In this document: positions 1-64,000 of the stretch, piece by piece
Layout of the letters: every line of letters starts with the position of its first letter
How positions within the stretch are numbered: position 1 is the stretch's first letter
Assembly: GCA_947564265.1 (NCBI GenBank)
Contig: CANOBK010000001.1
Location: forward strand, 62,001 to 126,000
DNA length: 64,000 bases
Direction of reading: 5' to 3'
From: an uncultured Caryophanales bacterium
Lineage (GTDB): Bacteria > Bacillota_I > Bacilli_A > RF39 > UBA660
Made by a program: the position numbers and the translations under genes
The notes under the pieces: model-generated
The model's database searches: none
What the model saw: the letters and a program-made list of their open reading frames with translations, nothing else
What the model was told of the DNA's origin: nothing

Positions 1-195
1 GTTGTTCTTCCTATTGTCAAGGGATATGGGAAAATGCTTTATCGAAAATTGATTTATACTGCAGTTACTCGATGCAAAAAAAAGTTATATCTAATTGGAG
101 AAATTGAAGCTTTAGAAATTGCTATTGCTAATAATGAATCAGATGTTAGAAAAACAAGTCTAAAAAATATGATTATTGAAAACATTGGTGTATAA
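1..195 (+). CDS. recD2: RecD2-type ATP-dependent DNA helicase, C-terminal fragment
   Basis: Partial: the reading frame is open from base 1 and ends at TAA 193-195, leaving the last 64 residues. The visible stretch VKGYGKMLYRKLIYTAVTRC followed by KKKLYLIGE is the helicase motif VI region of SF1 RecD-like helicases (Y-T-A-[IV]-T-R). RecD2 is a 5'-3' helicase used in recombination and replication-fork repair in bacteria lacking RecBC. The Cys after the motif VI Arg sits where Ala is common. The N-terminal part and Walker motifs lie outside the window, so assignment to RecD2 rather than another SF1B helicase rests on this tail only. Confidence 0.75.
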   Translation, partial: VVLPIVKGYGKMLYRKLIYTAVTRCKKKLYLIGEIEALEIAIANNESDVRKTSLKNMIIENIGV

Positions 196-270
196 AAAAA
201 TTAAATAAACCTCATAATAGAAATGGTATAGAAATATACTGATCATATTTTTAATAAAGAGGTGATAATA

Positions 271-450
271 TTGAAAAAGGGAAGTATCATCGGAGGAGTA
301 GCAATAGGGCTTGCAGTAGCTGGATATGGTGCTTGGTGCATCTATAAAAAGTGTTGCCCTGAATGCGCAAATGATATGAAAAAAGATATGAAAAAGAACA
401 TGAAAAAAATGACAAAAGACGTAGAAAAAAGTATTGAAAATATGATGTAA
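271..450 (+). CDS. small single-pass membrane protein, unknown
   Basis: A 59-residue protein. The start is probably TTG 271, because the ribosome-binding site AGAGGTG (258-264) sits 6 nt before it; the GTG at 262 lies inside that site. After MKKG there is one glycine-rich hydrophobic segment (about residues 5-24), then a Cys-Cys-x-x-Cys cluster and a lysine-rich tail with repeated DMKK/NMKK units that would form an amphipathic helix. It looks like a membrane-tethered basic helix. It lies between recD2 and a membrane-anchored protein and is closed by its own terminator. No family recognised. Confidence 0.6.
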   Translation: MKKGSIIGGVAIGLAVAGYGAWCIYKKCCPECANDMKKDMKKNMKKMTKDVEKSIENMM

Positions 451-473
451 AAAAGAGAGTAATCTCTTTTTTC
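449..473 (+). terminator. rho-independent terminator after the small membrane protein
   Basis: AAAAGAGA, GTAA loop, TCTCTTTT and a T-run form a perfect 8-bp hairpin that begins at the stop codon. Confidence 0.8.
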
Positions 474-523
474 TTTAGAATGATTTAGACTTCTTGATTT
501 CATTTGATTATCTCATATAGGAA

Positions 524-552
524 TTGTATATCAGATTTTGGTATGATATAAT
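524..552 (+). promoter_or_regulatory. sigma-A-type promoter for the anchored protein at 583
   Basis: TTGTAT (524-529), 17-nt spacer, TATAAT (547-552). The next gene starts 31 nt downstream. Confidence 0.7.
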
Positions 553-582
553 CAATCTAACAATGATTGAGGAGAAAATGTT

Positions 583-1416
583 ATGAAGAAAACAGGGTAT
601 CTGATTATCATATTAGCAGTTTTATGTGTTGGGATAGTAGCGATTTTGATGATGGTTCCATCAGATAAAGAGAAAATAAAAGAACATGAAAAAGAAGAAA
701 AACCATCCTCTAGTGAACTGTACCTTAAAATCAATCCATTAGTTTGGTTTAATTTTAAAGTGGAAGATGATACTGTTACTGTGACTGATTATAAACTAGA
801 AAATGATAAGGCTCAGGAGATTTTTAAAGATACTGATTTTAAGAATATGGATTTGATGGATGCTATTGAATTATATGGGGATAAAGTAGGGGAGAGTGGC
901 ATCGAGTTTACTACAATTTATGTCTGGACTACTTGGAACAATAAAGAATATTTTAAAAGTGAAAAATATAATTTAGATGTAACAATATTGAATCAAGAGG
1001 AATTAAAAGATGTTCCACAGGATATTCTACCAGAGCTTAAATATAATGAAAGATACTATCAAGTAGATGACGAACATGGATATAGTATTGTTTTCAAAGA
1101 AAATGGAGTTTTGGAGTATCATATAGACAATGAATATACAATTCGTTCCTGTGATGAATATGAACCAACTGATTGTTTTGACTTAACCTTTAATGATGAA
1201 ATGTATGCGAATATGGCAAGTCTTCATCAGTATAGTTTAAATGGCAATCTCATAACGATTACTGGAAAAGAGGGAGAATTTTATCAAGGATGGTATAAAG
1301 CATATGATCAATGTGAGGTTCAATTTAATCGAATCAAATGTGATAATTATAATGCCTATCATGGTGATGTAGCGGAATACCAATATACAAGATATTATGA
1401 ATTAAAGCACGAATAG
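583..1416 (+). CDS. membrane-anchored extracellular protein, unknown
   Basis: A 277-residue protein with a strong site TGAGGAG before ATG 583. The N-terminus is MKKTG plus a hydrophobic segment (about residues 5-25) without a clear lipobox (LAVLCVG has Leu, not Gly/Ala, before Cys), so an uncleaved anchor is more likely than lipidation. A charged linker (about residues 28-44) leads to an acidic, aromatic-rich soluble domain with beta-like patterning. The second half (about 150-277) contains pairs of Cys (SCDEYEPTDC and QCEVQFNRIKC) that could form disulfides outside the cell. No family recognised. It is monocistronic, with its own promoter. Confidence 0.7.
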   Translation: MKKTGYLIIILAVLCVGIVAILMMVPSDKEKIKEHEKEEKPSSSELYLKINPLVWFNFKVEDDTVTVTDYKLENDKAQEIFKDTDFKNMDLMDAIELYGDKVGESGIEFTTIYVWTTWNNKEYFKSEKYNLDVTILNQEELKDVPQDILPELKYNERYYQVDDEHGYSIVFKENGVLEYHIDNEYTIRSCDEYEPTDCFDLTFNDEMYANMASLHQYSLNGNLITITGKEGEFYQGWYKAYDQCEVQFNRIKCDNYNAYHGDVAEYQYTRYYELKHE

Positions 1417-1557
1417 TGTTTTAATTTGGCAAAATTTTATGTGTTTTCTTTTTTGTTTATTTTTTAAATAAAGTTAAAATTACTAGAAATCTTTCTCTTT
1501 TTTATGGTAAAAGGAATAAACTATGGTATAATTGAAAGTAACGGATAGGTGAGAAAT

Positions 1558-2703
1558 ATGTTTATAAAGAAAAAAGATGACGAATTGGACTATAAAAAAT
1601 TAAATGAAGGAATTCGTGTTGGAGTAACTTTGTTAAAAATCATTCTTTTCTTAGGAATTGTAACTCTAGCGTATATCAGTATCAAATTAATGGCAGAATT
1701 AAAAATATTTCCAATTATTGGAAGAATACTAAAAATTATATCTCCATTTTTTATTGGACTTGTCATTGCTTGGTTATTTGATCCAGTAGTAAAGTCTTTA
1801 GAAAGAAAAAAAGTAAATCGTCCTTTAGGAATTGTCTTTATTTATGTAGTATTTATCGCAGTTATTGCTTTACTTTTATATATTATGATCCCTATGGTTG
1901 GTGATCAGTTGAATGATTTAATTGCCTCTGCACCTGCTTTCTTTAATGAAGTAAAAGATTGGGCGGATGGAATTTTTGAAAGTTTAAGCAAATCGACTGG
2001 TAATGACTTTGCTGATGTTCAAGAAAAAATCTATGAAGCGATTAATAAGGTAGGAAACTCCTTTACTGTTGGTCTACCTTCCCAAATTATGGGAATTATT
2101 AGTAGTATTTTACAAGGAGGATTAAACTTCCTAATTGGATTACTGGTAGGATTCTATATGCTCTTTGATTTTGGAAATGTAAAAGAACATCTATTAACTT
2201 TTATTCCTAAAAAGTATCGGGAAGATACAAGAGAGTTAGTAGATCAATTAAATGGTAATTTGCGTAGCTATGTAGCTGGAACACTTCGCATTATGTTAAT
2301 TCTTTTCGTTTTCCAATCTGTTGCCTTAGGAATTGCTGGACTAAAAGCACCTATGGTATTTGGATTGTTCTGTGCTGTTACGAATATTATTCCTTATGTT
2401 GGACCATATATTGGTGGAATACCTGCTGTTCTAGTTGGATTTTCAATGGATCCAATGACAGGAATTTGTTCTTTAATTGCTGTTGTAATTGCTCAGGTTT
2501 TAGAAAGCTATTTCTTACAGCCTTTGGTTATGGGAAAAACAATGAAGTTACATCCGGTAACCATTATGATTGGATTGCTAGTGTTTGGAAACTTCTTTGG
2601 TATTATCGGTATGATTTTAGCAACACCAGTTATTTCGATTGCTAAAACAATTATTTTATTCTTTGACGAGAAATATTCATTAAGAGAGAGATTTAGTAAT
2701 TAA
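1558..2703 (+). CDS. AI-2E family transporter (YtvI/PerM-like permease)
   Basis: A 381-residue polytopic membrane protein. The start is ATG 1558, since AGGTG (1547-1551) serves as its ribosome-binding site and the GTG at 1549 is part of it. There are about eight membrane segments. A pair near the N-terminus and the soluble stretch around residues 110-160 are followed by the conserved C-terminal block with GLFCAVTNIIPYVGPYIGGI, FLQPLVMGK and the LHP motif, typical of the PF01594 family. Members are proposed exporters of autoinducer-2 or cation/H+ antiporters; the substrate here is unknown. A TATAAT element at 1527-1532 precedes it and a terminator follows it. Confidence 0.9.
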   Translation: MFIKKKDDELDYKKLNEGIRVGVTLLKIILFLGIVTLAYISIKLMAELKIFPIIGRILKIISPFFIGLVIAWLFDPVVKSLERKKVNRPLGIVFIYVVFIAVIALLLYIMIPMVGDQLNDLIASAPAFFNEVKDWADGIFESLSKSTGNDFADVQEKIYEAINKVGNSFTVGLPSQIMGIISSILQGGLNFLIGLLVGFYMLFDFGNVKEHLLTFIPKKYREDTRELVDQLNGNLRSYVAGTLRIMLILFVFQSVALGIAGLKAPMVFGLFCAVTNIIPYVGPYIGGIPAVLVGFSMDPMTGICSLIAVVIAQVLESYFLQPLVMGKTMKLHPVTIMIGLLVFGNFFGIIGMILATPVISIAKTIILFFDEKYSLRERFSN

Positions 2704-2708
2704 GAAAG

Positions 2709-2750
2709 CAATAAAAGATGGTTTCAAGTATTGAAAACTCTCTTTTATTT
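2709..2750 (+). terminator. terminator after the AI-2E-family gene
   Basis: ATAAAAGA (2711-2718) pairs with TCTTTTAT after an inner GGTTTC/GAAA stem, and a T-rich tail follows. The 3' arm overlaps the -35 box of the T-box promoter. Confidence 0.6.
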
Positions 2751-2759
2751 TGATATACT
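2731..2759 (+). promoter_or_regulatory. promoter of the alaS T-box transcript
   Basis: TTGAAA (2731-2736), 17-nt spacer, TATACT (2754-2759). Transcription would begin near 2766, about 240 nt ahead of the first gene, leaving room for the T-box leader. Confidence 0.65.
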
Positions 2760-2789
2760 TAATATGGTTTCAAAAATAAACATACAAGT

Positions 2790-2990
2790 AAAAAAACGAG
2801 GAAGAAGAGGAGTACTATTAGATGTTCTTTCTTAGAGAGTTAAGGGCTGGTGAAACTTAACAAAGAAACTAATAGGAAGCTACTTTGGAGTGAGAAAATC
2901 CGGATTGAAGTCCGTTATCAAAAAAAAGATCTAATGAGGATGGTACCGCGACAAATTTCGCTCCTGTTTAGGTCTTTTAATTTACATTAA
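2790..2990 (+). promoter_or_regulatory. T-box leader, Ala (GCU) specifier
   Basis: The T-box sequence TGGTACCGCG lies at about 2941-2950. It is followed by an attenuator in which AAAAGATCTAA upstream can pair with TTTAGGTCTTTT ahead of a T-rich run. The Stem I 3' side reads AGGAAGCTACTTTGG. GCT (2879-2881), followed by A, sits in the specifier position, and the same frame (AGGAA-NNN-ACTTT) occurs in the second T-box of this window. GCU is an alanine codon, which agrees with alaS in the operon. Uncharged tRNA-Ala should stabilise the antiterminator. The exact 5' boundary is uncertain. Confidence 0.9.
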
Positions 2991-3002
2991 AGGAGAATCG
3001 AT

Positions 3003-3554
3003 ATGAAATTATATTTGATTAGTGGACGTGCGAGAAATGGAAAAGATACCTTGAGTAAATTTATTCAAGAGGAATATGAAAAAAAAGGAAAAAGAGTGTG
3101 TTTTATCCAACTAATGAGACCTTTAAAATGGTTGTTACAGGATTATTTTGGTTGGGACGGGAAGGAAGAAACGAAGCCTAGAGAAAAACTACAGAAGATG
3201 GGAACGGAATTAATTCGTGAGCAACTAGGAATGCCACTTTACTTTATTGATCGTCTAACAGAAAACATAAAGATATTAGAGTCATATTTTGATGTTTTTC
3301 TAGTAACAGATGTCAGATTGCCATTAGAAATTGAAACTTTAAAAGAACGATTTCCTGAAGCAGTAAGTATCAATATTGAAAGAATAGGTTATCAAAGTGA
3401 ATTAAAGAAAGAGGAACAAGTTCACTATACAGAGGTTGCTCTTTGTGGATATAAAAAATTTGATTATGAAATCATGAATGAAACGATTTCGAAATTAAAA
3501 GAAGATGTAATGAAAATAGTAAGTGAGGTAGAGAAGAATGAAGAGAATGAGTAG
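3003..3554 (+). CDS. P-loop kinase, deoxynucleoside monophosphate kinase-like
   Basis: A 183-residue protein. AAAGGAG precedes ATG 3003. It has a P-loop near the N-terminus (GRARNGKDT, residues 8-16) with GKDT at the Walker A end, as in phage dNMP kinases, and the family-like stretch KPREKLQKMGTELIRE (about residues 58-73). The probable reaction is ATP-dependent phosphorylation of a dNMP, but dephospho-CoA-kinase-like or other small-molecule kinases of the same fold cannot be excluded. It is the first gene of the T-box transcript and overlaps the start of alaS by 17 nt, so it should be co-expressed with alaS. Confidence 0.65.
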   Translation: MKLYLISGRARNGKDTLSKFIQEEYEKKGKRVCFIQLMRPLKWLLQDYFGWDGKEETKPREKLQKMGTELIREQLGMPLYFIDRLTENIKILESYFDVFLVTDVRLPLEIETLKERFPEAVSINIERIGYQSELKKEEQVHYTEVALCGYKKFDYEIMNETISKLKEDVMKIVSEVEKNEENE

Positions 3555-6219
3555 TACAGAGATTAGAAATATGTGGTATGAATTTTTTGAACAGAAGGGA
3601 CATAAAAGAGTAGAAAGTGCACCTTTAATTCCAAAAGATGATAAGAGTTTGCTTTGGATTAATGCGGGAGTGGCACCACTAAAAAAATATTTTGATGGAA
3701 GTGAAGTTCCAGAAAATCGTCGGATTGTCAATGTTCAAAAATGTATTCGTACCAATGATATCGAAAACGTGGGAATGACCGCAAGACATCAAACATTCTT
3801 CGAAATGATGGGGAACTTCTCGATTGGTGACTATTTTAAAGAAGAAGCAATCGAATATGCCTTTGAACTTTTAACTAGTAAAGAGTGGTTTAATATTCCA
3901 AAAGATAAACTCTATTTTACGGTTTATACAGATGATACTACCGCTTATGAGAAATGGTTAAGTTTGGGAGTTTTACCAGATCATATTGTAAGACTTGATG
4001 GAAATTTTTGGGAAATTGGGGAAGGACCTTGTGGACCAGATTCTGAAATCTTCTTTGATCGTGGAGAAAAATATGATCCAAAGAAAGATGCCTTAGAAAA
4101 ATTTAGACATGATGAAGATCAGGATCGTTATGTAGAAATTTGGAATAATGTATTTAGTCAATTCAATTCGAAAGAGGGAGTTCCTAGAGAAAAGTATAAG
4201 GAATTACCAAGTAAAAATATTGATACTGGAGCTGGTCTAGAGCGTTGGGCTTGCATCTTTCAAGGGGTAGATTCTAACTTCGATACGGACTTGTTTTCTC
4301 CTATTATTAAAAAAATAGAAGAGCTTAGTGGTGTTCTATATAATGGAGAAGCTTCTTTTAAAATTATTGCTGATCACATTCGTACCATTACTGTCGCTTT
4401 ATCAGATGGAGCAATTTTTGAAAATGTAGGACGTGGGTATGTACTGAGAAGACTTTTAAGAAGAAGTGTTCGAATGGGAAAAAAACTAGGGCTTGAAGAA
4501 CCTTTTATGTACAAATTGGTTCATACTGTAATTCAAATTATGGAAGAATCTTATCCAGAACTTAGAAATACGCAAGGAGACGTAGAAACCTTAGTCTATG
4601 AGGAAGAACAACTATTCCATAAAACTTTGGCTTCTGGAGAGCGTAGACTTTTAGAATTAATGGAAAAATCAAACAAAAAAACAATTTCTGGTGTCGAAGT
4701 TTTCAAATTGTATGATACGTATGGATTTCCTTATGAACTTACTTTAGAATACCTAGAAGAAAAAGGATTTACCACTTCTCGGGAAGAATTCGATCAATGT
4801 ATGAGAGAACAAAAGGAACTTGCTAAATCTTCAAGAAAACAAGAAGCGAATATGAATATTCAAAATAAAGCATTACTTTCTTTTGAAACACCAAGCGAAT
4901 TTCTTTATAACACCTATACTTCAAAAGGAAAAGTAATTGGATTATTCCACAAAGAAAAACAGGTGGATGTCTTAGAAAAAGAAGGATATGTTATTTTAGA
5001 TAAGACTTGTTTTTACGCAGAAAGCGGAGGACAGGTCAGCGATACCGGAATGTTAACTAACGGCAATGTAAAAGCGAGAATTCTTAGTGTAATGAAAGCA
5101 CCAAATGGCCAGAATCTTCACAAAGTAAAAATCTTAGATGGGAAAATGCAACTTGGAGACACTTTAAAAGGAACAGTAGATGAAGTTCGTCGCCATGAGA
5201 TTGAAGCCAACCATTCTTCTGTTCATTTACTTCAGTATGCGCTTCAAAAAGTAATTAGTGATACCATTCATCAAGCGGGAAGTAAGGTAGATGAAGATTC
5301 TCTAAGATTCGACTTTACTTATACTGGAAAAATTTTGGATGATAAGGTAATTGAAACGGAAGAATTTCTAAATGAATACATTCAGCAGAATATTGATTCT
5401 AAAACAGAAATTATGTCTTTAGAGGATGCGAAAAAAACAGGTGCGATGGCATTGTTTGGAGAAAAATATAAAGATAAAGTACGTGTTGTTACGATTGGTG
5501 ATTCAAAAGAATTATGTGGAGGTACTCATATTAAGAATACCTCTGAGATTGAAAGGATTTCTATTTTCAACGTAGAATCGAAAGGAAGCAATGTTTACCG
5601 AATTGAGGCTGTTACCAATAATAAAATAGAAGATAAGATGATGGAGGTCATCAAACCTTATAACGACGAAAAAATTAAATTATTAATGAAAGCTAGAAAT
5701 ATTATTAGTAAAGCAAAAGCAGAAGGAATTTATTTAGACTTTGATATTCAAATTGATAACAAAGAACCCATCAGCTATAAAGATCTTGTCTCTGAGCGAA
5801 ATGAATTAGAATATACACAGGTAGAAGTAAAAGAATTAGAAAAAAAATATCAACAAGAAAAGCAAGCGCAAGCACTAAAAGACACATCAGTTTATGAAGA
5901 AAAGATTGAGAAAATTGGAAATACAAAGGTCCTTTTAATGCAGTTAAAAGATCAGGATAATACAATTCTAAAGAATATTATTGACGATTTATTAAACAAA
6001 ATGGGAGAAGGATTTATTCTTTTTGCAAACTGTCGAGGAGAAAATGTCAACTTTATCGCGCGTAGTAACATCGAATTAAATGCAGGGGAAATTGTAAAAA
6101 TGGCAAGCCAACTTTCTTCTGGAAATGGAGGAGGAAGTAAAACCTTCGCTCAGGGTGGTGGAAAAACAGTTGAACATATTCCTGAAATTTTTGATAAGGT
6201 AAGGGAACAATTACAATGA
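3538..6219 (+). CDS. alaS: alanyl-tRNA synthetase
   Basis: An 893-residue class II aminoacyl-tRNA synthetase, about the usual length. Domains in order: catalytic and tRNA-recognition (about 1-450), beta-barrel plus editing domain with the zinc-binding HSSVH (His559, His563) and CGGTH (Cys660 to His664) motifs, then a coiled coil and the C-Ala domain ending in AQGGGKT. The editing residues are intact, so Ser/Gly mischarging should be cleared. ATG 3538 lies 9 nt after GAGG (3525-3528); an in-frame ATG at 3547 is an alternative. Translation overlaps the upstream kinase and, through an ATGA overlap, holA. T-box control is by tRNA-Ala. Confidence 0.97.
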   Translation: MKRMSSTEIRNMWYEFFEQKGHKRVESAPLIPKDDKSLLWINAGVAPLKKYFDGSEVPENRRIVNVQKCIRTNDIENVGMTARHQTFFEMMGNFSIGDYFKEEAIEYAFELLTSKEWFNIPKDKLYFTVYTDDTTAYEKWLSLGVLPDHIVRLDGNFWEIGEGPCGPDSEIFFDRGEKYDPKKDALEKFRHDEDQDRYVEIWNNVFSQFNSKEGVPREKYKELPSKNIDTGAGLERWACIFQGVDSNFDTDLFSPIIKKIEELSGVLYNGEASFKIIADHIRTITVALSDGAIFENVGRGYVLRRLLRRSVRMGKKLGLEEPFMYKLVHTVIQIMEESYPELRNTQGDVETLVYEEEQLFHKTLASGERRLLELMEKSNKKTISGVEVFKLYDTYGFPYELTLEYLEEKGFTTSREEFDQCMREQKELAKSSRKQEANMNIQNKALLSFETPSEFLYNTYTSKGKVIGLFHKEKQVDVLEKEGYVILDKTCFYAESGGQVSDTGMLTNGNVKARILSVMKAPNGQNLHKVKILDGKMQLGDTLKGTVDEVRRHEIEANHSSVHLLQYALQKVISDTIHQAGSKVDEDSLRFDFTYTGKILDDKVIETEEFLNEYIQQNIDSKTEIMSLEDAKKTGAMALFGEKYKDKVRVVTIGDSKELCGGTHIKNTSEIERISIFNVESKGSNVYRIEAVTNNKIEDKMMEVIKPYNDEKIKLLMKARNIISKAKAEGIYLDFDIQIDNKEPISYKDLVSERNELEYTQVEVKELEKKYQQEKQAQALKDTSVYEEKIEKIGNTKVLLMQLKDQDNTILKNIIDDLLNKMGEGFILFANCRGENVNFIARSNIELNAGEIVKMASQLSSGNGGGSKTFAQGGGKTVEHIPEIFDKVREQLQ

Positions 6220-7148
6220 AAAATCTATATGTAATTGTATCTTCAGATAAGGCTACTCAGGATGTTCAAATTGAGAACATCCTCTTTTCCATGAAAGAAT
6301 ATGAAAGAATCGATTATGATTTGGCAGAAACACCGATTGAACAGGTAATAGAGGATTTAGATACCATTCCTTTATTTTCTAAGCGAAAAGGAATTGTTGC
6401 CTATCAAGCGATGTTTCTTTCAGCCGAAAAAGGAAAATCAGAAGTAGATCACAATTTAAAAGTATTAGAAAAATATCTTTCAAATCCAAATCCAGAAAAT
6501 ATTTTGATTTTAGTAACGGAAAGTATTGATAAGAGAAAAAAAATTGTATCTACATTACTGGAAAAGGCAACCGTATTAGAGAAAGAAATTCCTTTAAATG
6601 ATATTTTAAAAGATAAAATTGATGACTATAAGATAGATAAAAAGACACTTGATTTTTTAATTGGTTACTGTGGGAATCATAATGAAAGAGTGCTACAAGA
6701 GCTTGAAAAACTAAAAACTTATAAGTGGGAAGAAAAAGAAATTACAATTTCTGATATCAAGGAGGTTGTATCTAGAAATATCGAAGATAATATATTTTCT
6801 TTAGTAGATTCTATTTTAAATGGGAATAAAAAAGATTCTTTTGCGATGTATCAGAATTTGTTATTGCATGGAGAACAGGCTAGTAGTGTTTTAAGTAAAT
6901 TAGCAAACAAAATTCGTTTGATTTATCAAGTAAAGATTTTAGCAAAAGATGGTTCTAGTGACCAAGAAATCGGTAAAAAGCTAAGTGTTCATCCTTATCC
7001 TGTGAAACTGGCAAGAGAAGCTTCTTATAAGTATAGTGAAGGAATGCTTCTTGAGTATTTACAGAAATTAGCACAAGTAGATTTAAATATGAAACAAGGG
7101 AATACTGTAGCAGGACTATCCTTTGAAGTATTTATGGCAAGTATTTAA
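6216..7148 (+). CDS. holA: DNA polymerase III subunit delta
   Basis: A 310-residue protein starting in the ATGA overlap with alaS, so it is translationally coupled. It has the HolA layout: a degenerate AAA+ N-terminal domain without a Walker A, a middle helical lid (about 140-210), and a C-terminal clamp-loader collar with the family pattern NIFSLVDSILNGNKKDSF and a final QGNTVAGLSFEVFM-type tail. Delta opens the beta sliding clamp within the clamp-loader complex. Co-transcription with alaS would put a replication gene under tRNA-Ala T-box control unless an internal promoter exists. Confidence 0.9.
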   Translation: MKNLYVIVSSDKATQDVQIENILFSMKEYERIDYDLAETPIEQVIEDLDTIPLFSKRKGIVAYQAMFLSAEKGKSEVDHNLKVLEKYLSNPNPENILILVTESIDKRKKIVSTLLEKATVLEKEIPLNDILKDKIDDYKIDKKTLDFLIGYCGNHNERVLQELEKLKTYKWEEKEITISDIKEVVSRNIEDNIFSLVDSILNGNKKDSFAMYQNLLLHGEQASSVLSKLANKIRLIYQVKILAKDGSSDQEIGKKLSVHPYPVKLAREASYKYSEGMLLEYLQKLAQVDLNMKQGNTVAGLSFEVFMASI

Positions 7149-7175
7149 AAATATAGAAATTGAGGTCGTATTGAT

Positions 7176-8375
7176 ATGAGATTAAATTTTAATTATGCAA
7201 AGGAATCTCTCCCTATTTCCTTAGAAGAACGAGAAAAATTGGCGGAAATTAAGGAGAGACTTGAGAAAAAAGAAGCCATGTTGGATTGGCTAGATATTGG
7301 TACTTGTGTTTCTCAAGAAACTCTAATTCAAATCGAAGAACTTTCTAAGAAAATTCGTTCTTCTTGCGAGTTGTTTCTGGTGATTGGAATTGGTGGATCT
7401 TATTTAGGAAGTAAGGCTGTAATTGATGGAATCCGTCCTTACTTTTCAGAGGAAAAGCCAGAAATTCTATTCGCTGGATACCAATTATCAGCCAGTTACT
7501 TGGTACATCTATTAGAGTATATGAAGGGAAAAAAAGTTTGTGTTAATATGATTTCAAAGTCAGGAGGTACCTTGGAACCTTCGATTACTTATCAGAAAAT
7601 TTATCAATACATGAAAGAAAATTTTCAAGACTATCAAGAACGAGTGATCATTACTACGAGTCCTCATCAGGGAAAACTAAGAGATTTAGCGATTCAAGAG
7701 AACTTGACAATACTTCCTATCCCAGAACAGATTGGCGGCCGTTATTCAGTTTTTACCCCAGTTGGTCTTCTTCCGATTGCAGTTTCTGGAATTGATATTC
7801 ATCAATTATTAGAAGGTGCCAAGTCTGAAAGAAATTGTTTTGATGATAGTATGCAATATGCATTAGTACGAAAACATCTGGAAGAATCAGGGCGAGTCGT
7901 AGAAGCGATTACTTTTTACGAAGAAAAACTTTCTTCTCTTGCGTCTTGGATACAACAGATTTTGGCTGAAACTCAGGGAAAAGAAGGGAAGGGTATTCTT
8001 CCTATTATTAACCCGAATACCACCAATCTTCATTCCATCGGTCAGTACCTTCAAGAAGGAAGACCAATTGTTTTTGAAACGGTTATTCAAGTGGAAAAAA
8101 CAGAAGATATTCCACTAAAAGAATATAAAATTACCATGAATGAACTGAATCATTTGGTGCTAAATCAAGTAGCAATTGCTCATAAGCAGGTAGCATTACC
8201 AAGCATTATTATTACATTAGAAGAATTAACGCCTTATGAAATTGGAAAACTTCTCTATTTTTTTCAACTATCTGCCGCAATTGGTGGTTACTTGCTAGAA
8301 GTAAATCCATTTAATCAACCAGGAGTAGAAGCTTATAAGCAGTTAGTAAATCAAGAATTGTTAAAAAGTGGTTAG
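7176..8375 (+). CDS. pgi: glucose-6-phosphate isomerase
   Basis: A 399-residue enzyme interconverting glucose 6-phosphate and fructose 6-phosphate. Family signatures: GIGGSYLGS (71-79), GGRYSVFTPVGLLPI with Arg189, LHSIGQYLQEGR with Glu294, and NPFNQPGVEAYK near the C-terminus. It is about 50 residues shorter than the Bacillus enzyme; the missing material is mainly in loops and at the C-terminus. The phosphate-binding loop, normally SKSGTTTEP, reads SKSGGTLEP (Ser127 onward), replacing two of the usual threonines. A GAGG site precedes ATG 7176, 27 nt after holA. The phosphatase gene starts 10 nt after its stop. Confidence 0.93.
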   Translation: MRLNFNYAKESLPISLEEREKLAEIKERLEKKEAMLDWLDIGTCVSQETLIQIEELSKKIRSSCELFLVIGIGGSYLGSKAVIDGIRPYFSEEKPEILFAGYQLSASYLVHLLEYMKGKKVCVNMISKSGGTLEPSITYQKIYQYMKENFQDYQERVIITTSPHQGKLRDLAIQENLTILPIPEQIGGRYSVFTPVGLLPIAVSGIDIHQLLEGAKSERNCFDDSMQYALVRKHLEESGRVVEAITFYEEKLSSLASWIQQILAETQGKEGKGILPIINPNTTNLHSIGQYLQEGRPIVFETVIQVEKTEDIPLKEYKITMNELNHLVLNQVAIAHKQVALPSIIITLEELTPYEIGKLLYFFQLSAAIGGYLLEVNPFNQPGVEAYKQLVNQELLKSG

Positions 8376-8385
8376 GAGGAAGTTT

Positions 8386-9762
8386 ATGATTAAGCAAGAT
8401 GTCTTTGTGGAAGCAATCACTGAAACGATACAAAATCATCCTTTAACACCTAAAGATTTAAAGCGTTGGTTTTACGGAAGTATTATGGAGGGTGTGAATC
8501 TTCAATCCTTTACTAGAGAAAACGATGCCAGAAATAAAGTAGAAGGAATTTCTTCTGATAGTTTTTTAGCACTTACTTTGGAAAGTGTTGTCCATTTTTA
8601 TTACTTGATCAAAGAAAAAAACGATAAGAATGAATTTGAAGAGGAGAGCTGGGATTTAATTCAAATCATGAAGCATCCTGAAATCAATGCCTCCCTTTAT
8701 TTTAGAACCCATAGTGAAAAACTAATTCAGGCGATTGATATAGCTGTAAAGTATTTATACCAAATGGATATGATTCCTGATAATTTGACCCAGGAACAAT
8801 CCATTCTATTAAATAAAGTATTTTCCGATATAGAGGAAGCAAAAGAAATTGATAAGATTAAAATCAATTATAAAACGATTAATTCTTGTATTTTAGATAT
8901 TTTAGATGGGACCCAATTAAAAAATCAAAGAACTAGTTACTTAATAGATGGAAACTTATCTGCGGCACAAGATATTGGAAAGATTCGAACGAATCAAGAG
9001 GATTCTGTTTTAATTATGTCTCATCCTGAATTACCAGAATTTAAATTTTTAGCAGTTTCCGATGGAATGGGTGGAGTAGAGTATGGAGAAAAGGCAAGTA
9101 ATTATACTGTTAAGAAGCTTAGTGAATGGTTTTCTTCTCTCCCAAAGCATTTTTATTATGATTCTACCCTAGTAGCTGAGAAGCTCAATGATAAAATTCA
9201 AGAAATCAGTCAAGAAATTTACAGCACATTTAATCAGGAAAGACTCTGCAGTGGAGCGACTCTAGTGACAGCTGTTGTTACCAAAGAGGATACTCTCATT
9301 TCTAATATTGGAGATTCTAGGGCATATGTGGTAAATGAAAGTGATATTACTTTAATTACTGAGGATGAATCTATGGCTTATTTATTTAGAAAGCAAAAAG
9401 GCGAAATAGAACAATCTATCTTAGATGATTTACGATTCGCAAGAAATGGTAGTGTAATTTTGCGTTGTATGGGAATGGAAAATGTAGGAGAACCGCAATT
9501 TTATAGTATTTCTAATCATTCTTATGATAAATTACTTTTATTTAGTGATGGCGTGACTGATGCGTTAGCTACCGATCGAATTCGAGTGATTGCTCAAAAC
9601 ACTTCTTCCTCAAAAATTGCCAATTTACTAGTGCAAGAGGCAGTCAATCAAGATGCTGTTCGAAAGCAAGGAGAAGATATCAATCATTATGGAAAAGTTG
9701 TTGCTGGTCATGATAACGCTACGGCAGCTGTATATGATAATAGAGAGTATAGGAGGAAGTAG
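8386..9762 (+). CDS. PP2C-type protein phosphatase with unknown N-terminal domain
   Basis: A 458-residue protein. The start is ATG 8386, because AGGAGG lies just before it; the GTG at 8368 is upstream of that site. Residues 1 to about 185 form a helical region that I do not recognise. The PP2C domain begins near residue 195: NQEDSVL (Asp206), SDGMGG (Asp226), GDSRAYV (Asp310), SDGVTDAL (Asp388, Asp392) and GHDNAT (Asp443). These are the metal-binding Asp positions, so the phosphatase should be active on Ser/Thr phosphoproteins. There is no membrane segment or kinase partner nearby. It is probably in an operon with pgi and the DUF1292 gene. Confidence 0.85.
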   Translation: MIKQDVFVEAITETIQNHPLTPKDLKRWFYGSIMEGVNLQSFTRENDARNKVEGISSDSFLALTLESVVHFYYLIKEKNDKNEFEEESWDLIQIMKHPEINASLYFRTHSEKLIQAIDIAVKYLYQMDMIPDNLTQEQSILLNKVFSDIEEAKEIDKIKINYKTINSCILDILDGTQLKNQRTSYLIDGNLSAAQDIGKIRTNQEDSVLIMSHPELPEFKFLAVSDGMGGVEYGEKASNYTVKKLSEWFSSLPKHFYYDSTLVAEKLNDKIQEISQEIYSTFNQERLCSGATLVTAVVTKEDTLISNIGDSRAYVVNESDITLITEDESMAYLFRKQKGEIEQSILDDLRFARNGSVILRCMGMENVGEPQFYSISNHSYDKLLLFSDGVTDALATDRIRVIAQNTSSSKIANLLVQEAVNQDAVRKQGEDINHYGKVVAGHDNATAAVYDNREYRRK

Positions 9763-9763
9763 A

Positions 9764-10051
9764 ATGAGTGAAAAATTGACAATTTCTAATACTAGTGGCA
9801 AGAGTAAAGAATTAGATATTCTCTTTACTTTTGAGTCAAGAAGTACAAAAAAGAAATATGTTACTTATACTGATTATTCAAAAGACTCAGATGGTAGTAT
9901 TAACTGTTGGTCTTCTATTTTAGAAAATGGAAAATTAATTTCCATCGAAACAGAAGAGGAACTTCAATGGATTAATAAAATTCTTGAGACGATTATGGTA
10001 AGTACTAAATTAAAGTATCGAATCAATCAAACAGATTATAATTTAAACTAG
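9764..10051 (+). CDS. DUF1292 family protein
   Basis: A 95-residue protein whose start, ATG 9764, is fixed by AGGAGG at 9751-9756; an upstream open frame overlaps the phosphatase in another frame and is ignored. The sequence follows the small acidic DUF1292/YrzB-like pattern: an FTFES-type strand, KYVTYTDYS, ILENGKLISIETEEEL, then a short C-terminal helix. Its function is unknown in the family. It follows the PP2C gene with 1 nt spacing, and its last codons form the 5' arm of the terminator. Confidence 0.75.
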   Translation: MSEKLTISNTSGKSKELDILFTFESRSTKKKYVTYTDYSKDSDGSINCWSSILENGKLISIETEEELQWINKILETIMVSTKLKYRINQTDYNLN

Positions 10052-10069
10052 AATTATAATCTGTTTTTT
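10028..10069 (+). terminator. strong terminator overlapping the DUF1292 stop codon
   Basis: AACAGATTATAATT and AATTATAATCTGTT are perfectly complementary around TAAACTAG, followed by TTTTTT. Confidence 0.9.
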
Positions 10070-10347
10070 AGAATTTTCATTTATTTTGTGTTAACTAATT
10101 GTAAATTGATTTTGAAAGATTTGGTTGTCTTAGTAAACAGGCAATCCGTCTAAAAACGTTATAGATATAAGGTTAAAAATCGTCATAACGTATACGAATT
10201 TATCAATCGATTAAGATTTTATTTTTCTCAATTTTATTTTATTTCTACAGAAAAATTAAGAATTCTCTTTTTTTTATGGAAGAAGACTCAAAAATCAAGT
10301 ATAATAAAAAGTAGAGAAGACATAATGATAACGAAGGGGGAAATGCT
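10070..10347 (+). other. intergenic region upstream of deoD
   Basis: No gene is visible on either strand. It contains an inverted repeat ACGTTAT...ATAACGT (about 10157-10195, 7-bp arms about 22 nt apart) of unknown meaning, and a TATAAT-type -10 at 10300-10305 without a good -35, which probably drives deoD. Confidence 0.4.
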
Positions 10348-11055
10348 ATGTCAAATACGCCAACTGCACATATTGAAAGTGAGCAATCACAAATTGCTAA
10401 AAATGTTATTATGCCAGGGGATCCATTACGCGCAAAGTATATTGCTGAAAATTTTTTGGAGGATGTTGTTTGTGTCAATACAGTTAGAAACTGCCTTGGG
10501 TATACAGGAACTTATCATGGAACACCAATCACAGTGTTTGCTTCTGGAATGGGAATGCCAAGTATTGGAATTTATTCCTATGAGTTATTTAAATACTATG
10601 GAGTAGAAAATATTATTCGTGTTGGGACTGCTGGTAGTTATAGTAAAGAAATTGAAGTTTTAGACATTGTATTGACTCAAAAATCTTATTCAGATAGTAG
10701 TTTTGCTTTGGTCCAGAATGGATTTCAAGGGGACTATATCGAGGCTTCAGAAAAATTAAATCAAAAAATTTTTGAGACTGCATTAGAAAAAAATATGAAA
10801 GTAAACAAACAAAATATTTATTCTAGTGATGTTTTTTATAATGATATTTCAAGTAAATTGGTAGAGAAATATGATTTAAAAATAGTAGAGATGGAATCTT
10901 TTGCTTTGTTTCATAATGCCAAAATTTTAGGAAAAAATGCGGCTTGTTTACTTACAATTTCTAATAATTTTGAAACGGGAGAAGAGACTACTTCTCAAAT
11001 GAGAGAGCAAGGTTTTAAAGAAATGATGATACTTGCACTAGATTCTTGTTTATAA
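10348..11055 (+). CDS. deoD: DeoD-type purine nucleoside phosphorylase with Asp-to-Asn change
   Basis: A 235-residue hexameric-type nucleoside phosphorylase, cleaving purine (deoxy)ribonucleosides with phosphate. It has MPGDPLRAKYIAE (phosphate-binding Arg), VNTVRNCLGYTGTYHG (Arg equivalent to E. coli Arg43), IRVGTAGS and the VEMESFALF sugar/base-binding Glu. In E. coli DeoD the general acid Asp204 lies in a TVSDH motif; here the motif is TISNN with Asn206. The partner Arg (E. coli Arg217) is kept as Arg219. GAAGGGGG precedes ATG 10348. Ribose-phosphate products would feed the deoB-encoded phosphopentomutase later in the window. Confidence 0.9.
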   Translation: MSNTPTAHIESEQSQIAKNVIMPGDPLRAKYIAENFLEDVVCVNTVRNCLGYTGTYHGTPITVFASGMGMPSIGIYSYELFKYYGVENIIRVGTAGSYSKEIEVLDIVLTQKSYSDSSFALVQNGFQGDYIEASEKLNQKIFETALEKNMKVNKQNIYSSDVFYNDISSKLVEKYDLKIVEMESFALFHNAKILGKNAACLLTISNNFETGEETTSQMREQGFKEMMILALDSCL

Positions 11056-11094
11056 AATAGAATTTAAGAACATACTATAAAAGAGGTGAGACAT

Positions 11095-12369
11095 TTGAAC
11101 TATAAGAAATTAGATATGGGATCTTATCAATTACATTTGATTCCAACAGACCGTTTTAAAACAATTCTTACAAGAGTTTGTCTTAGAGATAAGATCGTAA
11201 AAGAAGAAATTACATTAAGAAATTTTTTAACTAACTTTTTAACTTATTCTACAGCTACTTATAAAACAAAAAGAGAACTTGTTTTAAAGGCACAAGATTT
11301 ATATGCTGCTAATATTTATACAAAGACTTATCGTGCTGGAAATTATAATATGATGAGTTTCTATCTATCTATACTTTCAGAAAAATATACAGAAAAGGGT
11401 ATGATTGAGCAATCCATTGCCCTTCTATCAGATATCCTTTTCAATCCAAATTTTGAAGATGATGAGACTTTCGAAGAGGCCTTTCACTTTTTATATAGTG
11501 CCATGGAAAATGCAATTCAAGGTCTAAAGGAGGACCCAACCCTTTATTCGGCTGTTCGTATGCTAGAAAATTTAGGAGAAAATGAGCCTTATTCTTTTCA
11601 TGAACATGGATATATGGAAGATTTAGAAAAAATTAACCGTTCTACACTGATGGATTATTATCAAAAGGTGTTGAATCATAGTTTGGTTGACATTTATATC
11701 ATAGGAAATTTCGATGAACAAGAAATGATAGAAATTATTAAAAAATATATGAAGTTTGAAACTTTTAAACGTCCCAAAGAGTCTCAAATTATTTTTCATG
11801 AAAAATTACCAAAGAAAATTAAAACGGAAAAAGAGAGTACGGAAGGAGCTCAATCTAAGTTATCTATTGGTTGCAAAATTGATAAGTTAAATGAATTTGA
11901 AAGAAATTATGTTTTAACCATTTATAATTTTTTGCTTGGTAATGGAAGTGAGTCAAAATTTTTTAGAATCATTCGTGAAAAGCATTCTCTTGCTTATTAT
12001 ATTTATTCTTCTTTAAACAAACTAGATCATTTGATGATTATTCGGGCGGGAATTTCAAAGGAAAATTTCAACGCTACTATGAAATTAGTAAAGAAATTAA
12101 TGAAAGAAGTAGAAGAAGGGTCATTTACAGAAGAAGATATGGAGATTGCTAAAAATAATTATGTTACTTTCTTAAAGGAAATTGAAGATAATGAAAGTGC
12201 AATTATTGAGACTTATTTAGCAAGGGATTTACTAAACTTAGGGGATATTGAAGAAAGGAAAAAGGAAATTTTAAAAGTTACAAAAGAAGATATCATGAAG
12301 ATAGCTAAAAAAGTAAAAATAGATACCGTTTTCCTTTTGGAAGGAGAGATGGAAGATGAAGGAAATTAA
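11095..12369 (+). CDS. yfmF: M16-like peptidase homologue, YfmF type (inactive partner)
   Basis: A 424-residue protein. The start is probably TTG 11095, since AGAGGTG (11083-11088) is its ribosome-binding site and an upstream in-frame GTG lies inside that site. It has the two-lobed M16 fold (EFERNYVLTIYNFLLGNGSESKF region in the second lobe) but no HxxEH zinc motif, so it should be non-catalytic. It overlaps the active YfmH-like gene by 14 nt, the usual arrangement of the YfmF/YfmH pair linked in Bacillus to EF-P 5-aminopentanol modification. The assignment rests on architecture and pairing. Confidence 0.8.
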   Translation: MNYKKLDMGSYQLHLIPTDRFKTILTRVCLRDKIVKEEITLRNFLTNFLTYSTATYKTKRELVLKAQDLYAANIYTKTYRAGNYNMMSFYLSILSEKYTEKGMIEQSIALLSDILFNPNFEDDETFEEAFHFLYSAMENAIQGLKEDPTLYSAVRMLENLGENEPYSFHEHGYMEDLEKINRSTLMDYYQKVLNHSLVDIYIIGNFDEQEMIEIIKKYMKFETFKRPKESQIIFHEKLPKKIKTEKESTEGAQSKLSIGCKIDKLNEFERNYVLTIYNFLLGNGSESKFFRIIREKHSLAYYIYSSLNKLDHLMIIRAGISKENFNATMKLVKKLMKEVEEGSFTEEDMEIAKNNYVTFLKEIEDNESAIIETYLARDLLNLGDIEERKKEILKVTKEDIMKIAKKVKIDTVFLLEGEMEDEGN

Positions 12370-13630
12370 GTTAAGTGGATTAGATCAAAGTGTTTTCTTT
12401 GAAAAACTAGAAAATGGTCTAGAAGTTTACTTTATTCCTTATAAAAACAAGACCAATTATACAATGCATTATGTGACTAAATTTGGTTCTACCAATACTA
12501 CGTTTTGTCCAATTGATGAAAAAGAGTATATTACTGTTCCTGATGGAATTGCTCACTTTTTAGAGCATAAAATGTTTGAACAAGAAGATGGCGTAGATCC
12601 ATTCACTTTTGCTTCTAAATCTGGAACGAACTCTAATGCTTCCACTAGTTATAAAATTACAAGGTATTATTTCGAAGGAAGTAATAACTTTAAAGAGAAC
12701 TTGGATTATTTACTAACCTATGTTCATAGTCCTTATTTTACAGAAGAAAATGTAGAAAAAGAAAAGGGGATTATCGCGGAAGAAATTAAACAGTATGATG
12801 ATGAAATCGATTGGATTTTAGATGAAGAACTAAGAAAGTCTATCTTTCAAAAAGATTCTACTAGAATTGATATTGCAGGAACGGTAGAATCCATTAGTGG
12901 AATTACGAAAGATTTGCTATATAAGACTTATACTGCTTATTATCAACCAAGTAATATGATATTATTAGTTAGCGGTTCTTTTAATAAAGAGGAAGCTTTA
13001 GAAACAATTCAGAATAATAAAGCTCTCAATGCAGCAATTACTAATTATACAATTAAAGAGAAAAAAGCGAAGGAACCAGTAGAAGTTGCTAGAAAAGAAT
13101 ACAGTTTTAAATTCCCAATTGTAAACCCAAAGGTAGCTTATGGAATGAAGATCCCAGTCAAGGGAATTAAAGACAGATACCGTTTTAATCTTTACGTTGG
13201 AATGATTTTAAATATATTATTTGGATTATCTTCTAGATTTCGAGAGCGTATGAAGAAAGAAAAATTGATGACATCATTCTACAATGAAAGAGATTTTGTA
13301 GGAGATTATTTAATCATTAATTTTTATGCAGATAGTAAAGACGCAAAAAAATTAGTCGAAGAAATCAAGAAAGAACTCAAAACAGGAAATATTACGGAAG
13401 AAGAGATAGAACGACTAAAAAAAGTATGGATATCTTCTGAGGTAGTTATGGTTGATAATATTGCTTTAACACTTGATAATCTTTTAGATGATATTATCAG
13501 TTACGGAGAAATTATTCCTAATAAGATCGATTTGTATCGATCTATGAACCGAAAAGGGTTGGAAGAGATTTATAAAAAAATAGATTTTGATAACGCTAGT
13601 GTTGTTTATGTAGAGCCAAAAGAATCATAA
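12356..13630 (+). CDS. yfmH: M16 family zinc peptidase, YfmH type
   Basis: A 424-residue protein. The zinc-binding, inverted motif is HFLEH (in GIAHFLEHKMFE, about residues 66-77), with the downstream third ligand region NVEKEKGIIAEEIKQY (Glu about 142-145), so it should be an active metallopeptidase. The second half is the non-catalytic M16 lobe. GGAGAG lies before ATG 12356. It overlaps the 3' end of the yfmF-like gene, and the two products probably form a heterodimer as in other M16 pairs. Known Bacillus homologues act with EF-P modification; this role is inferred. Confidence 0.88.
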   Translation: MKEIKLSGLDQSVFFEKLENGLEVYFIPYKNKTNYTMHYVTKFGSTNTTFCPIDEKEYITVPDGIAHFLEHKMFEQEDGVDPFTFASKSGTNSNASTSYKITRYYFEGSNNFKENLDYLLTYVHSPYFTEENVEKEKGIIAEEIKQYDDEIDWILDEELRKSIFQKDSTRIDIAGTVESISGITKDLLYKTYTAYYQPSNMILLVSGSFNKEEALETIQNNKALNAAITNYTIKEKKAKEPVEVARKEYSFKFPIVNPKVAYGMKIPVKGIKDRYRFNLYVGMILNILFGLSSRFRERMKKEKLMTSFYNERDFVGDYLIINFYADSKDAKKLVEEIKKELKTGNITEEEIERLKKVWISSEVVMVDNIALTLDNLLDDIISYGEIIPNKIDLYRSMNRKGLEEIYKKIDFDNASVVYVEPKES

Positions 13631-13670
13631 TTTTAACAGCTTGTACATACAAATAGAATAGGTGATTTCT

Positions 13671-14858
13671 ATGAAAAAAAAGAAAAATATGATAACAGCT
13701 GGTTTATTGGTAGTAGTCTTAGGACTTACTACCTTTTTTAGTACACTTTGTAAAGTGGAACTTCCTAATGAAGAAAGGACTTCTCCTGAAGAAAAAAGAG
13801 CGGTCTTTTTCTCTTATATGGAGATCGAAAAGTATTTTCAAGGAGTAGGAGAGGAGGAAGCAAAAACCAAAATTCGTGAAATTGTTACTTTTTTAAAAGA
13901 AAAGAATTTTAATATGATTTTGCTTCAGGTTCGTTCCTTTTCGGATGCTATTTACCCATCAAAAATTTATCCCATGTCAAAAACATTGACCGGAATCGAA
14001 AATAGTGAATATCCCTTTGATTTTCTTGCTTATTTTATTGAAGAGGCACATAAAAGAGAAATTGAGGTTCATGCTTGGATTAACCCTTATCGAGTTCGAA
14101 ATAATACTGATGTCCAATCTCTCAGCTTAAAAAATCCAGCATATGGATGGCTTGGGACTAATAAAGTGAAGGTAATAGAAAATCAGGGAATTTATTATAA
14201 TCCAGCTTCTATCGAGGTTCAGGATTTAATCATTCAAGGAATTGAAGAACTGATAGACAACTATTCAATTGATGGAATTCATTTTGACGACTATTTTTAT
14301 CCAGATGACACAATCGATCAGGAGGAATATCAGGAATATCAAATGACCATGACAAAACAGGAATTTCATTTAGCGCAGGTGAATCAACTAATTAGACGTG
14401 TCTATGAAACGGTAAAAAAGAAAGAAGGACTTGTTTTTGGGATTAGTCCTGAAGGAAATATCGATAATAATTATCAAAGAAACTATGCGGATGTTAAAAC
14501 ATGGTTAAAAGAAGATGGTTATATTGATTATATTATGCCACAAATTTATTATGGATTTGAAAATGAAGTGAAGCCTTTTGAAAGAACTTTAGAAGAGTGG
14601 AATGATTTAATTCAAAATGATGTAGTCTTACTACCAGCTTTGGCTCTTTATAAATCGGGATTGTTAGATCAATATGCAAAAAGTGGTAGTGCTGAATGGC
14701 AGAATCATACTGATATTATCAAAAGAGAAATTGAAGCGAGTAGAAAAATACCGAAATATCAAGGTTTTTCCTTATTCCGCTTTGGTTATTTATACGATGA
14801 TACAGAAAATCAAAATTTAAAAGAAGAACGAGAAAAAATTTTTGAATTATTCAAATAA
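13671..14858 (+). CDS. exported GH10-like (DUF187/GHL10) glycosidase
   Basis: A 395-residue protein. The start is ATG 13671, with AATAGGTGAT before it. A basic N-terminus and one hydrophobic segment (about residues 7-26) suggest a signal anchor or signal peptide. The rest matches the TIM-barrel family PF02638: FSYMEIEKYF, MILLQVRSFSDAIYPSK, HAWINPYR, SIDGIHFDDYFYP, FGISPEGN, YIDYIMPQIYYGFE and a final GFSLFRFGYL. Residues in HFDD and MPQIY line the putative active site. Family members are predicted to hydrolyse cell-wall or exopolysaccharide glycans; the substrate is not known. It lies downstream of the M16 pair. Confidence 0.85.
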   Translation: MKKKKNMITAGLLVVVLGLTTFFSTLCKVELPNEERTSPEEKRAVFFSYMEIEKYFQGVGEEEAKTKIREIVTFLKEKNFNMILLQVRSFSDAIYPSKIYPMSKTLTGIENSEYPFDFLAYFIEEAHKREIEVHAWINPYRVRNNTDVQSLSLKNPAYGWLGTNKVKVIENQGIYYNPASIEVQDLIIQGIEELIDNYSIDGIHFDDYFYPDDTIDQEEYQEYQMTMTKQEFHLAQVNQLIRRVYETVKKKEGLVFGISPEGNIDNNYQRNYADVKTWLKEDGYIDYIMPQIYYGFENEVKPFERTLEEWNDLIQNDVVLLPALALYKSGLLDQYAKSGSAEWQNHTDIIKREIEASRKIPKYQGFSLFRFGYLYDDTENQNLKEEREKIFELFK

Positions 14859-14884
14859 ATATATCTTCTCTTAGAGATAAAAAA

Positions 14885-14912
14885 TTGACAAACATTGATT
14901 CTTTATTATAAT
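14885..14912 (+). promoter_or_regulatory. near-consensus sigma-A promoter
   Basis: TTGACA (14885-14890), 16-nt spacer, TATAAT (14907-14912), 36 nt before the gene at 14948. Confidence 0.85.
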
Positions 14913-14947
14913 ATATAGTAAATTTAAAGTTGATAAGAGGGGAATTT

Positions 14948-15958
14948 ATGGAAAGTTTAGAATTGGGAAATGGGAAAAGTAAAGAACAAATTTATATGGA
15001 GGAGTTATATAGAAGAATTGGCTTTGATTTTGAGTTGTTTGATCTTCCTGTGACAGCGAGTAAAGAGGAGTATGATAGAAAGTATCAAATTAGTTGCCAA
15101 GAATATCTCGCTGGTAATCTAACTAGAGAAAAGTGGTCACGTATTGATAGGGCTTATTCTGTGTTATGCGACTATTACAAAAGGAAAGAACAAGAAGAAA
15201 GAGAAGAGGCAGATCGAAAAAATAGAGATGCGCAGTGGGAAGCAGAAAAACTTCGAAGACAAATAGATGCAAAATGGGATGAAGAATTAAGAAAAGGATC
15301 TCTATGGGCTACTTTAGAAGCATTACAGAAACAAGAATCTAGAATGCCTATCGAAAAATGTTGGGATTCTATTAAAAGGAAAATTTTTCTTCATTTAGGT
15401 GCTCAGTATGTAGAACAATATCAAGATTTTTTACAAGGTTTCTTAGAGTTATGGGATCAATTATATCAGGAAATATGTAGGGATGAATATGAAGAATGGG
15501 AACATAAAAATTTACAGACTTCTAGGTATCGATCAATTGGGATGGATGAATTAACTCTAGAAAGGTATGAATTAGGAAAATACTGTACATTATTCGAAAC
15601 TTCCAAATTATTCTCTCGAATGATTCCAGATAGTGATGACTACTATTTTTTAAATGCTCATTTTCAATTGATAGCGAACTTTAGAGAAATAGAATATAAA
15701 ATGGAATATCCTGAGAATTGTCCAATCTTCTCATTTTTAACTACCTCTCGAATACAAAAAGCCAAACAAGAATTTCTTGCTCGGTTTGATGAGGAAGTCA
15801 GGAATGGAATTCGAAAAAATTGTTTGGTAGATTCTCAAGAAATGCTTGAAGATATCCGAAGAAAATTGTCTTCTCATAATTCTCTTTTTCAGGTATCTGA
15901 GAAGAAACAAAAAAAGATTTCATCAAGTAATTATGTGCCAAATGACACTAATTTTTAA
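14948..15958 (+). CDS. charged cytoplasmic protein with degenerate J-like N-terminus, unknown
   Basis: A 336-residue soluble protein with AAGAGGGGAA before ATG 14948. Residues about 20-75 (EELYRRIGFDFELFDLP... EKWSRIDRAYSVLCDYYKRK) resemble the helix pattern of a J-domain but lack HPD. A highly charged, probably coiled-coil stretch follows (about 76-125, rich in E, R, K). The remainder is helical with several Trp/Tyr and no recognised motif. No membrane segment. It is driven by a strong promoter and is monocistronic. I do not recognise the family. Confidence 0.7.
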   Translation: MESLELGNGKSKEQIYMEELYRRIGFDFELFDLPVTASKEEYDRKYQISCQEYLAGNLTREKWSRIDRAYSVLCDYYKRKEQEEREEADRKNRDAQWEAEKLRRQIDAKWDEELRKGSLWATLEALQKQESRMPIEKCWDSIKRKIFLHLGAQYVEQYQDFLQGFLELWDQLYQEICRDEYEEWEHKNLQTSRYRSIGMDELTLERYELGKYCTLFETSKLFSRMIPDSDDYYFLNAHFQLIANFREIEYKMEYPENCPIFSFLTTSRIQKAKQEFLARFDEEVRNGIRKNCLVDSQEMLEDIRRKLSSHNSLFQVSEKKQKKISSSNYVPNDTNF

Positions 15959-15971
15959 TAAAAGAATAAAA

Positions 15972-16007
15972 CTAAAAATAGGAGATCTTAGGGAACTCCT
16001 ATTTTTC
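15972..16007. terminator. bidirectional terminator between convergent genes
   Basis: AAAATAGGAG and CTCCTATTTTT flank ATCTTAGGGAA; the hairpin has T-runs on both strands. It overlaps the tmcAL stop codon. Confidence 0.85.
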
Positions 16008-17147
16008 TTTTTGAATGGGAAACATGGCATATTCTAAATTTTCTAATATTTGTTGCGTTTGGGGAGGAAAACCTAAAAAATAAATAGAAGAAACCATTTT
16101 TTCATATTCTAGCATGTCAAACTTTTTCTTTGATAATGTTGTTACAATAGGAATCGATATTTCTTTTTTTATTTTATTCAAATATTTCTGTCCATTTGCA
16201 CTAAATCCTAGAATCCGAATATATTCAATATCAGTAAATTTTTTTGCTTTCTCTTTTGTAAAGTCACATAAGATATGACAGCACATTCTTTTTAAACGAT
16301 TATATGTATAGCGTTTGGTCTTGATTTCTTGAATAAAATCTTCAAAATTATTAGCTTTTTTGATTACTTTTTGAATTCGATTCTCAATTCCCTCATCGAC
16401 TGTTTGATAAATAGAGAGGTCATCTGAAGAAAGAATCTTATATTTAAAAAAAGCAAAATAGGCTTCTTCCAAGCTATCTTTTTCTTTTAATAATTCATAG
16501 ATAGAGTTAGGAACAGTTCCAGAAAAATCTCGATGGTCCTTAATTGCTTGACGAATACTAGTCGCACTACTGATTTCTCCAGTTATTTCTTTCTCATGAA
16601 AAGAATTCGTTCTTTGAATCGTTTTTGGAATGATTTTACTTTTTTGACGAATGATTTCTTTAATATAGGAAAGACCTAAAAGATCATTTGGAGTGGTAAT
16701 GATATCTTGACTATTAAAGGCTTTGTTTAAAGCAGTTGGGTAGTTTTCTCCTTCCTTTAAATAAAGCGCTACCTTGTTTTGATATTCCTCACTAAAGGTC
16801 ATTTGAGCAAGGGTTATTAATTTCTGAACATCATTACTTTCACTTCCAAAGTAGATTTTATCGACGCCTAGAGCATTTAAGATTTGGATGGCTCCTTTGG
16901 CAAAGAAATCTGCTCCTTGAGTAGCAAAGGGAAAAGGAAGTTCTACTACTAAATCAATTCCATAGTCAAGGCAAAGCTTTGTTTTTGTATATTTATCCAA
17001 ATAACTAGGAGTACCACGTTGCGTAAAGCTAGTAGTAATCACAGCGATAATCATACAGTTTGGTTCTAGTAATCGAATTTGTTTTAAATGATACAGGTGT
17101 CCATAATGAAATGGATTATATTCTGCGATAATTCCAATGTTAGCCAA
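15999..17147 (-). CDS. tmcAL: tRNA(Met) cytidine acetate ligase (YlbM)
   Basis: A 382-residue protein beginning MANIGIIAEYNPFHYGH, the nucleotidyltransferase HxGH motif of TmcAL, followed by TTSFTQRGTPSYLDKY and DLVVELPFPFATQGAD, both typical of the family. TmcAL activates acetate with ATP and acetylates C34 of elongator tRNA-Met. In Bacillus this gene (ylbM) lies next to ylbN-rpmF; here it is inverted and separated from yceD-rpmF by two genes. On the minus strand a GGAGGAG site (around 17153-17159) precedes the start. Length is typical (about 390-410). Confidence 0.93.
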   Translation of the reverse strand: MANIGIIAEYNPFHYGHLYHLKQIRLLEPNCMIIAVITTSFTQRGTPSYLDKYTKTKLCLDYGIDLVVELPFPFATQGADFFAKGAIQILNALGVDKIYFGSESNDVQKLITLAQMTFSEEYQNKVALYLKEGENYPTALNKAFNSQDIITTPNDLLGLSYIKEIIRQKSKIIPKTIQRTNSFHEKEITGEISSATSIRQAIKDHRDFSGTVPNSIYELLKEKDSLEEAYFAFFKYKILSSDDLSIYQTVDEGIENRIQKVIKKANNFEDFIQEIKTKRYTYNRLKRMCCHILCDFTKEKAKKFTDIEYIRILGFSANGQKYLNKIKKEISIPIVTTLSKKKFDMLEYEKMVSSIYFLGFPPQTQQILENLEYAMFPIQKEK

Positions 17148-17289
17148 AATAACTCCTCCTTTTAAAATTTTCTTTATTATATCATGAAGAAGAATAAAAT
17201 CGATAGAGAATTTCCTAGACGAATCAGGCCCTTTTTGATAAACTAGAAAATAAGAAGAGAATTATGTAGTTTTTTGGTGAGGGAATTTT

Positions 17290-19566
17290 ATGGTGTTTTT
17301 TTTCATATTTTTGTTTTTAAATCTGTTATTTATTTTAAGTGATTGTTTTTATTGGAAAGAAGAAAAGATCAGTAGGAAAATAGGAATTAGACTTTTTACA
17401 AGTTTTATAATCGGAAATCTTCTTTTTTATTTAATGAATTTATCTACGATTCAAAAAAGTTTGGTAGAGGAGGGCGTTCTTTTTTCTATTATTATTATTT
17501 TTATAGAATGTGTCATTTCACTTGTTTATAGAAGAAAGAATGAAAAAAATAGGACAATATTTCATTTAGAAAAAATTGTAGTCATTATTCTTGGATTAGA
17601 ATGTTTTGTTTTCTCTTATCAGCATTATATAACATTAGGTAATCAATCAAGGGAAATAAATGATTATAAAATAATAGAAAAAGTAGTTAATAAAGTAAAC
17701 CAAAAAGGGATTCAAATTCCTATGAAAGATATCAATTTAAATAGTATCTATTTAGATGTAGAAAATAAAAATGACAGAATGACAACATGGAGAGTGTATG
17801 CCTATGATAAAGAGAGTAAGTCACATCAATTACTGAATTTAACAGATCATTATCGAGGAATTAAAAAAAGTTATTATAAAACTATCTACAATACTTATGA
17901 TAGTGATTTTCTGTTTTTAGGACTTTATAAGGGAAATACTTTTACTGTAAATAAAATCATTCTAAACCCAGTGATACCTGTAGAAATTTCTATTTTAAGA
18001 ATTCTTCTTTTAATCACTGCTTCCTCTTTTTTTTATCTTTTACGTCCAAGAATTCCATTATATAAAGAAAAGGTAAAAGATCATCCTAAAAAAGTAAATC
18101 GAATTTTAATTTTTTTCTTTTTGGGAATTAGTATTGGAACATTTATATTAACAAATATGAATCCTACATTTAGGAAGGGATTATGTTTTATGCTTCATTT
18201 TGATCATGCTGTTACTGTGAATGAGTATCCAATGTTAGCAGAATCAATTACGAAAGGGAAACTTTATTTAGAGGAAGAACCAATTAAGGAAATCAAAGAC
18301 ATCAAGAATCCTTACAATAAAAAAGCAAGAGAGAAAGCACTAGAAAATAGTAAAAAGTCATATTTATGGGATGTTGCTTACCACAATGGAAAGTATTATG
18401 TGTATTTTGGTATCGTACCTGTGTTGTTTACTTACTTACCATTTTATCTAGTGACAGGTCATCATTTGCCAAATACGATTGTAGTATGGCTTGTACTTAC
18501 TCTTATTACAGCATGTTTTTTACTATTAATGAAACATATTATCAATCAATATACTAAGAATATAAGCATCGGTAGTTTATGTTTAATCTTATTATTTTTC
18601 CTATTAGGAAATCATTTTATTTTATTATATGCCGCGAAAAGACCTGACTTTTATTCCATTCCAATCTTATTTGGAGTTATGTTCAGCTTATTGGGAATTA
18701 ATTGTTGGCTACGTAGTATAAAGGATAGTAAAAAGCTCAATAAAAAATACTTACTGTTAGGTTCCTTTTCTATGGCTTTGGTGGCAGGGTGTAGACCACA
18801 GTTGTTACTCACTTCGTTTAGTGCTATTTTTATATTTAAAGATTTTATAATGGAAAAAAGATTTTTCACAAAGGAAGGAATCAAGGAATTGTTTACTTTT
18901 CTCATTCCTTATATTGTGATTGCTATTTTTTGTATGTGGTATAACTATGCACGTTTTGGCTCTGTCTTAGATTTTGGAGCAAATTATAATCTTACAACGA
19001 ATGATATGACAAAAAGAGGATTTCATTTAGAAAGAATTGGATTAGGACTTTATTATTTTCTTATTTCAATTCCAAGATTTAGTAATATATTTCCATTTGT
19101 TGAAATCCTACCCTTACATACCAATTATATAGGGATTACAATCTACGAGGGTATGTATGGTGGAATATTATCTATGACCCCATTATTGATTGTTGGACTT
19201 TTATTCTTTAAATTTAAAAATATTTTTAAGGATAAAAAATTATACAACTTGGTAATGTGGTTTAGTGTTTCTAGTGTATTAATTATCATAGCTGATACCA
19301 ATATGGCGGGAATACTGCCAAGGTATATGTTGGATTTCCAGTGGCCTCTAGCACTCAGTACAAGTATTATTTTATTAAATATTTTTGAATTCTTTAGAAA
19401 TGAAAAAGAAAAGATAAAAATCCTAAATAAAATTTTATATCTCATAGTAGTAGTATCATTAATATATAATTTTTTCTTATTATTTATGGATATCAGTTAT
19501 TCTTTAAAAGAAACAGCACCCACACTATTTTATAAAATCTATTATATGATTCAGTTTTGGCTTTAA
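17290..19566 (+). CDS. large polytopic membrane protein, GT-C-like glycosyltransferase candidate
   Basis: A 758-residue protein with GGTGAGG before ATG 17290. Four N-terminal membrane segments (to about residue 120), an extracytoplasmic domain (about 120-225), then about nine to ten more membrane segments. A central loop carries MLAESITKGKLYLEEEP, KNPYNKKARE and GKYYVYFGIVPVLFTYLPF. This pattern recurs in a family of uncharacterised Firmicutes membrane proteins resembling GT-C glycosyltransferases that use lipid-linked sugars. No DxD/ExD catalytic motif can be assigned with certainty. It is convergent with nothing and divergent from tmcAL. The substrate is unknown. Confidence 0.65.
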   Translation: MVFFFIFLFLNLLFILSDCFYWKEEKISRKIGIRLFTSFIIGNLLFYLMNLSTIQKSLVEEGVLFSIIIIFIECVISLVYRRKNEKNRTIFHLEKIVVIILGLECFVFSYQHYITLGNQSREINDYKIIEKVVNKVNQKGIQIPMKDINLNSIYLDVENKNDRMTTWRVYAYDKESKSHQLLNLTDHYRGIKKSYYKTIYNTYDSDFLFLGLYKGNTFTVNKIILNPVIPVEISILRILLLITASSFFYLLRPRIPLYKEKVKDHPKKVNRILIFFFLGISIGTFILTNMNPTFRKGLCFMLHFDHAVTVNEYPMLAESITKGKLYLEEEPIKEIKDIKNPYNKKAREKALENSKKSYLWDVAYHNGKYYVYFGIVPVLFTYLPFYLVTGHHLPNTIVVWLVLTLITACFLLLMKHIINQYTKNISIGSLCLILLFFLLGNHFILLYAAKRPDFYSIPILFGVMFSLLGINCWLRSIKDSKKLNKKYLLLGSFSMALVAGCRPQLLLTSFSAIFIFKDFIMEKRFFTKEGIKELFTFLIPYIVIAIFCMWYNYARFGSVLDFGANYNLTTNDMTKRGFHLERIGLGLYYFLISIPRFSNIFPFVEILPLHTNYIGITIYEGMYGGILSMTPLLIVGLLFFKFKNIFKDKKLYNLVMWFSVSSVLIIIADTNMAGILPRYMLDFQWPLALSTSIILLNIFEFFRNEKEKIKILNKILYLIVVVSLIYNFFLLFMDISYSLKETAPTLFYKIYYMIQFWL

Positions 19567-19652
19567 TTATATATTAATGATTGAAAGTTAAAAATAAAAT
19601 GATGGAAAAATATGTCATTTTGTGTTATTATAGATGAAATGGAGTGGGGAAT

Positions 19653-20288
19653 ATGAAAATATTAGTAATACAAAGAACAGCTGAAAAAGATTGGCATCCT
19701 AGTGGACAGATTTGGTGTGAGGATAGTAGAAAGCTTCAGGAATATTGGAGGGAGTATCAGAGAGAGCAACAAGTCCCTTTTGATTTAGAATTTGAATTTT
19801 TAAGAGGGGAAAATTTATGTTCTGTTGGTGGATGGACGCCAGAATTAAATTATTATTATCAAGAGAAAACTTTACTAGAAGAAGTTGATAAACGAATTCA
19901 GGAAGGTTCAATTGATGGAATATTAATTGATCCTATTCTAACAGAGGAAGAGGAACTAGACTATAAATCTTGTAATGTAATCCGTTGCGATACAGCGGAG
20001 GAAATTTATAATTCTTTTGCTAATCAAGTTCCTATTGGTTTTTCTGTTCCTATGGTTTGTTCCTCTTTATTTGAACGCACAAATCTTTATAGAATAGTTG
20101 TTGGAAATGCTACTAGGAATAATCTTACTATCACGCCTATTTTTCATTTATCTAAGTTTTCTATCTTTTATACTCCTATGTTCCGTTATTATGTAGAATC
20201 TAGCTTAAAAAACTTAGCAAAATCCAATCAAGATGCCGGAAGACAAAAAAGGATTGAAAAAATACAAGATATACTGTATAATGAATAA
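19653..20288 (+). CDS. hypothetical protein
   Basis: A 211-residue protein. ATG 19653 follows GGAGTGGGG (19641-19649); an in-frame GTG at 19644 lies inside that site. The N-terminus MKILVIQRTAEKDW suggests a Rossmann-like first strand. Aromatic and acidic residues are frequent, and there is a short hydrophobic stretch around NQVPIGFSVPMVCSSLF. No membrane segment, signal or known motif is visible. It precedes yceD-rpmF by 14 nt and could be the first gene of that operon, but it is not part of the usual yceD neighbourhood. Confidence 0.6.
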   Translation: MKILVIQRTAEKDWHPSGQIWCEDSRKLQEYWREYQREQQVPFDLEFEFLRGENLCSVGGWTPELNYYYQEKTLLEEVDKRIQEGSIDGILIDPILTEEEELDYKSCNVIRCDTAEEIYNSFANQVPIGFSVPMVCSSLFERTNLYRIVVGNATRNNLTITPIFHLSKFSIFYTPMFRYYVESSLKNLAKSNQDAGRQKRIEKIQDILYNE

Positions 20289-20302
20289 GCGGTGATGGTT
20301 CT

Positions 20303-20767
20303 ATGAAGATTGATTTAACGGAATTACTAAACTTTGAAAAAAAGGAATTGTTCTTTGAAGAAATGATTTCTTTTCCAAACGATTATTTAGTAAATTCAGA
20401 AATTAAAGGAATTGAGCCAGTAACAGTAAAAGGAGAATGCCACCTTGAACAAGAAAAAGTTGTATTAATCGGTACTTTGTCCGGTAGAATGCAACTAGAG
20501 GATGCTATTAGTTTAGAATGCATTAACTATCCGTTTTCATTTGAATTTGAGGAATTTTTAGAGAAAATGCCAGAAAATAATGAAAAAGTTCTTGATATTA
20601 CGGACATTTTGTGGCAAAATATTGTATTGGAAGTTCCTTTGAAACAAACAGAGGTTACAGATTTTACTAAGTATCAAGGGGACGGTTGGAAATTAGTAAC
20701 AGAAGAGGAAGAAAAAGATACAAATAATCCTTTTAGTGAATTAGCGAATATGTGGGGAGAGGAGTGA
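20303..20767 (+). CDS. yceD: YceD/DUF177 family protein
   Basis: A 154-residue acidic protein, start ATG 20303 after GGTGATGG. The family pattern is visible: an N-terminal DLTELL segment, a central beta region with [21 protein letters not shown] and the C-terminal [15 protein letters not shown]. In Enterobacteria YceD affects 23S rRNA accumulation, and in Bacillus this gene (ylbN) precedes rpmF, as here with 4 nt between them. Only one Cys is kept, so zinc binding is unlikely. The C-terminus [13 protein letters not shown] may extend toward a binding partner. Confidence 0.88.
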
Positions 20768-20771
20768 TAAC

Positions 20772-20957
20772 ATGGCAGTACCATTCAGAAAAGTATCAAA
20801 AACAAGAAAAAGAATGAGAAGAAGTCACAATGCATTGACAGCGGTTGGAACAACCAAATGTCCAAACTGTGGAGAAATGATTCGTCCACATAGAGTTTGT
20901 CCAGCATGTGGTTTCTACAAAGGAAAAGAAGAAGTTAGTAAAAAAGACGCTGAATAA
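20772..20957 (+). CDS. rpmF: 50S ribosomal protein L32
   Basis: A 61-residue basic protein. Starts [19 protein letters not shown], the conserved L32 N-terminus. It has a four-Cys zinc ribbon (CPNC and CPAC), so this is the zinc-dependent C+ form of L32. The site GGAGAGGAG lies before ATG 20772. It ends in a terminator whose 5' arm includes the last codons. Confidence 0.98.
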
Positions 20958-20974
20958 GCGTTTTTCTTTTTTCT
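20940..20974 (+). terminator. terminator after rpmF
   Basis: ACGCT-GAATA-AGCGT hairpin extended by A-run/T-run pairing, then a TTTTTCTTTTTTC tail. The tail runs directly into the Spo0A-box-like site of spoIIGA. Confidence 0.8.
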
Positions 20975-21000
20975 TTCGACAAAATAGGATTTCATAGAAT
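20975..21000 (+). promoter_or_regulatory. putative Spo0A box and -10 element upstream of spoIIGA
   Basis: TTCGACA (20975-20981), the reverse complement of the Spo0A box TGTCGAA, in the wider context TTTCGACAAAA. A TAGAAT -10 lies at 20995-21000, so the box covers the -35 position of the promoter, 28 nt before ATG 21028. In Bacillus spoIIG is activated by Spo0A at boxes overlapping the -35. Confidence 0.6.
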
Positions 21001-21027
21001 TTTAAAATAGAACTAGGTGAAGCAAAG

Positions 21028-21819
21028 ATGAAAGTATATTTGGACCTAGTTTTTTTCTTGAATTTTTTCTTTGATTGTCTGTTACTTTTTACTGTAAATA
21101 TCGTATTAAAGAGAAATGGGAAAATAAGAAGAATCTTGTTAGGAGGATTAGTAGGGAGTTGCAGTACAATTTTTTTATTTTTCTCAATGACCTCCTTTCA
21201 ATTGTTTCTTTGTAAGGTATTTCTCTCAGTGGCAATGATACTTGTCTCTTTTTCTTATATTTCTTTTAAAGAAATTATTATCAATCTATTGTATCTTTAT
21301 TTTGTAAGTATTTTATTAGGAGGTTTTTTATACTATTTAAATTTAGAGTTTTCCTATGATGTAATCCATAATGTATTTGTCTCAAATCAACACCATTCCT
21401 ATACATTCTTGTTGTTACTAATCGCGCCAATTATTTTATACTTTTATTGTAAACAAGGTTCTTATCGTAAAAAAAGAAATGCAAATCTCTACTGTATTGA
21501 ATTGGTGGAAGGAAAAAGGAAATGGCAATATACGGGTTATTTAGATACTGGGAATCAATTATATGATCCTTATACCAAAAGACCTGTTCATCTTCTTTAT
21601 GATCCTAGTTACAAACCTTCTAGAAAACAAAGAACGATTTATGTTCCTTATCAGGGACTTGGTGTAAGTGGTATCATTCCTTGTGTTTTTTTTGATAAAA
21701 TGATTATTAATCAGGAAAAGGAAATTGTCAAAGTTTTAGTAGGTTTCAGTAAAGAACCATTTCAAATTGATGGGGTGTCTATGATTTTACATGGTGATGA
21801 AATTTTGGATGAATCCTAG
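21028..21819 (+). CDS. spoIIGA: sigma-E processing peptidase SpoIIGA
   Basis: A 263-residue protein. Five hydrophobic segments occupy residues 1 to about 140, ending at a CKQ boundary; a cytoplasmic aspartic-protease-like domain follows with GYLDTGNQLYDP (Asp173), then VPYQGLGVSGIIPCVFFD. SpoIIGA dimerises through this domain and, with SpoIIR signalling, cleaves the pro-sequence from sigma-E in the mother cell. The site AGGTGAAG lies before ATG 21028. The partner sigE follows, the conserved order. Length is close to the usual 300, a little short. Confidence 0.93.
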   Translation: MKVYLDLVFFLNFFFDCLLLFTVNIVLKRNGKIRRILLGGLVGSCSTIFLFFSMTSFQLFLCKVFLSVAMILVSFSYISFKEIIINLLYLYFVSILLGGFLYYLNLEFSYDVIHNVFVSNQHHSYTFLLLLIAPIILYFYCKQGSYRKKRNANLYCIELVEGKRKWQYTGYLDTGNQLYDPYTKRPVHLLYDPSYKPSRKQRTIYVPYQGLGVSGIIPCVFFDKMIINQEKEIVKVLVGFSKEPFQIDGVSMILHGDEILDES

Positions 21820-21821
21820 GC

Positions 21822-21855
21822 TTCGACATATTTCTAGAAAAGTAATTTCTATAAT
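21822..21855 (+). promoter_or_regulatory. second Spo0A-box-like site and -10 between spoIIGA and sigE
   Basis: TTCGACA (21822-21828) recurs immediately after the spoIIGA stop, with TATAAT at 21850-21855 downstream (21-nt gap), 40 nt before sigE. It may be a separate Spo0A-dependent start for sigE. Confidence 0.5.
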
Positions 21856-21894
21856 AAAAACATCTATCATATATTAAAGAAAAGGAGGAAAATC

Positions 21895-22584
21895 ATGATA
21901 GGAATATTGTTATTAATTACTTTATTTACAAAGCGACAAAACGCATTATTTTATGTGGGTGCGGTTGATCGATTACCAGAGCCTTTAAAAAAAGAAGAGG
22001 AAGAATTCTATATCGAGCTTTCTTGTGATGGAGATCATTTTGCTCGTGATCAATTGATTGAGCACAATTTAAGACTTGTCGTGTTTCTTGCTAAAAAGTA
22101 TGAAAATACAAGAGTAGATTTAGAGGATTTAGTTAGTATTGGAACGATTGGTTTAATTAAGGGTATCAAGACATTTAGTAAAGACAAGAACATAAAACTT
22201 GCTACTTATGCTTCTAGATGTATCGATAATGAAATTTTAATGTATCTAAGAAAGAATAAAAAAATACGTACAGAGGTTAGTTTTGATGAATCATTAAGCT
22301 TTGATGCGGATGGGAATGAACTCCATTTAGAAGATATTTTAGGAACTGATCCAGATATTGTTACGAAGGGTTTAGAAAAAGAGACAGAGCGGGATTTGGT
22401 GATGCAGGAAATTAATAAGTTAGAGGAAAGAGATAAAGAAATCATCATGCTTCGATATGGACTCATGGGGCGAAAAGAAATGACACAAAAAGATGTGGCA
22501 GACCTCCTAGGGATTAGTCAGTCCTATATTTCGAGAATTGAAAAAAAAGTAATTCGAAGACTAAGAAATTTAGTAAAATGTTAA
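21895..22584 (+). CDS. sigE: RNA polymerase sporulation sigma factor, pro-sigma-E
   Basis: A 229-residue sigma-70-family factor with AAAGGAGGA before ATG 21895. A short hydrophobic pro-region (MIGILLLITLFTKRQNAL, about residues 1-18) precedes FYVGAVDRLPEPL, which aligns with the SpoIIGA cleavage-site region of Bacillus sigma-E. Region 2 (NLRLVVFLAKKYENT, DLVSIGTIGLIKGI, LATYASRCIDNEILMYLR) and region 4 (MTQKDVADLLGISQSYISRIEKKVIRRL) are intact. It also has EVSFDESLSFDADGNELHLEDILGTD, diagnostic of sigma-E. It would direct mother-cell gene expression. In Bacillus sigG follows; here it does not. Confidence 0.95.
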   Translation: MIGILLLITLFTKRQNALFYVGAVDRLPEPLKKEEEEFYIELSCDGDHFARDQLIEHNLRLVVFLAKKYENTRVDLEDLVSIGTIGLIKGIKTFSKDKNIKLATYASRCIDNEILMYLRKNKKIRTEVSFDESLSFDADGNELHLEDILGTDPDIVTKGLEKETERDLVMQEINKLEERDKEIIMLRYGLMGRKEMTQKDVADLLGISQSYISRIEKKVIRRLRNLVKC

Positions 22585-22609
22585 TACTTCCATTATGGGA
22601 AGTTTTTTC
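22584..22609 (+). terminator. terminator after sigE
   Basis: ACTTCC, ATTATG, GGAAGT then TTTTTTC. Confidence 0.8.
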
Positions 22610-22676
22610 ATTTAAAAATTTTGAATTTAGTTAATAGGCCTTTATTTTATGGCATATAAGCAAATTTATAATTTAA

Positions 22677-22703
22677 GTTTACTACTAATTTACTACTTTA
22701 CAA
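22677..22703 (+). repeat. left copy of a TTTACTACT-type repeat
   Basis: GTTTACTACT-AATTTACTACTTTA: two TTTACTACT units. A similar block lies at about 23821-23846, on the other side of the transglutaminase-like gene. Confidence 0.5.
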
Positions 22704-22829
22704 ATACGAATTAGAAAAAACTTATATATTTAATTTATCAAGAAATCTAAAATAATGGGAATACATTACTTCAAATAAATGCTCAAATATGTTAAAATGT
22801 TTTTAGAATAAATGATTGGAGACATAAAT

Positions 22830-23636
22830 ATGAGTCAAGGTTTAAACTCTTTTAGAGATATAATATCCTATATTAATTCTCTAGAAAATGAAGAACAAAT
22901 TAAAGAATTTGTAATGTCTAGATTAGAAGAATTAGAAAATAATTCTAAAAAAAGAACTATAGATAAAAACAATAATGGCCGTTTGATAGGGACAATTTCA
23001 GAAGGTTATATTAATTCAGATAGCCCTATTGTTACATCATATATGGTTGATCCTTTTTATATGAATGATGCAACAATTTATATAGAATTTATAAAATCTA
23101 TTAAAGGTAAAAATTTAAATAATCCTTTACAATTTTTTCATGAATTACAAGATTTTATGATTGAAGCATTTGGCTTTAAAGGAAATCAAGCCATTAGGGT
23201 AAATGTTTACTTGCAAGAAAGAGATGATTCTCAAATATCAATAGCTGATTTCTATAAAAATAATTCTGCGTTATGTTCAGAGAGAAGTGCAGCAGTACAA
23301 AATTTAGCAGAGTTTTGTGGAATCAAGAGTTATTTAGTATTTGGTAAATTGAGTTCTGAAGGAAAAGAAGTAGAACATGCATTTAATATATTTCAAATGA
23401 AAGATGGTACCTTGGTTTTATATGACTCAACAAACCCAGTTGCTCTCAATAACGGATATGTTCCAGCATATTCAATTATTGGTAAAGAAAATATTTCTAA
23501 TATAGAAAGTATTTCATTCGATTTTGAAGGTCTTAGTAAAATATATAACCAACCTATTCATTCAGAGGAACCATTAGATAGAAATTATACTACCTGTAAT
23601 TTTTATTTGAAGAATGAGAGTTCCCAACTAAAATAG
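22830..23636 (+). CDS. transglutaminase-like cysteine protease-fold protein
   Basis: A 268-residue cytoplasmic protein. The start is ATG 22830, 7 nt after TTGGAGA (22816-22822); the ATG at 22812 is upstream of that site. A transglutaminase-like triad is visible: Cys149 in SALCSERSAAVQNLAEFCGI, His183 in EVEHAFNIF and Asp199 in LVLYDSTNP, with the expected spacing (34 and 16) and the Cys at a helix start. Residues 1-75 are helical and unknown. There is no signal peptide. It is isolated between sigE and rnhC, flanked by repeats and hairpins, and its codon use is more AT-rich than its neighbours, so it could be acquired. Role unknown. Confidence 0.65.
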   Translation: MSQGLNSFRDIISYINSLENEEQIKEFVMSRLEELENNSKKRTIDKNNNGRLIGTISEGYINSDSPIVTSYMVDPFYMNDATIYIEFIKSIKGKNLNNPLQFFHELQDFMIEAFGFKGNQAIRVNVYLQERDDSQISIADFYKNNSALCSERSAAVQNLAEFCGIKSYLVFGKLSSEGKEVEHAFNIFQMKDGTLVLYDSTNPVALNNGYVPAYSIIGKENISNIESISFDFEGLSKIYNQPIHSEEPLDRNYTTCNFYLKNESSQLK

Positions 23637-23680
23637 AAAATAGTTTTAAATAAATTGATTTGCTACATGCTTCATGCTAC

Positions 23681-23743
23681 ATAATAAGGGTAATACTATT
23701 CCTTATTATGGCGAAGACTTAGTGGCTTCGCCACTAGTCTCGC
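23681..23743 (+). repeat. paired strong hairpins, possible small RNA or repeat remnant
   Basis: First hairpin: ATAATAAGG (23681-23689) with CCTTATTAT (23701-23709), perfect. Second: GCG-A-AGACT-T-AGTGGC (23711-23726), loop TTC, GCCACT-AGTCT-CGC (23730-23743), 14 pairs with two bulges, unusually GC-rich for this window. Confidence 0.55.
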
Positions 23744-23759
23744 TCATAAAATGTATTTA

Positions 23760-23792
23760 ATTACTATGTCATTAGGCATAGTAGTTTTTATA
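23760..23792 (+). terminator. terminator downstream of the hairpin pair
   Basis: TTACTATG, TCATTAGG, CATAGTAG followed by TTTTTA. Confidence 0.65.
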
Positions 23793-23818
23793 TAAATATT
23801 TAAATATGTAAAAAATTA

Positions 23819-23846
23819 AAAATTTACTACTCTTTTACTACTTTTG
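23819..23846 (+). repeat. right copy of the TTTACTACT-type repeat
   Basis: AATTTACTACT-CTTTTACTACTTTTG, an imperfect match to the block at 22677-22703. Confidence 0.5.
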
Positions 23847-23986
23847 AAAGCAAAAATATAAGAAATTATAAAAATATATGTAAATATCTTCCAAAATTAA
23901 AAATGTCATAAACACCTATAAATAAAGGTTATAAAAGCATTTAAGAACTTATGAAGCAATACTCATAAAAATACAATATTTTTCAT

Positions 23987-24014
23987 AAAAAAAGCGATGA
24001 TTATTCATCCCTTA
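23987..24014 (-). terminator. terminator of rnhC
   Basis: On the minus strand AAGGGATGA-ATAA-TCATCGCTT is followed by TTTTT. It overlaps the rnhC stop codon. Confidence 0.8.
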
Positions 24015-24923
24015 AAAAATACAAATTTTTAAAATACGTTCTGTGTTTTTGAAGTTGTATTTTGCTACTTCTTTTAGTTTATCTGCTCCAAATTTTTCAA
24101 CGATTTCTTCTCCAATTTTATCTACCGTAGGACCTGCACCTTTGGGAAGAGGGATATGAAGAGAATCGGAAAGTTTATCAAATTCTTTAATAAAGAGATA
24201 ACGACTGATAATTGAAGAACAAGCAACTGCTAAGTTTTTATCTTCGGCCTTGGTCATAAAGGTAATACCACGTTGAATTTGAGTAGAATCCTTGATGTAT
24301 TCATAATATCTTGCTTCTTTTGCAAACTCATCTACAATGATATAGTCATAGCTTTCTGTTACTTCTTGTACTAGTTGATATAGTACTTTATTGTGTAGGA
24401 TTGCTTTAATCTTATTCATATTGTGATCATTTCCATGCCTTTCGTTATACTCTTTGTTGTTTAGGATAATGCTTTTATACTGAATTCGTTTAGCAATCTC
24501 AGGGGCAATTTTTAAAATTGTTTCATCGCTGATTTTTTTTGAATCTCGGATTCCCAATTTCTCTAGAAATTCAACATCGCTTTTCTTTACAAAACTAGCA
24601 GTTACTACGATTGGACCAAAATAATCACCAGTTCCAACTTCATCAGAACCAATAGAAGAACAGTTATGATATTTTTGGATTTTTTCTTTCTTTTCTTCTT
24701 TACTTTCACTTGTTTGCCCGTCGATTTCCTTCCACATTGTACTATCTACATCGGCACTGACTCCCTGAAACATAATCTTTCCGCTTTCGTACATAGTAAT
24801 TACAGTATCCTCATCTTGTGCCTGAAATACTACATAAGGAATTACTTTATCCCTTTTCTTTCCCTCATAGTACTTCATCATTTTTTCTCTTGTCTGATCA
24901 CTAACCCGAATAACTACGTTCAT
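24012..24923 (-). CDS. rnhC: ribonuclease HIII
   Basis: A 303-residue protein if it starts at the ATG read at 24923-24921, which follows GAGGGA with good spacing; an ATG 12 nt upstream sits within that site. It has an N-terminal TBP-like substrate-binding domain (about 1-75), a charged linker, then the RNase H fold beginning SIGSDEVGTGDYFGP (Asp94, Glu95), the DEVGTGDYFGP form that separates HIII from HII. Further acidic residues occur in YIIVDEFAKE and in KAEDKNLAVACSSIISRY. It cleaves RNA in RNA-DNA hybrids. It is divergent from cvpA. Confidence 0.95.
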   Translation of the reverse strand: MNVVIRVSDQTREKMMKYYEGKKRDKVIPYVVFQAQDEDTVITMYESGKIMFQGVSADVDSTMWKEIDGQTSESKEEKKEKIQKYHNCSSIGSDEVGTGDYFGPIVVTASFVKKSDVEFLEKLGIRDSKKISDETILKIAPEIAKRIQYKSIILNNKEYNERHGNDHNMNKIKAILHNKVLYQLVQEVTESYDYIIVDEFAKEARYYEYIKDSTQIQRGITFMTKAEDKNLAVACSSIISRYLFIKEFDKLSDSLHIPLPKGAGPTVDKIGEEIVEKFGADKLKEVAKYNFKNTERILKICIF

Positions 24924-25098
24924 AAAATCCCTCATTTCTATGTCTATTTTTATTATACCGTAAAATTTTCAACTTTACCAAAATAATTCTTAAAAGAAAT
25001 TAAAATATCATAATATTTGTGAAAAAATAAGAGAATGATTCATACAGAAATAATATATTTGATTTCCGTCAAACGACTTTAATTTTTTTAATTGTCTG

Positions 25099-25127
25099 TT
25101 GTAAAAAGGAGAAAATGTCGATATAAT
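25099..25127 (+). promoter_or_regulatory. promoter of the cvpA-trxA unit
   Basis: TTGTAA (25099-25104), 17-nt spacer, TATAAT (25122-25127). TGTCGAT just before the -10 differs from the Spo0A box at one base; this may be chance. Confidence 0.55.
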
Positions 25128-25155
25128 GAATAATAGAAAGAGAGTGTGAGAATAA

Positions 25156-25875
25156 ATGAGTATTACTAATATTGTTGACGTTATCATTGTATTAGTGATT
25201 CTATTAAGTGGAGTTACAGGAATGAAAAGGGGAGGGATTAAGCAACTATTTGGAACTGTTGGATTTATTATTGTCTTAATTTTAGCATTCAATTTAAAAA
25301 ATCCTCTTGCAGAATTCTTGAGTTTGCATTTGCCTTTTTTTAACTTTGGTGGTGCTTATCAAGGAGTTACGGCTCTAAATATCTTAATCTATCAGTTAAT
25401 TGCTTTTTTCATTATCTTAGTAATACTAGAGGCTGTTTTGAAGGTAGTGCTGACAGTTACTGGTATTTTAGAAAAACTATTAAGAATGACTATTATTTTG
25501 GCTCTTCCTTCTAAAATCTTAGGATTTATTGTAGGTCTTGTAGAAGGATTCTTGGTTGTATTTATCATTTTATTAGTTTTACATCAACCAATGTTTAATA
25601 TCAAAGCATTAAATGAAAGTAAATTAGCTGATAAAGTTTTAAAATCAACACCATTAATGTCAAATTTCGCGAATGGTATTGTTACTACAGTAAATGACAT
25701 TTATGAAGTAGGGAAAGGTTATACAAATCAGGAAAATCCAGAACAATTAAACAAGGAAACGATTGAAATTATGCTAAAGCATAAGGTGATAACAGCTGAT
25801 TATGTAGCTAAGTTAGTTGATGCTGGAAAAATTGAGATTTTGGGAATTGAAAATATTATTAATCAATATAGATAG
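25156..25875 (+). CDS. CvpA family membrane protein
   Basis: A 239-residue protein with four membrane segments in the first 150 residues. The family pattern is visible: an N-terminal NIVDVIIVLVILLSGVTGMKRGGIKQ, then GFIIVLILAFNLKNPLAEFL and SKILGFIVGLVEGFLVVFIILL. The C-terminal 85 residues are soluble and helical. CvpA-like proteins are linked to colicin V production in E. coli and to envelope stress in others; the biochemical role is not known. The ribosome-binding site is weak (AGAGAGTGTGAG). trxA follows with 11 nt. Confidence 0.85.
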   Translation: MSITNIVDVIIVLVILLSGVTGMKRGGIKQLFGTVGFIIVLILAFNLKNPLAEFLSLHLPFFNFGGAYQGVTALNILIYQLIAFFIILVILEAVLKVVLTVTGILEKLLRMTIILALPSKILGFIVGLVEGFLVVFIILLVLHQPMFNIKALNESKLADKVLKSTPLMSNFANGIVTTVNDIYEVGKGYTNQENPEQLNKETIEIMLKHKVITADYVAKLVDAGKIEILGIENIINQYR

Positions 25876-25886
25876 GAGAATGTTTT

Positions 25887-26198
25887 ATGGAACTTAAAAA
25901 TGAAAATTTTAAGGAAGAAATCAAAGAAGGAATTACTTTAGTAGATTTTTATGCAACTTGGTGTGGTCCATGTAAAATGATGCATCCAATTATTGAAAAG
26001 ATTGAAAAGGACTATAGTGATGTTAAAATAATTAAAGTAGATGTAGATCTTCATGAAGAGTTAGCAAGGGAATATGGAGTGATGTCTATTCCAACATTAT
26101 GTTTAATGAAAAATGGAGAAATTGTCGAGAAAAACATTGGATTTACTCCGCAGGAAGAACTAGAACGCTGGTTAAAGAATCATCAAGAGGAAGGATAG
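25887..26198 (+). CDS. trxA: thioredoxin
   Basis: A 103-residue protein with WCGPC (residues 25-29) after LVDFYAT, the cis-Pro segment SIPTLCLMKNG and normal length. A disulfide reductase for cytoplasmic proteins. AGGAGAATG lies before ATG 25887. It forms a unit with cvpA and ends in its own terminator. An extra Cys follows the cis-Pro strand (TLC). Confidence 0.93.
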   Translation: MELKNENFKEEIKEGITLVDFYATWCGPCKMMHPIIEKIEKDYSDVKIIKVDVDLHEELAREYGVMSIPTLCLMKNGEIVEKNIGFTPQEELERWLKNHQEEG

Positions 26199-26213
26199 TT
26201 CCTCTTTTTTTCT
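26185..26213 (+). terminator. terminator after trxA
   Basis: AAGAGGAA, GGATAG, TTCCTCTT then TTTTTCTTTTT. Confidence 0.9.
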
Positions 26214-26243
26214 TTTTCGTTCATGCTTTTTTAAGAATTATCG

Positions 26244-26272
26244 TTGACGCGATAGAAAAAGTAGGGTACAAT
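26244..26272 (+). promoter_or_regulatory. strong promoter of gmk
   Basis: TTGACG (26244-26249), 17-nt spacer, TACAAT (26267-26272), 51 nt before ATG 26324. Confidence 0.85.
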
Positions 26273-26323
26273 CGGAATACAATTTTATTCATAATATTAG
26301 ATAAAATTAGAAAGGATGAAGCA

Positions 26324-27007
26324 ATGAAAGAAATCATTAAGTCTAAAGAAAAAGGTAACTTGGTGGTAATTAGTGGCCCATCAGGTGCTGGAAAAGGGAG
26401 TGTTATTCAGGGGATTTTAAAAGAAGAGGATAATCTATGGTTATCAGTTTCAATGACTTCTAGAAAAATTAGGGGACAAGAAGTAGATGGAAAAGAATAT
26501 TATTTTATTACACGAGAAGAATTTGAGAAGAAGATAGAAGATGGCGAATTATTAGAATATACGGAATATAGTGGAAATTATTATGGGACACCCCGTGGAA
26601 AAATTCATGAGCACTTAGAAGCAGGAGAAGATGTCATTTTAGAAATTGAGATTGAGGGTGCTTTAAGAATTAAAGAATTGATCCCAGAAGCTCTATTTAT
26701 TTTTATTATGCCACCTAGTATGAAAGAGTTAAAAAAGCGATTAGAACGTCGTAATACAGAGACAGAGGATAAAATTATTCGCCGATTTAAAAGAGCATAT
26801 CAAGAAATTAATGAAGTTACTAAATATAATTACGTTGTAGTCAATGATGAATTAGAAAAAGCAATTCGAAAAGTTCAAGCCATTTTATTAGCGGAGAGGT
26901 GTAGGGTTGATCGAATTGAAGAAGTCTATGTAGGGAATGAGGAAGAATTATTACATGAAAGCTTGGTAGATCATAAGAATCTTGTCAATCCAGAGAGTAA
27001 AATTTAA
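26324..27007 (+). CDS. gmk: guanylate kinase
   Basis: A 227-residue protein. The start is ATG 26324 with AAAGGATG before it; the open frame upstream to 26099 is an artefact that runs through the trxA end and the promoter. P-loop GPSGAGKGS (residues 17-25), the GMP-binding region with MTSRKIRGQEVDGKEYYF, YYGTPRGKI and the ERRN(x)T...R lid. It phosphorylates GMP to GDP. Residues after about 205 (VDRIEEVYVGNEEE...) are an acidic C-terminal extension relative to the usual 205-210. Confidence 0.95.
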   Translation: MKEIIKSKEKGNLVVISGPSGAGKGSVIQGILKEEDNLWLSVSMTSRKIRGQEVDGKEYYFITREEFEKKIEDGELLEYTEYSGNYYGTPRGKIHEHLEAGEDVILEIEIEGALRIKELIPEALFIFIMPPSMKELKKRLERRNTETEDKIIRRFKRAYQEINEVTKYNYVVVNDELEKAIRKVQAILLAERCRVDRIEEVYVGNEEELLHESLVDHKNLVNPESKI

Positions 27008-27086
27008 AAAAATAAAAAATTTTTTTCTTTTTTCTTGTTGTTTCACACAAAAGGAATTATACTTAAATAGAAAAGGAGTGAAGTAA

Positions 27087-28358
27087 ATGTATTGTGGCGA
27101 GTGTGGAGCCAAGCTTGAAAAAGATGCAACATTTTGTAGTGAATGTGGCACTAAAGTAGAGAAGCCAAAAGAAAAAACACCACCCAAAGAAACGCCAGTA
27201 AGGCAAGTAACACCAAGACAACCGATGTCTAAAACAAAAAAGATAATACTCGGTGTGTGCGCTGTAGTTGTTGTAGTCCTAGCTTTAGGATACAATTATT
27301 TAAGCGAGAAATTTGGCCCAAAGGGAGTGGTCAAAGAGTATTTCGAAGCTGTGGTGAACAAAGATGTTGACGTTTTATATGACTTCTTAGATATTGAGGG
27401 AGATAAAACGTTTGTGTCAAAAGATAAGTTTAAGTCTGTCATGGAAAGTAAATTGAAATTTGCATCGGGCGGTATGCTTAATATGGATATTTCTAAGTAT
27501 CAGATTGATAAAGTAATCTATGGTGACGGCAAATTAAGTGCTAAGGTTACAGTCAATTATACTTCTAAAAATTCTAATGAGGAAGCAACTACAACAGTCT
27601 ATTTAACCAAAGGAAAAGGAAAGCAGTTTTTTATCTTTGATAATTGGGAATTAAAGGAAGGGTATGAGTCTATCTTAGTGAAAGACTATGAAATTAAAGT
27701 TCCAGCTGGTTCTAAAGTTACTGTAGATAAAATTGACTTAGACGAAAAATATTTGGATAAAGATAATTCTTCTAAGGTATGGGATGTTTATAAGATTCCT
27801 CAGATGTTTTCTTCAGAAATTGCTATCTCAGCAAATATTGCAGGATTTGAAGTAACAGATACGGTAGCACCAACTAGTTATAGCTATGCTTCTCATACGC
27901 TTTCCTTAGAACTAGATAATTTATCAAAGGAAGACGTAGAAAAGTTAGAAACACAGGTAAAAACGGATATTACAACACTATATCAGAATTTAATTGAGAA
28001 AAAGAATTGGGACGCTGTAAAAGATTCTTACAATTTCAAAGATGCCGATTTAGAGGAATTACAGGAGGAATATGAATCTTTATATGAAAGCGTTGCAGAG
28101 AATAGTAGTAGAACCTTAAAAGAATTTGAGGTAACTTCTATGAAAGTAAATGGCTTATCTTCTGAAGATGATGGAATGCTTCGAGTAGGAATTAAGTTCA
28201 ATTATAATTATAAAATTGATTATAAGAGATATGATGATTCTATTGAAGAGAAGACAGGAAAAAATAGTTCAAATTCAACCTTGTATTATCAATACAGTGA
28301 TGGTCAGTTAAAACTAGTAGATGCATCCTACTTAGTATCATACTTTTCAACATATTAA
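27087..28358 (+). CDS. zinc-ribbon, membrane-anchored protein (TcaA/YvbJ-like)
   Basis: A 423-residue protein. N-terminal zinc ribbon with CGECG and CSECG (CxxC-x12-CxxC), a proline- and lysine-rich linker, one membrane segment (about residues 50-68) and a large C-terminal part presumed extracytoplasmic with two beta/alpha domains, the first beginning GPKGVVKEYFEAVVNKDVD. The layout matches the TcaA/YvbJ family in Gram-positive bacteria, where TcaA affects glycopeptide sensitivity and wall lipid trafficking. AAAGGAGTG lies before ATG 27087. It is the first of three adjacent zinc-ribbon genes. Confidence 0.75.
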   Translation: MYCGECGAKLEKDATFCSECGTKVEKPKEKTPPKETPVRQVTPRQPMSKTKKIILGVCAVVVVVLALGYNYLSEKFGPKGVVKEYFEAVVNKDVDVLYDFLDIEGDKTFVSKDKFKSVMESKLKFASGGMLNMDISKYQIDKVIYGDGKLSAKVTVNYTSKNSNEEATTTVYLTKGKGKQFFIFDNWELKEGYESILVKDYEIKVPAGSKVTVDKIDLDEKYLDKDNSSKVWDVYKIPQMFSSEIAISANIAGFEVTDTVAPTSYSYASHTLSLELDNLSKEDVEKLETQVKTDITTLYQNLIEKKNWDAVKDSYNFKDADLEELQEEYESLYESVAENSSRTLKEFEVTSMKVNGLSSEDDGMLRVGIKFNYNYKIDYKRYDDSIEEKTGKNSSNSTLYYQYSDGQLKLVDASYLVSYFSTY

Positions 28359-28386
28359 AATAAAATAAAAAAAGGAGTGAAAAAAA

Positions 28387-29160
28387 ATGGCAAAATTTTG
28401 TACAAAATGTGGAAAGAAATTAGAAGAGGGAGAAGTTTGCAGTTGTACGAAGAAAACTGCAAAAAAAACGACAGTAAAAGAGGAAAAAGTTGAGAAAGCA
28501 GTAAAGGAAGAAACTACGACTGTAGTTGCTGCTACTCCAAGTCCAGCAAATGACTATGTAAATAATTACTTGGAAGTTGTAAAAGGAATTTTTACACATC
28601 CAGTAGATACCATGAAGAAGTTCGGAAAAGGTGAACATTTTACCTTAGGATTAATTATGATTGGTATTAACTGTTTAATTACAGTATTGTTTGTTTATTT
28701 AGGTTTTAAAGAACTTATGTCTAATTCAGGAGATTTTGCTTCATTGTTTGGTCTTGGATATGGCTTTGGATATGGCGATGTATCGATTCCAACAGAAGTA
28801 TTAGTTAAAATCTTTGTTATGATGGCTGGGGGATTTGCAGGAACAGCAGCAGTATTATATGTAATGGCAGGCCCTGTATTCAAAACAAATGCAGATATTA
28901 AACAATTATTCTCATTGGTTGGTGTATGTTCTGTACTTACCACAGTTACAACAATCGTAGCACTAATCTGTATGTATATTTCTGCTAAGTTAATGTTAAT
29001 TGTATTATTAGTTTCAGGAGTATTATATTTAGCTCATTTATACCATGGATTCTTAGTAACAACAGAGGTAGAAGAAAATAAGGTTGGTTATACTTATGTA
29101 ACTGCTGTTGCTGTTGCAACATTCATCGTAGTATATCTATTACCTAAAATCTTATTCTAG
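28387..29160 (+). CDS. zinc-ribbon multispanning membrane protein, Yip1-like
   Basis: A 257-residue protein with AAAGGAGTG before ATG 28387. A short zinc ribbon (CTKCG and CSC) is followed by a Lys/Thr-rich linker to residue 50, then five or six membrane segments (from about residue 78) rich in Gly, Val and Leu. It includes a GFGYGFGYGDVSIP-type glycine-tyrosine loop. The topology resembles YIP1-family proteins. It lies 28 nt downstream of the first zinc-ribbon gene. Role not known. Confidence 0.65.
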   Translation: MAKFCTKCGKKLEEGEVCSCTKKTAKKTTVKEEKVEKAVKEETTTVVAATPSPANDYVNNYLEVVKGIFTHPVDTMKKFGKGEHFTLGLIMIGINCLITVLFVYLGFKELMSNSGDFASLFGLGYGFGYGDVSIPTEVLVKIFVMMAGGFAGTAAVLYVMAGPVFKTNADIKQLFSLVGVCSVLTTVTTIVALICMYISAKLMLIVLLVSGVLYLAHLYHGFLVTTEVEENKVGYTYVTAVAVATFIVVYLLPKILF

Positions 29161-29167
29161 TAGGTTG

Positions 29168-29202
29168 TAAGGGAACTACGAAGTTAGTTCTCTTTCTTTT
29201 TT
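29168..29202 (+). terminator. terminator after the second zinc-ribbon gene
   Basis: GGGAACTA and TTAGTTCTC flank CGAAG, with a T-rich run. The third zinc-ribbon gene lies directly after it, so partial read-through is possible. Confidence 0.65.
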
Positions 29203-29221
29203 ATAGAGAGGAGTGAAAAAT

Positions 29222-29686
29222 ATGTTTTGTGAAAGTTGTGGAGCAAAAAATGATAAAGGAAATTCATTTTGCGAAAAATGTGGGGAAAGATTAATTCCGG
29301 TTGAAGAGAAACAAGAAGTAGAGAAAACTGTAAGAAAAGAAGTTAAAATGGATACTAAACTAAAATCTTCTAGAGAGATTGAACTTTTATTTGAGAAAGA
29401 AAAGTATCACTCTTATATTGGAAAAATTCAAAAATCTATTACGATGACTTATGTTTATTGGATTGGTTTTGGACTTGTTATTTCTCTTATGATTCTAGCA
29501 GGAGCAAGTTATCAGAATGAGATGAGCCACTTTGGGAGCCATGATAATGAGGGAATGATGCAAGTGTTTGCGATTATTCCACCTATTATTGGTTTCGCCA
29601 TTGCGCACGCAAGAACACTAGAAAAGAAAATTAGAGTGCAGGAAATGAAATGGAGAATGGATTTTTATTCAAAGCACATTGACTAA
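29222..29686 (+). CDS. zinc-ribbon membrane protein, short
   Basis: A 154-residue protein. The start is ATG 29222, with AGAGGAGTG before it (the GTG at 29213 lies inside that site). N-terminal zinc ribbon CESCG and CEKCG, a charged linker with VEEKQEVEKTVRKEVK, then two membrane segments (about residues 75-93 and 110-127) and a basic tail. It shares the N-terminal module with the two genes before it, but the membrane part differs. Unknown role. Confidence 0.65.
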   Translation: MFCESCGAKNDKGNSFCEKCGERLIPVEEKQEVEKTVRKEVKMDTKLKSSREIELLFEKEKYHSYIGKIQKSITMTYVYWIGFGLVISLMILAGASYQNEMSHFGSHDNEGMMQVFAIIPPIIGFAIAHARTLEKKIRVQEMKWRMDFYSKHID

Positions 29687-29711
29687 GGAGAAGCATCTCC
29701 TTTTTTCTTTT
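29684..29711 (+). terminator. terminator after the third zinc-ribbon gene
   Basis: AAGGAGA-AGCA-TCTCCTT then TTTTCTTTTC. Confidence 0.85.
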
Positions 29712-29742
29712 CTTGTTTATCATATAAAACGGTAATTTCAGG

Positions 29743-29771
29743 TTGCCAAAAATAGGAAATTATGATATTAT
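29743..29771 (+). promoter_or_regulatory. promoter of the lipoprotein gene
   Basis: TTGCCA (29743-29748), 17-nt spacer, TATTAT (29766-29771). Confidence 0.7.
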
Positions 29772-29798
29772 AGACGAGTAATTAAGGGGGAAAATTCT

Positions 29799-30653
29799 AT
29801 GAAAAGAACGATAGAAATAAAGAACTTGAAATTAGGTTCTGCTAGAAAATTATGTATGGTAGGTACTAGCTTTGTTTTAATGGCAACTTCTTTAACAGGT
29901 TGTGGAGAAACAGAATTAGCTACAAATAGAATTGACAGTGATCGTATTGTCGATTTTAATGGGGAAGACAATTTTTTAGAAGAAGGAATTCAAAAAGTAG
30001 TCGAAGTTCCTGGAGAAGATTGGAATTTAGTAATTGAATATAGCGGTCAATTAGAAGATAGTGAGTATTGGACGATTACTGATAATAAAAAGCTTCACAT
30101 GAAAATATATACGCAAGGACTTCCAGAAGGATATGAAGTATATATTAATGATATTCATGCAGATACTACAATTGTTGCAAGGCAAGTACAAATGAATGGG
30201 ATTACCCAAGATACGATGGATGATGGAATTCATGGAACGCAACTTTTAGGATTTCCAATTAGCAATGATACTTGTTGTTATATTACGAATGCAATTGAAG
30301 GACAGAATGATGATTTTATTAGTGGTTCAGTCGTAGGATTCCGTAGTTATACCGAAGGGGAAGTATCAGAGAAAAGGTTTTTAGAATCTGACTACTTGAA
30401 AAAAGGCGTTGTTGCGAATCAAGTATCTTCCATTTTTGGCCTTCTTGTAAAAGGACCGAATGATAAGGAATTTAGAGCAATTGATGCTGATGATGAAATT
30501 AGTATTGCAGTCTATAATAGGGTAAGTTATGTTGAGGACAATGGATCTGTTTACGAAGTAGAGTATCAAACGGATGAAAACGGTAATGTAACAGCCGTGA
30601 CTTATACACCAGGAGGATCTGTACAATCAAAGCAAAAAGTAAAAAACCAGTAA
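29799..30653 (+). CDS. predicted lipoprotein, unknown
   Basis: A 284-residue protein. Its signal sequence is unusually long and basic at the start (MKRTIEIKNLKLGSARK), then hydrophobic, ending in the lipobox SLTGC (Cys about 35), so the mature protein would be lipid-anchored outside the cell. The rest is acidic and beta-rich, with the segments GQLEDSEYWTITDNKKLHMKIYTQGLPEGYEVYINDIHADT and a repeat-like C-terminus. It resembles no family I recognise. It has its own promoter and AGGGGG before the ATG. Confidence 0.7.
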   Translation: MKRTIEIKNLKLGSARKLCMVGTSFVLMATSLTGCGETELATNRIDSDRIVDFNGEDNFLEEGIQKVVEVPGEDWNLVIEYSGQLEDSEYWTITDNKKLHMKIYTQGLPEGYEVYINDIHADTTIVARQVQMNGITQDTMDDGIHGTQLLGFPISNDTCCYITNAIEGQNDDFISGSVVGFRSYTEGEVSEKRFLESDYLKKGVVANQVSSIFGLLVKGPNDKEFRAIDADDEISIAVYNRVSYVEDNGSVYEVEYQTDENGNVTAVTYTPGGSVQSKQKVKNQ

Positions 30654-30659
30654 TTTTTC

Positions 30660-30688
30660 TTGAATTTTAAAACAATCTATTGTAAGAT
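30660..30688 (+). promoter_or_regulatory. promoter of the hisS-aspS T-box transcript
   Basis: TTGAAT (30660-30665), 17-nt spacer, TAAGAT (30683-30688). Confidence 0.5.
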
Positions 30689-30694
30689 AGTAGT

Positions 30695-30897
30695 AGATTC
30701 TTGGAAAGAAGAGTAATGAATTTTCTTTTTTTAGAGAGGATATGGTTGATGAAAATATCTATTAGAAAATTCAGGAAGACACTTTCTATTAAAAGAAACG
30801 TAGTTCTGCGTTAAAGAAGAAAGCATAAGTAATTATGGAAATAAGGTGGCACCACGAACGTTGATTCGTCCTTTGGAGTGTTGCCTTTTTATTTTCC
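30695..30897 (+). promoter_or_regulatory. T-box leader, GAC (Asp) specifier overlapping CAC (His)
   Basis: The T-box sequence AGGTGGCACCACGAACG lies at about 30844-30860. The attenuator hairpin pairs AAGGTGGCAC with GTGTTGCCTT and is followed by TTTTATTTT (to about 30895). In Stem I the specifier region AGGAAGACACTTTC aligns with AGGAAGCTACTTTG of the alaS T-box. GAC (30778-30780) occupies the specifier position, which is an Asp codon matching aspS. Shifting by two bases gives CAC, a His codon matching hisS. Confidence 0.9.
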
Positions 30898-30921
30898 AAG
30901 AAAAAGAAAGGAAGAGAACAT

Positions 30922-32283
30922 ATGATAACAAAGCAAAAAGGGTGTCATGATATTTATGGAGTAGAAGCAAAGAAATGGAACTATGTATTACATGTAATTG
31001 AAGCAGTATGCGAAAGATATAATTACAGTTTTATCCGTACTCCAATTTTTGAAGCTAGTGAATTATTTCACAGAAGCATCGGTGAAGAGACTGACGTAGT
31101 TAGTAAAGAAATGTACGATTTTAAAGATAAGGGAGACCGTGAGATTACACTCCGCCCTGAGGGTACAGCAGGAGTTATTAGAAGTTACATTGAAAATAAA
31201 ATGTATGGGGATGCCATTCAACCAGTAAAACTTTATTATCATGGTACTATGTATCGTTATGAGAGACCACAATCAGGAAGGGATCGAGAACTTACTCAAT
31301 TTGGAGTAGAAGTGCTTGGTTCTGATGATCCTATGGTCGATGCAGAGGTCATTTCACTTGCAGTGAATATTTATCGAATTCTTGGATTAAAAGGAATTAA
31401 AGTCAATATTAATTCTTTAGGAGATCAGGAATCTAGAGATAGTTATAGAAAAGCTCTAGTGGAACATTTTAAACCACATATCAATGAGTTATGCGAAGAC
31501 TGTAAAGTTCGACTGGAAAAGAATCCGCTTCGTGTATTAGATTGTAAAGTGGATCATGAGTCAGAAGTGATGAAAAGTGCACCTTTGATGACTGATTACT
31601 TAAACGAAGAAAGTAAAAAAAGATTTTTAGCGGTTCAAAAGTATCTGGATTTATTAGATATTGAGTACGTGGTAAATCCGTCAATTGTTCGTGGGTTAGA
31701 TTATTATAATCATACTGTATTTGAAATAGATGCAGATATTGAAGGATTTGGTAGTCAGAATGTTTTAGGTGCTGGAGGAAGGTACAACGGATTAGTTTCT
31801 CAATTAGGTGGGCCAGAGACTCCAGGAATTGGTTTTGCGATGGGACTTGGTAGATTGATGCTTGCATTAGAGAAAGAACAAATTGATCTACCAGTAGAAG
31901 ATTCTATGGATGCCTTTGTTATGTATGTTTCGGATACAGAAAAAGATTATGCGACGACTCTTGTACAAGAGTTACGCATGAATGGCTTTAGAGTAGAAAC
32001 AGAATATACAGGTAGGGGATTAAAAGGACAATTTAAACAGGCAGATCGACTAAATAGCAAATTCTTGATTTTATTAAATGATGAAGACTTAAAAGAAAAT
32101 CAAATTAAAATTAAAAATAATCAAACGAAGGAAGAAGAATTAGTAGAGATTGATTACATTTTATATTACTTAGATGAACAACTTGCATCTTTTGAAGAAG
32201 ACGATTGTGGTTGCGGATGTGGATGTCATCATGAAGAAGGACATGAATGTCACTGTCATGATGATGATAGTATTAGTTTTTAA
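30922..32283 (+). CDS. hisS: histidyl-tRNA synthetase with Cys/His-rich C-terminal tail
   Basis: A 453-residue class II synthetase. Catalytic signatures: TLRPEGTAGVIRSY (motif 2), the His-specific GLDYYNHTVFEI, and the motif 3 region GFAMGLGRLMLALE, then the anticodon-binding domain from about residue 325. The final about 28 residues are unusual: after LASFEEDD comes CGCGCGCHHEEGHECHCHD, dense in Cys and His and absent from typical HisRS of about 420-430 residues. This tail looks able to bind metal. AAAGGAAGAG precedes ATG 30922. It is co-transcribed with aspS under the T-box. Confidence 0.95.
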   Translation: MITKQKGCHDIYGVEAKKWNYVLHVIEAVCERYNYSFIRTPIFEASELFHRSIGEETDVVSKEMYDFKDKGDREITLRPEGTAGVIRSYIENKMYGDAIQPVKLYYHGTMYRYERPQSGRDRELTQFGVEVLGSDDPMVDAEVISLAVNIYRILGLKGIKVNINSLGDQESRDSYRKALVEHFKPHINELCEDCKVRLEKNPLRVLDCKVDHESEVMKSAPLMTDYLNEESKKRFLAVQKYLDLLDIEYVVNPSIVRGLDYYNHTVFEIDADIEGFGSQNVLGAGGRYNGLVSQLGGPETPGIGFAMGLGRLMLALEKEQIDLPVEDSMDAFVMYVSDTEKDYATTLVQELRMNGFRVETEYTGRGLKGQFKQADRLNSKFLILLNDEDLKENQIKIKNNQTKEEELVEIDYILYYLDEQLASFEEDDCGCGCGCHHEEGHECHCHDDDSISF

Positions 32284-32300
32284 AAGAAAGAGGAACAAGT

Positions 32301-34049
32301 ATGAAAAAACATAAAAATGTAGAATTTAATATTAAAAATGTTGGAGAAACAGTTGTTTTAGAAGGTTGGGTTTCCAAAAAAAGAAATTTAGGTGGACTTG
32401 TATTTATTGATTTAAGAGACCGCTCAGGAATTATTCAATTGGTAGTAAGACCTGAACAAAAGGATTATGATTTAGCAAGTAGTCTAAAAACAGAGTCTGT
32501 CATTCGAGTAGAAGGAACTATTGTTGAAAGGGAAAGTAAAAATCCCAAACTTCCTACTGGTGAAATAGAAGTTATCGTTGAAAAACTAGAAGTTTTTAGT
32601 ATGGCTCATGATCTTCCTTTTGAAATTAGTGATGATACAACTGCTTTAGAAGATACTAGATTAAAATATCGTTATTTAGACTTAAGAAGAAATTCCCTAA
32701 AAGAAAATCTAATGACTCGTAGCAAATTAATGCATACGATCCGTAATTTCTTTTATGAAGAAGGATTTGTTGAAGTAGAAACTCCTATCTTATGTAAATC
32801 AACGCCAGAAGGTGCGAGAGATTATTTAGTTCCTTCTAGGATTAATAATGGTAATTTTTATGCACTTCCTCAATCTCCACAGATTTTTAAACAGTTATTG
32901 ATGATTGGTGGAATGGAGAAATACTATCAGATTGCAAAATGTTTCCGTGATGAAGATTTAAGAGCAGACCGTCAACCAGAATTTACTCAGGTGGATTTAG
33001 AGATGAGTTTTGTCGAAGAGGATGATGTAATCTCAACAACAGAAAGATTACTCGCAAAAGTTTTTTCTGAAATGAAAGGAATTGAATTAAAACTTCCTCT
33101 TCGTAGATTGAAATATAATGATGCCATTCGTGATTATGGTACAGATCAGCCTGATTTACGATTTGACATGAAAATTGAAAGCTTGAATGATATCTTTAAA
33201 GATACAGAGTTTACTGTTTTTGGGAATGTTTTAAAGTCTTCTGGAGAAATTGGGTGTATTGTTGTAAAAGATAATGCTGACAAGTATTCTAGAAAAGAAA
33301 TTGATAAATTGACAGATTTTGTTAAGACCTATAAAGCAACTGGACTTGCTTGGTTAAAGTATTCAGAGTCTGAATTTGCAGGAAGTATTCGTAAAGTAGT
33401 GTCTGATCAAGAGTTAAAGAGATTAAAAGAACAGTTAAATATTTCAGAAAATGATTTAGTATTAATTGTTGCTGATAAATATAGTGTCGTAAAAACTTCC
33501 CTTGGAGCTTTACGTTCTAAGTTAGGACATGAGCTTGGTTTAGTTTCAAAAGATAGTTATGAATTATCTTGGATTGTTGACTTTCCATCCTTTGAATACA
33601 GTGAGGAAGAAAAACGATATGTTGCTTGTCATCACCCATTTACGGCACCAAAAGATGAGGATGTTGATAAATTGTTGACTGATAAGGCAAACTGTTATTC
33701 AAAGGCTTATGATATTGTAATTAATGGTCATGAAGCGGGTGGAGGAAGTATCCGTATCCATCAAGCGGATGTTCAAAAAAAGATGTTTGAAGCTTTAGGA
33801 TTTACCTTAGAACAAGCAAAGGAAAAATTTGGGTTCTTCTTAGAAGCATTCGACTATGGAACTCCGCCACATGGAGGACTTGCCTTGGGATTAGACCGAT
33901 TAACCATGTTACTGGTTGGAACGGAGAATATTCGAGATGTCATTGCTTTTCCAAAAACAGCGAGTGCTTCTTGTTTAATGAGTGAATGTCCAAATAGGGT
34001 AGATCAAAAACAATTGGATGAACTAGGAATTAAAATTAATAAAAATTAA
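32301..34049 (+). CDS. aspS: aspartyl-tRNA synthetase
   Basis: A 582-residue bacterial-type enzyme: N-terminal OB-fold anticodon domain (VVLEGWVSKKRNLGGLVFIDLRDRSG), motif 1 and motif 2 (FRDEDLRADRQPEFTQ), the bacterial GAD insertion (about 290-420), and motif 3 (GLALGLDRLTMLL). Length is typical. Whether it is discriminating or non-discriminating cannot be told from sequence alone; a gatCAB operon is not in this window. The site AAAGAGGAAC precedes ATG 32301, 17 nt after hisS. Confidence 0.96.
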   Translation: MKKHKNVEFNIKNVGETVVLEGWVSKKRNLGGLVFIDLRDRSGIIQLVVRPEQKDYDLASSLKTESVIRVEGTIVERESKNPKLPTGEIEVIVEKLEVFSMAHDLPFEISDDTTALEDTRLKYRYLDLRRNSLKENLMTRSKLMHTIRNFFYEEGFVEVETPILCKSTPEGARDYLVPSRINNGNFYALPQSPQIFKQLLMIGGMEKYYQIAKCFRDEDLRADRQPEFTQVDLEMSFVEEDDVISTTERLLAKVFSEMKGIELKLPLRRLKYNDAIRDYGTDQPDLRFDMKIESLNDIFKDTEFTVFGNVLKSSGEIGCIVVKDNADKYSRKEIDKLTDFVKTYKATGLAWLKYSESEFAGSIRKVVSDQELKRLKEQLNISENDLVLIVADKYSVVKTSLGALRSKLGHELGLVSKDSYELSWIVDFPSFEYSEEEKRYVACHHPFTAPKDEDVDKLLTDKANCYSKAYDIVINGHEAGGGSIRIHQADVQKKMFEALGFTLEQAKEKFGFFLEAFDYGTPPHGGLALGLDRLTMLLVGTENIRDVIAFPKTASASCLMSECPNRVDQKQLDELGIKINKN

Positions 34050-34074
34050 CAGATTTTCGAATCTGTTTTTTGCT
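34046..34074 (+). terminator. terminator after aspS
   Basis: AACAGATT-TTCG-AATCTGTT followed by TTTTG; the stem closes on a TTCG loop. Confidence 0.9.
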
Positions 34075-34102
34075 TGGGAAAATTAAAAAATTCATTTTTC
34101 TC

Positions 34103-34131
34103 TTGCATTTCTATTCATTTTGTAGTAGAAT
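34103..34131 (+). promoter_or_regulatory. promoter of the unknown gene at 34191
   Basis: TTGCAT (34103-34108), 17-nt spacer, TAGAAT (34126-34131). Confidence 0.7.
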
Positions 34132-34190
34132 AATGCATACCTTGTATAAGAGTCTGGGGAGTGTATATAGGGTCTAGGGGGTTGAATTGG

Positions 34191-34610
34191 ATGAACTCAT
34201 CATATATATTTGAATATTTAAACGAAAATGAATTTAGGGTAAAAGAAAGAACTTTACGAAAATATAATATGTTAGCGTATAAAGAACTTGTATTTAAGGA
34301 TTATCCTGCTCTAAGAAATGGAAAATTTTTAGGAACTTTAATCACTGAAAATAAAAAAGAACAAACCAAAAGTTATGAATTAGAATTACCAACAGATGAT
34401 TTGTTTAAAAAAGTTCATGGAAGTGTTAGATTACATTATACTGTTTATGAAAGTAAAAAAGTAGTTTTGTTAACCAACATTACACCAGATGAAATATTGG
34501 ATGAAGGTCATCGTACAGAATTAACTACGTATAAGGGAGTAATGATTTCTAAAAGTAATCCACAGAAGGACATATTTAAAGTAAATCTGCTCAATATGTT
34601 AAATAAGTAA
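34191..34610 (+). CDS. hypothetical protein
   Basis: A 139-residue protein. ATG 34191 follows AGGGGG (34175-34180) with 10-nt spacing; an upstream in-frame GTG (34161) lies before that site. The sequence is mixed alpha/beta, with SYELELPTDDLFKKVHGSVRLHYTVYESKKVVLLTNITPDE forming the likely beta core, and no membrane segment or signal. I do not recognise the family. It is monocistronic, between aspS and the tRNA cluster. Confidence 0.6.
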   Translation: MNSSYIFEYLNENEFRVKERTLRKYNMLAYKELVFKDYPALRNGKFLGTLITENKKEQTKSYELELPTDDLFKKVHGSVRLHYTVYESKKVVLLTNITPDEILDEGHRTELTTYKGVMISKSNPQKDIFKVNLLNMLNK

Positions 34611-34639
34611 AATAAAAGCGTGAAAAATAAAAAAATATA

Positions 34640-34668
34640 TTGCAACAACAAAAAAAATATGTTACTAT
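34640..34668 (+). promoter_or_regulatory. tRNA operon promoter
   Basis: TTGCAA (34640-34645), 17-nt spacer, TACTAT (34663-34668), 12 nt before the first tRNA. Confidence 0.65.
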
Positions 34669-34680
34669 TAAAAAGTCGAT

Positions 34681-34757
34681 GGACCCTTAGCTCAGTTGGT
34701 TAGAGCATTCGGCTCATAACCGAACGGTCGATGGTTCGAGTCCATCAGGGTCCACCA
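34681..34757 (+). tRNA. tRNA with CAT anticodon (probable tRNA-Ile2, otherwise tRNA-Met)
   Basis: 77 nt with encoded CCA. Acceptor GGACCCT/AGGGTCC, D-loop AGCTCAGTTGGTTAGAGC, anticodon loop CTCATAA, TTCGAGT T-loop. The GGACC...GGTTAGAGC body and CTCATAA loop resemble the minor isoleucine tRNA of Bacillus (C34 lysidinylated by TilS to read AUA) more than its elongator tRNA-Met. There are not three G-C pairs closing the anticodon stem, so it is not an initiator. Identity remains inferred. Confidence 0.93.
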
Positions 34758-34765
34758 CTAAATAT

Positions 34766-34850
34766 GCGGGTATGGCGGAATTGGCAGACGCACTAGACTT
34801 AGGATCTAGCGCCGCAAGGCTTGCAGGTTCAACTCCTGTTACCCGCACCA
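34766..34850 (+). tRNA. tRNA-Leu (TAG)
   Basis: 85 nt with encoded CCA. Acceptor GCGGGTA/TACCCGC, anticodon stem CTAGA/TCTAG around loop CTTAGGA with anticodon TAG at 34800-34802, a long class II variable arm (CGCCGCAAGGCTT) and the TTCAACT T-loop. It reads CUA and, by wobble, other CUN codons. Confidence 0.97.
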
Positions 34851-34860
34851 GATTGATAGG

Positions 34861-34891
34861 AAACTCGAACTTTTATGTTTCGAGTTTTAAT
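34861..34891 (+). terminator. terminator of the tRNA pair
   Basis: AAACTCGAA, CTTTTATGT, TTCGAGTTT, then TAAT. Confidence 0.8.
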
Positions 34892-34927
34892 ATGCTTAAA
34901 ATTATGATAGAATATTTATAGAATATC

Positions 34928-34982
34928 AAATTGACTTTGTCAATTTAGTAAACACACTTGTACATTGACATAATCAATGTGC
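34928..34982 (+). promoter_or_regulatory. two perfect inverted repeats upstream of the HD-domain gene
   Basis: AAATTGAC-TTT-GTCAATTT (34928-34946, 8-bp arms) and ACATTGA-CATAA-TCAATGT (34962-34980, 7-bp arms). Both contain ATTGA/TCAAT half-sites, and the second ends 10 nt before the AGGAG site of the next gene. They could be operators for a dimeric regulator or RNA hairpins. Confidence 0.5.
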
Positions 34983-35001
34983 ATATTATAGGAGTATTTA
35001 T

Positions 35002-35733
35002 ATGGTAAGTGAAAAAATATTAGATTTTTATAAAAAAACAAGTGTATATACTGATTTGGGTTTATATGAGGTTTTATTAAATAACAAGGATTATCTAGAA
35101 ATTGTAAGAAAAATAGAGAATATAAAATTTATTACCGATGGAAAATGGGATTGGGAACATGGATTAGGTCATTATAAAAGAGTTGCTGAATATGTGAAGA
35201 GGATATTATCACAATTAGGTGCCAATCAGAGATTAATTGACCTAGGAATGGTATCTGCCTTATTGCATGATATAGGATTAATAAAAGGAGATAAAAAAGA
35301 TCATGCATTAGAGAGTAGTGTACTATCTATAAAATTTATGAAAGATATGGATATCACAGATCAAGAAAAAGAAATGTTGTGTCAGGCGATTCTCGATCAT
35401 TCAAAAGGAAGTAGCATACAGTCTCTAGTTGGGTTAGCGCTGGTTTTAGCGGATAAACTAGATGTTACATATCATAGAACACAAAATTCTAGTATTCAGG
35501 ATCAAATGAATAAAGAAATACAAAAAATTAAGCAGGTAGATATTGAAATAACAAGGACTGATTTGATAGTGGCCTATAAAACAATTAATAATTTTAACGT
35601 AAGTGTTTTAAATAATTGGAATAAGGCACTAACAATTCCTGAAAAGTGTGCTGAATATTTGGGAAAGAGATTTATATTTATAATTAATGATAAAGAGATC
35701 GATTATAGAAATTTTTTAAAGTTAGATAACTGA
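35002..35733 (+). CDS. HD-domain phosphohydrolase
   Basis: A 243-residue cytoplasmic protein with AGGAG before ATG 35002. The HD metal site is visible: His in WEHGLGHYKR (about 53-60), the HD pair in ALLHDIGLIKGD (about 93-104), DHAL following, then ILDHSKG and VLADKLDVTYHR. It probably hydrolyses a nucleotide or phosphate ester (HD proteins include (p)ppGpp and dNTP hydrolases), but no second domain or ligand motif says which. It sits after the tRNA pair, with inverted repeats in its leader, and is probably regulated alone. Confidence 0.8.
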   Translation: MVSEKILDFYKKTSVYTDLGLYEVLLNNKDYLEIVRKIENIKFITDGKWDWEHGLGHYKRVAEYVKRILSQLGANQRLIDLGMVSALLHDIGLIKGDKKDHALESSVLSIKFMKDMDITDQEKEMLCQAILDHSKGSSIQSLVGLALVLADKLDVTYHRTQNSSIQDQMNKEIQKIKQVDIEITRTDLIVAYKTINNFNVSVLNNWNKALTIPEKCAEYLGKRFIFIINDKEIDYRNFLKLDN

Positions 35734-35821
35734 TTAATAGTATCAAAGTATTTAAAACATGATATTAAGAACTGTAAGTTTGAAACTATTATAGAAGTGA
35801 TTGATTCATTAGGAGACAGTT

Positions 35822-36163
35822 ATGAAAGAAAAAGAAAATAATTTAATTGGAACTAGAGAAAACAAAAATTCAGTGGCAAAGCCATCTGTTGCAAGTATTC
35901 GCTTTATTAATCTATTAGGGTGTGGAAAATTTAGAAATCATCATGCTCATTTATGTTCTATTAGTGAGCGGGAGGGACTAGTACCAGACTATTCGGAAGA
36001 ACAGGAAAAACGTGACTTAAAAAATTATAGATTCTTTATGAATTCTTCTGCTTATGATGACATGAAAGATGTTGAATCTGAAATGAGTAAAAATCAAAGG
36101 GAATTTTCTAATTTTGTTAGAAAAATTGGTACTTTTCATAAATCTGTAGAGAAAACAAAGTAA
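35822..36163 (+). CDS. hypothetical protein
   Basis: A 113-residue protein, start ATG 35822 after TTAGGAGA. It is basic and polar with no membrane segment. Features include ASIRFINLLGCGKFRNHHAHLCSISE (Cys/His residues clustered as C-x6-HHxHxxC) and a C-terminal charged helix. The Cys-His cluster could bind a metal. No family recognised. It lies 88 nt after the HD-domain gene with a separate strong terminator behind it. Confidence 0.55.
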   Translation: MKEKENNLIGTRENKNSVAKPSVASIRFINLLGCGKFRNHHAHLCSISEREGLVPDYSEEQEKRDLKNYRFFMNSSAYDDMKDVESEMSKNQREFSNFVRKIGTFHKSVEKTK

Positions 36164-36202
36164 AATTAAATTTTTTTGAGCATATATTTTAAGTAAAAAA
36201 AT

Positions 36203-36263
36203 AGGAGTTTGAGAAGTTTTTGAATCTTTGAAAAAAGTAGGACTTCTCAACTTTATTTTTTTG
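36203..36263 (+). terminator. terminator after the 113-residue gene
   Basis: GTTTGAGAAGT and ACTTCTCAAC pair across a 30-nt loop, followed by TTTATTTTTTTG. Confidence 0.75.
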
Positions 36264-36311
36264 TGTTATAATCGAAATAATTGAGATAATAATAAAGAAG
36301 GGAAGTACAAA

Positions 36312-37598
36312 ATGATAAATTTTAAGAATAAAATGGGGAAAACGCTTATAATTTCGTTGGCAATGTTGTCTTTTTCTACAATGCCAGTTATTGCTTTTGC
36401 TGAAGAAGAGCAAAGTCCAACACCTTCGGAATCTCCAACGCCAACGCCTACAGTTGAGCCAACTCCAACTCCGACGCCAACACCAACGCCTACACCTACA
36501 GCGGAACCAACTCCAACACCTACACCAACGCCAACTCCAACTCCTACTGCTAAACCAGATGATATTAAAATTACATTAAACAGGACGAATTCAACTGTGA
36601 CCTTAGGAACGAGTATTACTATTAAAGCAGAGGTTACAGGTGCTGAAGGTGATGATGCAAAAATCAAATGGACATCTTCTGATGAGTCTGTTGCTACTGT
36701 AAACAATGGAGTAGTGACAACAAAAAAAGTTGGAACAGTGAAGATTACAGCCTTCCTAGAGAAAAATACAAAAATTAAAGCCGAATGTAAGATTGAAGTA
36801 AAAGAAGATAATACAACTAATACATCCAAAGAAGAAAAAAAAGAAGATCTAAATTTGAAATCTCTGAAAGTGAAAGGTTATACCTTAAATGAACCATTCT
36901 CTAGTAGTAAAACGGGTTATACTGTCGATATTCCTTATGAAGCGGAAGACATTACTGTTGAGATCGAAAAGGCTTCTAATAATACGAAAACCGAAATTAA
37001 GGGTGCGACCAATCTAAAAGTTGGTAAGAATACTGTTACTGTCACTGTAAAAGATAATCAAGGAAACAGTAAAGTATATACGATTACAGTAACTCGCGCT
37101 GCCAAAGAAGATAGTAAAGGAACAAATAGTAGTAATAAAGAAAATGATTCTAATCATAAAACTTCTAGTGTAACTTCTTCTATTCGACCAGAAAGTACTA
37201 GAAAAAATCATACTTTGAAATATATATTTGTAACGATTGGTTGTGGAATCTTATTTGCAATTGGTGGTCTAGGGATCTATTTCTATATAAAAACTTCTGG
37301 AAAAGATAAAACGGACAAAAAGAATCAAAAGAAGAAGACAAAATCAAATCCAAAAAAGAAACCTGTAAAAAAAGAAACAGTTAAAGAGGTAGAATCGATG
37401 GAAAAACCTGTAGAAAAAACTGTTGAAGAACCTATTGATACTCCTATCGTTGAAGTTACTCCAGAAGAAGTTTTAGGTCAAACAATTGAATTTACAGAAG
37501 AGAAGAAAGAATTAGAAAACAAAAAGAATACAAGTTCAGAGAAAAAAACACAATCTAGTGTTTTAAGTGATGTTGAAGATTTATTCGATGACGAGTAA
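36312..37598 (+). CDS. surface protein with PT-repeat, Ig-like and cadherin-like domains
   Basis: A 428-residue protein. Signal peptide MINFKNKMGKTLIISLAMLS... cleaved near AFA-EEE. Residues about 37-82 are a Pro-Thr-Pro repeat with interspersed VEP/AEP/AKP. Then a BIG2-like bacterial Ig domain (about 87-165, with KIKWTSSDESVATVNNG), a cadherin-like beta-sandwich repeat (about 180-265, LKSLKVKGYTLNEPFSSS), a Ser/Asn-rich linker, one membrane segment (about 300-320) and a lysine-rich then glutamate-rich tail ending in DVEDLFDDE. The C-terminal anchor would leave the Ig domains outside. The ATG follows AAGAAGGGAAG. Confidence 0.8.
   Translation: MINFKNKMGKTLIISLAMLSFSTMPVIAFAEEEQSPTPSESPTPTPTVEPTPTPTPTPTPTPTAEPTPTPTPTPTPTPTAKPDDIKITLNRTNSTVTLGTSITIKAEVTGAEGDDAKIKWTSSDESVATVNNGVVTTKKVGTVKITAFLEKNTKIKAECKIEVKEDNTTNTSKEEKKEDLNLKSLKVKGYTLNEPFSSSKTGYTVDIPYEAEDITVEIEKASNNTKTEIKGATNLKVGKNTVTVTVKDNQGNSKVYTITVTRAAKEDSKGTNSSNKENDSNHKTSSVTSSIRPESTRKNHTLKYIFVTIGCGILFAIGGLGIYFYIKTSGKDKTDKKNQKKKTKSNPKKKPVKKETVKEVESMEKPVEKTVEEPIDTPIVEVTPEEVLGQTIEFTEEKKELENKKNTSSEKKTQSSVLSDVEDLFDDE
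36415..36555 (+). repeat. short tandem repeat encoding Pro-Thr
   Basis: About 23 tandem 6-nt units of the form CCNACN in frame, encoding the PT stretch of the surface protein; third positions vary, and two GAG/GAA or GCT insertions break the run. Confidence 0.8.
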
Positions 37599-37612
37599 AT
37601 CTTTTCAATTAC

Positions 37613-37640
37613 TTGAAAATAGTAGAAAAAATGATATAAT
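37613..37640 (+). promoter_or_regulatory. promoter of tkt
   Basis: TTGAAA (37613-37618), 16-nt spacer, TATAAT (37635-37640), 24 nt before ATG 37664. Confidence 0.8.
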
Positions 37641-37663
37641 ATAAGAAAAAAAGAGGTGACTTT

Positions 37664-39649
37664 ATGTTATTTAAAGGAAAAGAAATGACCATGGATGAGA
37701 AGATTATTAATTCTATTCGAAGTCTTGGGATTGATATGATTCATGAAGCGGGAAGTGGTCATCCAGGAATTGTCTTAGGAGCTGCGCCTATTCTTTATTC
37801 GTTATATTCCAAACATCTAAAAGTGAATCCAAAAGATTCCGATTGGTTTGACCGTGATCGTTTTGTTTTATCAGCAGGGCATGGTTCGGCACTCCTTTAT
37901 GCAACTTTGTTTTTAGCGGGATACAACTTAAAATTATCTGATTTAAAGTCATTCCGTCAATTAAATTCTAAAACACCAGGACATCCTGAATATGGGGTAA
38001 CACCTGGGGTGGATGTGTCTACTGGGCCTTTGGGGCAGGGAATCGCTTCTGCTGTTGGTATGGCTATTGGTGAAGAGTATTTAAGAAATTACTTTTCCAA
38101 AGAAGGAAAAAGTATGATTAATCATCATACCTATGTTCTTTGTGGGGATGGCGATTTAATGGAAGGAATCTCTTATGAAGCAATTTCTTTAGCAGGAACG
38201 CTAAAATTAAATAAATTAATTGTAATCTATGATTCTAATCAGATTTGTCTTGATGGAGAAGTAGATCAAACAATGACGGAAAATATTCCCAATCGTTTTA
38301 ATGCCATGAACTGGAATGTTTTTATTGTACAAGATGGAGAAGACTTAGTTTCTTTAGATAGCGCAATAGAAAAGGCAAAAACTTCGATAGATAAACCAAA
38401 CTTGATTATTGTAAATACAACAATTGGAAAGTATTCTAAGTTACAAGGTACTAACAAAGTACATGGAACACCGCTAGATAAAGATGATATTTTATCTATT
38501 AAAGAAAAAATGGGGGTTCGTGGAATACCATTTGTAGTATCAGGGGATGCTGCGGAAGCATTTCAACAAATGATTCATCAAAGAGTGGATCCGATTTACG
38601 AATCATATCAAAAAGCGAAAGAAACAATGGATGATTCCTTAAAACAGAAACTCATAAAATTAGAAGAAAAAGATAGTAGTTTGGATGATTTGAAAGTAAC
38701 GTATGAAAAGCCAGAAGAAAATATGGAAGAAATTCGAGCTACAGGTGAAAAAATCCTAAATTCTTTAGCTAAGAAAAATCCTTTTTTAATCGGCGGTAGT
38801 GCAGACGTTGCCACTGCGACAAAGACTTATTTAGAAAACGGATTGGATTTTTCTTCACAAAATCGCCTTGGAAGAAATATTCGATTTGGAGTTAGGGAAC
38901 ATGCGATGGGTGCTATTTTAAATGGACTTTCCTTATTGGGATTAAGATCATTTGGTTCTACCTTTTTAGCGTTTTCTGATTATTTAAAACCTTCTATTCG
39001 TATGGCTGCTCTTATGAATTTACCAGTTACATTTATCTTTACTCATGATACTTTTAAACTAGGCGAAGATGGTCCAACTCATCAACCAGTAGAGCAACTA
39101 ATTACTCTAAGAGCGACACCTAACTTAGAAGTGATTCGTCCAGCGGATGCCAATGAAGTAATTGGTGCCTATAAATATATTATGGCAAAAAAAAGTGGTC
39201 CTACTGCTTTGATATTAGGTAGACACAAATCCTTAATTCAAGAAACAACCAGTATTAAAGACGTTCAAAAAGGTGGCTATATTGTAAAAAAAGAAAAGAA
39301 AAATCTAGGGGCAGTGTTAATTTCTTCTGGAGAGGAACTTTCTCTTGCCATCCAAGTTGCAGATAAGTTAGAAGAAAAAGGATATGACATTCGAGTAATC
39401 AGCATGCCTTCTATTGAACTTTATCAAAAGCAATCTGCAAAGTATAAAGAAAACTTATTACCACTCGGAGTAAAAACATTTGTAATAGAAGCCTCATCAT
39501 CTTATTCGTGGTATGAATTTGTGTACAATAAAAAATATTTGATTACCTTAGACCAATTTGGTCATAGTGCAAAAAGGGAAGACTTGGAAAAAGAATTTTC
39601 TTTTGATTTAGAATCTGTACTTACGCACATTGAAAATTTACTAAAATAG
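37664..39649 (+). CDS. tkt: transketolase
   Basis: A 661-residue thiamine-diphosphate enzyme of the pentose phosphate pathway. Motifs: AGSGHPGIVLGAAP, SAGHGSALLYATLF, the GDGDLMEGISYEA TPP/Mg2+ motif, and VREHAMGAILNGL with the catalytic Glu in the pyrimidine domain, plus the C-terminal domain. Length is typical. GAGGTGA precedes ATG 37664. It is followed by the sirA-like and yneF genes, the same order as tkt-yneE-yneF in Bacillus. Confidence 0.95.
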   Translation: MLFKGKEMTMDEKIINSIRSLGIDMIHEAGSGHPGIVLGAAPILYSLYSKHLKVNPKDSDWFDRDRFVLSAGHGSALLYATLFLAGYNLKLSDLKSFRQLNSKTPGHPEYGVTPGVDVSTGPLGQGIASAVGMAIGEEYLRNYFSKEGKSMINHHTYVLCGDGDLMEGISYEAISLAGTLKLNKLIVIYDSNQICLDGEVDQTMTENIPNRFNAMNWNVFIVQDGEDLVSLDSAIEKAKTSIDKPNLIIVNTTIGKYSKLQGTNKVHGTPLDKDDILSIKEKMGVRGIPFVVSGDAAEAFQQMIHQRVDPIYESYQKAKETMDDSLKQKLIKLEEKDSSLDDLKVTYEKPEENMEEIRATGEKILNSLAKKNPFLIGGSADVATATKTYLENGLDFSSQNRLGRNIRFGVREHAMGAILNGLSLLGLRSFGSTFLAFSDYLKPSIRMAALMNLPVTFIFTHDTFKLGEDGPTHQPVEQLITLRATPNLEVIRPADANEVIGAYKYIMAKKSGPTALILGRHKSLIQETTSIKDVQKGGYIVKKEKKNLGAVLISSGEELSLAIQVADKLEEKGYDIRVISMPSIELYQKQSAKYKENLLPLGVKTFVIEASSSYSWYEFVYNKKYLITLDQFGHSAKREDLEKEFSFDLESVLTHIENLLK

Positions 39650-39704
39650 CGGAAAAACGACAAAGTTTTTTCTCTATTTTTTTTATACTCAAAATGGTGA
39701 TTCT

Positions 39705-40130
39705 ATGAGAAAGTTTTATATCTTTAAAATCCGAAAGGAGTACCAAATCCTTTATCAAGATTCTACGGAACCCCTTTATCAAATTCTAAAGTATCTTTAC
39801 TCTTTGAAACCAGAAGAAAACAATTATGGGATTGAGCTTTTTAATCAACTGGTTCAGGTAATCGATAAAGATTTTTTAAATCGTCAAATCTTTATTAAAT
39901 ATCATGATAAAAGAGTATATTCAAAAGTTGGAAATACACATATTATCAATGATTTATATCGGGATGAAATTAGTACATTAAATATAAAACATAGCTATAT
40001 TTTATTAGAATCAAAGCACAATACGTCTACCTTTTTTCATATTTTATCGAAAGAATCTGCACCATTTTTTATTTGCGATTTTAAAAATCAAGATTATTTT
40101 TGGCTATCCGAAGTAAAAACACTTGTCTAA
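39705..40130 (+). CDS. sirA: SirA-like replication inhibitor (YneE)
   Basis: A 141-residue protein. The N-terminus [17 protein letters not shown] and the C-terminal [30 protein letters not shown] match the pattern of Bacillus SirA (start RHYYTYLIKEEF; end KVSPCFLAMDFNSKRYGWL). In Bacillus it is induced by Spo0A and blocks DnaA at the origin on entry to sporulation. The tkt-sirA-yneF order supports the call. GGTGATTCT precedes ATG 39705. A CGACAAAG stretch at about 39657-39664 partly resembles a Spo0A box. Divergent from known SirA, so confidence is moderate. Confidence 0.7.
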
Positions 40131-40173
40131 AATTTCTTTTTCTAGTAAACTATTGAATACAGGAGATGATAGT

Positions 40174-40383
40174 ATGTTATTAGATATAGTACAAGTTCTT
40201 GGTGGATTAATCGTTGGATTAGTCATTGGATTTCTTTTAGCAAGAAAATTTATGATGAAATACTTAAAGAAAAACCCGCCAATTAATGAAGAAATGTTAA
40301 AGTCTTTGATGATGCAGATGGGTAGAAAGCCAAATCAAAAACAAATTAATCAGATGATGAAATCTATGCAAAAGTATATGTAG
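40174..40383 (+). CDS. yneF: YneF family (UPF0154) small membrane protein
   Basis: A 69-residue protein. The start is ATG 40174, after AGGAGATG; an open frame extends upstream to 40123 with no ribosome-binding site. One membrane segment ([20 protein letters not shown], about residues 7-27) is followed by the family tail [33 protein letters not shown]. Function unknown. Its place after tkt and sirA matches Bacillus. Confidence 0.92.
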
Positions 40384-40409
40384 TAGATAGTATTTAGAAC
40401 TTTTTGAAT

Positions 40410-40450
40410 AGAAAAGAGAGAGAAAGAGGAAAAATCTCTTTTTTCTTTTT
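40410..40450 (+). terminator. terminator after yneF
   Basis: AAAAGAGAG and TCTCTTTT flank a purine-rich loop; T-run TTTTTCTTTTTC. Confidence 0.6.
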
Positions 40451-40492
40451 CTATTTTTTGATATAATGTTATCAGAATAAAGAGGTGTTCGT

Positions 40493-41869
40493 ATGAATTT
40501 GACAAAAGAGATCAAGAAGGAGATCTTTCGAGAGTATGATATAAGAGGAGTTTATCCTAGGGAAATTAATGAAAATGTAAGTTATACAATAGGAAAGGCT
40601 TATGGAACTTATATTTTAAAGCGTAATCAAAAAAAATGTATTGTAGGTCATGATAATCGATATTCCTCTGAGGAAATTGAAAATGCCTTAATTCAGGGAA
40701 TTATATCGACAGGGGTTAGTGTTCTTGATTTAGGTTTAGTAACGACACCAATGTACTACTATGCATGTATCAAGGCAGGAGTACCAGCAGGAATTATGGT
40801 AACGGCAAGTCATAATCCAAAAGATGATAACGGATTCAAGTTTTCTTTCGATGAAAAAGGAAATGCGAAAGGACAAGAAATTAAAGATTTCTATCAATTC
40901 GTTATGGATGGAGATTTTATAGATGGAGAAGGTGTCATAGGATTCTATGATGTAAAAGAGGATTATTGTAGGTATTTGCTTTCTTCCATTCAAATTGGGG
41001 ATCAAAGAAAGTTAAAAGTAATCATTGATTGTGGGAACGGAACAACTACTTTTTTTGCGCCTACCGTGTATAATGCCACAAAGGAAAAATTAATTGTTCT
41101 TTATGGGAAGAGTGATCCAACATTCCCAAATCATCATCCAGATCCATGTGTGGAAGAAAATCTAAAGGTTTTAAAAGATGCTGTTGTTGAATTACAAGCA
41201 GATATAGGAATTGCCTTTGATGGAGATGGGGATCGTGTTGGAATCATTAATGAAAAAGGGGAACATATTCCAGCAGATCAAGTTATGATTTTACTTGCAC
41301 GTGACATTTTGCCAAATTCTTCTAATAAACGTGTATTATATGATGTGAAATGTACAAAAGCCCTACCAGAAGAGATTGAAAAATTGGGGGGAGAGGCAAT
41401 TATCAGTAGGACAGGGAACTCTTATACTAAAGCAGGAACCAAAGATCATGACTGTATTTTAGGAGGAGAATATTCTGGACATATTTTCTTAAGAGATAAA
41501 TTTTTAGGATTTGATTCTGGTTTGTATGTAGGTCTTCGTATTGTAGAAATTCTAAGTAAAACGAATCAAACTCTCAGTCAATTATTAGAAGGAATTCCTA
41601 CATATTATTCAACAGAAGAAATCAAAATCCCTTCTCCTGATGAGAAAAAAATGAAAGTGATAGAGGATATTAAAGCATACTGTGAGGAAGCAGGATATCC
41701 AATGGTTACCATTGATGGCATTCGTATTGAATTAGATGATGGTTGGGCACTCATTCGTTGTAGTAATACAGGACCGCATATTACTGCTCGCTTTGAAGGA
41801 ACCAGTGAAGAATCTAGAGATCGTTTAAAAGATTACTTCCTTGCATTAATTGATAATTTTAACGTTTAA
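40493..41869 (+). CDS. phosphomannomutase/phosphoglucomutase
   Basis: A 458-residue alpha-D-phosphohexomutase of the ManB/AlgC type. Motifs in order: FREYDIRGVYP at the N-terminus, the phosphoserine loop TASHNPKDDNGFK, the metal-binding DGDGDR, the sugar-binding GGEYSGH and the phosphate-binding RFEGTSEESRDR. It interconverts hexose 1- and 6-phosphates and feeds nucleotide-sugar synthesis. AGAGGTG precedes ATG 40493. Whether mannose or glucose is the preferred sugar cannot be decided, so no gene symbol is given. Confidence 0.9.
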   Translation: MNLTKEIKKEIFREYDIRGVYPREINENVSYTIGKAYGTYILKRNQKKCIVGHDNRYSSEEIENALIQGIISTGVSVLDLGLVTTPMYYYACIKAGVPAGIMVTASHNPKDDNGFKFSFDEKGNAKGQEIKDFYQFVMDGDFIDGEGVIGFYDVKEDYCRYLLSSIQIGDQRKLKVIIDCGNGTTTFFAPTVYNATKEKLIVLYGKSDPTFPNHHPDPCVEENLKVLKDAVVELQADIGIAFDGDGDRVGIINEKGEHIPADQVMILLARDILPNSSNKRVLYDVKCTKALPEEIEKLGGEAIISRTGNSYTKAGTKDHDCILGGEYSGHIFLRDKFLGFDSGLYVGLRIVEILSKTNQTLSQLLEGIPTYYSTEEIKIPSPDEKKMKVIEDIKAYCEEAGYPMVTIDGIRIELDDGWALIRCSNTGPHITARFEGTSEESRDRLKDYFLALIDNFNV

Positions 41870-41873
41870 AAGC

Positions 41874-41913
41874 AAACTAGTTTCTAATAATAAAAAGAGA
41901 CTAGTTTTTCTAT
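41874..41913 (+). terminator. terminator after the phosphohexomutase gene
   Basis: AAACTAGTTTCT and AGAGACTAGTTT flank AATAATAAAA; T-run follows. Confidence 0.85.
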
Positions 41914-42048
41914 GGAAGAAAAAATGTGTTTTCTTTTTCGTAAGATCATTTTATGTAAAAATATAAGTAAACTTTGGTGTCAAAAAACGTCATATTTCTT
42001 TTTTTTGTTTTTTCTTTTTGGTATAATTACAAAAGGAGAGTGAAGGTT

Positions 42049-43956
42049 ATGTCAGCAAAATATGATGCAAGTTCGATTAAAATCTTAGAGGGATTAGAAG
42101 CCGTACGGAAACGCCCTGGAATGTATATTGGTTCTACTGACAAAAGAGGACTTCACCACTTAGTATGGGAAATTGTCGATAATGCGATTGACGAAGCAAT
42201 TAATGGGTATGGAGATTTCATTAAAATTATTCTTCATACCGATGGAAGTATTAGCATTGAAGATAGAGGAAGAGGAGTTCCTACTGGAATGCATGCTTCT
42301 GGAAGACCAGCTCCTGAAGTCATTTATACGGTACTCCATGCAGGAGGAAAATTTGAAGAGTCTGGTTATAAGGTATCTGGAGGACTTCATGGTGTTGGTG
42401 GAAGCGTTGTAAATGCACTTTCTAAATGGATGGAAGTTACGATTCGTCAAAATAAAAAAGAGTTTTATATTCGCTTTGAGCAGGGAGGAAAGGTAGCTGT
42501 TCCCTTAAAAGAAATTGGTACAAGTGGAAGAACAGGTACTACGGTACGTTTCTTACCAGATGATGAAATATTCTCTACAACTACATTTTCTTATACGACA
42601 ATCTGTGAGAGAATGCAGGAATCTGCTTTTTTAATTAAGGGTCTTACCATCGAGGTAGAAAACGAAAGTGATGGGAGACATGAAACGTACTGCTATCAAA
42701 ATGGAATTATTGAATTCGTCAAATACTTGAATGAAGGAAAATCTAAACTTCATGATGTCATTTCATTTGAAGGGGTAAAAGATAAAATTGAAATTGATAT
42801 TGCGATGCAATATACGGATACCTATAATGAAAATATAGTTTCTTTTGTAAACAATGTAAAAACAGTTGATGGAGGAAGTCATGAAGTAGGGTTTAAAACA
42901 GCCCTTACAAGAGCTTTTAACGATTATGCTAAGAATAATGGCTATATTAAAGGAAAAGAGAAAGCTTTTGAGGGAAGTGACGTTAGAGAGGGTCTTACGG
43001 CAATTATTAGTTTAAAAATACCAGAGGCCTTATTGCAGTTTGAAGGGCAAACGAAAGGAAAACTTGGAACTCCTCAGGCAAGAACGGCGGTAGAGGCTTT
43101 GGTTGGAGAGAAACTTCAGTTTTATCTAGAAGAAAACAAAAAGATAGCGACTGAAATTATTGATAAATCTTTAAAAAGTAAAATTGCTAGAGAAGCAGCG
43201 AGAAAAGCCAGAGAAGAGGCTAGAAAAGGGAAAACAAAAAACCCAAAAGAGAGAGCTTTGTCTGGAAAATTAACACCTGCTCAATCTAAAAATAAGGAGA
43301 AAAATGAACTTTTCTTAGTAGAAGGTGATTCTGCAGGTGGTTCAGCAAAACAAGGAAGAGATCGGAAATTTCAAGCAATCTTACCACTTCGTGGAAAAGT
43401 AATTAATACAGAAAAAGCAAGAATGGAAGATATTCTAAAAAATGAAGAAATTAATACTATGATTTATACTATTGGTGCTGGTGTTGGTCCTAACTTCGCG
43501 ATTGAAGAAGCGGAATATGCCAAAGTAATCATCATGACCGATGCCGATGATGATGGAGCCCATATTCAATGTTTACTCCTTACATTTTTCTATCGTTACA
43601 TGAGACCGCTGATTGAAGATGGGAGACTTTATATTGCGTTACCGCCATTGTTTTTAATTAAAAATGGAAAGGAACACATTTACGCTTATACAGTAGAAGA
43701 AATGAAACAAATTACGGCAGGAAAGAAATGTGATGTACAACGTTATAAAGGACTTGGTGAAATGAATGCAGATCAATTAGCGGAAACCACGATGAATCCA
43801 GGAACTAGAAGTTTAATTCGTGTCACAATTGAAGATGCTCTTCTTGCAGAAAAGAGAGTAAGCGTATTAATGGGTGATAGTGTAGAACCAAGAAAAGCTT
43901 GGATTGAAGAAAATGTAGAATTCTCTCTAGAAGATGACTATGTGATTAAAAAATAG
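42049..43956 (+). CDS. parE: DNA topoisomerase IV subunit B
   Basis: A 635-residue protein. The start is ATG 42049, after AAAAGGAGAGTGAAGG; the open frame to 41974 is not coding. The GHKL ATPase part has IVDNAIDEA, DRGRGVP and GLHGVGGSVVNAL; the TOPRIM part has LVEGDSAGGSAKQGRDR and MTDADDDGAHI. It is type-II topoisomerase B. Pairing with parC downstream and length favour ParE over GyrB. With ParC it separates daughter chromosomes. A TATAAT element at 42022-42027 lies upstream. One unknown gene is inserted before parC. Confidence 0.95.
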   Translation: MSAKYDASSIKILEGLEAVRKRPGMYIGSTDKRGLHHLVWEIVDNAIDEAINGYGDFIKIILHTDGSISIEDRGRGVPTGMHASGRPAPEVIYTVLHAGGKFEESGYKVSGGLHGVGGSVVNALSKWMEVTIRQNKKEFYIRFEQGGKVAVPLKEIGTSGRTGTTVRFLPDDEIFSTTTFSYTTICERMQESAFLIKGLTIEVENESDGRHETYCYQNGIIEFVKYLNEGKSKLHDVISFEGVKDKIEIDIAMQYTDTYNENIVSFVNNVKTVDGGSHEVGFKTALTRAFNDYAKNNGYIKGKEKAFEGSDVREGLTAIISLKIPEALLQFEGQTKGKLGTPQARTAVEALVGEKLQFYLEENKKIATEIIDKSLKSKIAREAARKAREEARKGKTKNPKERALSGKLTPAQSKNKEKNELFLVEGDSAGGSAKQGRDRKFQAILPLRGKVINTEKARMEDILKNEEINTMIYTIGAGVGPNFAIEEAEYAKVIIMTDADDDGAHIQCLLLTFFYRYMRPLIEDGRLYIALPPLFLIKNGKEHIYAYTVEEMKQITAGKKCDVQRYKGLGEMNADQLAETTMNPGTRSLIRVTIEDALLAEKRVSVLMGDSVEPRKAWIEENVEFSLEDDYVIKK

Positions 43957-43970
43957 AAAGAAGGCGCAGT

Positions 43971-44441
43971 ATGGCCAAGAAAAATGTAGTTCTAAAATAT
44001 GTTCGAAAAAATAGCCTTCTACTCTATAATATAGCGATTCGTAGAACTGCTTCTAGAAAGAATATTGGGTTAGCAATTCGTCAAGAGCGTTTAGATATCT
44101 TAGAAACTTATGTAGAAAAAGCGCCAGAAAAATATCAAAAACCACCTCGTTTTAAAAAAATCGATTGTATTGATGCCATTTTAGAATATACCATTGATAA
44201 ATATGATCATTTAAGGGATATTCGAAACGTAGTATATTTTGAGAAGATGGCAGAGGAAATTATTGCTAACAGAGAATATAATAGGGCATTACAGCTATAT
44301 TACTTTGAAAAATTGTTACTACTTTTAGAATTAGATGTAAAAGAGAAATGTTGGGAATATTTAATGAGTCAAAAAGAAAAAAATTATCAAAAAATCATTC
44401 ATCAAATTGATGATTATTACATTAGAAAAATTACGTGTTAG
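43971..44441 (+). CDS. basic helical protein between parE and parC, unknown
   Basis: A 156-residue protein. The start ATG 43971 lies 15 nt after the parE stop, following GAAGGCG. It is basic and almost entirely helical, with alternating Lys/Arg and Leu/Ile, several Tyr, and two Cys; no membrane segment or domain recognised. Its 3' end overlaps the upstream part of the parC reading frame, so it looks co-transcribed with parE and parC. It could be an accessory factor of topoisomerase IV or unrelated cargo. Most Bacilli have parE and parC adjacent. Confidence 0.65.
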   Translation: MAKKNVVLKYVRKNSLLLYNIAIRRTASRKNIGLAIRQERLDILETYVEKAPEKYQKPPRFKKIDCIDAILEYTIDKYDHLRDIRNVVYFEKMAEEIIANREYNRALQLYYFEKLLLLLELDVKEKCWEYLMSQKEKNYQKIIHQIDDYYIRKITC

Positions 44442-44452
44442 GATGTGAAATC

Positions 44453-47035
44453 ATGAAAAAAGAAAAAGCGCCAGAAATCGTAGAGAAAATCTTTGATTAT
44501 ACATTAGAAGAAATTATGGGACAAAGATTTGGAAGATACTCTAAATACATTATTCAGGATCGTGCGATTCCTGATGTGCGTGATGGACTAAAACCAGTTC
44601 AAAGAAGAATTTTGTATGGAATGTATCGTGATCGAAATACTTATGATAAACCATATCGTAAGAGTGCCAAGACGGTAGGAAATGTTATGGGTAATTATCA
44701 TCCACACGGTGATTCTTCTATCTATGATGCAATGATTCGTATGAGTCAATGGTGGAAACAGAGTACTCCTTATATTGACATGCACGGTAACAACGGTAGT
44801 ATGGATGGAGATAGTCCTGCTGCTATGCGTTATACAGAGGCAAGACTTTCTAAAATTAGTAATGAACTCTTAAGAGATTTAGATAAAGATACCGTTTCTT
44901 GGGCACCAAATTTTGATGATACAGAATTAGAACCTACAGTACTTCCTGCTAGATTTCCTAACCTATTAGTGAATGGTACTTCTGGAATCTCTGCTGGGTA
45001 TGCTACCAATATTCCTCCCCATAACTTAGGAGAAATCATTGATGCTACTATCAAACGAATTGATAGTCCTAATTGTAGATTAGAGACTATTATGTCAATT
45101 GTGAAAGGTCCTGATTTTCCAACGGGTGGAATTGTTGAGGGTATTAAAGAAATCGAAAAGGCCTATGAGACTGGAAAAGGAAAAATTGTTGTTAAATCCA
45201 AAACCGAGTTTGAGGAAGAAAAAGGAAAACTTTCTCTCATTGTTACAGAAATTCCATTTGAGGTAAATAAAGCTTTACTAGTACGTAAGATTGATGAAAT
45301 TAGAATCGATAAAAAAATAGAAGGAATTTTAGAAGTTCGTGATGAGTCTGACCGAGATGGACTTAGAATTGCCATTGACTTAAAAAAAGATGCAAATCGT
45401 GAACTCATTTTAAACTATTTATTAAAAAACACAGATTTGCAAGTTAACTATAGCTTTAATATGATTGCAATCGATCATAGAAGACCAAAATTATTAGGAA
45501 TTATGGATGTTTTAGATTCCTATATTCAGCATCAAAGAGAAGTAATTCTAAAAAGAACTCATTTTGACTTAGCTCATGCGAAAGCTAGGCTTCATATCGT
45601 TGAAGGTTTAATCAAGTGCCTTTCCATTTTAGATGAAGTAATTCGTGTAATTCGTGCTAGTAAAAACAAGACAGATGCTAGAGATAATTTGGTAAAAGAA
45701 TTCGAGTTTACGGAAGAGCAGGCAGAAGCTATCATTACGTTACAACTTTATCGTTTGACAAATACAGATGTTGTTCAACTAGAGGAGGAGCTTGCCAATC
45801 TTAGAACAATTGTAAAAGGACTAGAAGCCATTTTAGCCGATGAAGAAAAACTAAAAGGTGTCATGAAAGAGGAACTTAGAAAAGTAAGAAATGAATATGC
45901 TACACCAAGAAAAACAGAAATTCAGGAGGAAATTACAGAGATTAAGATTGATACTACTGTTATGATTCCAAAAGAAGATGTTATTGTGGCAATTACAAAA
46001 GATGGTTATGTAAAAAGAACAAGTTTCAGAAGTTATCAAGCATCTAGTAATGATGATGTTTCTTTAAAGGAAACAGACTATATGATTGGTCTTTATGAGT
46101 TAAATACTTTAGATACTGTTTTGTTATTTACATCGTTAGGAAATTATTTATATGTACCTGTTCATACAATTCCAGATATGAAATGGAAAGAACTAGGAAA
46201 ACATATTAGTAACTTAATTAAACTAGAAGAAAAGGAAGAAATCATTACGGCAATTCCAGTTGTTGATTTCGATAAAAATATAGATATTACTATGATTACC
46301 AAGAAAGGTATGATTAAAAGAACGCCTCTTAAGGAATTCCAGGTATCAAGATACTCTAAGCCAGTTTCTTGTATGAAACTCAAAGATGGTGATCAAGTTG
46401 TCAGTGTTTTTGAAACAAGGTTTGATGATATCTTCTTATCTACAACTGATAGTTATGGATTGTGGTTCTCTAAGAATGATGTACCAATTGTAGGACTGAA
46501 AGCTAGTGGCGTAAAAGCGATGAGTCTAAAAACAGATACTGTGACGAATGGATCTAATTTCGACGCTAATGTACACGAATACTTATTAGTAATTACAGAT
46601 AAAGGAACGGGAAAACGAGTTAAAATAACAGAATTTGAAAGAAGTAACCGTGCTCGTCGTGGATTGCTACTATTAAGAGAAGTAAAGAGTAATCCATATC
46701 AGATTATTAAAACATATCCAGTTACTTCGAAAGATTTTATTGGGTTAAAATCTTCTACCATAAAATTCCTAAAAAACACGGAATTTCCAATTATGGATCG
46801 TTATTCTACAGGTTCTAGTATTTCTAAAGAAGAAATATCTGATTGCTTCTTGATGAACCAATTAATAAAAAAAGAACAATTGTTAAATAGTGATTCACCT
46901 TTTGAGAAAGAAGGTTCAGAAGAAATCTTAGATGAAACAGAGAAAACTAATGAAGAACTTGCTCAAAAAAGAAGAGTTTCATTGAAGGAAATTGATGATC
47001 GTTTAATGACGATTGATGACTTTTTAAAAGATTAG
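44453..47035 (+). CDS. parC: DNA topoisomerase IV subunit A
   Basis: An 860-residue protein. The start is ATG 44453, following TTAGGATG; the open frame to 44435 overlaps the upstream gene. The DNA-cleavage tyrosine is Tyr127 in AMRYTEARLSK. The quinolone-resistance region reads HPHGDSSIYDAM, with Ser at the usual first position. The tower and coiled-coil regions and five to six C-terminal blade repeats follow. The last about 55 residues (SISKEEISDC onward) form an acidic tail rich in Glu/Ser, longer than in most ParC. It works with parE. Confidence 0.95.
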   Translation: MKKEKAPEIVEKIFDYTLEEIMGQRFGRYSKYIIQDRAIPDVRDGLKPVQRRILYGMYRDRNTYDKPYRKSAKTVGNVMGNYHPHGDSSIYDAMIRMSQWWKQSTPYIDMHGNNGSMDGDSPAAMRYTEARLSKISNELLRDLDKDTVSWAPNFDDTELEPTVLPARFPNLLVNGTSGISAGYATNIPPHNLGEIIDATIKRIDSPNCRLETIMSIVKGPDFPTGGIVEGIKEIEKAYETGKGKIVVKSKTEFEEEKGKLSLIVTEIPFEVNKALLVRKIDEIRIDKKIEGILEVRDESDRDGLRIAIDLKKDANRELILNYLLKNTDLQVNYSFNMIAIDHRRPKLLGIMDVLDSYIQHQREVILKRTHFDLAHAKARLHIVEGLIKCLSILDEVIRVIRASKNKTDARDNLVKEFEFTEEQAEAIITLQLYRLTNTDVVQLEEELANLRTIVKGLEAILADEEKLKGVMKEELRKVRNEYATPRKTEIQEEITEIKIDTTVMIPKEDVIVAITKDGYVKRTSFRSYQASSNDDVSLKETDYMIGLYELNTLDTVLLFTSLGNYLYVPVHTIPDMKWKELGKHISNLIKLEEKEEIITAIPVVDFDKNIDITMITKKGMIKRTPLKEFQVSRYSKPVSCMKLKDGDQVVSVFETRFDDIFLSTTDSYGLWFSKNDVPIVGLKASGVKAMSLKTDTVTNGSNFDANVHEYLLVITDKGTGKRVKITEFERSNRARRGLLLLREVKSNPYQIIKTYPVTSKDFIGLKSSTIKFLKNTEFPIMDRYSTGSSISKEEISDCFLMNQLIKKEQLLNSDSPFEKEGSEEILDETEKTNEELAQKRRVSLKEIDDRLMTIDDFLKD

Positions 47036-47056
47036 GAGAAGAAATTCTCCTTTTTA
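47031..47056 (+). terminator. terminator after parC
   Basis: AGGAGAA-GAAA-TTCTCCT then TTTTAAATG; the hairpin starts at the stop codon. Confidence 0.8.
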
Positions 47057-47141
47057 AATGTTTCGTGAATTCTTTCAAAGAAAACAAGAAAAAAGGGAGA
47101 TTTTTTTAGTGATTGATTCATAAGATAGAGTAGGTGATGTT

Positions 47142-47531
47142 ATGTCAAAAGAAACGTTTAAAAGATTTGTTAGGAGTCATCCGAACTTAGTTTCTTACGT
47201 AAATAGAGGGGAAACTACTTGGCAGAAACTATATGAAATGTATGATTTATATGGAGAAAACAATTCTATTTGGAAACCCTATTTCAATGAAACACAAACG
47301 AGACAGGTAACGAATCAGCAAATGAGTTCTAGAGAGGGGAGTAGTCAAACGACGATAGGGGATACCTCTTTAAAGGAAATTTTTAATATGATTAAATCGA
47401 TGGATTTAGATACAGTAAAAAAGGGTGTTGATGGTCTTCAAAAAGCAGTCCTATTACTTCAGGATTTTACAACCTCTAAAAAGCAAGAACAATATCAGGC
47501 AAGACCTCTTTATCGGCATTTAGAAGATTAA
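47142..47531 (+). CDS. ylbD: YlbD-like spore coat protein
   Basis: A 129-residue protein. The N-terminal KRFVRSHPNLVSYVNRGETT and WQKLYEMYDLYGENNSIWKPY are the YlbD coat pattern. The middle is a Gln/Ser-rich linker, and the C-terminus (LKEIFNMIKSMDLDTVKKGVDGLQKAV) is helical. TAGGTGATG precedes ATG 47142. A -10-like CATAAGATA (47119-47127) resembles mother-cell sigma (E/K) elements, without a clear -35. Followed by ylbE in the same order as in Bacillus. Confidence 0.8.
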   Translation: MSKETFKRFVRSHPNLVSYVNRGETTWQKLYEMYDLYGENNSIWKPYFNETQTRQVTNQQMSSREGSSQTTIGDTSLKEIFNMIKSMDLDTVKKGVDGLQKAVLLLQDFTTSKKQEQYQARPLYRHLED

Positions 47532-47752
47532 TGAATATAGAAACGCAAATTCAGATTCGAAAGAATCCTTACTTATATCATTATTTAAGAGAAAATACTG
47601 CTTGGTATAAAATATTAAACCGTTACCCAGAAGCCATTAAAAATCTAGAACAAGAAGCAAAAGATTATTACCATTTAAATCCGAGTGATAAAATTGATCA
47701 AATTAGTAAAAAAGTAGAGATGATTCGTACGTTCATGGATATGATTAATTAA
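47531..47752 (+). CDS. ylbE: YlbE-like protein
   Basis: A 73-residue protein whose ATG overlaps the last base of the ylbD stop (TAATG), so it is translated by coupling; no ribosome-binding site of its own is visible. The pattern IRKNPYLYHYLRENTAWYKILNRYP matches YlbE, and a short helical tail follows. Function unknown; its neighbours imply a link to sporulation or to the YlbF group. Confidence 0.82.
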   Translation: MNIETQIQIRKNPYLYHYLRENTAWYKILNRYPEAIKNLEQEAKDYYHLNPSDKIDQISKKVEMIRTFMDMIN

Positions 47753-47765
47753 AAATGATTCAGTT

Positions 47766-47790
47766 AAAAGCCAAAGAACTGGCTTTTTCT
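47766..47790 (+). terminator. terminator after ylbE
   Basis: AAAAGCCA-AAGAAC-TGGCTTTT then TCTTTTGG; separates ylbDE from ylbF-rsmD. Confidence 0.85.
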
Positions 47791-47884
47791 TTTGGAATTA
47801 TAGAACTATACATTTCTTAGTAAAACTATGGTACAATAATAATAAATAAAAGATAAATCTATTTGATGAATCGAGGAATTGGGA

Positions 47885-48190
47885 ATGCAAGAAAAGTTGG
47901 AGCTAAAATTAGAAGAATTAAAAGAATTGATTGTAAAAGATTCTATTTATCAAGAAGCAAAGGCATTAAGAGAAAAGTTACTCCAGGATAAATCTTTCAT
48001 AGAACAAATCAGGAATTTAAAGAGTATGAAAGATTTCTATTCTATAGAGTATCGTACAAAAAAGAGTGAACTATATGAGAATCAAGATTATCAAAAATAT
48101 CAGGAATTAGAGAATGAGATTTATCTGATGGTATTGGAGATTAATCAAGTATTAAATCAACTTACTGGAAAAGGAGTATGTCAAAAATGA
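47885..48190 (+). CDS. ylbF: YlbF family protein
   Basis: A 101-residue helical protein. The start is ATG 47885, after GAGGAATTGGG; a TTG at 47879 is also in frame but too near the site. It fits the YlbF/YmcA (DUF964) pattern: long helix with LKELIVKDSIYQEAKALREKLLQD, then FIEQIRNLKSMKDFY and a C-terminal helix. In Bacillus YlbF is part of the RicA-RicF-RicT complex that affects sporulation phosphorelay and RNase Y; other partners are not in this window. A TACAAT -10 lies at 47832-47837. Confidence 0.75.
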   Translation: MQEKLELKLEELKELIVKDSIYQEAKALREKLLQDKSFIEQIRNLKSMKDFYSIEYRTKKSELYENQDYQKYQELENEIYLMVLEINQVLNQLTGKGVCQK

Positions 48191-48732
48191 AAATTATTAG
48201 TGGGTTATACAAAGGAAGAAAAATTACAGGGTACAATATTGAAGGTACAAGACCAACACAAGATCGTGTAAAAGAGAGTATTTTTGGGATGATTCAAATG
48301 AGTTTAAGAGACTCTATTGTTCTAGATCTTTTCGCGGGAACAGGTAGTTTAGGATTAGAAGCGTTAAGTAATGGAAGTATGACTTGTATTTTTGTTGATT
48401 CTAATTCAAAATGTACTGAAAATATCAAAAAGACAGTTGATTCCTTTCAAATATCAAATGCAGAAATTTATACGATGGATTATCAAAAAGCATTAGATCA
48501 GTTTCAAAAAGAAAAAAGAAAATTTGATCTTATTTTTCTAGATCCTCCCTACCGATATCAAAAAATAGAGGAGATTCTAATAGAATTAGATAAAAGAAAC
48601 TTAGTAAATACTGGTGGATTAGTGGTTTGTGAATATGAAGAAGATTTTCTTAACGATGAATATCCTTCTTTTCAAAGAATCAAAGAGAAAAGTTATGGAA
48701 GTAAATTTGTTTCGATATATCAATATAGGTAG
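48187..48732 (+). CDS. rsmD: 16S rRNA (guanine(966)-N(2))-methyltransferase
   Basis: A 181-residue SAM-dependent methyltransferase. The start is probably ATG 48187 (MKIISGLYKGRKI, as in other RsmD); the ATG at 48178 is only one nt from AAGGAG. Motifs: LDLFAGTGSLGLEAL (SAM binding) and the catalytic DPPY in LIFLDPPYRYQK. It methylates G966 of 16S rRNA. Its 5' end overlaps ylbF by 4 nt. In Bacillus coaD usually follows; here a histidine phosphatase does. Confidence 0.93.
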   Translation: MKIISGLYKGRKITGYNIEGTRPTQDRVKESIFGMIQMSLRDSIVLDLFAGTGSLGLEALSNGSMTCIFVDSNSKCTENIKKTVDSFQISNAEIYTMDYQKALDQFQKEKRKFDLIFLDPPYRYQKIEEILIELDKRNLVNTGGLVVCEYEEDFLNDEYPSFQRIKEKSYGSKFVSIYQYR

Positions 48733-48740
48733 GTGATACG

Positions 48741-49310
48741 ATGAAAATTTATTTAGTACGTCATGGGCAAACAGAAGAAAACTATGAAGGAAGAATGCAA
48801 GGAAGAAAGGATACAACTCTGAATGAAACAGGAGTTAGAGAAACGAAAAAATTAAAAGAGAAATTAAAAGAAAAGGAAATCGATTTGTGTATCACTTCTC
48901 CTTTAAAAAGAACTTGGGAAACGGCGATGATTCTTGTTGGAGATCGTTGTTATATTGAAGAAGATGAACGACTGATTGAACGAGAACTAGGAAAATTTGA
49001 AGGGAAAAAGAGAAAAGATTACGACTATAAAAAATATTGGGATTATCAGTTAAATAGTGGAGACAAGGAAGTAGAAAGAGTACAAGATGTTTTTAAAAGA
49101 AGCGAAGAATTCCTAATAGATATTAAAAAGAGATATAAAGGCAAAAATATTTTAATTGTCTCACATGGTGCAGTGATTCGAGCTCTTCATCATTTATTGA
49201 AGGAAACAGATTTAAAAAAGACCAAAAACTTAGCAAATTTCAAAATAGATAACACCTTTTTTGAAGAGTTTGAAATCAAAGAGACAAACAAAAAAAGAGA
49301 ACTTTCGTAA
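48741..49310 (+). CDS. histidine phosphatase family protein
   Basis: A 189-residue phosphoglycerate-mutase-like phosphatase. The phosphoacceptor motif is LVRHGQTEEN (His8), with ITSPLKRTWETA supplying Arg and VSHGAVIRAL the second catalytic His. Broad-specificity phosphatases of this kind act on small phosphates; the substrate cannot be predicted. TAGGTGATACG lies before ATG 48741, 9 nt after rsmD. The 3' end forms one arm of the terminator. Confidence 0.88.
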   Translation: MKIYLVRHGQTEENYEGRMQGRKDTTLNETGVRETKKLKEKLKEKEIDLCITSPLKRTWETAMILVGDRCYIEEDERLIERELGKFEGKKRKDYDYKKYWDYQLNSGDKEVERVQDVFKRSEEFLIDIKKRYKGKNILIVSHGAVIRALHHLLKETDLKKTKNLANFKIDNTFFEEFEIKETNKKRELS

Positions 49311-49322
49311 GCTCTCTTTTTC
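49288..49322. terminator. terminator between the phosphatase and the minus-strand small gene
   Basis: AAAAAGAGA and TCTCTTTTT flank ACTTTCGTAAGC; T-runs on both strands. Confidence 0.8.
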
Positions 49323-49335
49323 TACTTGATTCTCT

Positions 49336-49428
49336 TTATACTAGATACAACACGATACTAGCGATAAAAGAACCAACCATAATTAAACAAAAAAGTATCG
49401 CAAAAAATTTGACCATCTTTTTATTCAT
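49336..49428 (-). CDS. 30-residue single-pass membrane protein (Prli42-like shape)
   Basis: An ATG read at 49428-49426 follows AGAGGTGG (49434-49441) with 5-nt spacing and encodes MNKKMVKFFAILFCLIMVGS then FIASIVLYLV and TAA. It is one basic N-terminus plus one membrane helix. Length and shape resemble Prli42, the small membrane protein linked to the stressosome in Listeria, but no sequence motif proves it. It is convergent with the histidine phosphatase and divergent from spoIIM. Confidence 0.6.
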   Translation of the reverse strand: MNKKMVKFFAILFCLIMVGSFIASIVLYLV

Positions 49429-49527
49429 TGTATCCACCTCTTTTACCATTATAATAGAAAAATCAAAAAAAGTAAAATTCTTTCATAAATTTAGGATTTT
49501 AGGCATAGAGTGGTGTAGGTGAATGAA

Positions 49528-50139
49528 ATGTTAAATTTAAAGAAAGACAAGCTGTTAAATCAAAAAATACTTTATTTAATTCTAGGAGTTGTAATACTAA
49601 TAGGAATTGGAACAGGACTTTTTTATCAGTTCTTTATTGGAAAAAACTTAAAGGCAGAAATCTTGGGTCAAATGAATGATTTCTTTACTTCTATTAAAAA
49701 CGGTTCTTTAGATTTTCAAGGGACTTTGGGAAATTCCTTATCTTCGAATGGTATTTCTTTACTTATTATCTGGATTTTAGGAATCTCAATTATTGGAATT
49801 CCCTTTATTTTAATTCATTTATTCTTTAAAGCTTTTGTACTTAGTTTTTCATTTATCTCAATTATCGCAAATTACCACTTTAAAGGACTTTTTCTAGCCC
49901 TAACGTATATTTTCCCTCATCAAATCTTAAATCTCGTTATATGGCTTCTACTTAGCTTCTATGCGGTAGGTTTTTCTATTAAATTAATTCGAGTTCTCTT
50001 TTTTAAGAAAAATATCAGTTTAAAAGAACATTTTAAAAAATATACCAAGATTTTATTTATCTGTTCTATCGCTTTAATTCTTACTTCTTTATTAGAAACT
50101 TATCTGTGTCCATGGTTATTAAAATTCTTTTTAAAATAA
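49528..50139 (+). CDS. spoIIM: stage II sporulation protein M
   Basis: A 203-residue membrane protein with five membrane segments. The core GISLLIIWILGISIIGIPFI and IHLFFKAFVLSF match Bacillus SpoIIM (LMWILGISVIGLPVI...). It forms the engulfment DMP machinery with SpoIID and SpoIIP in the mother cell. The start is ATG 49528, after AGGTGA (49517-49522); the GTG at 49519 is inside that site. A TCATAAAT / CATAGAGT pair (49483-49511, 13-nt gap) weakly resembles a sigma-E promoter. spoIID and spoIIP are not in the window. Confidence 0.85.
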   Translation: MLNLKKDKLLNQKILYLILGVVILIGIGTGLFYQFFIGKNLKAEILGQMNDFFTSIKNGSLDFQGTLGNSLSSNGISLLIIWILGISIIGIPFILIHLFFKAFVLSFSFISIIANYHFKGLFLALTYIFPHQILNLVIWLLLSFYAVGFSIKLIRVLFFKKNISLKEHFKKYTKILFICSIALILTSLLETYLCPWLLKFFLK

Positions 50140-50240
50140 ATTGATACCAAATAAAAGAAGCCCGTTGCTTCATTGATAACTACTAATAAGTATGATAAAA
50201 TATTTTTTAGATATAGTTATATTATTAGGAGTGGTATCAT

Positions 50241-51344
50241 ATGAATCCTAAAAAAATTGGGGCTTTTATTTGTGAATTACGTAAGTCAAAAAAATTAAGT
50301 CAGGGAGAACTTGCCCAAATGATTCCAATTTCACGTGAAGCGGTTTCCAAATGGGAACGTGGAATTTCTATTCCTAATTCAGAGACGTTGCTAATATTGA
50401 GTAATATTTTTGAGGTGTCAGTAAATAGTTTACTGGTAGGGGAATATACGAACAAAAATGAAAAAGAAAAGTTACAATCTCTTGCTTTAGAAATGTTAGA
50501 TGAAGATAATCGGAAAAAGAAAAAAATCCAGAATTTAAAAGTACTTATATTTTCACTTTTTCTTGTTTTTACCCTTATATTTCTTAGTTACTATTTTCTT
50601 AATACATATAATTCTATAAAAGTATATATGGTTAGTGGATCAGGGAACTCTTTTTCCATGACAGATGGAATTTTTGTTACTACGAAAGAAAAAATGTATT
50701 TTAGATTTGGGGATTTTGCCTTTTCTGATGAAACAGATATAAAGGGTATTGAAATGTATTATCAGAAAGATGGGAAAGAAAAGACGATTTTTTCAAGTGA
50801 TGGTTTCATCGGTATGATAAAAGATTATTATGGATATGATGCTTATTTTGAGTTAGAAGAATTAGATAATATTTTGAATAATGCTTATTTAAAAATTCAA
50901 TATTCGAACAGTCAGGAAATTATAAAATTAGAATTTACCAAAGACTTTGTCAATAATAAATTCCTGTTTTTTAAAAGGCCTAAAGCAAGTGCTGAGAAAA
51001 ATGATAATATTTCTAAAACTTCCAATGATATCATTGAAAAAATTTATAATAAGTTTGAGTGTGATCATGATGTGTGTACATTTCGAGTAGAGGAGGGAAA
51101 TAGAATTATAGAGTTCTCTTACTTTGATATAGGAAGGCACTTAAACATATCAGAAAAAAATGAGAATGAAACAATTGAATGGATTTACTATATAGATGGG
51201 AATCTTTTGTATTATAGATCCTATTTGGAGGAAAATTTAACTGATGAACATGAATTGCATCTAAATGGATTAACAACCACAGATTTAGATTATAAATATT
51301 TTAAAGAATTTCAAGATAAATATATTTTGAAATATTTATCTTAA
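50241..51344 (+). CDS. membrane-anchored XRE-family regulator
   Basis: A 367-residue protein with AGGAGTGG before ATG 50241. The XRE helix-turn-helix fills residues about 7-62 (ICELRKSKKLSQGELAQMIPISREAVSKWERG), followed by a charged linker, one membrane segment (about 101-120) and an extracytoplasmic C-terminal part of about 245 residues with a CDHDVC motif. This one-component layout would let an external signal act on DNA. It is directly upstream of the secreted-protein/ABC cassette and is a likely regulator of it. No ligand suggested by sequence. Confidence 0.8.
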   Translation: MNPKKIGAFICELRKSKKLSQGELAQMIPISREAVSKWERGISIPNSETLLILSNIFEVSVNSLLVGEYTNKNEKEKLQSLALEMLDEDNRKKKKIQNLKVLIFSLFLVFTLIFLSYYFLNTYNSIKVYMVSGSGNSFSMTDGIFVTTKEKMYFRFGDFAFSDETDIKGIEMYYQKDGKEKTIFSSDGFIGMIKDYYGYDAYFELEELDNILNNAYLKIQYSNSQEIIKLEFTKDFVNNKFLFFKRPKASAEKNDNISKTSNDIIEKIYNKFECDHDVCTFRVEEGNRIIEFSYFDIGRHLNISEKNENETIEWIYYIDGNLLYYRSYLEENLTDEHELHLNGLTTTDLDYKYFKEFQDKYILKYLS

Positions 51345-51363
51345 TCTATATCTTTTTTATTGT

Positions 51364-51396
51364 AGAGGGTGTACTTAAATAGTACACTTTTTTTTG
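51364..51396 (+). terminator. terminator after the XRE regulator
   Basis: GGTGTACT-TAAAT-AGTACACT then TTTTTTTT. Confidence 0.85.
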
Positions 51397-51400
51397 GGAT

Positions 51401-51415
51401 GGACTTAACAAGTCC
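51401..51415. promoter_or_regulatory. candidate operator in the leader of the secreted-protein gene
   Basis: Perfect palindrome GGACTT-AAC-AAGTCC, 52 nt before ATG 51467 and after the regulator's terminator. A possible binding site for the XRE regulator. Confidence 0.4.
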
Positions 51416-51466
51416 TACCAAAAATTTCCAATTTGTATTATTGTTAAGAAAAGGAGGGAAGTTTAA

Positions 51467-52195
51467 ATGAAAAAGATTAGTATATTTACACTAGGAATTG
51501 CACTACTATTAGGTATTTCAACTTATGATGTTTATGCAAGTGAAAATTACTATACCAATCCGTTTGGTGTTTCACTAACAAAAGAGGAATATGAGTTTTT
51601 AACTATGATGTATTGGGATGGATATCAATCATTGATGACTGTATCAGATTATCAAGAATTTCAAGATTCCAAAGTTATGGATGGAGAGATTGATTTTAAG
51701 GAAATTAAATCTGATGAAGAACCAATGACAAGAGCTACTTCATTTACTGGTGGATCTAGAACATTGAAAATCTTCAAGTCTTGTTCTTCTGATTGTACGA
51801 TTTCTGTAACTCTTACCTGGGATAGTCAACCTACTATCAGAAGCTACGATGTTATTGGATCATACTTTGACGGTACAACCTTAAAAAATACACCAAGTAC
51901 AGTTATTGTTACTTCTGGAGTATCACAGACAGTCAATGATTTAAAGACGGCAAATAATGGAATTGGTAGTTCTCTTATCATACCTTTTGGTGCTAATGTA
52001 GTTGTTAATCAAAATTACAGAGTAGCCAAACAAGGTCATGTTTATGCAAGCTATCAACATGCTACTATTGCTACAACACTAGCTAAGAGTAAAGATTATA
52101 CTTTTTCAAAAACTGGATATGGAAAAGTATTTAACTTTAGTGCAGGATCTCGTAATATCTATGATGGAATGAACGGCGTAGATATTGCGCTATAA
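51467..52195 (+). CDS. secreted protein, unknown
   Basis: A 242-residue protein with AGGAGGGAAG before ATG 51467. Signal peptide MKKISIFTLGIALLLGI... cleaved near VYA-SEN (about residue 25). The mature N-terminus carries an acidic region with YYTNPFGVSLTKEEYEFLTMMYWDGYQSL; after PMTRATSF comes a beta-sandwich-like part with SCSSDC, WDSQPTIRSYDVIGSYF and a Gly/Ser-rich C-terminus. Similar Cys-pair beta proteins occur in other Firmicutes without known role. The RATS break may be a processing site. It is the first gene of the secreted/ABC cassette. Confidence 0.65.
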   Translation: MKKISIFTLGIALLLGISTYDVYASENYYTNPFGVSLTKEEYEFLTMMYWDGYQSLMTVSDYQEFQDSKVMDGEIDFKEIKSDEEPMTRATSFTGGSRTLKIFKSCSSDCTISVTLTWDSQPTIRSYDVIGSYFDGTTLKNTPSTVIVTSGVSQTVNDLKTANNGIGSSLIIPFGANVVVNQNYRVAKQGHVYASYQHATIATTLAKSKDYTFSKTGYGKVFNFSAGSRNIYDGMNGVDIAL

Positions 52196-52213
52196 AAAAT
52201 TATTAATTTTTGT

Positions 52214-52263
52214 AACAACACAATTTTTGTAAAATACAGCTGGTTTGTAAGATTGTGTTTGTT
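52214..52263 (+). repeat. inverted repeat between the two secreted-protein genes
   Basis: AACAACACAAT (52214-52224) and ATTGTGTTTGTT (52252-52263), 11-12 bp arms with one bulge. Without a T-run, so an RNA stabiliser or partial attenuator is more likely than a strong terminator. Confidence 0.5.
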
Positions 52264-52291
52264 ATAAATAGAAAAGAAAAGGAGTAAAAAT

Positions 52292-52705
52292 ATGAAGAAA
52301 AAAATTATGTTAGCCATGGTATTTTGTATGCTATTGCTTGTAGGATCAACAAGTGTTTTTGCCATTCAATTTGGTACAGACTCTTATACAGTTCCAAATT
52401 GGGGAGGTTCTCACACGGGAATTGTTTATGTAGAGTGTGATGGCGGATTTGAAAGAAAATCAAGCTTTAACGTTACTTATAGTAATACTGCACTAAATAA
52501 AAGAGTTGCTCTAGCATCAGGTGAAACACAAATTAGTAAATGGATAGATGCTACACCACATCAATGGCTTTATCCAGTGAATGAATCTGCTGTCTATGAG
52601 GGCAGAAAATATAACTCCAAAGCAAAAAGCCACAATATGGAACCTACCAATAATACAAAAATAACTTATCAATTTAGTCCAGATTATTTACCATTTTGGC
52701 AATAA
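52292..52705 (+). CDS. small secreted protein, unknown (bacteriocin-like in size and context)
   Basis: A 137-residue protein with AAAGGAGTAA before ATG 52292. Signal peptide MKKKIMLAMVFCMLLLVGSTS... cleaved near VFA-IQF (about residue 25). The mature part of about 113 residues is beta-rich, with QFGTDSYTVPNWGGSHTG, only one Cys, and a C-terminal AKSHNMEPTNNTKITYQFSPDY. The Trp/Gly/Asn/Tyr-rich beta pattern recalls small exported proteins of the DUF2712/lactococcin-972 kind found next to ABC permeases, a resemblance in style only. The end overlaps the next gene. Confidence 0.6.
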   Translation: MKKKIMLAMVFCMLLLVGSTSVFAIQFGTDSYTVPNWGGSHTGIVYVECDGGFERKSSFNVTYSNTALNKRVALASGETQISKWIDATPHQWLYPVNESAVYEGRKYNSKAKSHNMEPTNNTKITYQFSPDYLPFWQ

Positions 52706-53532
52706 CAATTAATAGAAAAAAATTTGGGTTTATGCTAGTTGCTACTTTCATAGTAGTAGCTAGCTTTACCTGTTATTGTTGCTCAAGTGAATTTATTACA
52801 GCATATGAAAATAAGGAAGCTGGACTAGAAGTGTTTTATTATTTAGAAGATGTTGGAGGATCATTACCAAACTATATTTTTATAACTTTTATGGCTGCTA
52901 ATATATTCACAATTGACTTGTTTAAATCAAGAAAAAGTAAAATGAAAAATATGGAAATTGAAAGATTAGGATACAAGAAAGTATTTATTCAAAATATAAA
53001 GAGTATTGTAATAAGTTCTGCTATTTTTCGGATTGTTTGTTTTATAGCAATGATTTTAACTATTTCTGTAATATGTCATGGATTCCATTTTGATTTACCA
53101 AAAGAAACACAATTTTTATATCAGGATTTATATTTATATTCAAATAACCCAATGATTAGCTTTTTAATGTATATCTTTCTATCAATTGTTGGATATTCCA
53201 TGTTTTGTCTACTGATATACATTGTAGGATATTTTGTAAAAAATGAGTATCTTTATCGTTGCTTAGGTGTGATTTTAGGAATTGTTGGACAAGTAGGTCT
53301 TGCAATGCTGACTGCTATATTTGGAACTAATGGATCTGTCGGATTTGATTATTTAGTAATTAATACAATGTTTGTGGGAAATTTACTATGCCCTAATATA
53401 TGTAAAATAGGATACAAGCCACCAGAGATTAGTTTTTATATTCCAGTGATTTTAGCGCTTATTTTCTTTGGATGGGTTATTTTTAAGTCACTAAAATATA
53501 TTTATAAAAAAGAATATAGAGAAGGAAGCTGA
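52696..53532 (+). CDS. ABC permease-like membrane protein (first of three)
   Basis: About 278 residues if TTG 52696 is used. This start overlaps the upstream stop (TTGGCAATAA), with no clear ribosome-binding site, suggesting coupled translation. The next ATG (52732) would remove the basic INRKKF ahead of the first helix and is less likely. Six membrane segments; the second loop is basic (RKSKMKNMEIERLGYKK) as in small ABC-2-type permeases. CCC near residue 27 (CYCC). No family recognised with confidence. Confidence 0.6.
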   Translation: MAITINRKKFGFMLVATFIVVASFTCYCCSSEFITAYENKEAGLEVFYYLEDVGGSLPNYIFITFMAANIFTIDLFKSRKSKMKNMEIERLGYKKVFIQNIKSIVISSAIFRIVCFIAMILTISVICHGFHFDLPKETQFLYQDLYLYSNNPMISFLMYIFLSIVGYSMFCLLIYIVGYFVKNEYLYRCLGVILGIVGQVGLAMLTAIFGTNGSVGFDYLVINTMFVGNLLCPNICKIGYKPPEISFYIPVILALIFFGWVIFKSLKYIYKKEYREGS

Positions 53533-53537
53533 TATAA

Positions 53538-54065
53538 ATGGGGGTACTCTTTAGAAAAAGTATTGAGAAAAAGCAAATTTTGATTTTATTCATTTGCCTT
53601 TTACTTTTTCCTTCTATGATTCAAGATAAAGAAGATACCAACTTGCTTTTTATATTATTTTCATCCAATTATATTGCACTCATATTAGATACGATATATA
53701 TTTGGATTCTCTTTACTAGAATTTCAAAAATAAACTCTGTTTTTGATAAGATAATTACTAGATATACAAAAGATGAATTTCTAAAAAAATATATCCTATA
53801 TGCTATATTATCTAGCGTGATATATCTATTAATACTATACTTATCAATTTATGGTATAGTTGGATTAGATAAAATCTATTATTCTAGAGTAATTGCGTAT
53901 TTTATTATACAGACCATCTACTTTGTATTTATAGAATTATTTTGTATGCTAAGTTTCGGGAATCATCAAAAAGATGGCAAAATGGTATTACCAGTTTTAA
54001 TCAATTTAGTTTATCACTATGTTTTTGTACTTGAAATTTTAGTAAAGATATTTATAGGAGGTTAG
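53538..54065 (+). CDS. small ABC permease-like membrane protein (second)
   Basis: A 175-residue protein, start ATG 53538 five nt after the previous stop, with GAAGGAAG upstream. Four to five membrane segments, basic at the first (MGVLFRKSIEKKQ) and between the second and third. No recognisable family. Position between the first permease and the ATPase says it belongs to the same transporter. Confidence 0.6.
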   Translation: MGVLFRKSIEKKQILILFICLLLFPSMIQDKEDTNLLFILFSSNYIALILDTIYIWILFTRISKINSVFDKIITRYTKDEFLKKYILYAILSSVIYLLILYLSIYGIVGLDKIYYSRVIAYFIIQTIYFVFIELFCMLSFGNHQKDGKMVLPVLINLVYHYVFVLEILVKIFIGG

Positions 54066-54066
54066 G

Positions 54067-54684
54067 ATGTTAGAACTTAAAAATATTAGTAAAAAGTTTA
54101 AGAACAATTTATTATATGAGGATGTAAATTTTGAAATTAGAGATGGAGAATTAATTCATCTATTTGGAAAAAATGGAAGTGGGAAGTCCACTTTGTTTAT
54201 GATTATTTGTGATATTTTAGAACCAACTACAGGCGAAATTTCAAGAGAAGAAAATGTTAAGATAGGTGCAGTTATTGGAAATAGTGGATTTATTGAAAAT
54301 GAAACAATTTTGTATAATTTAAAGTATTTATATAATTTAAAAGGAACATTTGATGAAGAAAAAGTTAAAAGTTTATGTGAAATGTTTTCCTTAGATTTAT
54401 ATAACAAAAAAAAATTAAGTACTTATTCTGTTGGTATGCGACAAAAAGTAGCAATTATTCAAGCTATTATGGAAGATCAAAACCTAATTTTATTTGATGA
54501 ACCTACAAGAGGATTAGATGTAGATGCAATTGATGTATTTTTCAAATTAATAAAGAAATTAAAAAAAGAAGGAAAAACTGTTGTTATAGCATCTCATGAT
54601 TTATATGATAAGCTTGATTATGATTATCATTTACTAATTAAAAATGAAAGAATAGTGAAAAGTAAAAAATATGAAAAAGTATAA
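54067..54684 (+). CDS. ABC transporter ATP-binding protein
   Basis: A 205-residue nucleotide-binding domain with AGGAGG before ATG 54067. Walker A GKNGSGKST (residues about 35-43), ABC signature YSVGMRQ, Walker B LILFDEP, D-loop RGLD and H-loop ASHD. It is single-domain and short at the C-terminus. The closest known style is the ABC-2 group that exports or protects against small peptides. It begins one nt after the second permease gene and overlaps the third membrane gene by 14 nt. Confidence 0.93.
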   Translation: MLELKNISKKFKNNLLYEDVNFEIRDGELIHLFGKNGSGKSTLFMIICDILEPTTGEISREENVKIGAVIGNSGFIENETILYNLKYLYNLKGTFDEEKVKSLCEMFSLDLYNKKKLSTYSVGMRQKVAIIQAIMEDQNLILFDEPTRGLDVDAIDVFFKLIKKLKKEGKTVVIASHDLYDKLDYDYHLLIKNERIVKSKKYEKV

Positions 54685-55141
54685 AGAAATTCTAATTCTA
54701 ATCGTAATGCAGATTTCAGTCTACCAGTTTGTAGGAAATGCAGAAATACTTTTGAATATCAAGTATTTTACAATGGACCGTGTTATTTATATAATGATTT
54801 CTATTTTGTTTAATTATTTATACTTGTATTATTTTATAGAACAATATTATACATATATTTTAAACCGTAATCATGTAATTACACGTTGTGGTATGAAGGA
54901 GTATTATAAACTTGTATTGAAAAAAGTATTAGGCACGATTGGAATTTTCTTTATATCTAATTTGATTCTAGATTATATTATCGTCAAAAAAGTAATATTT
55001 AGTTATCTGATAATTAACACGTTGTATTTTTTAATTTTGATTATAGTTCTTCCTAAAAAAAGAGAATATTCATTTGAACTTTCCATTTCACTATTGGTGA
55101 CTCTTATAACCAAATATCTTTATTATATTTTTGTTTTATAA
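54671..55141 (+). CDS. membrane protein (third permease-like subunit)
   Basis: A 156-residue protein starting inside the end of the ATPase gene (AAAAATATG, coupled translation). Four to five membrane segments, with a basic start (MKKYKE) and a basic loop RNHVITRCGMKEYYK. No family recognised. With the other two membrane proteins it could complete a heteromeric membrane part for one ATPase. Confidence 0.55.
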   Translation: MKKYKEILILIVMQISVYQFVGNAEILLNIKYFTMDRVIYIMISILFNYLYLYYFIEQYYTYILNRNHVITRCGMKEYYKLVLKKVLGTIGIFFISNLILDYIIVKKVIFSYLIINTLYFLILIIVLPKKREYSFELSISLLVTLITKYLYYIFVL

Positions 55142-55177
55142 ATTATGTAATAAAAGAATATGATATCTCAAAATAAA

Positions 55178-55228
55178 AGAGGGACAAATTTTATGTTATT
55201 AAATATGCGTAAAATTTGTTCTTTATTT
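55178..55228 (+). terminator. terminator closing the ABC cassette
   Basis: AAAGAGGGACAAATTTTA and TAAAATTTGTTCTTT form an extended hairpin with TATTTT after it. Confidence 0.8.
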
Positions 55229-55265
55229 TCTGGTAATTTTGACATTAAAATGAAAGGAGAAAAAT

Positions 55266-55418
55266 ATGAATTTAAGAGTAAAAAGATTGGGTATGATTTC
55301 AATTAGTGAATATGATTATATATTTCCCAATCCTAATCAAAGTAATCGATTAAAAATAAAAGAATTTAAAGAAAAGAAAAAACATATATGTGATTATACT
55401 TATAAAGAATGTATTTAA
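55266..55418 (+). CDS. 50-residue basic protein, unknown
   Basis: ATG 55266 follows AAAGGAGAAAA and ends at TAA 55416-55418, giving a 50-residue basic protein. It starts MNLRVKRLGMISISEYDY, then IFPNPNQSNRLK, a lysine-rich run and two Cys near the C-terminus. No signal or membrane segment. It is too short for most gene finders; the strong ribosome-binding site is the main support. Confidence 0.5.
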   Translation: MNLRVKRLGMISISEYDYIFPNPNQSNRLKIKEFKEKKKHICDYTYKECI

Positions 55419-55467
55419 TTTATAGACTTTATTCATGAAATTTGATAAGATAATAGCGGTGAAATTT

Positions 55468-56574
55468 ATGAAAAAAGTAGTAATTGGGATGAGTGGTGGA
55501 GTGGATAGTAGTGTGGCTGCTATTCTATTAAAAGAGCAGGGATATGAGGTTATCGGTTTATTCATGAGAAACTGGGATACCTCTATTAATGGTGATATCT
55601 TAGGAAATCCTAATTTAGAAGATAATATTTGTCCTCAGGAACAAGATTATAATGATGCATTAGAGGTTTGTAAAAAATTAGAAATTCCACTTCATCGAAT
55701 TGATTTTGTGAAAGAATATTGGGATAATGTCTTTGAATACTTTTTAAGTGAGCTAAAGAAGGGAAGAACTCCTAACCCAGATATTATGTGTAATAAGTAT
55801 ATTAAATTTGATTATTTTATCAAAGAAGCAAAACGCTTAGGAGCTGATTATATTGCGACGGGACATTATGCTAGAATTAAAGATGGACAGTTATTAAGAG
55901 CAGTTGATACAAATAAAGATCAAACCTATTTCTTGTCTCAGTTATCGAAAGAGCAACTAGAAAATGTATTATTTCCTATTGGTGAACTAACGAAACCTAT
56001 GGTACGAGAAATTGCGGAGAAGTATGGCTTGATTACTGCAAAAAAGAAAGATTCTACGGGAATTTGTTTTATTGGAGAAAGAAACTTTCGAAACTTCTTA
56101 AAGAATTATTTACCAAATCAACCTGGCGATATTGTAAATATTGAAACAGAGAAAGTAGTAGGAAAGCATATCGGGCTCATGTATTATACGATTGGTCAGA
56201 GAAGGGGATTAGATGTTGGTGGTACAGAGGAAAGAATGTTTGTGGTAGGAAAAAATTTAGAGAAAAATGTTTTGTATATCGCAATTGGAGATAAAACTGA
56301 TTATTTGTTATCAGATAGTTGCCTAATCGATACCGTTAATTTTAATACAGAGAATCGTCCTACACATTGTACAGCAAAATTTAGGTATCGAGCAGAAGAC
56401 TATCCAGTCGATTTGGAGTACTTAGAAAATGGGGAAATTCTAGTAAAATATGACCATATCAAGTCTGTAACACCTGGACAAGCCTGTGTCTTTTATGATG
56501 GAGAACAGTGCCTTGGAGGTGGAATTATTAAGACAGTATGTAAAGATGGAAAAAAAGTTTGGTATATATTGTAA
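55468..56574 (+). CDS. mnmA: tRNA-specific 2-thiouridylase
   Basis: A 368-residue protein. The start is ATG 55468 after GCGGTGA (MKKVVIGMSGGVDSS); an upstream in-frame ATG at 55435 has no site. PP-loop SGGVDSS, catalytic Cys108 in NPDIMCNKY and Cys200 in STGICFIGERNF, then the C-terminal beta domain. It thiolates U34 of tRNA-Lys, -Glu and -Gln. In the window no cysteine desulfurase accompanies it. Confidence 0.95.
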   Translation: MKKVVIGMSGGVDSSVAAILLKEQGYEVIGLFMRNWDTSINGDILGNPNLEDNICPQEQDYNDALEVCKKLEIPLHRIDFVKEYWDNVFEYFLSELKKGRTPNPDIMCNKYIKFDYFIKEAKRLGADYIATGHYARIKDGQLLRAVDTNKDQTYFLSQLSKEQLENVLFPIGELTKPMVREIAEKYGLITAKKKDSTGICFIGERNFRNFLKNYLPNQPGDIVNIETEKVVGKHIGLMYYTIGQRRGLDVGGTEERMFVVGKNLEKNVLYIAIGDKTDYLLSDSCLIDTVNFNTENRPTHCTAKFRYRAEDYPVDLEYLENGEILVKYDHIKSVTPGQACVFYDGEQCLGGGIIKTVCKDGKKVWYIL

Positions 56575-56595
56575 ATAATTTGTAAACTTTACTAC

Positions 56596-56623
56596 TTGAT
56601 TTTTTACGTAAACATGGTAGAAT
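56596..56623 (+). promoter_or_regulatory. promoter of the HTH protein gene
   Basis: TTGATT (56596-56601), 16-nt spacer, TAGAAT (56618-56623); AGGAGG follows at 56629-56634. Confidence 0.75.
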
Positions 56624-56644
56624 TGAATTAGGAGGTTTGACAAT

Positions 56645-57412
56645 ATGAAGAATTTGAATGACTTGTTAGGGGAGTTAGGAATCTCTAAAGTAAGATTAGC
56701 AAAATATCTTGGAGTTTCGAGACAAATGTTATATAACTATTTGGCACAAGGTGATTTAGGTGAATGGCCAAAAGAAAAAGCCATGAAAATATTATGCCTT
56801 TTAGGAGTACAAGATATAAAAGATATTGAAACGATAAAAGTAGATGGAGAATATATTATCCAAGTAGAAAATCGTTTGAATGATGGTGTAAAAGAATCAT
56901 CAGGAAAGGAAATTTTGGCAGACTTAAAGGGATTCAATAAAAAAGAACAAGAGTTACTAACGGATATTATTAATCTATTAAAAGAGAAATTAACGGATGA
57001 TAAAACAAAAGATACTTATAATAGTTACCGTTACCTTTATCATTTCCTACAGTCAATGGAAACAAATAAGGAATTAAAATATATCCTAGCGTATATGTCA
57101 AAATCAATGGGATTTATCGATCATACAGAATATGTATTTAATGAGAATCAGCAGTTCATCTTTGAAAGTATTTTGTTTTCAGCTATGACTTTATATACCA
57201 ATGGTGGTGCTTCTAGATCAAAAATTGCAGATACTCATAAACGATTTGTTCAAGAAATTGAACATAAAAAAGAAGAAAGATTATCTCGTACACAAGAATT
57301 AAATACTGCTAAGGTACAAGCATTAAAGGAATTAGGATACACAGAAATTAATAATGAAAATGCTAAAGAAGTACTAGATAAAATAGCTGAGATTCAATCT
57401 AGAAAAGTATAA
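56645..57412 (+). CDS. helix-turn-helix protein, unknown
   Basis: A 255-residue protein starting ATG 56645, 10 nt after AGGAGG. Residues about 11-32 form a helix-turn-helix: GISKVRLAKYLGVSRQMLYNYL. The rest is helical and charged (about 85-255), with GFNKKEQELLTDIINLL and a C-terminal helix ending in IQSRKV. No ligand or effector domain recognised. It has a near-consensus promoter and its own terminator. The ILFSAMTLYTNGGASRSKIAD stretch is the most hydrophobic part but is not a membrane segment. Probably a DNA-binding protein. Confidence 0.7.
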   Translation: MKNLNDLLGELGISKVRLAKYLGVSRQMLYNYLAQGDLGEWPKEKAMKILCLLGVQDIKDIETIKVDGEYIIQVENRLNDGVKESSGKEILADLKGFNKKEQELLTDIINLLKEKLTDDKTKDTYNSYRYLYHFLQSMETNKELKYILAYMSKSMGFIDHTEYVFNENQQFIFESILFSAMTLYTNGGASRSKIADTHKRFVQEIEHKKEERLSRTQELNTAKVQALKELGYTEINNENAKEVLDKIAEIQSRKV

Positions 57413-57418
57413 AATAAA

Positions 57419-57447
57419 AATAGGGCTCATAAAGAGTCCTTTTCTCA
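57419..57447. terminator. bidirectional terminator between convergent units
   Basis: GGGCTC-ATAAA-GAGTCC with T-runs on both strands (TTTTC on plus; TATTTTTATTTT on minus). Confidence 0.75.
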
Positions 57448-57479
57448 TGCTTTTTCATAGTATGGTATATTCTATTCAA

Positions 57480-58201
57480 TTAATGATATTCTCCTAATCT
57501 AAGGGCATATTTAACCTTTTCAAGTATATTCTTTTGACTTGAATTTAAAATTTCAAGGCGACGTTCCTCTATACAAAATAAGAAAATAGATTCAATCGAC
57601 TGTTTATGGTCTTTACCAAATCCTATACTATGCAGTTTTTTGAACACAAAAAAGGAAACGACAATTAAAAGCAGAATGGCCATGCCTTGAATAGTATAAA
57701 CAAATGTAATTTGAGCTATATATGAGGTGATTGTGGCAATTAAAGTGGTAAAAATAAAGGACAAAATCGAATATAATATTGGAGCACTAGATTTTATTGA
57801 AATATTTCCATGATTTTTAATATTTAATATATAATAAGATATTTCTTCAAGAACAGACAGTGAATTTAACGAGGAATATTTGGACTTTAAAATTGTTTTC
57901 ATGAAACATGGATATATATCTTCATAATATTCTTTTTTTCTTTTCTTTGATACCAATTGGCAATATAAAATTATATTTATTACAAGTATAAATATAATAA
58001 AAGTGATTGATATAAATAAATTACTAAATCTGAAAAAATGCATTAAAAGAGTAATTATAAGGCATTCTAAATCAACTATAAAAATTGCTGAAATAAATAT
58101 TTTTACCTTTTTTGAAAGTTTCATGTCTTTAGAAAAATCATCAAAAAAATCATCAAATAACGCAATATTGGGATATATTGTAATTTCATTTTTTTATTCA
58201 T
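57480..58201 (-). pseudogene. membrane protein gene with a frameshift at an A7 run
   Basis: Read on the minus strand, GAGGTGA (58206-58212) precedes ATG at 58201-58199, which begins MNKK and then runs through seven As (58189-58195 as T on plus). In the annotated frame the ORF stops after 26 codons. A -1 shift (one extra A) gives MNKKNEITIYPNIALFDDFF followed by DDFSKD, which is in frame with the 214-residue ORF beginning MKLSKK at 58124. That ORF has four membrane segments and a basic tail, and no ribosome-binding site of its own. The total would be about 240 residues. Phase variation, slippage or a sequencing error are all possible. Function unknown. Confidence 0.6.
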
Positions 58202-58243
58202 AAAATCACCTCATACAACTATATAATATACTATATTGTAAAA

Positions 58244-58780
58244 TTATTTTAAAGTATTGTTTTCAGTATTAGTGGTAGAGGGAAGGGGAGTAGTAGTGTT
58301 ACTAATAGATGTAATAGATGGTTCTATTTCTTTTCTAATTCTTTGGATTACATAATTCTTCTCATTTGGATACTTAGTATAAAAAGTCATTAATTTGATA
58401 CCAGCATGCTGACATATATCTTTAACTTTAAAATCTCTACGTTTTCTTTTGTTATTTTCATGGCTTGGATCATTAAGTTCTATCAGTAATAATAATGTCT
58501 TAAAGTCTTTAGTAAAAATAGCAAAGTCTATATTTCTAAATAATTCAGTTCTATATCTACTATCTTTCTTATCTATTATAGAAGCCAAATTTAGTTGAGG
58601 AACTATATTATAATCATTTTCTAAATCCTTTAATTTATTATAAAAATTAATTTCTGAAGGTGTCATAAAATTTTTTTGATAATAATTATATGTATTTTTG
58701 TTTGATATAGATACATCTTTCTCATTATTTTCTTTTAATTTAAATAAATTCAAAAACCATTTTATTATTTTATTTATCAT
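58244..58780 (-). CDS. DUF2726 protein (restriction-endonuclease-like fold)
   Basis: A 178-residue protein. Residues 1-12 (MINKIIKWFLNLF) are a hydrophobic amphipathic start, followed by a linker and the DUF2726 core: MTPSEINFYNKLKDL, VPQLNLASIID, RNIDFAIFTKDFKTLLLLIELNDPSH and RDFKVKDICQHAGIKLM. The Asp in IDFAI and the Glu in LIELND fit the PD-(D/E)xK pattern. A Ser/Thr/Pro-rich tail follows. Upstream of the frameshifted membrane gene, probably one operon. Nuclease activity is inferred. Confidence 0.75.
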   Translation of the reverse strand: MINKIIKWFLNLFKLKENNEKDVSISNKNTYNYYQKNFMTPSEINFYNKLKDLENDYNIVPQLNLASIIDKKDSRYRTELFRNIDFAIFTKDFKTLLLLIELNDPSHENNKRKRRDFKVKDICQHAGIKLMTFYTKYPNEKNYVIQRIRKEIEPSITSISNTTTPLPSTTNTENNTLK

Positions 58781-59269
58781 ATTAAAACTCCTTTATATTA
58801 TATAATATTATAGATTATTTTTATTTCGTATAATTGATATTATGTTAACTTCTTAATTCTGATATTTTAAAATATTTATTTTTACTTCTCTTACATATTT
58901 TAATTATATTATACCATAAAATTATAAAAGATGTATTAATTTATATTCCCTGGGAAATAATAATGATACAAAATAGAATTTCATTTACTTATCATTATCT
59001 GCAGAATTTATTCATTATTTATTATTTAGTTATATCTATTAACGTATTATACTAAGAATAATTTAGGTTCTTTATAAATAATTAGTATTGCTTATACTTT
59101 CTTTGGATGAGTAATTATTAACCTAAAGGGGTTCTCGATTCCAATTAGAGCGTTCTGTTAAAATCTAAAAACTATTAGAATCCTATATTCTATATTTTAT
59201 AAGTAAAAAAGGAGTTTTTTTGTATAAATAGTGTGTAGGGGAGTCATACTAAGAAAAGGAGGGATAGAT
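58781..59269. other. 489-bp AT-rich region without genes
   Basis: No gene with a ribosome-binding site found on either strand. Features seen: a palindrome TTCCC-T-GGGAA (58946-58956), the only GC-rich spot near the DUF2726 start; inverted AATAATTA/TAATTATT sequences (about 59078-59120); and an AACCTAAAGGGGTTCTCGATTCC segment (about 59120-59142), less AT-rich, with no assigned role. The leader of the DUF1540 gene lies at the right edge. Confidence 0.4.
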
Positions 59270-59461
59270 ATGAGTAAGAAGCAACATACAGAGAAAAGTA
59301 ACAATCAAAATATAAAATGTAATGTTGAGTCATGTACACATCAAGATTGTGATCATCACTGCTGTACATTGAATGAAATTGAAGTTGGTTGTACTTGTGG
59401 ATGTGATGAAGCTGTTGATAAGAAAGAGACTATTTGTAAAAACTTTAAATGTGATAAATAA
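59270..59461 (+). CDS. DUF1540 domain protein
   Basis: A 63-residue protein. ATG 59270 follows AGGAGGGAT (the open frame from 59231 contains that site). Cys-rich: NIKCNVESCTHQDCDHHCCT then the family LNEIEVGCTC and a last CKNFKC, giving nine or ten Cys in 63 residues. The CNVESC...C..L..I.VGC arrangement is DUF1540, small proteins often encoded by spore formers and thought to bind metal. Isolated, with its own terminator. Confidence 0.85.
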   Translation: MSKKQHTEKSNNQNIKCNVESCTHQDCDHHCCTLNEIEVGCTCGCDEAVDKKETICKNFKCDK

Positions 59462-59462
59462 A

Positions 59463-59512
59463 AAAAGGGGGATTATACCACACTACTACTCCCCTTCTCT
59501 TTTTATTATTTT
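59463..59512. terminator. bidirectional terminator between DUF1540 and the phosphatase
   Basis: AAAAAAAGGGGG and CCCCTTCTCTTTTT flank ATTATACCACACTACTACT; T-runs on both strands. Confidence 0.65.
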
Positions 59513-59938
59513 TTCTAAAAATGCCTTACACCCTTGTTCAATTTCTTGATAGGCCACTTCAAAATTTCTTGTATACCAAGGGTCTGCAATGTTATGATTT
59601 TCAATCAACTTGCAGATTTTTTTCTTTGGATCAGATCCAACAATATGGATTAAGTCCCGAATATTGCTATCATCCATTCCAATAATATAGTCATAGTAGT
59701 CATACTCTTCCTTACAGAAAACTTGGGATTTATGAGTAAAATCATGAATCCCCTTCTCTCTTAGTTTTTGTTGAGCAGGTGGATAAATTGGATTGCCAAG
59801 TTCTTCTATACTAGTAGCTCTAGAATCAATTAAAAACTGTGAATCAGGAGATTGATTTTGTATGAGCCGCTTCATAATAGCTTCTGCCATTGGACTACGA
59901 CAGATATTACCTAAACAAACAAAGACAATTTTTATCAC
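59486..59938 (-). CDS. low molecular weight protein-tyrosine phosphatase
   Basis: A 150-residue protein with the signature VCLGNICRSPMAEA (Cys8, Arg14) and the general-acid DPW (in NIADPWYTRNFEV). It removes phosphate from tyrosine in proteins; LMW phosphatases often act with exopolysaccharide kinases or arginine phosphate, none in this window. Its ATG shares a base with the deoB stop, so it is translationally coupled. Confidence 0.93.
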   Translation of the reverse strand: MIKIVFVCLGNICRSPMAEAIMKRLIQNQSPDSQFLIDSRATSIEELGNPIYPPAQQKLREKGIHDFTHKSQVFCKEEYDYYDYIIGMDDSNIRDLIHIVGSDPKKKICKLIENHNIADPWYTRNFEVAYQEIEQGCKAFLEKIIKREGE

Positions 59939-61104
59939 TATTTAAGCTTCTCCAAAAAGCTTTTTCCTACAAGTAATTGTGTAGCACCAAAGTTTTCTGC
60001 GATAGTTGCTCCAATATCTCCCATGGATTCTAAAATATCTAACCTTTTTGGTTCTCTTAAGGTCCTACCAAAAATGATGACTGGAACGTTTTCTCTCGTA
60101 TGACCATTTCCTGGAAAAGTTGGATCACAACCATGATCGGCCGTAAGGATTAATAAGTCTTCTGTATCGAGTTTATTAATGATCATAGGTACTTGAACAT
60201 CAAACTCCTCAATTGCCTTTGCATAACCCTCTAAATCGCGTCTATGACCATAATCTTGATCAAAATCATTTAGATTACAAACGCAAAGACCAGTAAAGTT
60301 CTTATCCATTGTATCACTCAATTTATTTAATGCTTCTGTATTATTTCTCGCTTTCATCTTTTTAGAAATTCCATCTTCATCAAAAATATCTGCAATCTTT
60401 CCAATAGAAATCGTTGCATAATTATTTTCTTGTAAGAGATTAAAGACGCTTTTCGTAGGAGGTTTCACAGCTAAATCGTAACGATCGTTTGTAAATTTAA
60501 AGTTTCCAGGTTTTCCTGTAAATACTCGTGCGATAACACGCCCAATTTTTAATTCTTCTGTTGTTGTAATGCTTCTAATTTTTTCTGCATACTCATATAA
60601 TTTTGCAGCTGGAATTACATCTTCATGAGCGGCAATATATAAATTTGATCCGTTAGAAGTATAGAGAATTAAAAAACCATACTGCATGTGTCTTTCCCCT
60701 AACTCATTAATAATATCCAACCCTTGGGCATTTTTGTTTCCAATGACGCGTCTTTTTGTTAATTGTTCAATTTGATCCAGTAAGTCTCTTGGAAATCCAT
60801 TCTCAATAAATGATTTAAAAGGTACAAGATTTCTAACCCCTAGTAATTCATAATGTCCCGTTAATGTATCTTTTCCTGGATTTGTTGGTCTAGCAATGGT
60901 ATAGTAAGCTTCTACATCTGGATTTTCTGCCATTGTTAAGGTATCCATAAATCCTAGTTTTTGTAAATTGGGCACAAATAAATTATATTGCTCATTAATA
61001 TGTCCTAATGTATTAGAACCAGTATCTCCATAGTTAGCAGCGTCAACTGCTTCTCCTACACCCAAAGAGTCTAAAACTACTAAAAATATTCTTTTAAATT
61101 TCAT
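59938..61104 (-). CDS. deoB: phosphopentomutase
   Basis: A 388-residue metalloenzyme of the alkaline-phosphatase superfamily. Starts MKFKRIFLVVLDSLGVGEAVDAANYGDTGSNTLGHI, with metal-binding Asp in LDSLG and the phosphothreonine region GDTGSNT, then NLNDFDQDYGHRRD and LILTADHGCDP and NGHTRENVP (metal ligands). It interconverts (deoxy)ribose 1- and 5-phosphates, taking over from nucleoside phosphorylases such as deoD. Placed between xerD and the phosphatase; xerD-deoB order matches Bacillus. Confidence 0.96.
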   Translation of the reverse strand: MKFKRIFLVVLDSLGVGEAVDAANYGDTGSNTLGHINEQYNLFVPNLQKLGFMDTLTMAENPDVEAYYTIARPTNPGKDTLTGHYELLGVRNLVPFKSFIENGFPRDLLDQIEQLTKRRVIGNKNAQGLDIINELGERHMQYGFLILYTSNGSNLYIAAHEDVIPAAKLYEYAEKIRSITTTEELKIGRVIARVFTGKPGNFKFTNDRYDLAVKPPTKSVFNLLQENNYATISIGKIADIFDEDGISKKMKARNNTEALNKLSDTMDKNFTGLCVCNLNDFDQDYGHRRDLEGYAKAIEEFDVQVPMIINKLDTEDLLILTADHGCDPTFPGNGHTRENVPVIIFGRTLREPKRLDILESMGDIGATIAENFGATQLLVGKSFLEKLK

Positions 61105-61107
61105 ATT

Positions 61108-62004
61108 CTATTCCTCATCCTTTCTTGGGTGAAACTTTTCATAATCGTTTCGTACTTGTTGATTCGAAATATGTGTATAAATTCGAGTTGTTGAAATATC
61201 ACTATGACCTAACATTTCTTGAATTACCCGAAGATCTGCCCCATTTTCCAATAAATGTGTAGCAAAACTATGACGTAATGTATGAGGAGATATATTTGGA
61301 TTTAAGTTTTTTTCTGCAAGTAATTTTTTTAACATTTTAAAAAAACCTTGTCTCGTAATTGGCTTGCCATGATTGTTTAAGAATAATTGATTATAGCGTT
61401 CCCTTTTCTCTAATTGATTTCGTACTTCTAAATATTTAGATAAGGAATCAATAATAAAGTCATTAATGGGAACAATTCTCTCTTTCCTTCCCTTCCCCAT
61501 ACAACGAACGGTACAGTTGACAAGATCTACATCATTTAAAGTTAAACTTAATAATTCGCTAATTCTTAATCCTGTTCCGTATAATAATTCTAACATAGCT
61601 TTATTTCGATAGTCAAATGGTGTCACTGTTTCTATATTTAATAGGCAATCTACATCTTGAACAGATAAGGTTGTTGGTAGTTGTTTTTGTAGTTTTGGGT
61701 GATCAATATTTTTAGATACATCTTGCTTTAAATCTCCGGTCTTAACAAAATACTTATGGAAATTATGAATCGCTGTAATAGAGTGAGCAATTGATTGAGG
61801 TTTTAGATTCTGACTATTTAAAAATTTAAGATATTCTGTAATGTCTTCATACTTAATATCCTCAATATTCCAAACACCTCTTCTAACTAAAAAAGCCATA
61901 TATTTTGTTAATTCATTCTGATAAGAATTCTTTGTATTTAAAGTCAAATTTTGTTCTACAATGACATAATCTAAATATTCTTCAATCTGTTTTCCTAATT
62001 TCAT
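61108..62004 (-). CDS. xerD: tyrosine recombinase XerD
   Basis: A 298-residue recombinase. N-terminal SAM-like core-binding domain (1 to about 105); catalytic residues: Arg147 (GTGLRISELL), Lys171 (GKGRKERI), His241 and Arg244 (HTLRH), His267 and Tyr276 (RIYTH). It resolves chromosome dimers at dif with a partner (XerC or CodV), not present here; a dif site was not searched for. Length is normal. Upstream of deoB by 3 nt. The 5' end faces rarA divergently. Confidence 0.93.
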   Translation of the reverse strand: MKLGKQIEEYLDYVIVEQNLTLNTKNSYQNELTKYMAFLVRRGVWNIEDIKYEDITEYLKFLNSQNLKPQSIAHSITAIHNFHKYFVKTGDLKQDVSKNIDHPKLQKQLPTTLSVQDVDCLLNIETVTPFDYRNKAMLELLYGTGLRISELLSLTLNDVDLVNCTVRCMGKGRKERIVPINDFIIDSLSKYLEVRNQLEKRERYNQLFLNNHGKPITRQGFFKMLKKLLAEKNLNPNISPHTLRHSFATHLLENGADLRVIQEMLGHSDISTTRIYTHISNQQVRNDYEKFHPRKDEE

Positions 62005-62088
62005 ATACCTTCCCTACAATCTTTCTATATTATAGCATATTTCTTTCAAAAAGTATTGTTTTTTGATAAAATATAAGTGGTGATGTCT

Positions 62089-63324
62089 ATGAATAAACCT
62101 CTAGCGCTAAAACTTACTCCTACTACAATTGATGATGTCATTGGACAAAAACATCTATTAGGCGAAGGAAAAATTTTAAGAAATCTTGTTCATAATAAAA
62201 AGATTTTTTCTATGATTCTCTATGGAAAACCAGGAATTGGAAAGACGACTATCGCAACCGCAATGGTAAAGGATTTAGGAGTCCGTTATCGCTTTTTGAA
62301 TGCAACAATGAATAATAAGAAAGATTTTGATACTGTAGTAGAAGAAGCCAAACTCTACGATGGGATTGTTCTAATTATGGATGAAATTCATCGATTAAAT
62401 AAGGATAAACAGGATTTATTGTTACCACAATTAGAAAGTGGGCTAATTACTTTAATTGGGATGACTACTAGTAACCCGTACCATAAAATCAATCCTGCCA
62501 TCCGTAGTCGTTGCCAAATATTTGAGTTAAAAGATCTAACATCTGATGATATTTTAGAAGGACTAAAAAAGGCGATTAAGCATCCGGATTTAGCGGGAAT
62601 TAAAATCAAGGAAGACGCCCTAAAACATATTGCTGGTCTCGCAGGAAGTGATCTTCGATTTGCTTATAATTTACTAGAAATGGCCTTTTATTCCTCAAAG
62701 GATAAGAAAGTCACCCTAGATTTATTAAAAGATATTAATAGTAAGCCTGTTATTATTTCTGATAAGGACGAATCAGGTCATTATGATTTATTAAGCGCTT
62801 TTCAAAAATCGATTCGTGGAAGTGATGTAGATGCTTCCCTTCACTATTTGGCTAGGTTAATCGAAATTGGAGATTTGGATAGTATTTATCGAAGAATGAG
62901 TGTAATTGCTTATGAAGATATCGGTGTTGCCAATCCTGATATTGGTCCAAGAGTCATGGCAGCAATTCATGCTAGTGAATTAGTAGGTCTTCCAGAAGCT
63001 AGAATTCCCCTTTCTGAAATCATCGTAGAAATGGCTCTTTCTCCAAAATCTAACACAGCTCATATTGCTCTAGATAAAGCATTAGAAGACGTTAGAACAG
63101 GACGTTGTGATGATATTCCAGAAACAATTAAGATCCATTCTACCATTTATAAATATCCCCATGATTATCCTAACAATTTTGTAGTACAGCAATATCTTCC
63201 AAATAATTTAAAAAATAAAAAGTATTACATCCCAAAAGATACTTCCCCAAACGAAAGAATGTTAAAACAGATTAAGGAAAAACTAGATCAATTGAAAGAA
63301 AAGGAGGAGAAAAAGAATGGTTGA
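62089..63324 (+). CDS. rarA: replication-associated recombination protein RarA
   Basis: A 411-residue AAA+ ATPase. The start is ATG 62089 after GGTGATG; the earlier GTG codons at 62077 lie in that site. Walker A GKPGIGKTT (about 48-56), Walker B LIMDEIHR (about 100), sensor 1 TTSNP, arginine finger RSRC, and the C-terminal tetramerisation domain with HYDLLSAFQKSIRGSDVDASLHYLARL, SVIAYEDIGVANP and the MALSPKSN motif. It acts at stalled replication forks. The NUDIX gene begins inside its last codons. Divergent from xerD. Confidence 0.95.
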   Translation: MNKPLALKLTPTTIDDVIGQKHLLGEGKILRNLVHNKKIFSMILYGKPGIGKTTIATAMVKDLGVRYRFLNATMNNKKDFDTVVEEAKLYDGIVLIMDEIHRLNKDKQDLLLPQLESGLITLIGMTTSNPYHKINPAIRSRCQIFELKDLTSDDILEGLKKAIKHPDLAGIKIKEDALKHIAGLAGSDLRFAYNLLEMAFYSSKDKKVTLDLLKDINSKPVIISDKDESGHYDLLSAFQKSIRGSDVDASLHYLARLIEIGDLDSIYRRMSVIAYEDIGVANPDIGPRVMAAIHASELVGLPEARIPLSEIIVEMALSPKSNTAHIALDKALEDVRTGRCDDIPETIKIHSTIYKYPHDYPNNFVVQQYLPNNLKNKKYYIPKDTSPNERMLKQIKEKLDQLKEKEEKKNG

Positions 63325-63814
63325 TGGTAAAAAAAGAGCAGTTAGTCTCTGTATTCTAGAAACAGATACCGAATACTTGTTAATTCGCCGTGGAAAAGAG
63401 AAATGTGAAAAAGAGGATTGTGTCAATCAATATATCCCAATTGGTGGAAAAATTGAAGCATTAGAAACTCCAGAAGAAGCAGTTGTTCGTGAAATAAAGG
63501 AAGAAACAGGAATTTCAATCAAAAACCCAAGGCTAATGGGAGTGGTAACTGAAACTTCGCCTCTTCCTAAATATAACTGGGTTCTCTATATTTTTCTTGC
63601 AAAAATCAAAAAGCAAACCCCTAACCCATGTCAAGAAGGATATTTTGAATATGTTCTTAAGGAACATGTTACTAACCTACCAACTCCAGAAATTGATCAA
63701 AAAATTTATGAATATGTTAAAAGAAATCAAAAATTTATTATTCATACAATTTACAATCAAGAATTAGTACTTCTAAATGCATATGAATATCTAGAAGAAA
63801 AAAAGTTAAAATAA
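63317..63814 (+). CDS. NUDIX hydrolase
   Basis: A 165-residue protein with AAGGAGG (63301-63307) nine nt before ATG 63317, overlapping rarA by 8 nt. Nudix box: GGKIEALETPEEAVVREIKEETG, with the REIKEE metal site. It hydrolyses a nucleoside diphosphate linked to another group; LLIRRGKEKC and QYIPIGGKIE are like the MutT/8-oxo group, and mutagenic nucleotide clean-up would fit beside rarA. The substrate is not fixed. C-terminal part (about 105-165) extends the usual domain. Confidence 0.85.
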   Translation: MVDGKKRAVSLCILETDTEYLLIRRGKEKCEKEDCVNQYIPIGGKIEALETPEEAVVREIKEETGISIKNPRLMGVVTETSPLPKYNWVLYIFLAKIKKQTPNPCQEGYFEYVLKEHVTNLPTPEIDQKIYEYVKRNQKFIIHTIYNQELVLLNAYEYLEEKKLK

Positions 63815-63822
63815 TTCCATGC

Positions 63823-63860
63823 AAAAACCTCGTTTCTATTTTTAAGAAACGGGGTTTATT
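63823..63860. terminator. terminator after the NUDIX gene
   Basis: AAACCTCGTTTCT-ATTTTTA-AGAAACGGGGTTT, then TATTTT. It faces the convergent gene at the window end and could serve both strands. Confidence 0.9.
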
Positions 63861-63887
63861 TTAATCCAGCCACTTTTTTAAGTTTAA

Positions 63888-64000
63888 TTATATTGTTTTC
63901 ATAAAGGCACTATTGGTAGAAGAAATTATAATGTTTTGTACATCTTCTTTACTCATCAATTTTTTTACTACAAATCCTTCTAAATAAGTTCCATCTAAAA
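63888..64000 (-). CDS. C-terminal fragment of an unknown minus-strand gene
   Basis: Partial: open from base 64000 on the minus strand to TAA read at 63890-63888. The visible part reads LDGTYLEGFVVKK then LMSKEDVQNIIISS and TNSAFMKTI. Its 5' portion is outside the window, so no family can be named. It is convergent with the NUDIX gene. Confidence 0.55.
   Translation of the reverse strand, partial: LDGTYLEGFVVKKLMSKEDVQNIIISSTNSAFMKTI

What the first reader, a model, noticed from the sequence alone, without database searches (positions are those of the whole stretch)
50241..55141. Regulator-secreted-protein-ABC cassette of unknown function
Seen: a membrane-anchored XRE regulator, two exported proteins (242 and 137 residues), three unrelated small polytopic proteins and one ABC ATPase, with overlapping or nearly overlapping starts from 52292 to 55141 and a closing terminator. 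A palindrome (GGACTT-AAC-AAGTCC, 51401-51415) sits between the regulator and the first secreted gene. Known: ABC-2-type units of one ATPase plus several tiny permeases beside small exported proteins occur as bacteriocin or self-protection cassettes in Firmicutes. Inferred: the regulator senses an outside signal and turns on the two secreted proteins and a transporter that exports or defends against one of them. I cannot name the family of either secreted protein.
Basis: partly seen in the sequence, partly recalled or inferred. Interest (0 to 1): 0.7.

Follow-up and report, generated by a model that had tools for sequence, protein, structure and literature searches.

The report
Swappable secreted-protein and transporter gene island
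An uncultured relative of Bacilli carries a small inserted gene block made of two separable parts: a membrane-anchored regulator with a secreted protein of unknown fold, and a second secreted protein with its own membrane transporter; related genomes pair the same regulator part with other transporters, which suggests an interchangeable export or antagonism kit.

Summary
Module A: the XRE-TM regulator (REG) plus the 242-aa exported protein (SEC242); REG lies directly before SEC242 in 53 of 65 distinct SEC242 genes, full-length SEC242 seen only in the window's family. Module B: SEC137-MP278-MP175-ABC-MP156, a cassette seen in 19 loci of several Bacilli groups, 18 of them without SEC242. But REG-SEC242 is repeatedly followed by other [small exported protein + ABC] cassettes: 9 of 65 against 4 of 552 control genes, those 4 lying in the same clusters, scattered over the SEC242 tree. 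The window block is an insertion of about 5.3 kb between spoIIM and mnmA, absent there in 6 of 6 same-genus genomes. Best reading: a regulatory head with swappable cargo; here the cargo is a Sec-exported small beta protein with a LanFEG-like ABC, perhaps antagonist plus self-protection. Function is inferred. SEC242, SEC137 and the three permeases reach no Pfam or NCBIfam cut-off.

The parts
50241..51344 (+). REG: XRE helix-turn-helix regulator with one TM segment and an outside C-terminal domain (module A)
   Evidence: HTH_3 E 8.2e-13, above cut-off; TM from residue 95; a PDB profile search matched only HTH parts; directly before SEC242 in 53 of 65
51369..51395 (+). terminator-like hairpin with T8 tail after REG
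   Evidence: read from the sequence; fold -10.1 kcal/mol for 51366-51400; terminator-like hairpin at this position in 40 of 53 relatives, shuffled mean 15.7, maximum 22
51401..51415 (.). palindrome GGACTT-AAC-AAGTCC, candidate operator of SEC242; could also be a hairpin relic
   Evidence: 3 places in the genome, each at a SEC242 copy, control 0; ACTT-N1-4-AAGT in 5 of 53 relatives' gaps, shuffled mean 0.58, maximum 2
51436..51441 (+). possible -10 hexamer TATTAT of SEC242 without a good -35
   Evidence: read by eye from the sequence; not listed by the promoter scan
51467..52195 (+). SEC242: exported protein; invariant W118, P122, S126, D128, SYQHA 195-199 (module A)
   Evidence: profile A6 of 25 sequences; 61 of 193 genomes of the order sample; no Pfam, PHROG or PDB relative
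52196..52291 (+). intergenic hairpin and probable promoter/RBS before SEC137
   Evidence: -16.3 kcal/mol for 52200-52291; shared, 86% over 52038-52300, with the SEC242 relic on contig C7
52292..52705 (+). SEC137: small exported beta protein, first gene of module B
   Evidence: model with 8 strands, mean pLDDT 65.8; profile finds it before the ABC genes in other Bacilli
52696..53532 (+). MP278 polytopic permease-like protein
   Evidence: 31% identity to the relative in L071/L058; 3 strong hits in 386 family genomes
53538..54065 (+). MP175 polytopic permease-like protein
   Evidence: 37% identity to the relative in L058
54067..54684 (+). ABC ATPase
   Evidence: ABC_tran E 9.9e-26; best NCBIfam TIGR03740, 123 bits against cut-off 309.75; 60% identity to L058
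54671..55141 (+). MP156 polytopic permease-like protein
   Evidence: 35% identity to the relative in L058
55183..55229 (+). closing terminator-like hairpin
   Evidence: -20.0 kcal/mol for 55150-55235

Best explanation
A gene island of about 5.3 kb with a regulatory head and a cargo. Shown: REG and SEC242 form a recurrent pair (head); SEC137-MP278-MP175-ABC-MP156 is a separate cassette (cargo) found in other Bacilli without the head; the two lie here inside one insertion between spoIIM and mnmA; other heads carry other [small exported + ABC] cargoes. Inferred: the outside domain of REG senses a signal and its HTH controls the SEC242 promoter, perhaps through the palindrome, and perhaps the cargo. 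SEC242 and SEC137 leave by Sec. SEC137 acts outside as a small beta-sandwich antagonist or surface factor, and the ABC complex (one ATPase, three tiny permeases, no peptidase domain) clears it, or what it disturbs, from the producer's own membrane in the manner of LanFEG. SEC242 would be the constant partner of REG: the sensed or sensing outside component, or a first effector.
For: Pairing 53 of 65. Cassette order in 19 loci, SEC137 directly upstream in 12 and divergent in 1; the SEC137 family recovered with a profile that left out the rows first picked by eye (L192 only at E 0.045). Head plus cargo 9 of 65 against 4 of 552, Fisher p 4.8e-7, the 4 being genes just before REG of the same clusters. 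The next gene after SEC242 is exported in 20 of 41 against 88 of 479 (p 2.7e-5; this includes the small cargo proteins, so it is not independent). Cargo is scattered on the SEC242 tree: 9 changes for 9 rows of type T3. Insertion: spoIIM and mnmA adjacent in 6 of 6 same-genus genomes. A REG-SEC242 relic on C7 is followed by a different exported gene. REG-like proteins also lie directly before T3-type ABC or permease genes without SEC242 in L255, L262 and L269, and one gene away in L254. ATPase nearest to LanF-, PmtC- and Lcn972-type ATPases.
Against: No function is shown. SEC137 stands alone without ABC genes in 4 of the 12 genomes hit (L186, L187, L188, L191), odd for a toxin that needs this immunity. 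Six of 19 cassettes lack SEC137. Most REG-SEC242 pairs have no ABC downstream. T1 cassettes elsewhere lack the head (18 of 19). A T3 permease search found hits in 30 of 193 family genomes and only 4 places (in G021, G062, G086, G163) lie at SEC242 heads. Head and cargo may be separately transcribed: terminator-like hairpin after REG, hairpin before SEC137.
Confidence: 0.45

Rival explanations
1. Chance neighbours: REG-SEC242 is a stand-alone regulator-secreted pair (for example surface or adhesion protein under its own sensor) and a mobile ABC cassette landed beside it; the two do not work together.
For: Both modules exist alone: 18 of 19 cassettes without the head, most heads without ABC. Terminator-like hairpin and own leader regions between units. 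Both sit in an inserted, variable locus.
Against: Recurrent head-plus-cargo association in several genera; exported genes enriched downstream.
Confidence: 0.3
2. The ABC unit is an envelope-stress or drug-efflux pump, and SEC137 is its outside accessory or sensor rather than a toxin; SEC242 is another stress-induced surface protein.
For: Sec export means SEC137 does not need the ABC unit to leave; ATPase hits include drug and lantibiotic protection families; SEC137 also exists alone.
Against: No lipid anchor or membrane segment in mature SEC137 to hold it at a pump (read from the sequence); strong sequence divergence of SEC137 among relatives (13-30% identity in A7) looks more like a diversifying effector.
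Confidence: 0.2
3. The palindrome 51401-51415 is not an operator but part of the hairpin tract that ends REG transcription.
For: 40 of 53 relatives have a terminator-like hairpin in this gap; the palindrome folds with its flanks (-13.2 kcal/mol).
Against: Here a separate hairpin with T8 lies just upstream; the palindrome has no T-run after it and its centre lies 28 bases before the possible -10; it is kept in the C7 relic.
Confidence: 0.4

Closest known systems
Lantibiotic self-protection ABC transporters (LanFEG; TIGR03740 ATPase)
   Same: Best NCBIfam hit of the ATPase (1.4e-35); one ATPase with small polytopic partners beside a small exported product
   Different: 123 bits against a cut-off of 309.75; three partners, no lanthionine-type precursor or modifying enzyme seen among the ORFs of 48.5-57.5 kb; SEC137 has a Sec-type start
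Lactococcin 972-type bacteriocin with its ABC (TIGR03608)
   Same: Small Sec-exported, unmodified protein with an ABC; Lcn972 is a 91-aa prepeptide with a 25-aa Sec signal (passages of PMC7248182) that binds lipid II (passages of PMC8538875)
   Different: No Pfam match of SEC137 even at E 1; ATPase 116 bits against 254.85; permeases not matched
DUF2712 (PF10916) small exported proteins beside three membrane genes and an ATPase
   Same: Same length and gene position in L083, L087, L091; MP278 resembles their first permease (hhalign probability 95.9); two of them give weak PF10916 matches
   Different: Window SEC137 has no PF10916 match, hhalign finds no likeness of the small proteins, and their ATPase comes last. 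No paper of the library names DUF2712 or DUF2705
T3 cassettes of the same family: small exported protein, LolD-like ATPase, two FtsX-like permeases
   Same: Stand directly behind REG-SEC242 in the same slot (L031, L053, L199, L201, L209, L211, L215)
   Different: No likeness of the small proteins to SEC137; ATPase of LolD/MacB type, below cut-offs; one FtsX-like half near cut-off (24.4 against 25.5 bits)

Membership tests
LanFEG (TIGR03740) | ATPase above the curated cut-off | tested here: not met
   123 bits, cut-off 309.75
LanFEG (TIGR03740) | lantibiotic precursor and modifying genes nearby | tested here: not met
   none recognised among the ORFs and family hits of this block; small precursors under 40 aa were not sought
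Lactococcin 972 system | structural protein in the Pfam family; ATPase above TIGR03608 cut-off | tested here: not met
   no Pfam family at E up to 1 for SEC137; 116.3 bits, cut-off 254.85
Lactococcin 972 system | binds lipid II, blocks septum formation | not testable with these tools
   needs protein
DUF2712 (PF10916) | match to the Pfam model | tested here: not met
   no match at E up to 1 for window SEC137; 0.013 and 0.062 for L091 and L083
XRE/Cro-C1 HTH regulators | HTH_3 above gathering score | tested here: met
   48.6 bits, cut-off 23
ABC transporter ATPases | Walker A, signature, Walker B, H-loop | tested here: met
ABC-2-type permeases | match of the three membrane proteins to a permease family | tested here: not met
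   no permease family for the three; no fold was run for them
Anti-phage defence systems (PADLOC) | system-specific proteins | tested here: not met
   only generic HTH and ATPase domain hits; none for SEC242, SEC137 or the permeases

The most novel reading that the evidence does not exclude
A new kind of modular antagonism or surface-remodelling system: a mobile head, the membrane-anchored XRE regulator REG plus the constant outside protein SEC242, into whose slot non-homologous [small Sec-exported protein + self-protection ABC] cassettes are swapped, comparable in logic to polymorphic toxin loci but built from secreted beta proteins and transporters.
Probability: 0.3. Interest if true: 0.72.

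Novelty: new variant of a known kind. Interest (0 to 1): 0.48.

Why it matters
If the head-and-cargo reading holds, it gives a handle for finding many uncharacterised secreted-protein/ABC pairs in small-genome uncultured gut Bacilli: search behind REG-SEC242. It also separates two things that a single-genome reading merges, and it shows a family of small exported proteins (SEC137) with a conserved cassette in cultivable hosts (Lactobacillus hominis, Erysipelothrix inopinata), where function can be tested.

Tried and rejected
One conserved seven-gene operon: rejected, since neither module needs the other in most relatives. Phage or plasmid origin of SEC242: no match in phages and no confirmed viral contig; no PHROG for SEC242, SEC137, MP278 or MP156. 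Defence system: rejected. Known bacteriocin family: no cut-off met. SEC137 as DUF2712: rejected on sequence, open on fold. Insertion marked by repeats: longest word shared by the two junctions is 11 bases, AT-rich; no base-composition break (GC 22-34% of the genes against 30.6% of the window).

Folds: SEC137 gave a modest model (mean pLDDT 65.8); Foldseek against PDB gave no match at E <= 0.001 (best 1.4e-3, TM 0.43; assorted beta-sandwich folds), so only 'beta-rich, probably a sandwich' is claimed. SEC242, from one sequence, gave mean pLDDT 36.8 and was not used. No fold of the permeases was run. Literature: searches for DUF2712, DUF2705, and mixed terms on XRE, bacteriocin and Erysipelotrichaceae gave nothing on this cassette; the library lacks most subscription papers.

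Weak points: gene calling in relatives was a simple script, not a trained gene finder; export and TM calls rest on hydropathy; the loci of the control set are centred on SEC242; the tree is a quick one with 20 of 48 inner branches open. SEC137 rows L072, L077 and L079 entered the alignment by eye; a profile without them finds them at 2e-13, 4.6e-14 and 2.1e-8, but L192 only at 0.045.
Full report
Observation. The seven ORFs, their close packing from 52292 on, the palindrome and the closing hairpin are real. The regulator has an HTH_3 domain (E 8.2e-13) and one hydrophobic segment; the ATPase has all motifs. SEC242, SEC137 and the three membrane proteins reach no Pfam or NCBIfam cut-off, and SEC242 has no relative in PHROGs, the phage records or, as a 25-row profile, the PDB.

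Module A. SEC242 relatives were found in 42 of 193 genomes of the window's family with the single sequence and, with a profile, in 61 of 193 genomes of the order sample. In a class sample 20 of 395 genomes were hit, 16 of them in the family; the other 4 match only the first 67-102 positions. In 65 distinct SEC242 genes of the fetched loci (window not included) the directly upstream gene on the same strand is REG in 53; 6 more are second tandem copies; 1 lies at a contig edge; 5 have something else. Invariant SEC242 positions include W118, P122, S126, D128 and SYQHA 195-199. Between REG and SEC242 a terminator-like hairpin is found in 40 of 53 (shuffled mean 15.7, maximum 22), so the two are probably separate transcripts.

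Module B. The five-gene order was first found in one other family genome (G187, L058 = L071). SEC137 is directly upstream in 12 (window, L071, L072, L077, L079, L080, L081, L184, L185, L189, L190, L192), divergent beside it in 1 (L075) and absent in 6 (L070, L073, L074, L076, L078, L195). L078 and L195 lack MP175. SEC137 without ABC genes is seen in L186, L187, L188 and L191. A Melissococcus plutonius plasmid carries SEC137 and the ATPase with small genes between. No SEC242 hit lies in any locus of L067-L153 except the window's own, nor in L184-L195 as printed.

Association. Nine of 65 SEC242 genes, against 4 of 552 other genes of at least 150 aa in the same loci, are followed by a small exported protein and an ABC ATPase (Fisher p 4.8e-7); the four control genes (L046_13, L053_10, L201_11, L211_13) are the genes next before REG in the same clusters. 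By a rule of five genes downstream, 11 of 53 pairs have an ABC-type ATPase against 2 of 53 upstream of REG; one of the 11 (L044) looks like UvrA (recognised from recall), and L039, whose cassette lies 520 bases on, is missed by the rule. Cargo types: T3, small exported protein + LolD-like ATPase + two FtsX-like permeases (L031, L039, L053, L199, L201, L209, L211, L215; L045 without the small protein); T2, small protein + three permeases + ATPase (L213, ATPase in two pieces at a contig end); L046, two small exported proteins + two large ABC half-transporters; T1, the window. The small proteins of T2 and T3 show no likeness to SEC137 by hhalign. On a quick SEC242 tree of 51 rows T3 needs 9 changes for 9 rows (4 forced by starred branches; shuffles as low in 500 of 500), that is, it is not clustered. 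The T3 permease itself occurs in 30 of 193 family genomes; 4 of its places (G021, G062, G086, G163) are at SEC242 heads, so T3 cassettes also mostly live without the head. REG-like proteins lie directly before T3-type ABC or permease genes in L255, L262 and L269, and one gene away in L254, which ties REG to ABC cassettes even without SEC242. The gene after SEC242 is exported in 20 of 41 cases against 88 of 479.

Origin of the block. spoIIM and mnmA, which flank the block, adjoin each other in 6 of 6 same-genus genomes examined; homology stops near 50.1 kb and resumes near 55.45 kb. The genome also holds a broken REG-SEC242 copy on contig C7: REG HTH (31.9 bits) and the SEC242 C-terminus (33.8 bits) with stops. 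DNA likeness to the window runs from 51388 (just before the palindrome) through the SEC242 ends to 52300, the next start codon; there the next gene is a VanY-like exported protein instead of SEC137 (naming from recall of the sequence type). So a block from palindrome to next start codon has moved as a piece in front of different exported genes.

Mechanism. SEC137 has a Sec-type start, and the ATPase lacks a peptidase domain, so the ABC unit is not needed to cross the membrane; I take it as self-protection or clearance, LanFEG-like in action but not a member (123 bits against 309.75). The SEC137 model is beta-rich (8 strands, pLDDT 65.8) without a firm PDB match. REG probably controls the SEC242 promoter, perhaps through the palindrome, whose centre lies 28 bases before a possible -10 (51436-51441, read by eye; not in the promoter scan). 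Whether REG controls the cargo is open.

Against it: SEC137 alone in 4 genomes, cassettes without SEC137, most heads without ABC, no expression or activity data. Confidence is about 0.75 that two separable modules are joined here, about 0.5 for a working head-cargo link, about 0.35 for antagonism with self-protection; 0.45 is given for the whole.

Noticed in passing
G000:C7 about 89.4-90.3 kb (L027 8950-9790): Broken REG-SEC242 copy with two GGACTTNNNAAGTCC palindromes, followed by a VanY-like exported gene that starts where SEC137 starts in the window.
   Followed up: partly
L254, L255, L262, L269: REG-like XRE proteins directly before (in L254 one gene before) LolD-like ABC or FtsX-like permease genes without SEC242.
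   Followed up: partly
L186, L187, L188, L191: SEC137 relatives as single genes, without ABC neighbours, in four genomes of one family (f13) with closely alike C-terminal motifs.
   Followed up: no
G525, G584, G532, G694: Only the first 67-102 positions of SEC242 match proteins of 227-465 aa open frame in other families: the N-terminal part may be a domain of its own.
   Followed up: no
window 55160-55460: About 300 bases between MP156 and mnmA hold two short overlapping ORFs (48 and 50 aa) and lie inside the insertion; mnmA's likely native start is the ATG at 55469, not 55435.
   Followed up: partly
window 52200-52291: Long-armed hairpin (-16.3 kcal/mol) without a T-run between SEC242 and SEC137.
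   Followed up: no
L196 5013-5669: In same-genus genome G736 the SEC242 gene is followed by a degenerate ABC ATPase-like ORF without a clear Walker A.
   Followed up: no
L153 (NZ_AP018525.1): SEC137 and its ATPase on a Melissococcus plutonius plasmid, annotated as hypothetical protein and ABC ATPase.
   Followed up: partly
window 49519-50139: A stage II sporulation protein M gene, above its NCBIfam cut-off, in a 1.68-Mb genome.
   Followed up: no
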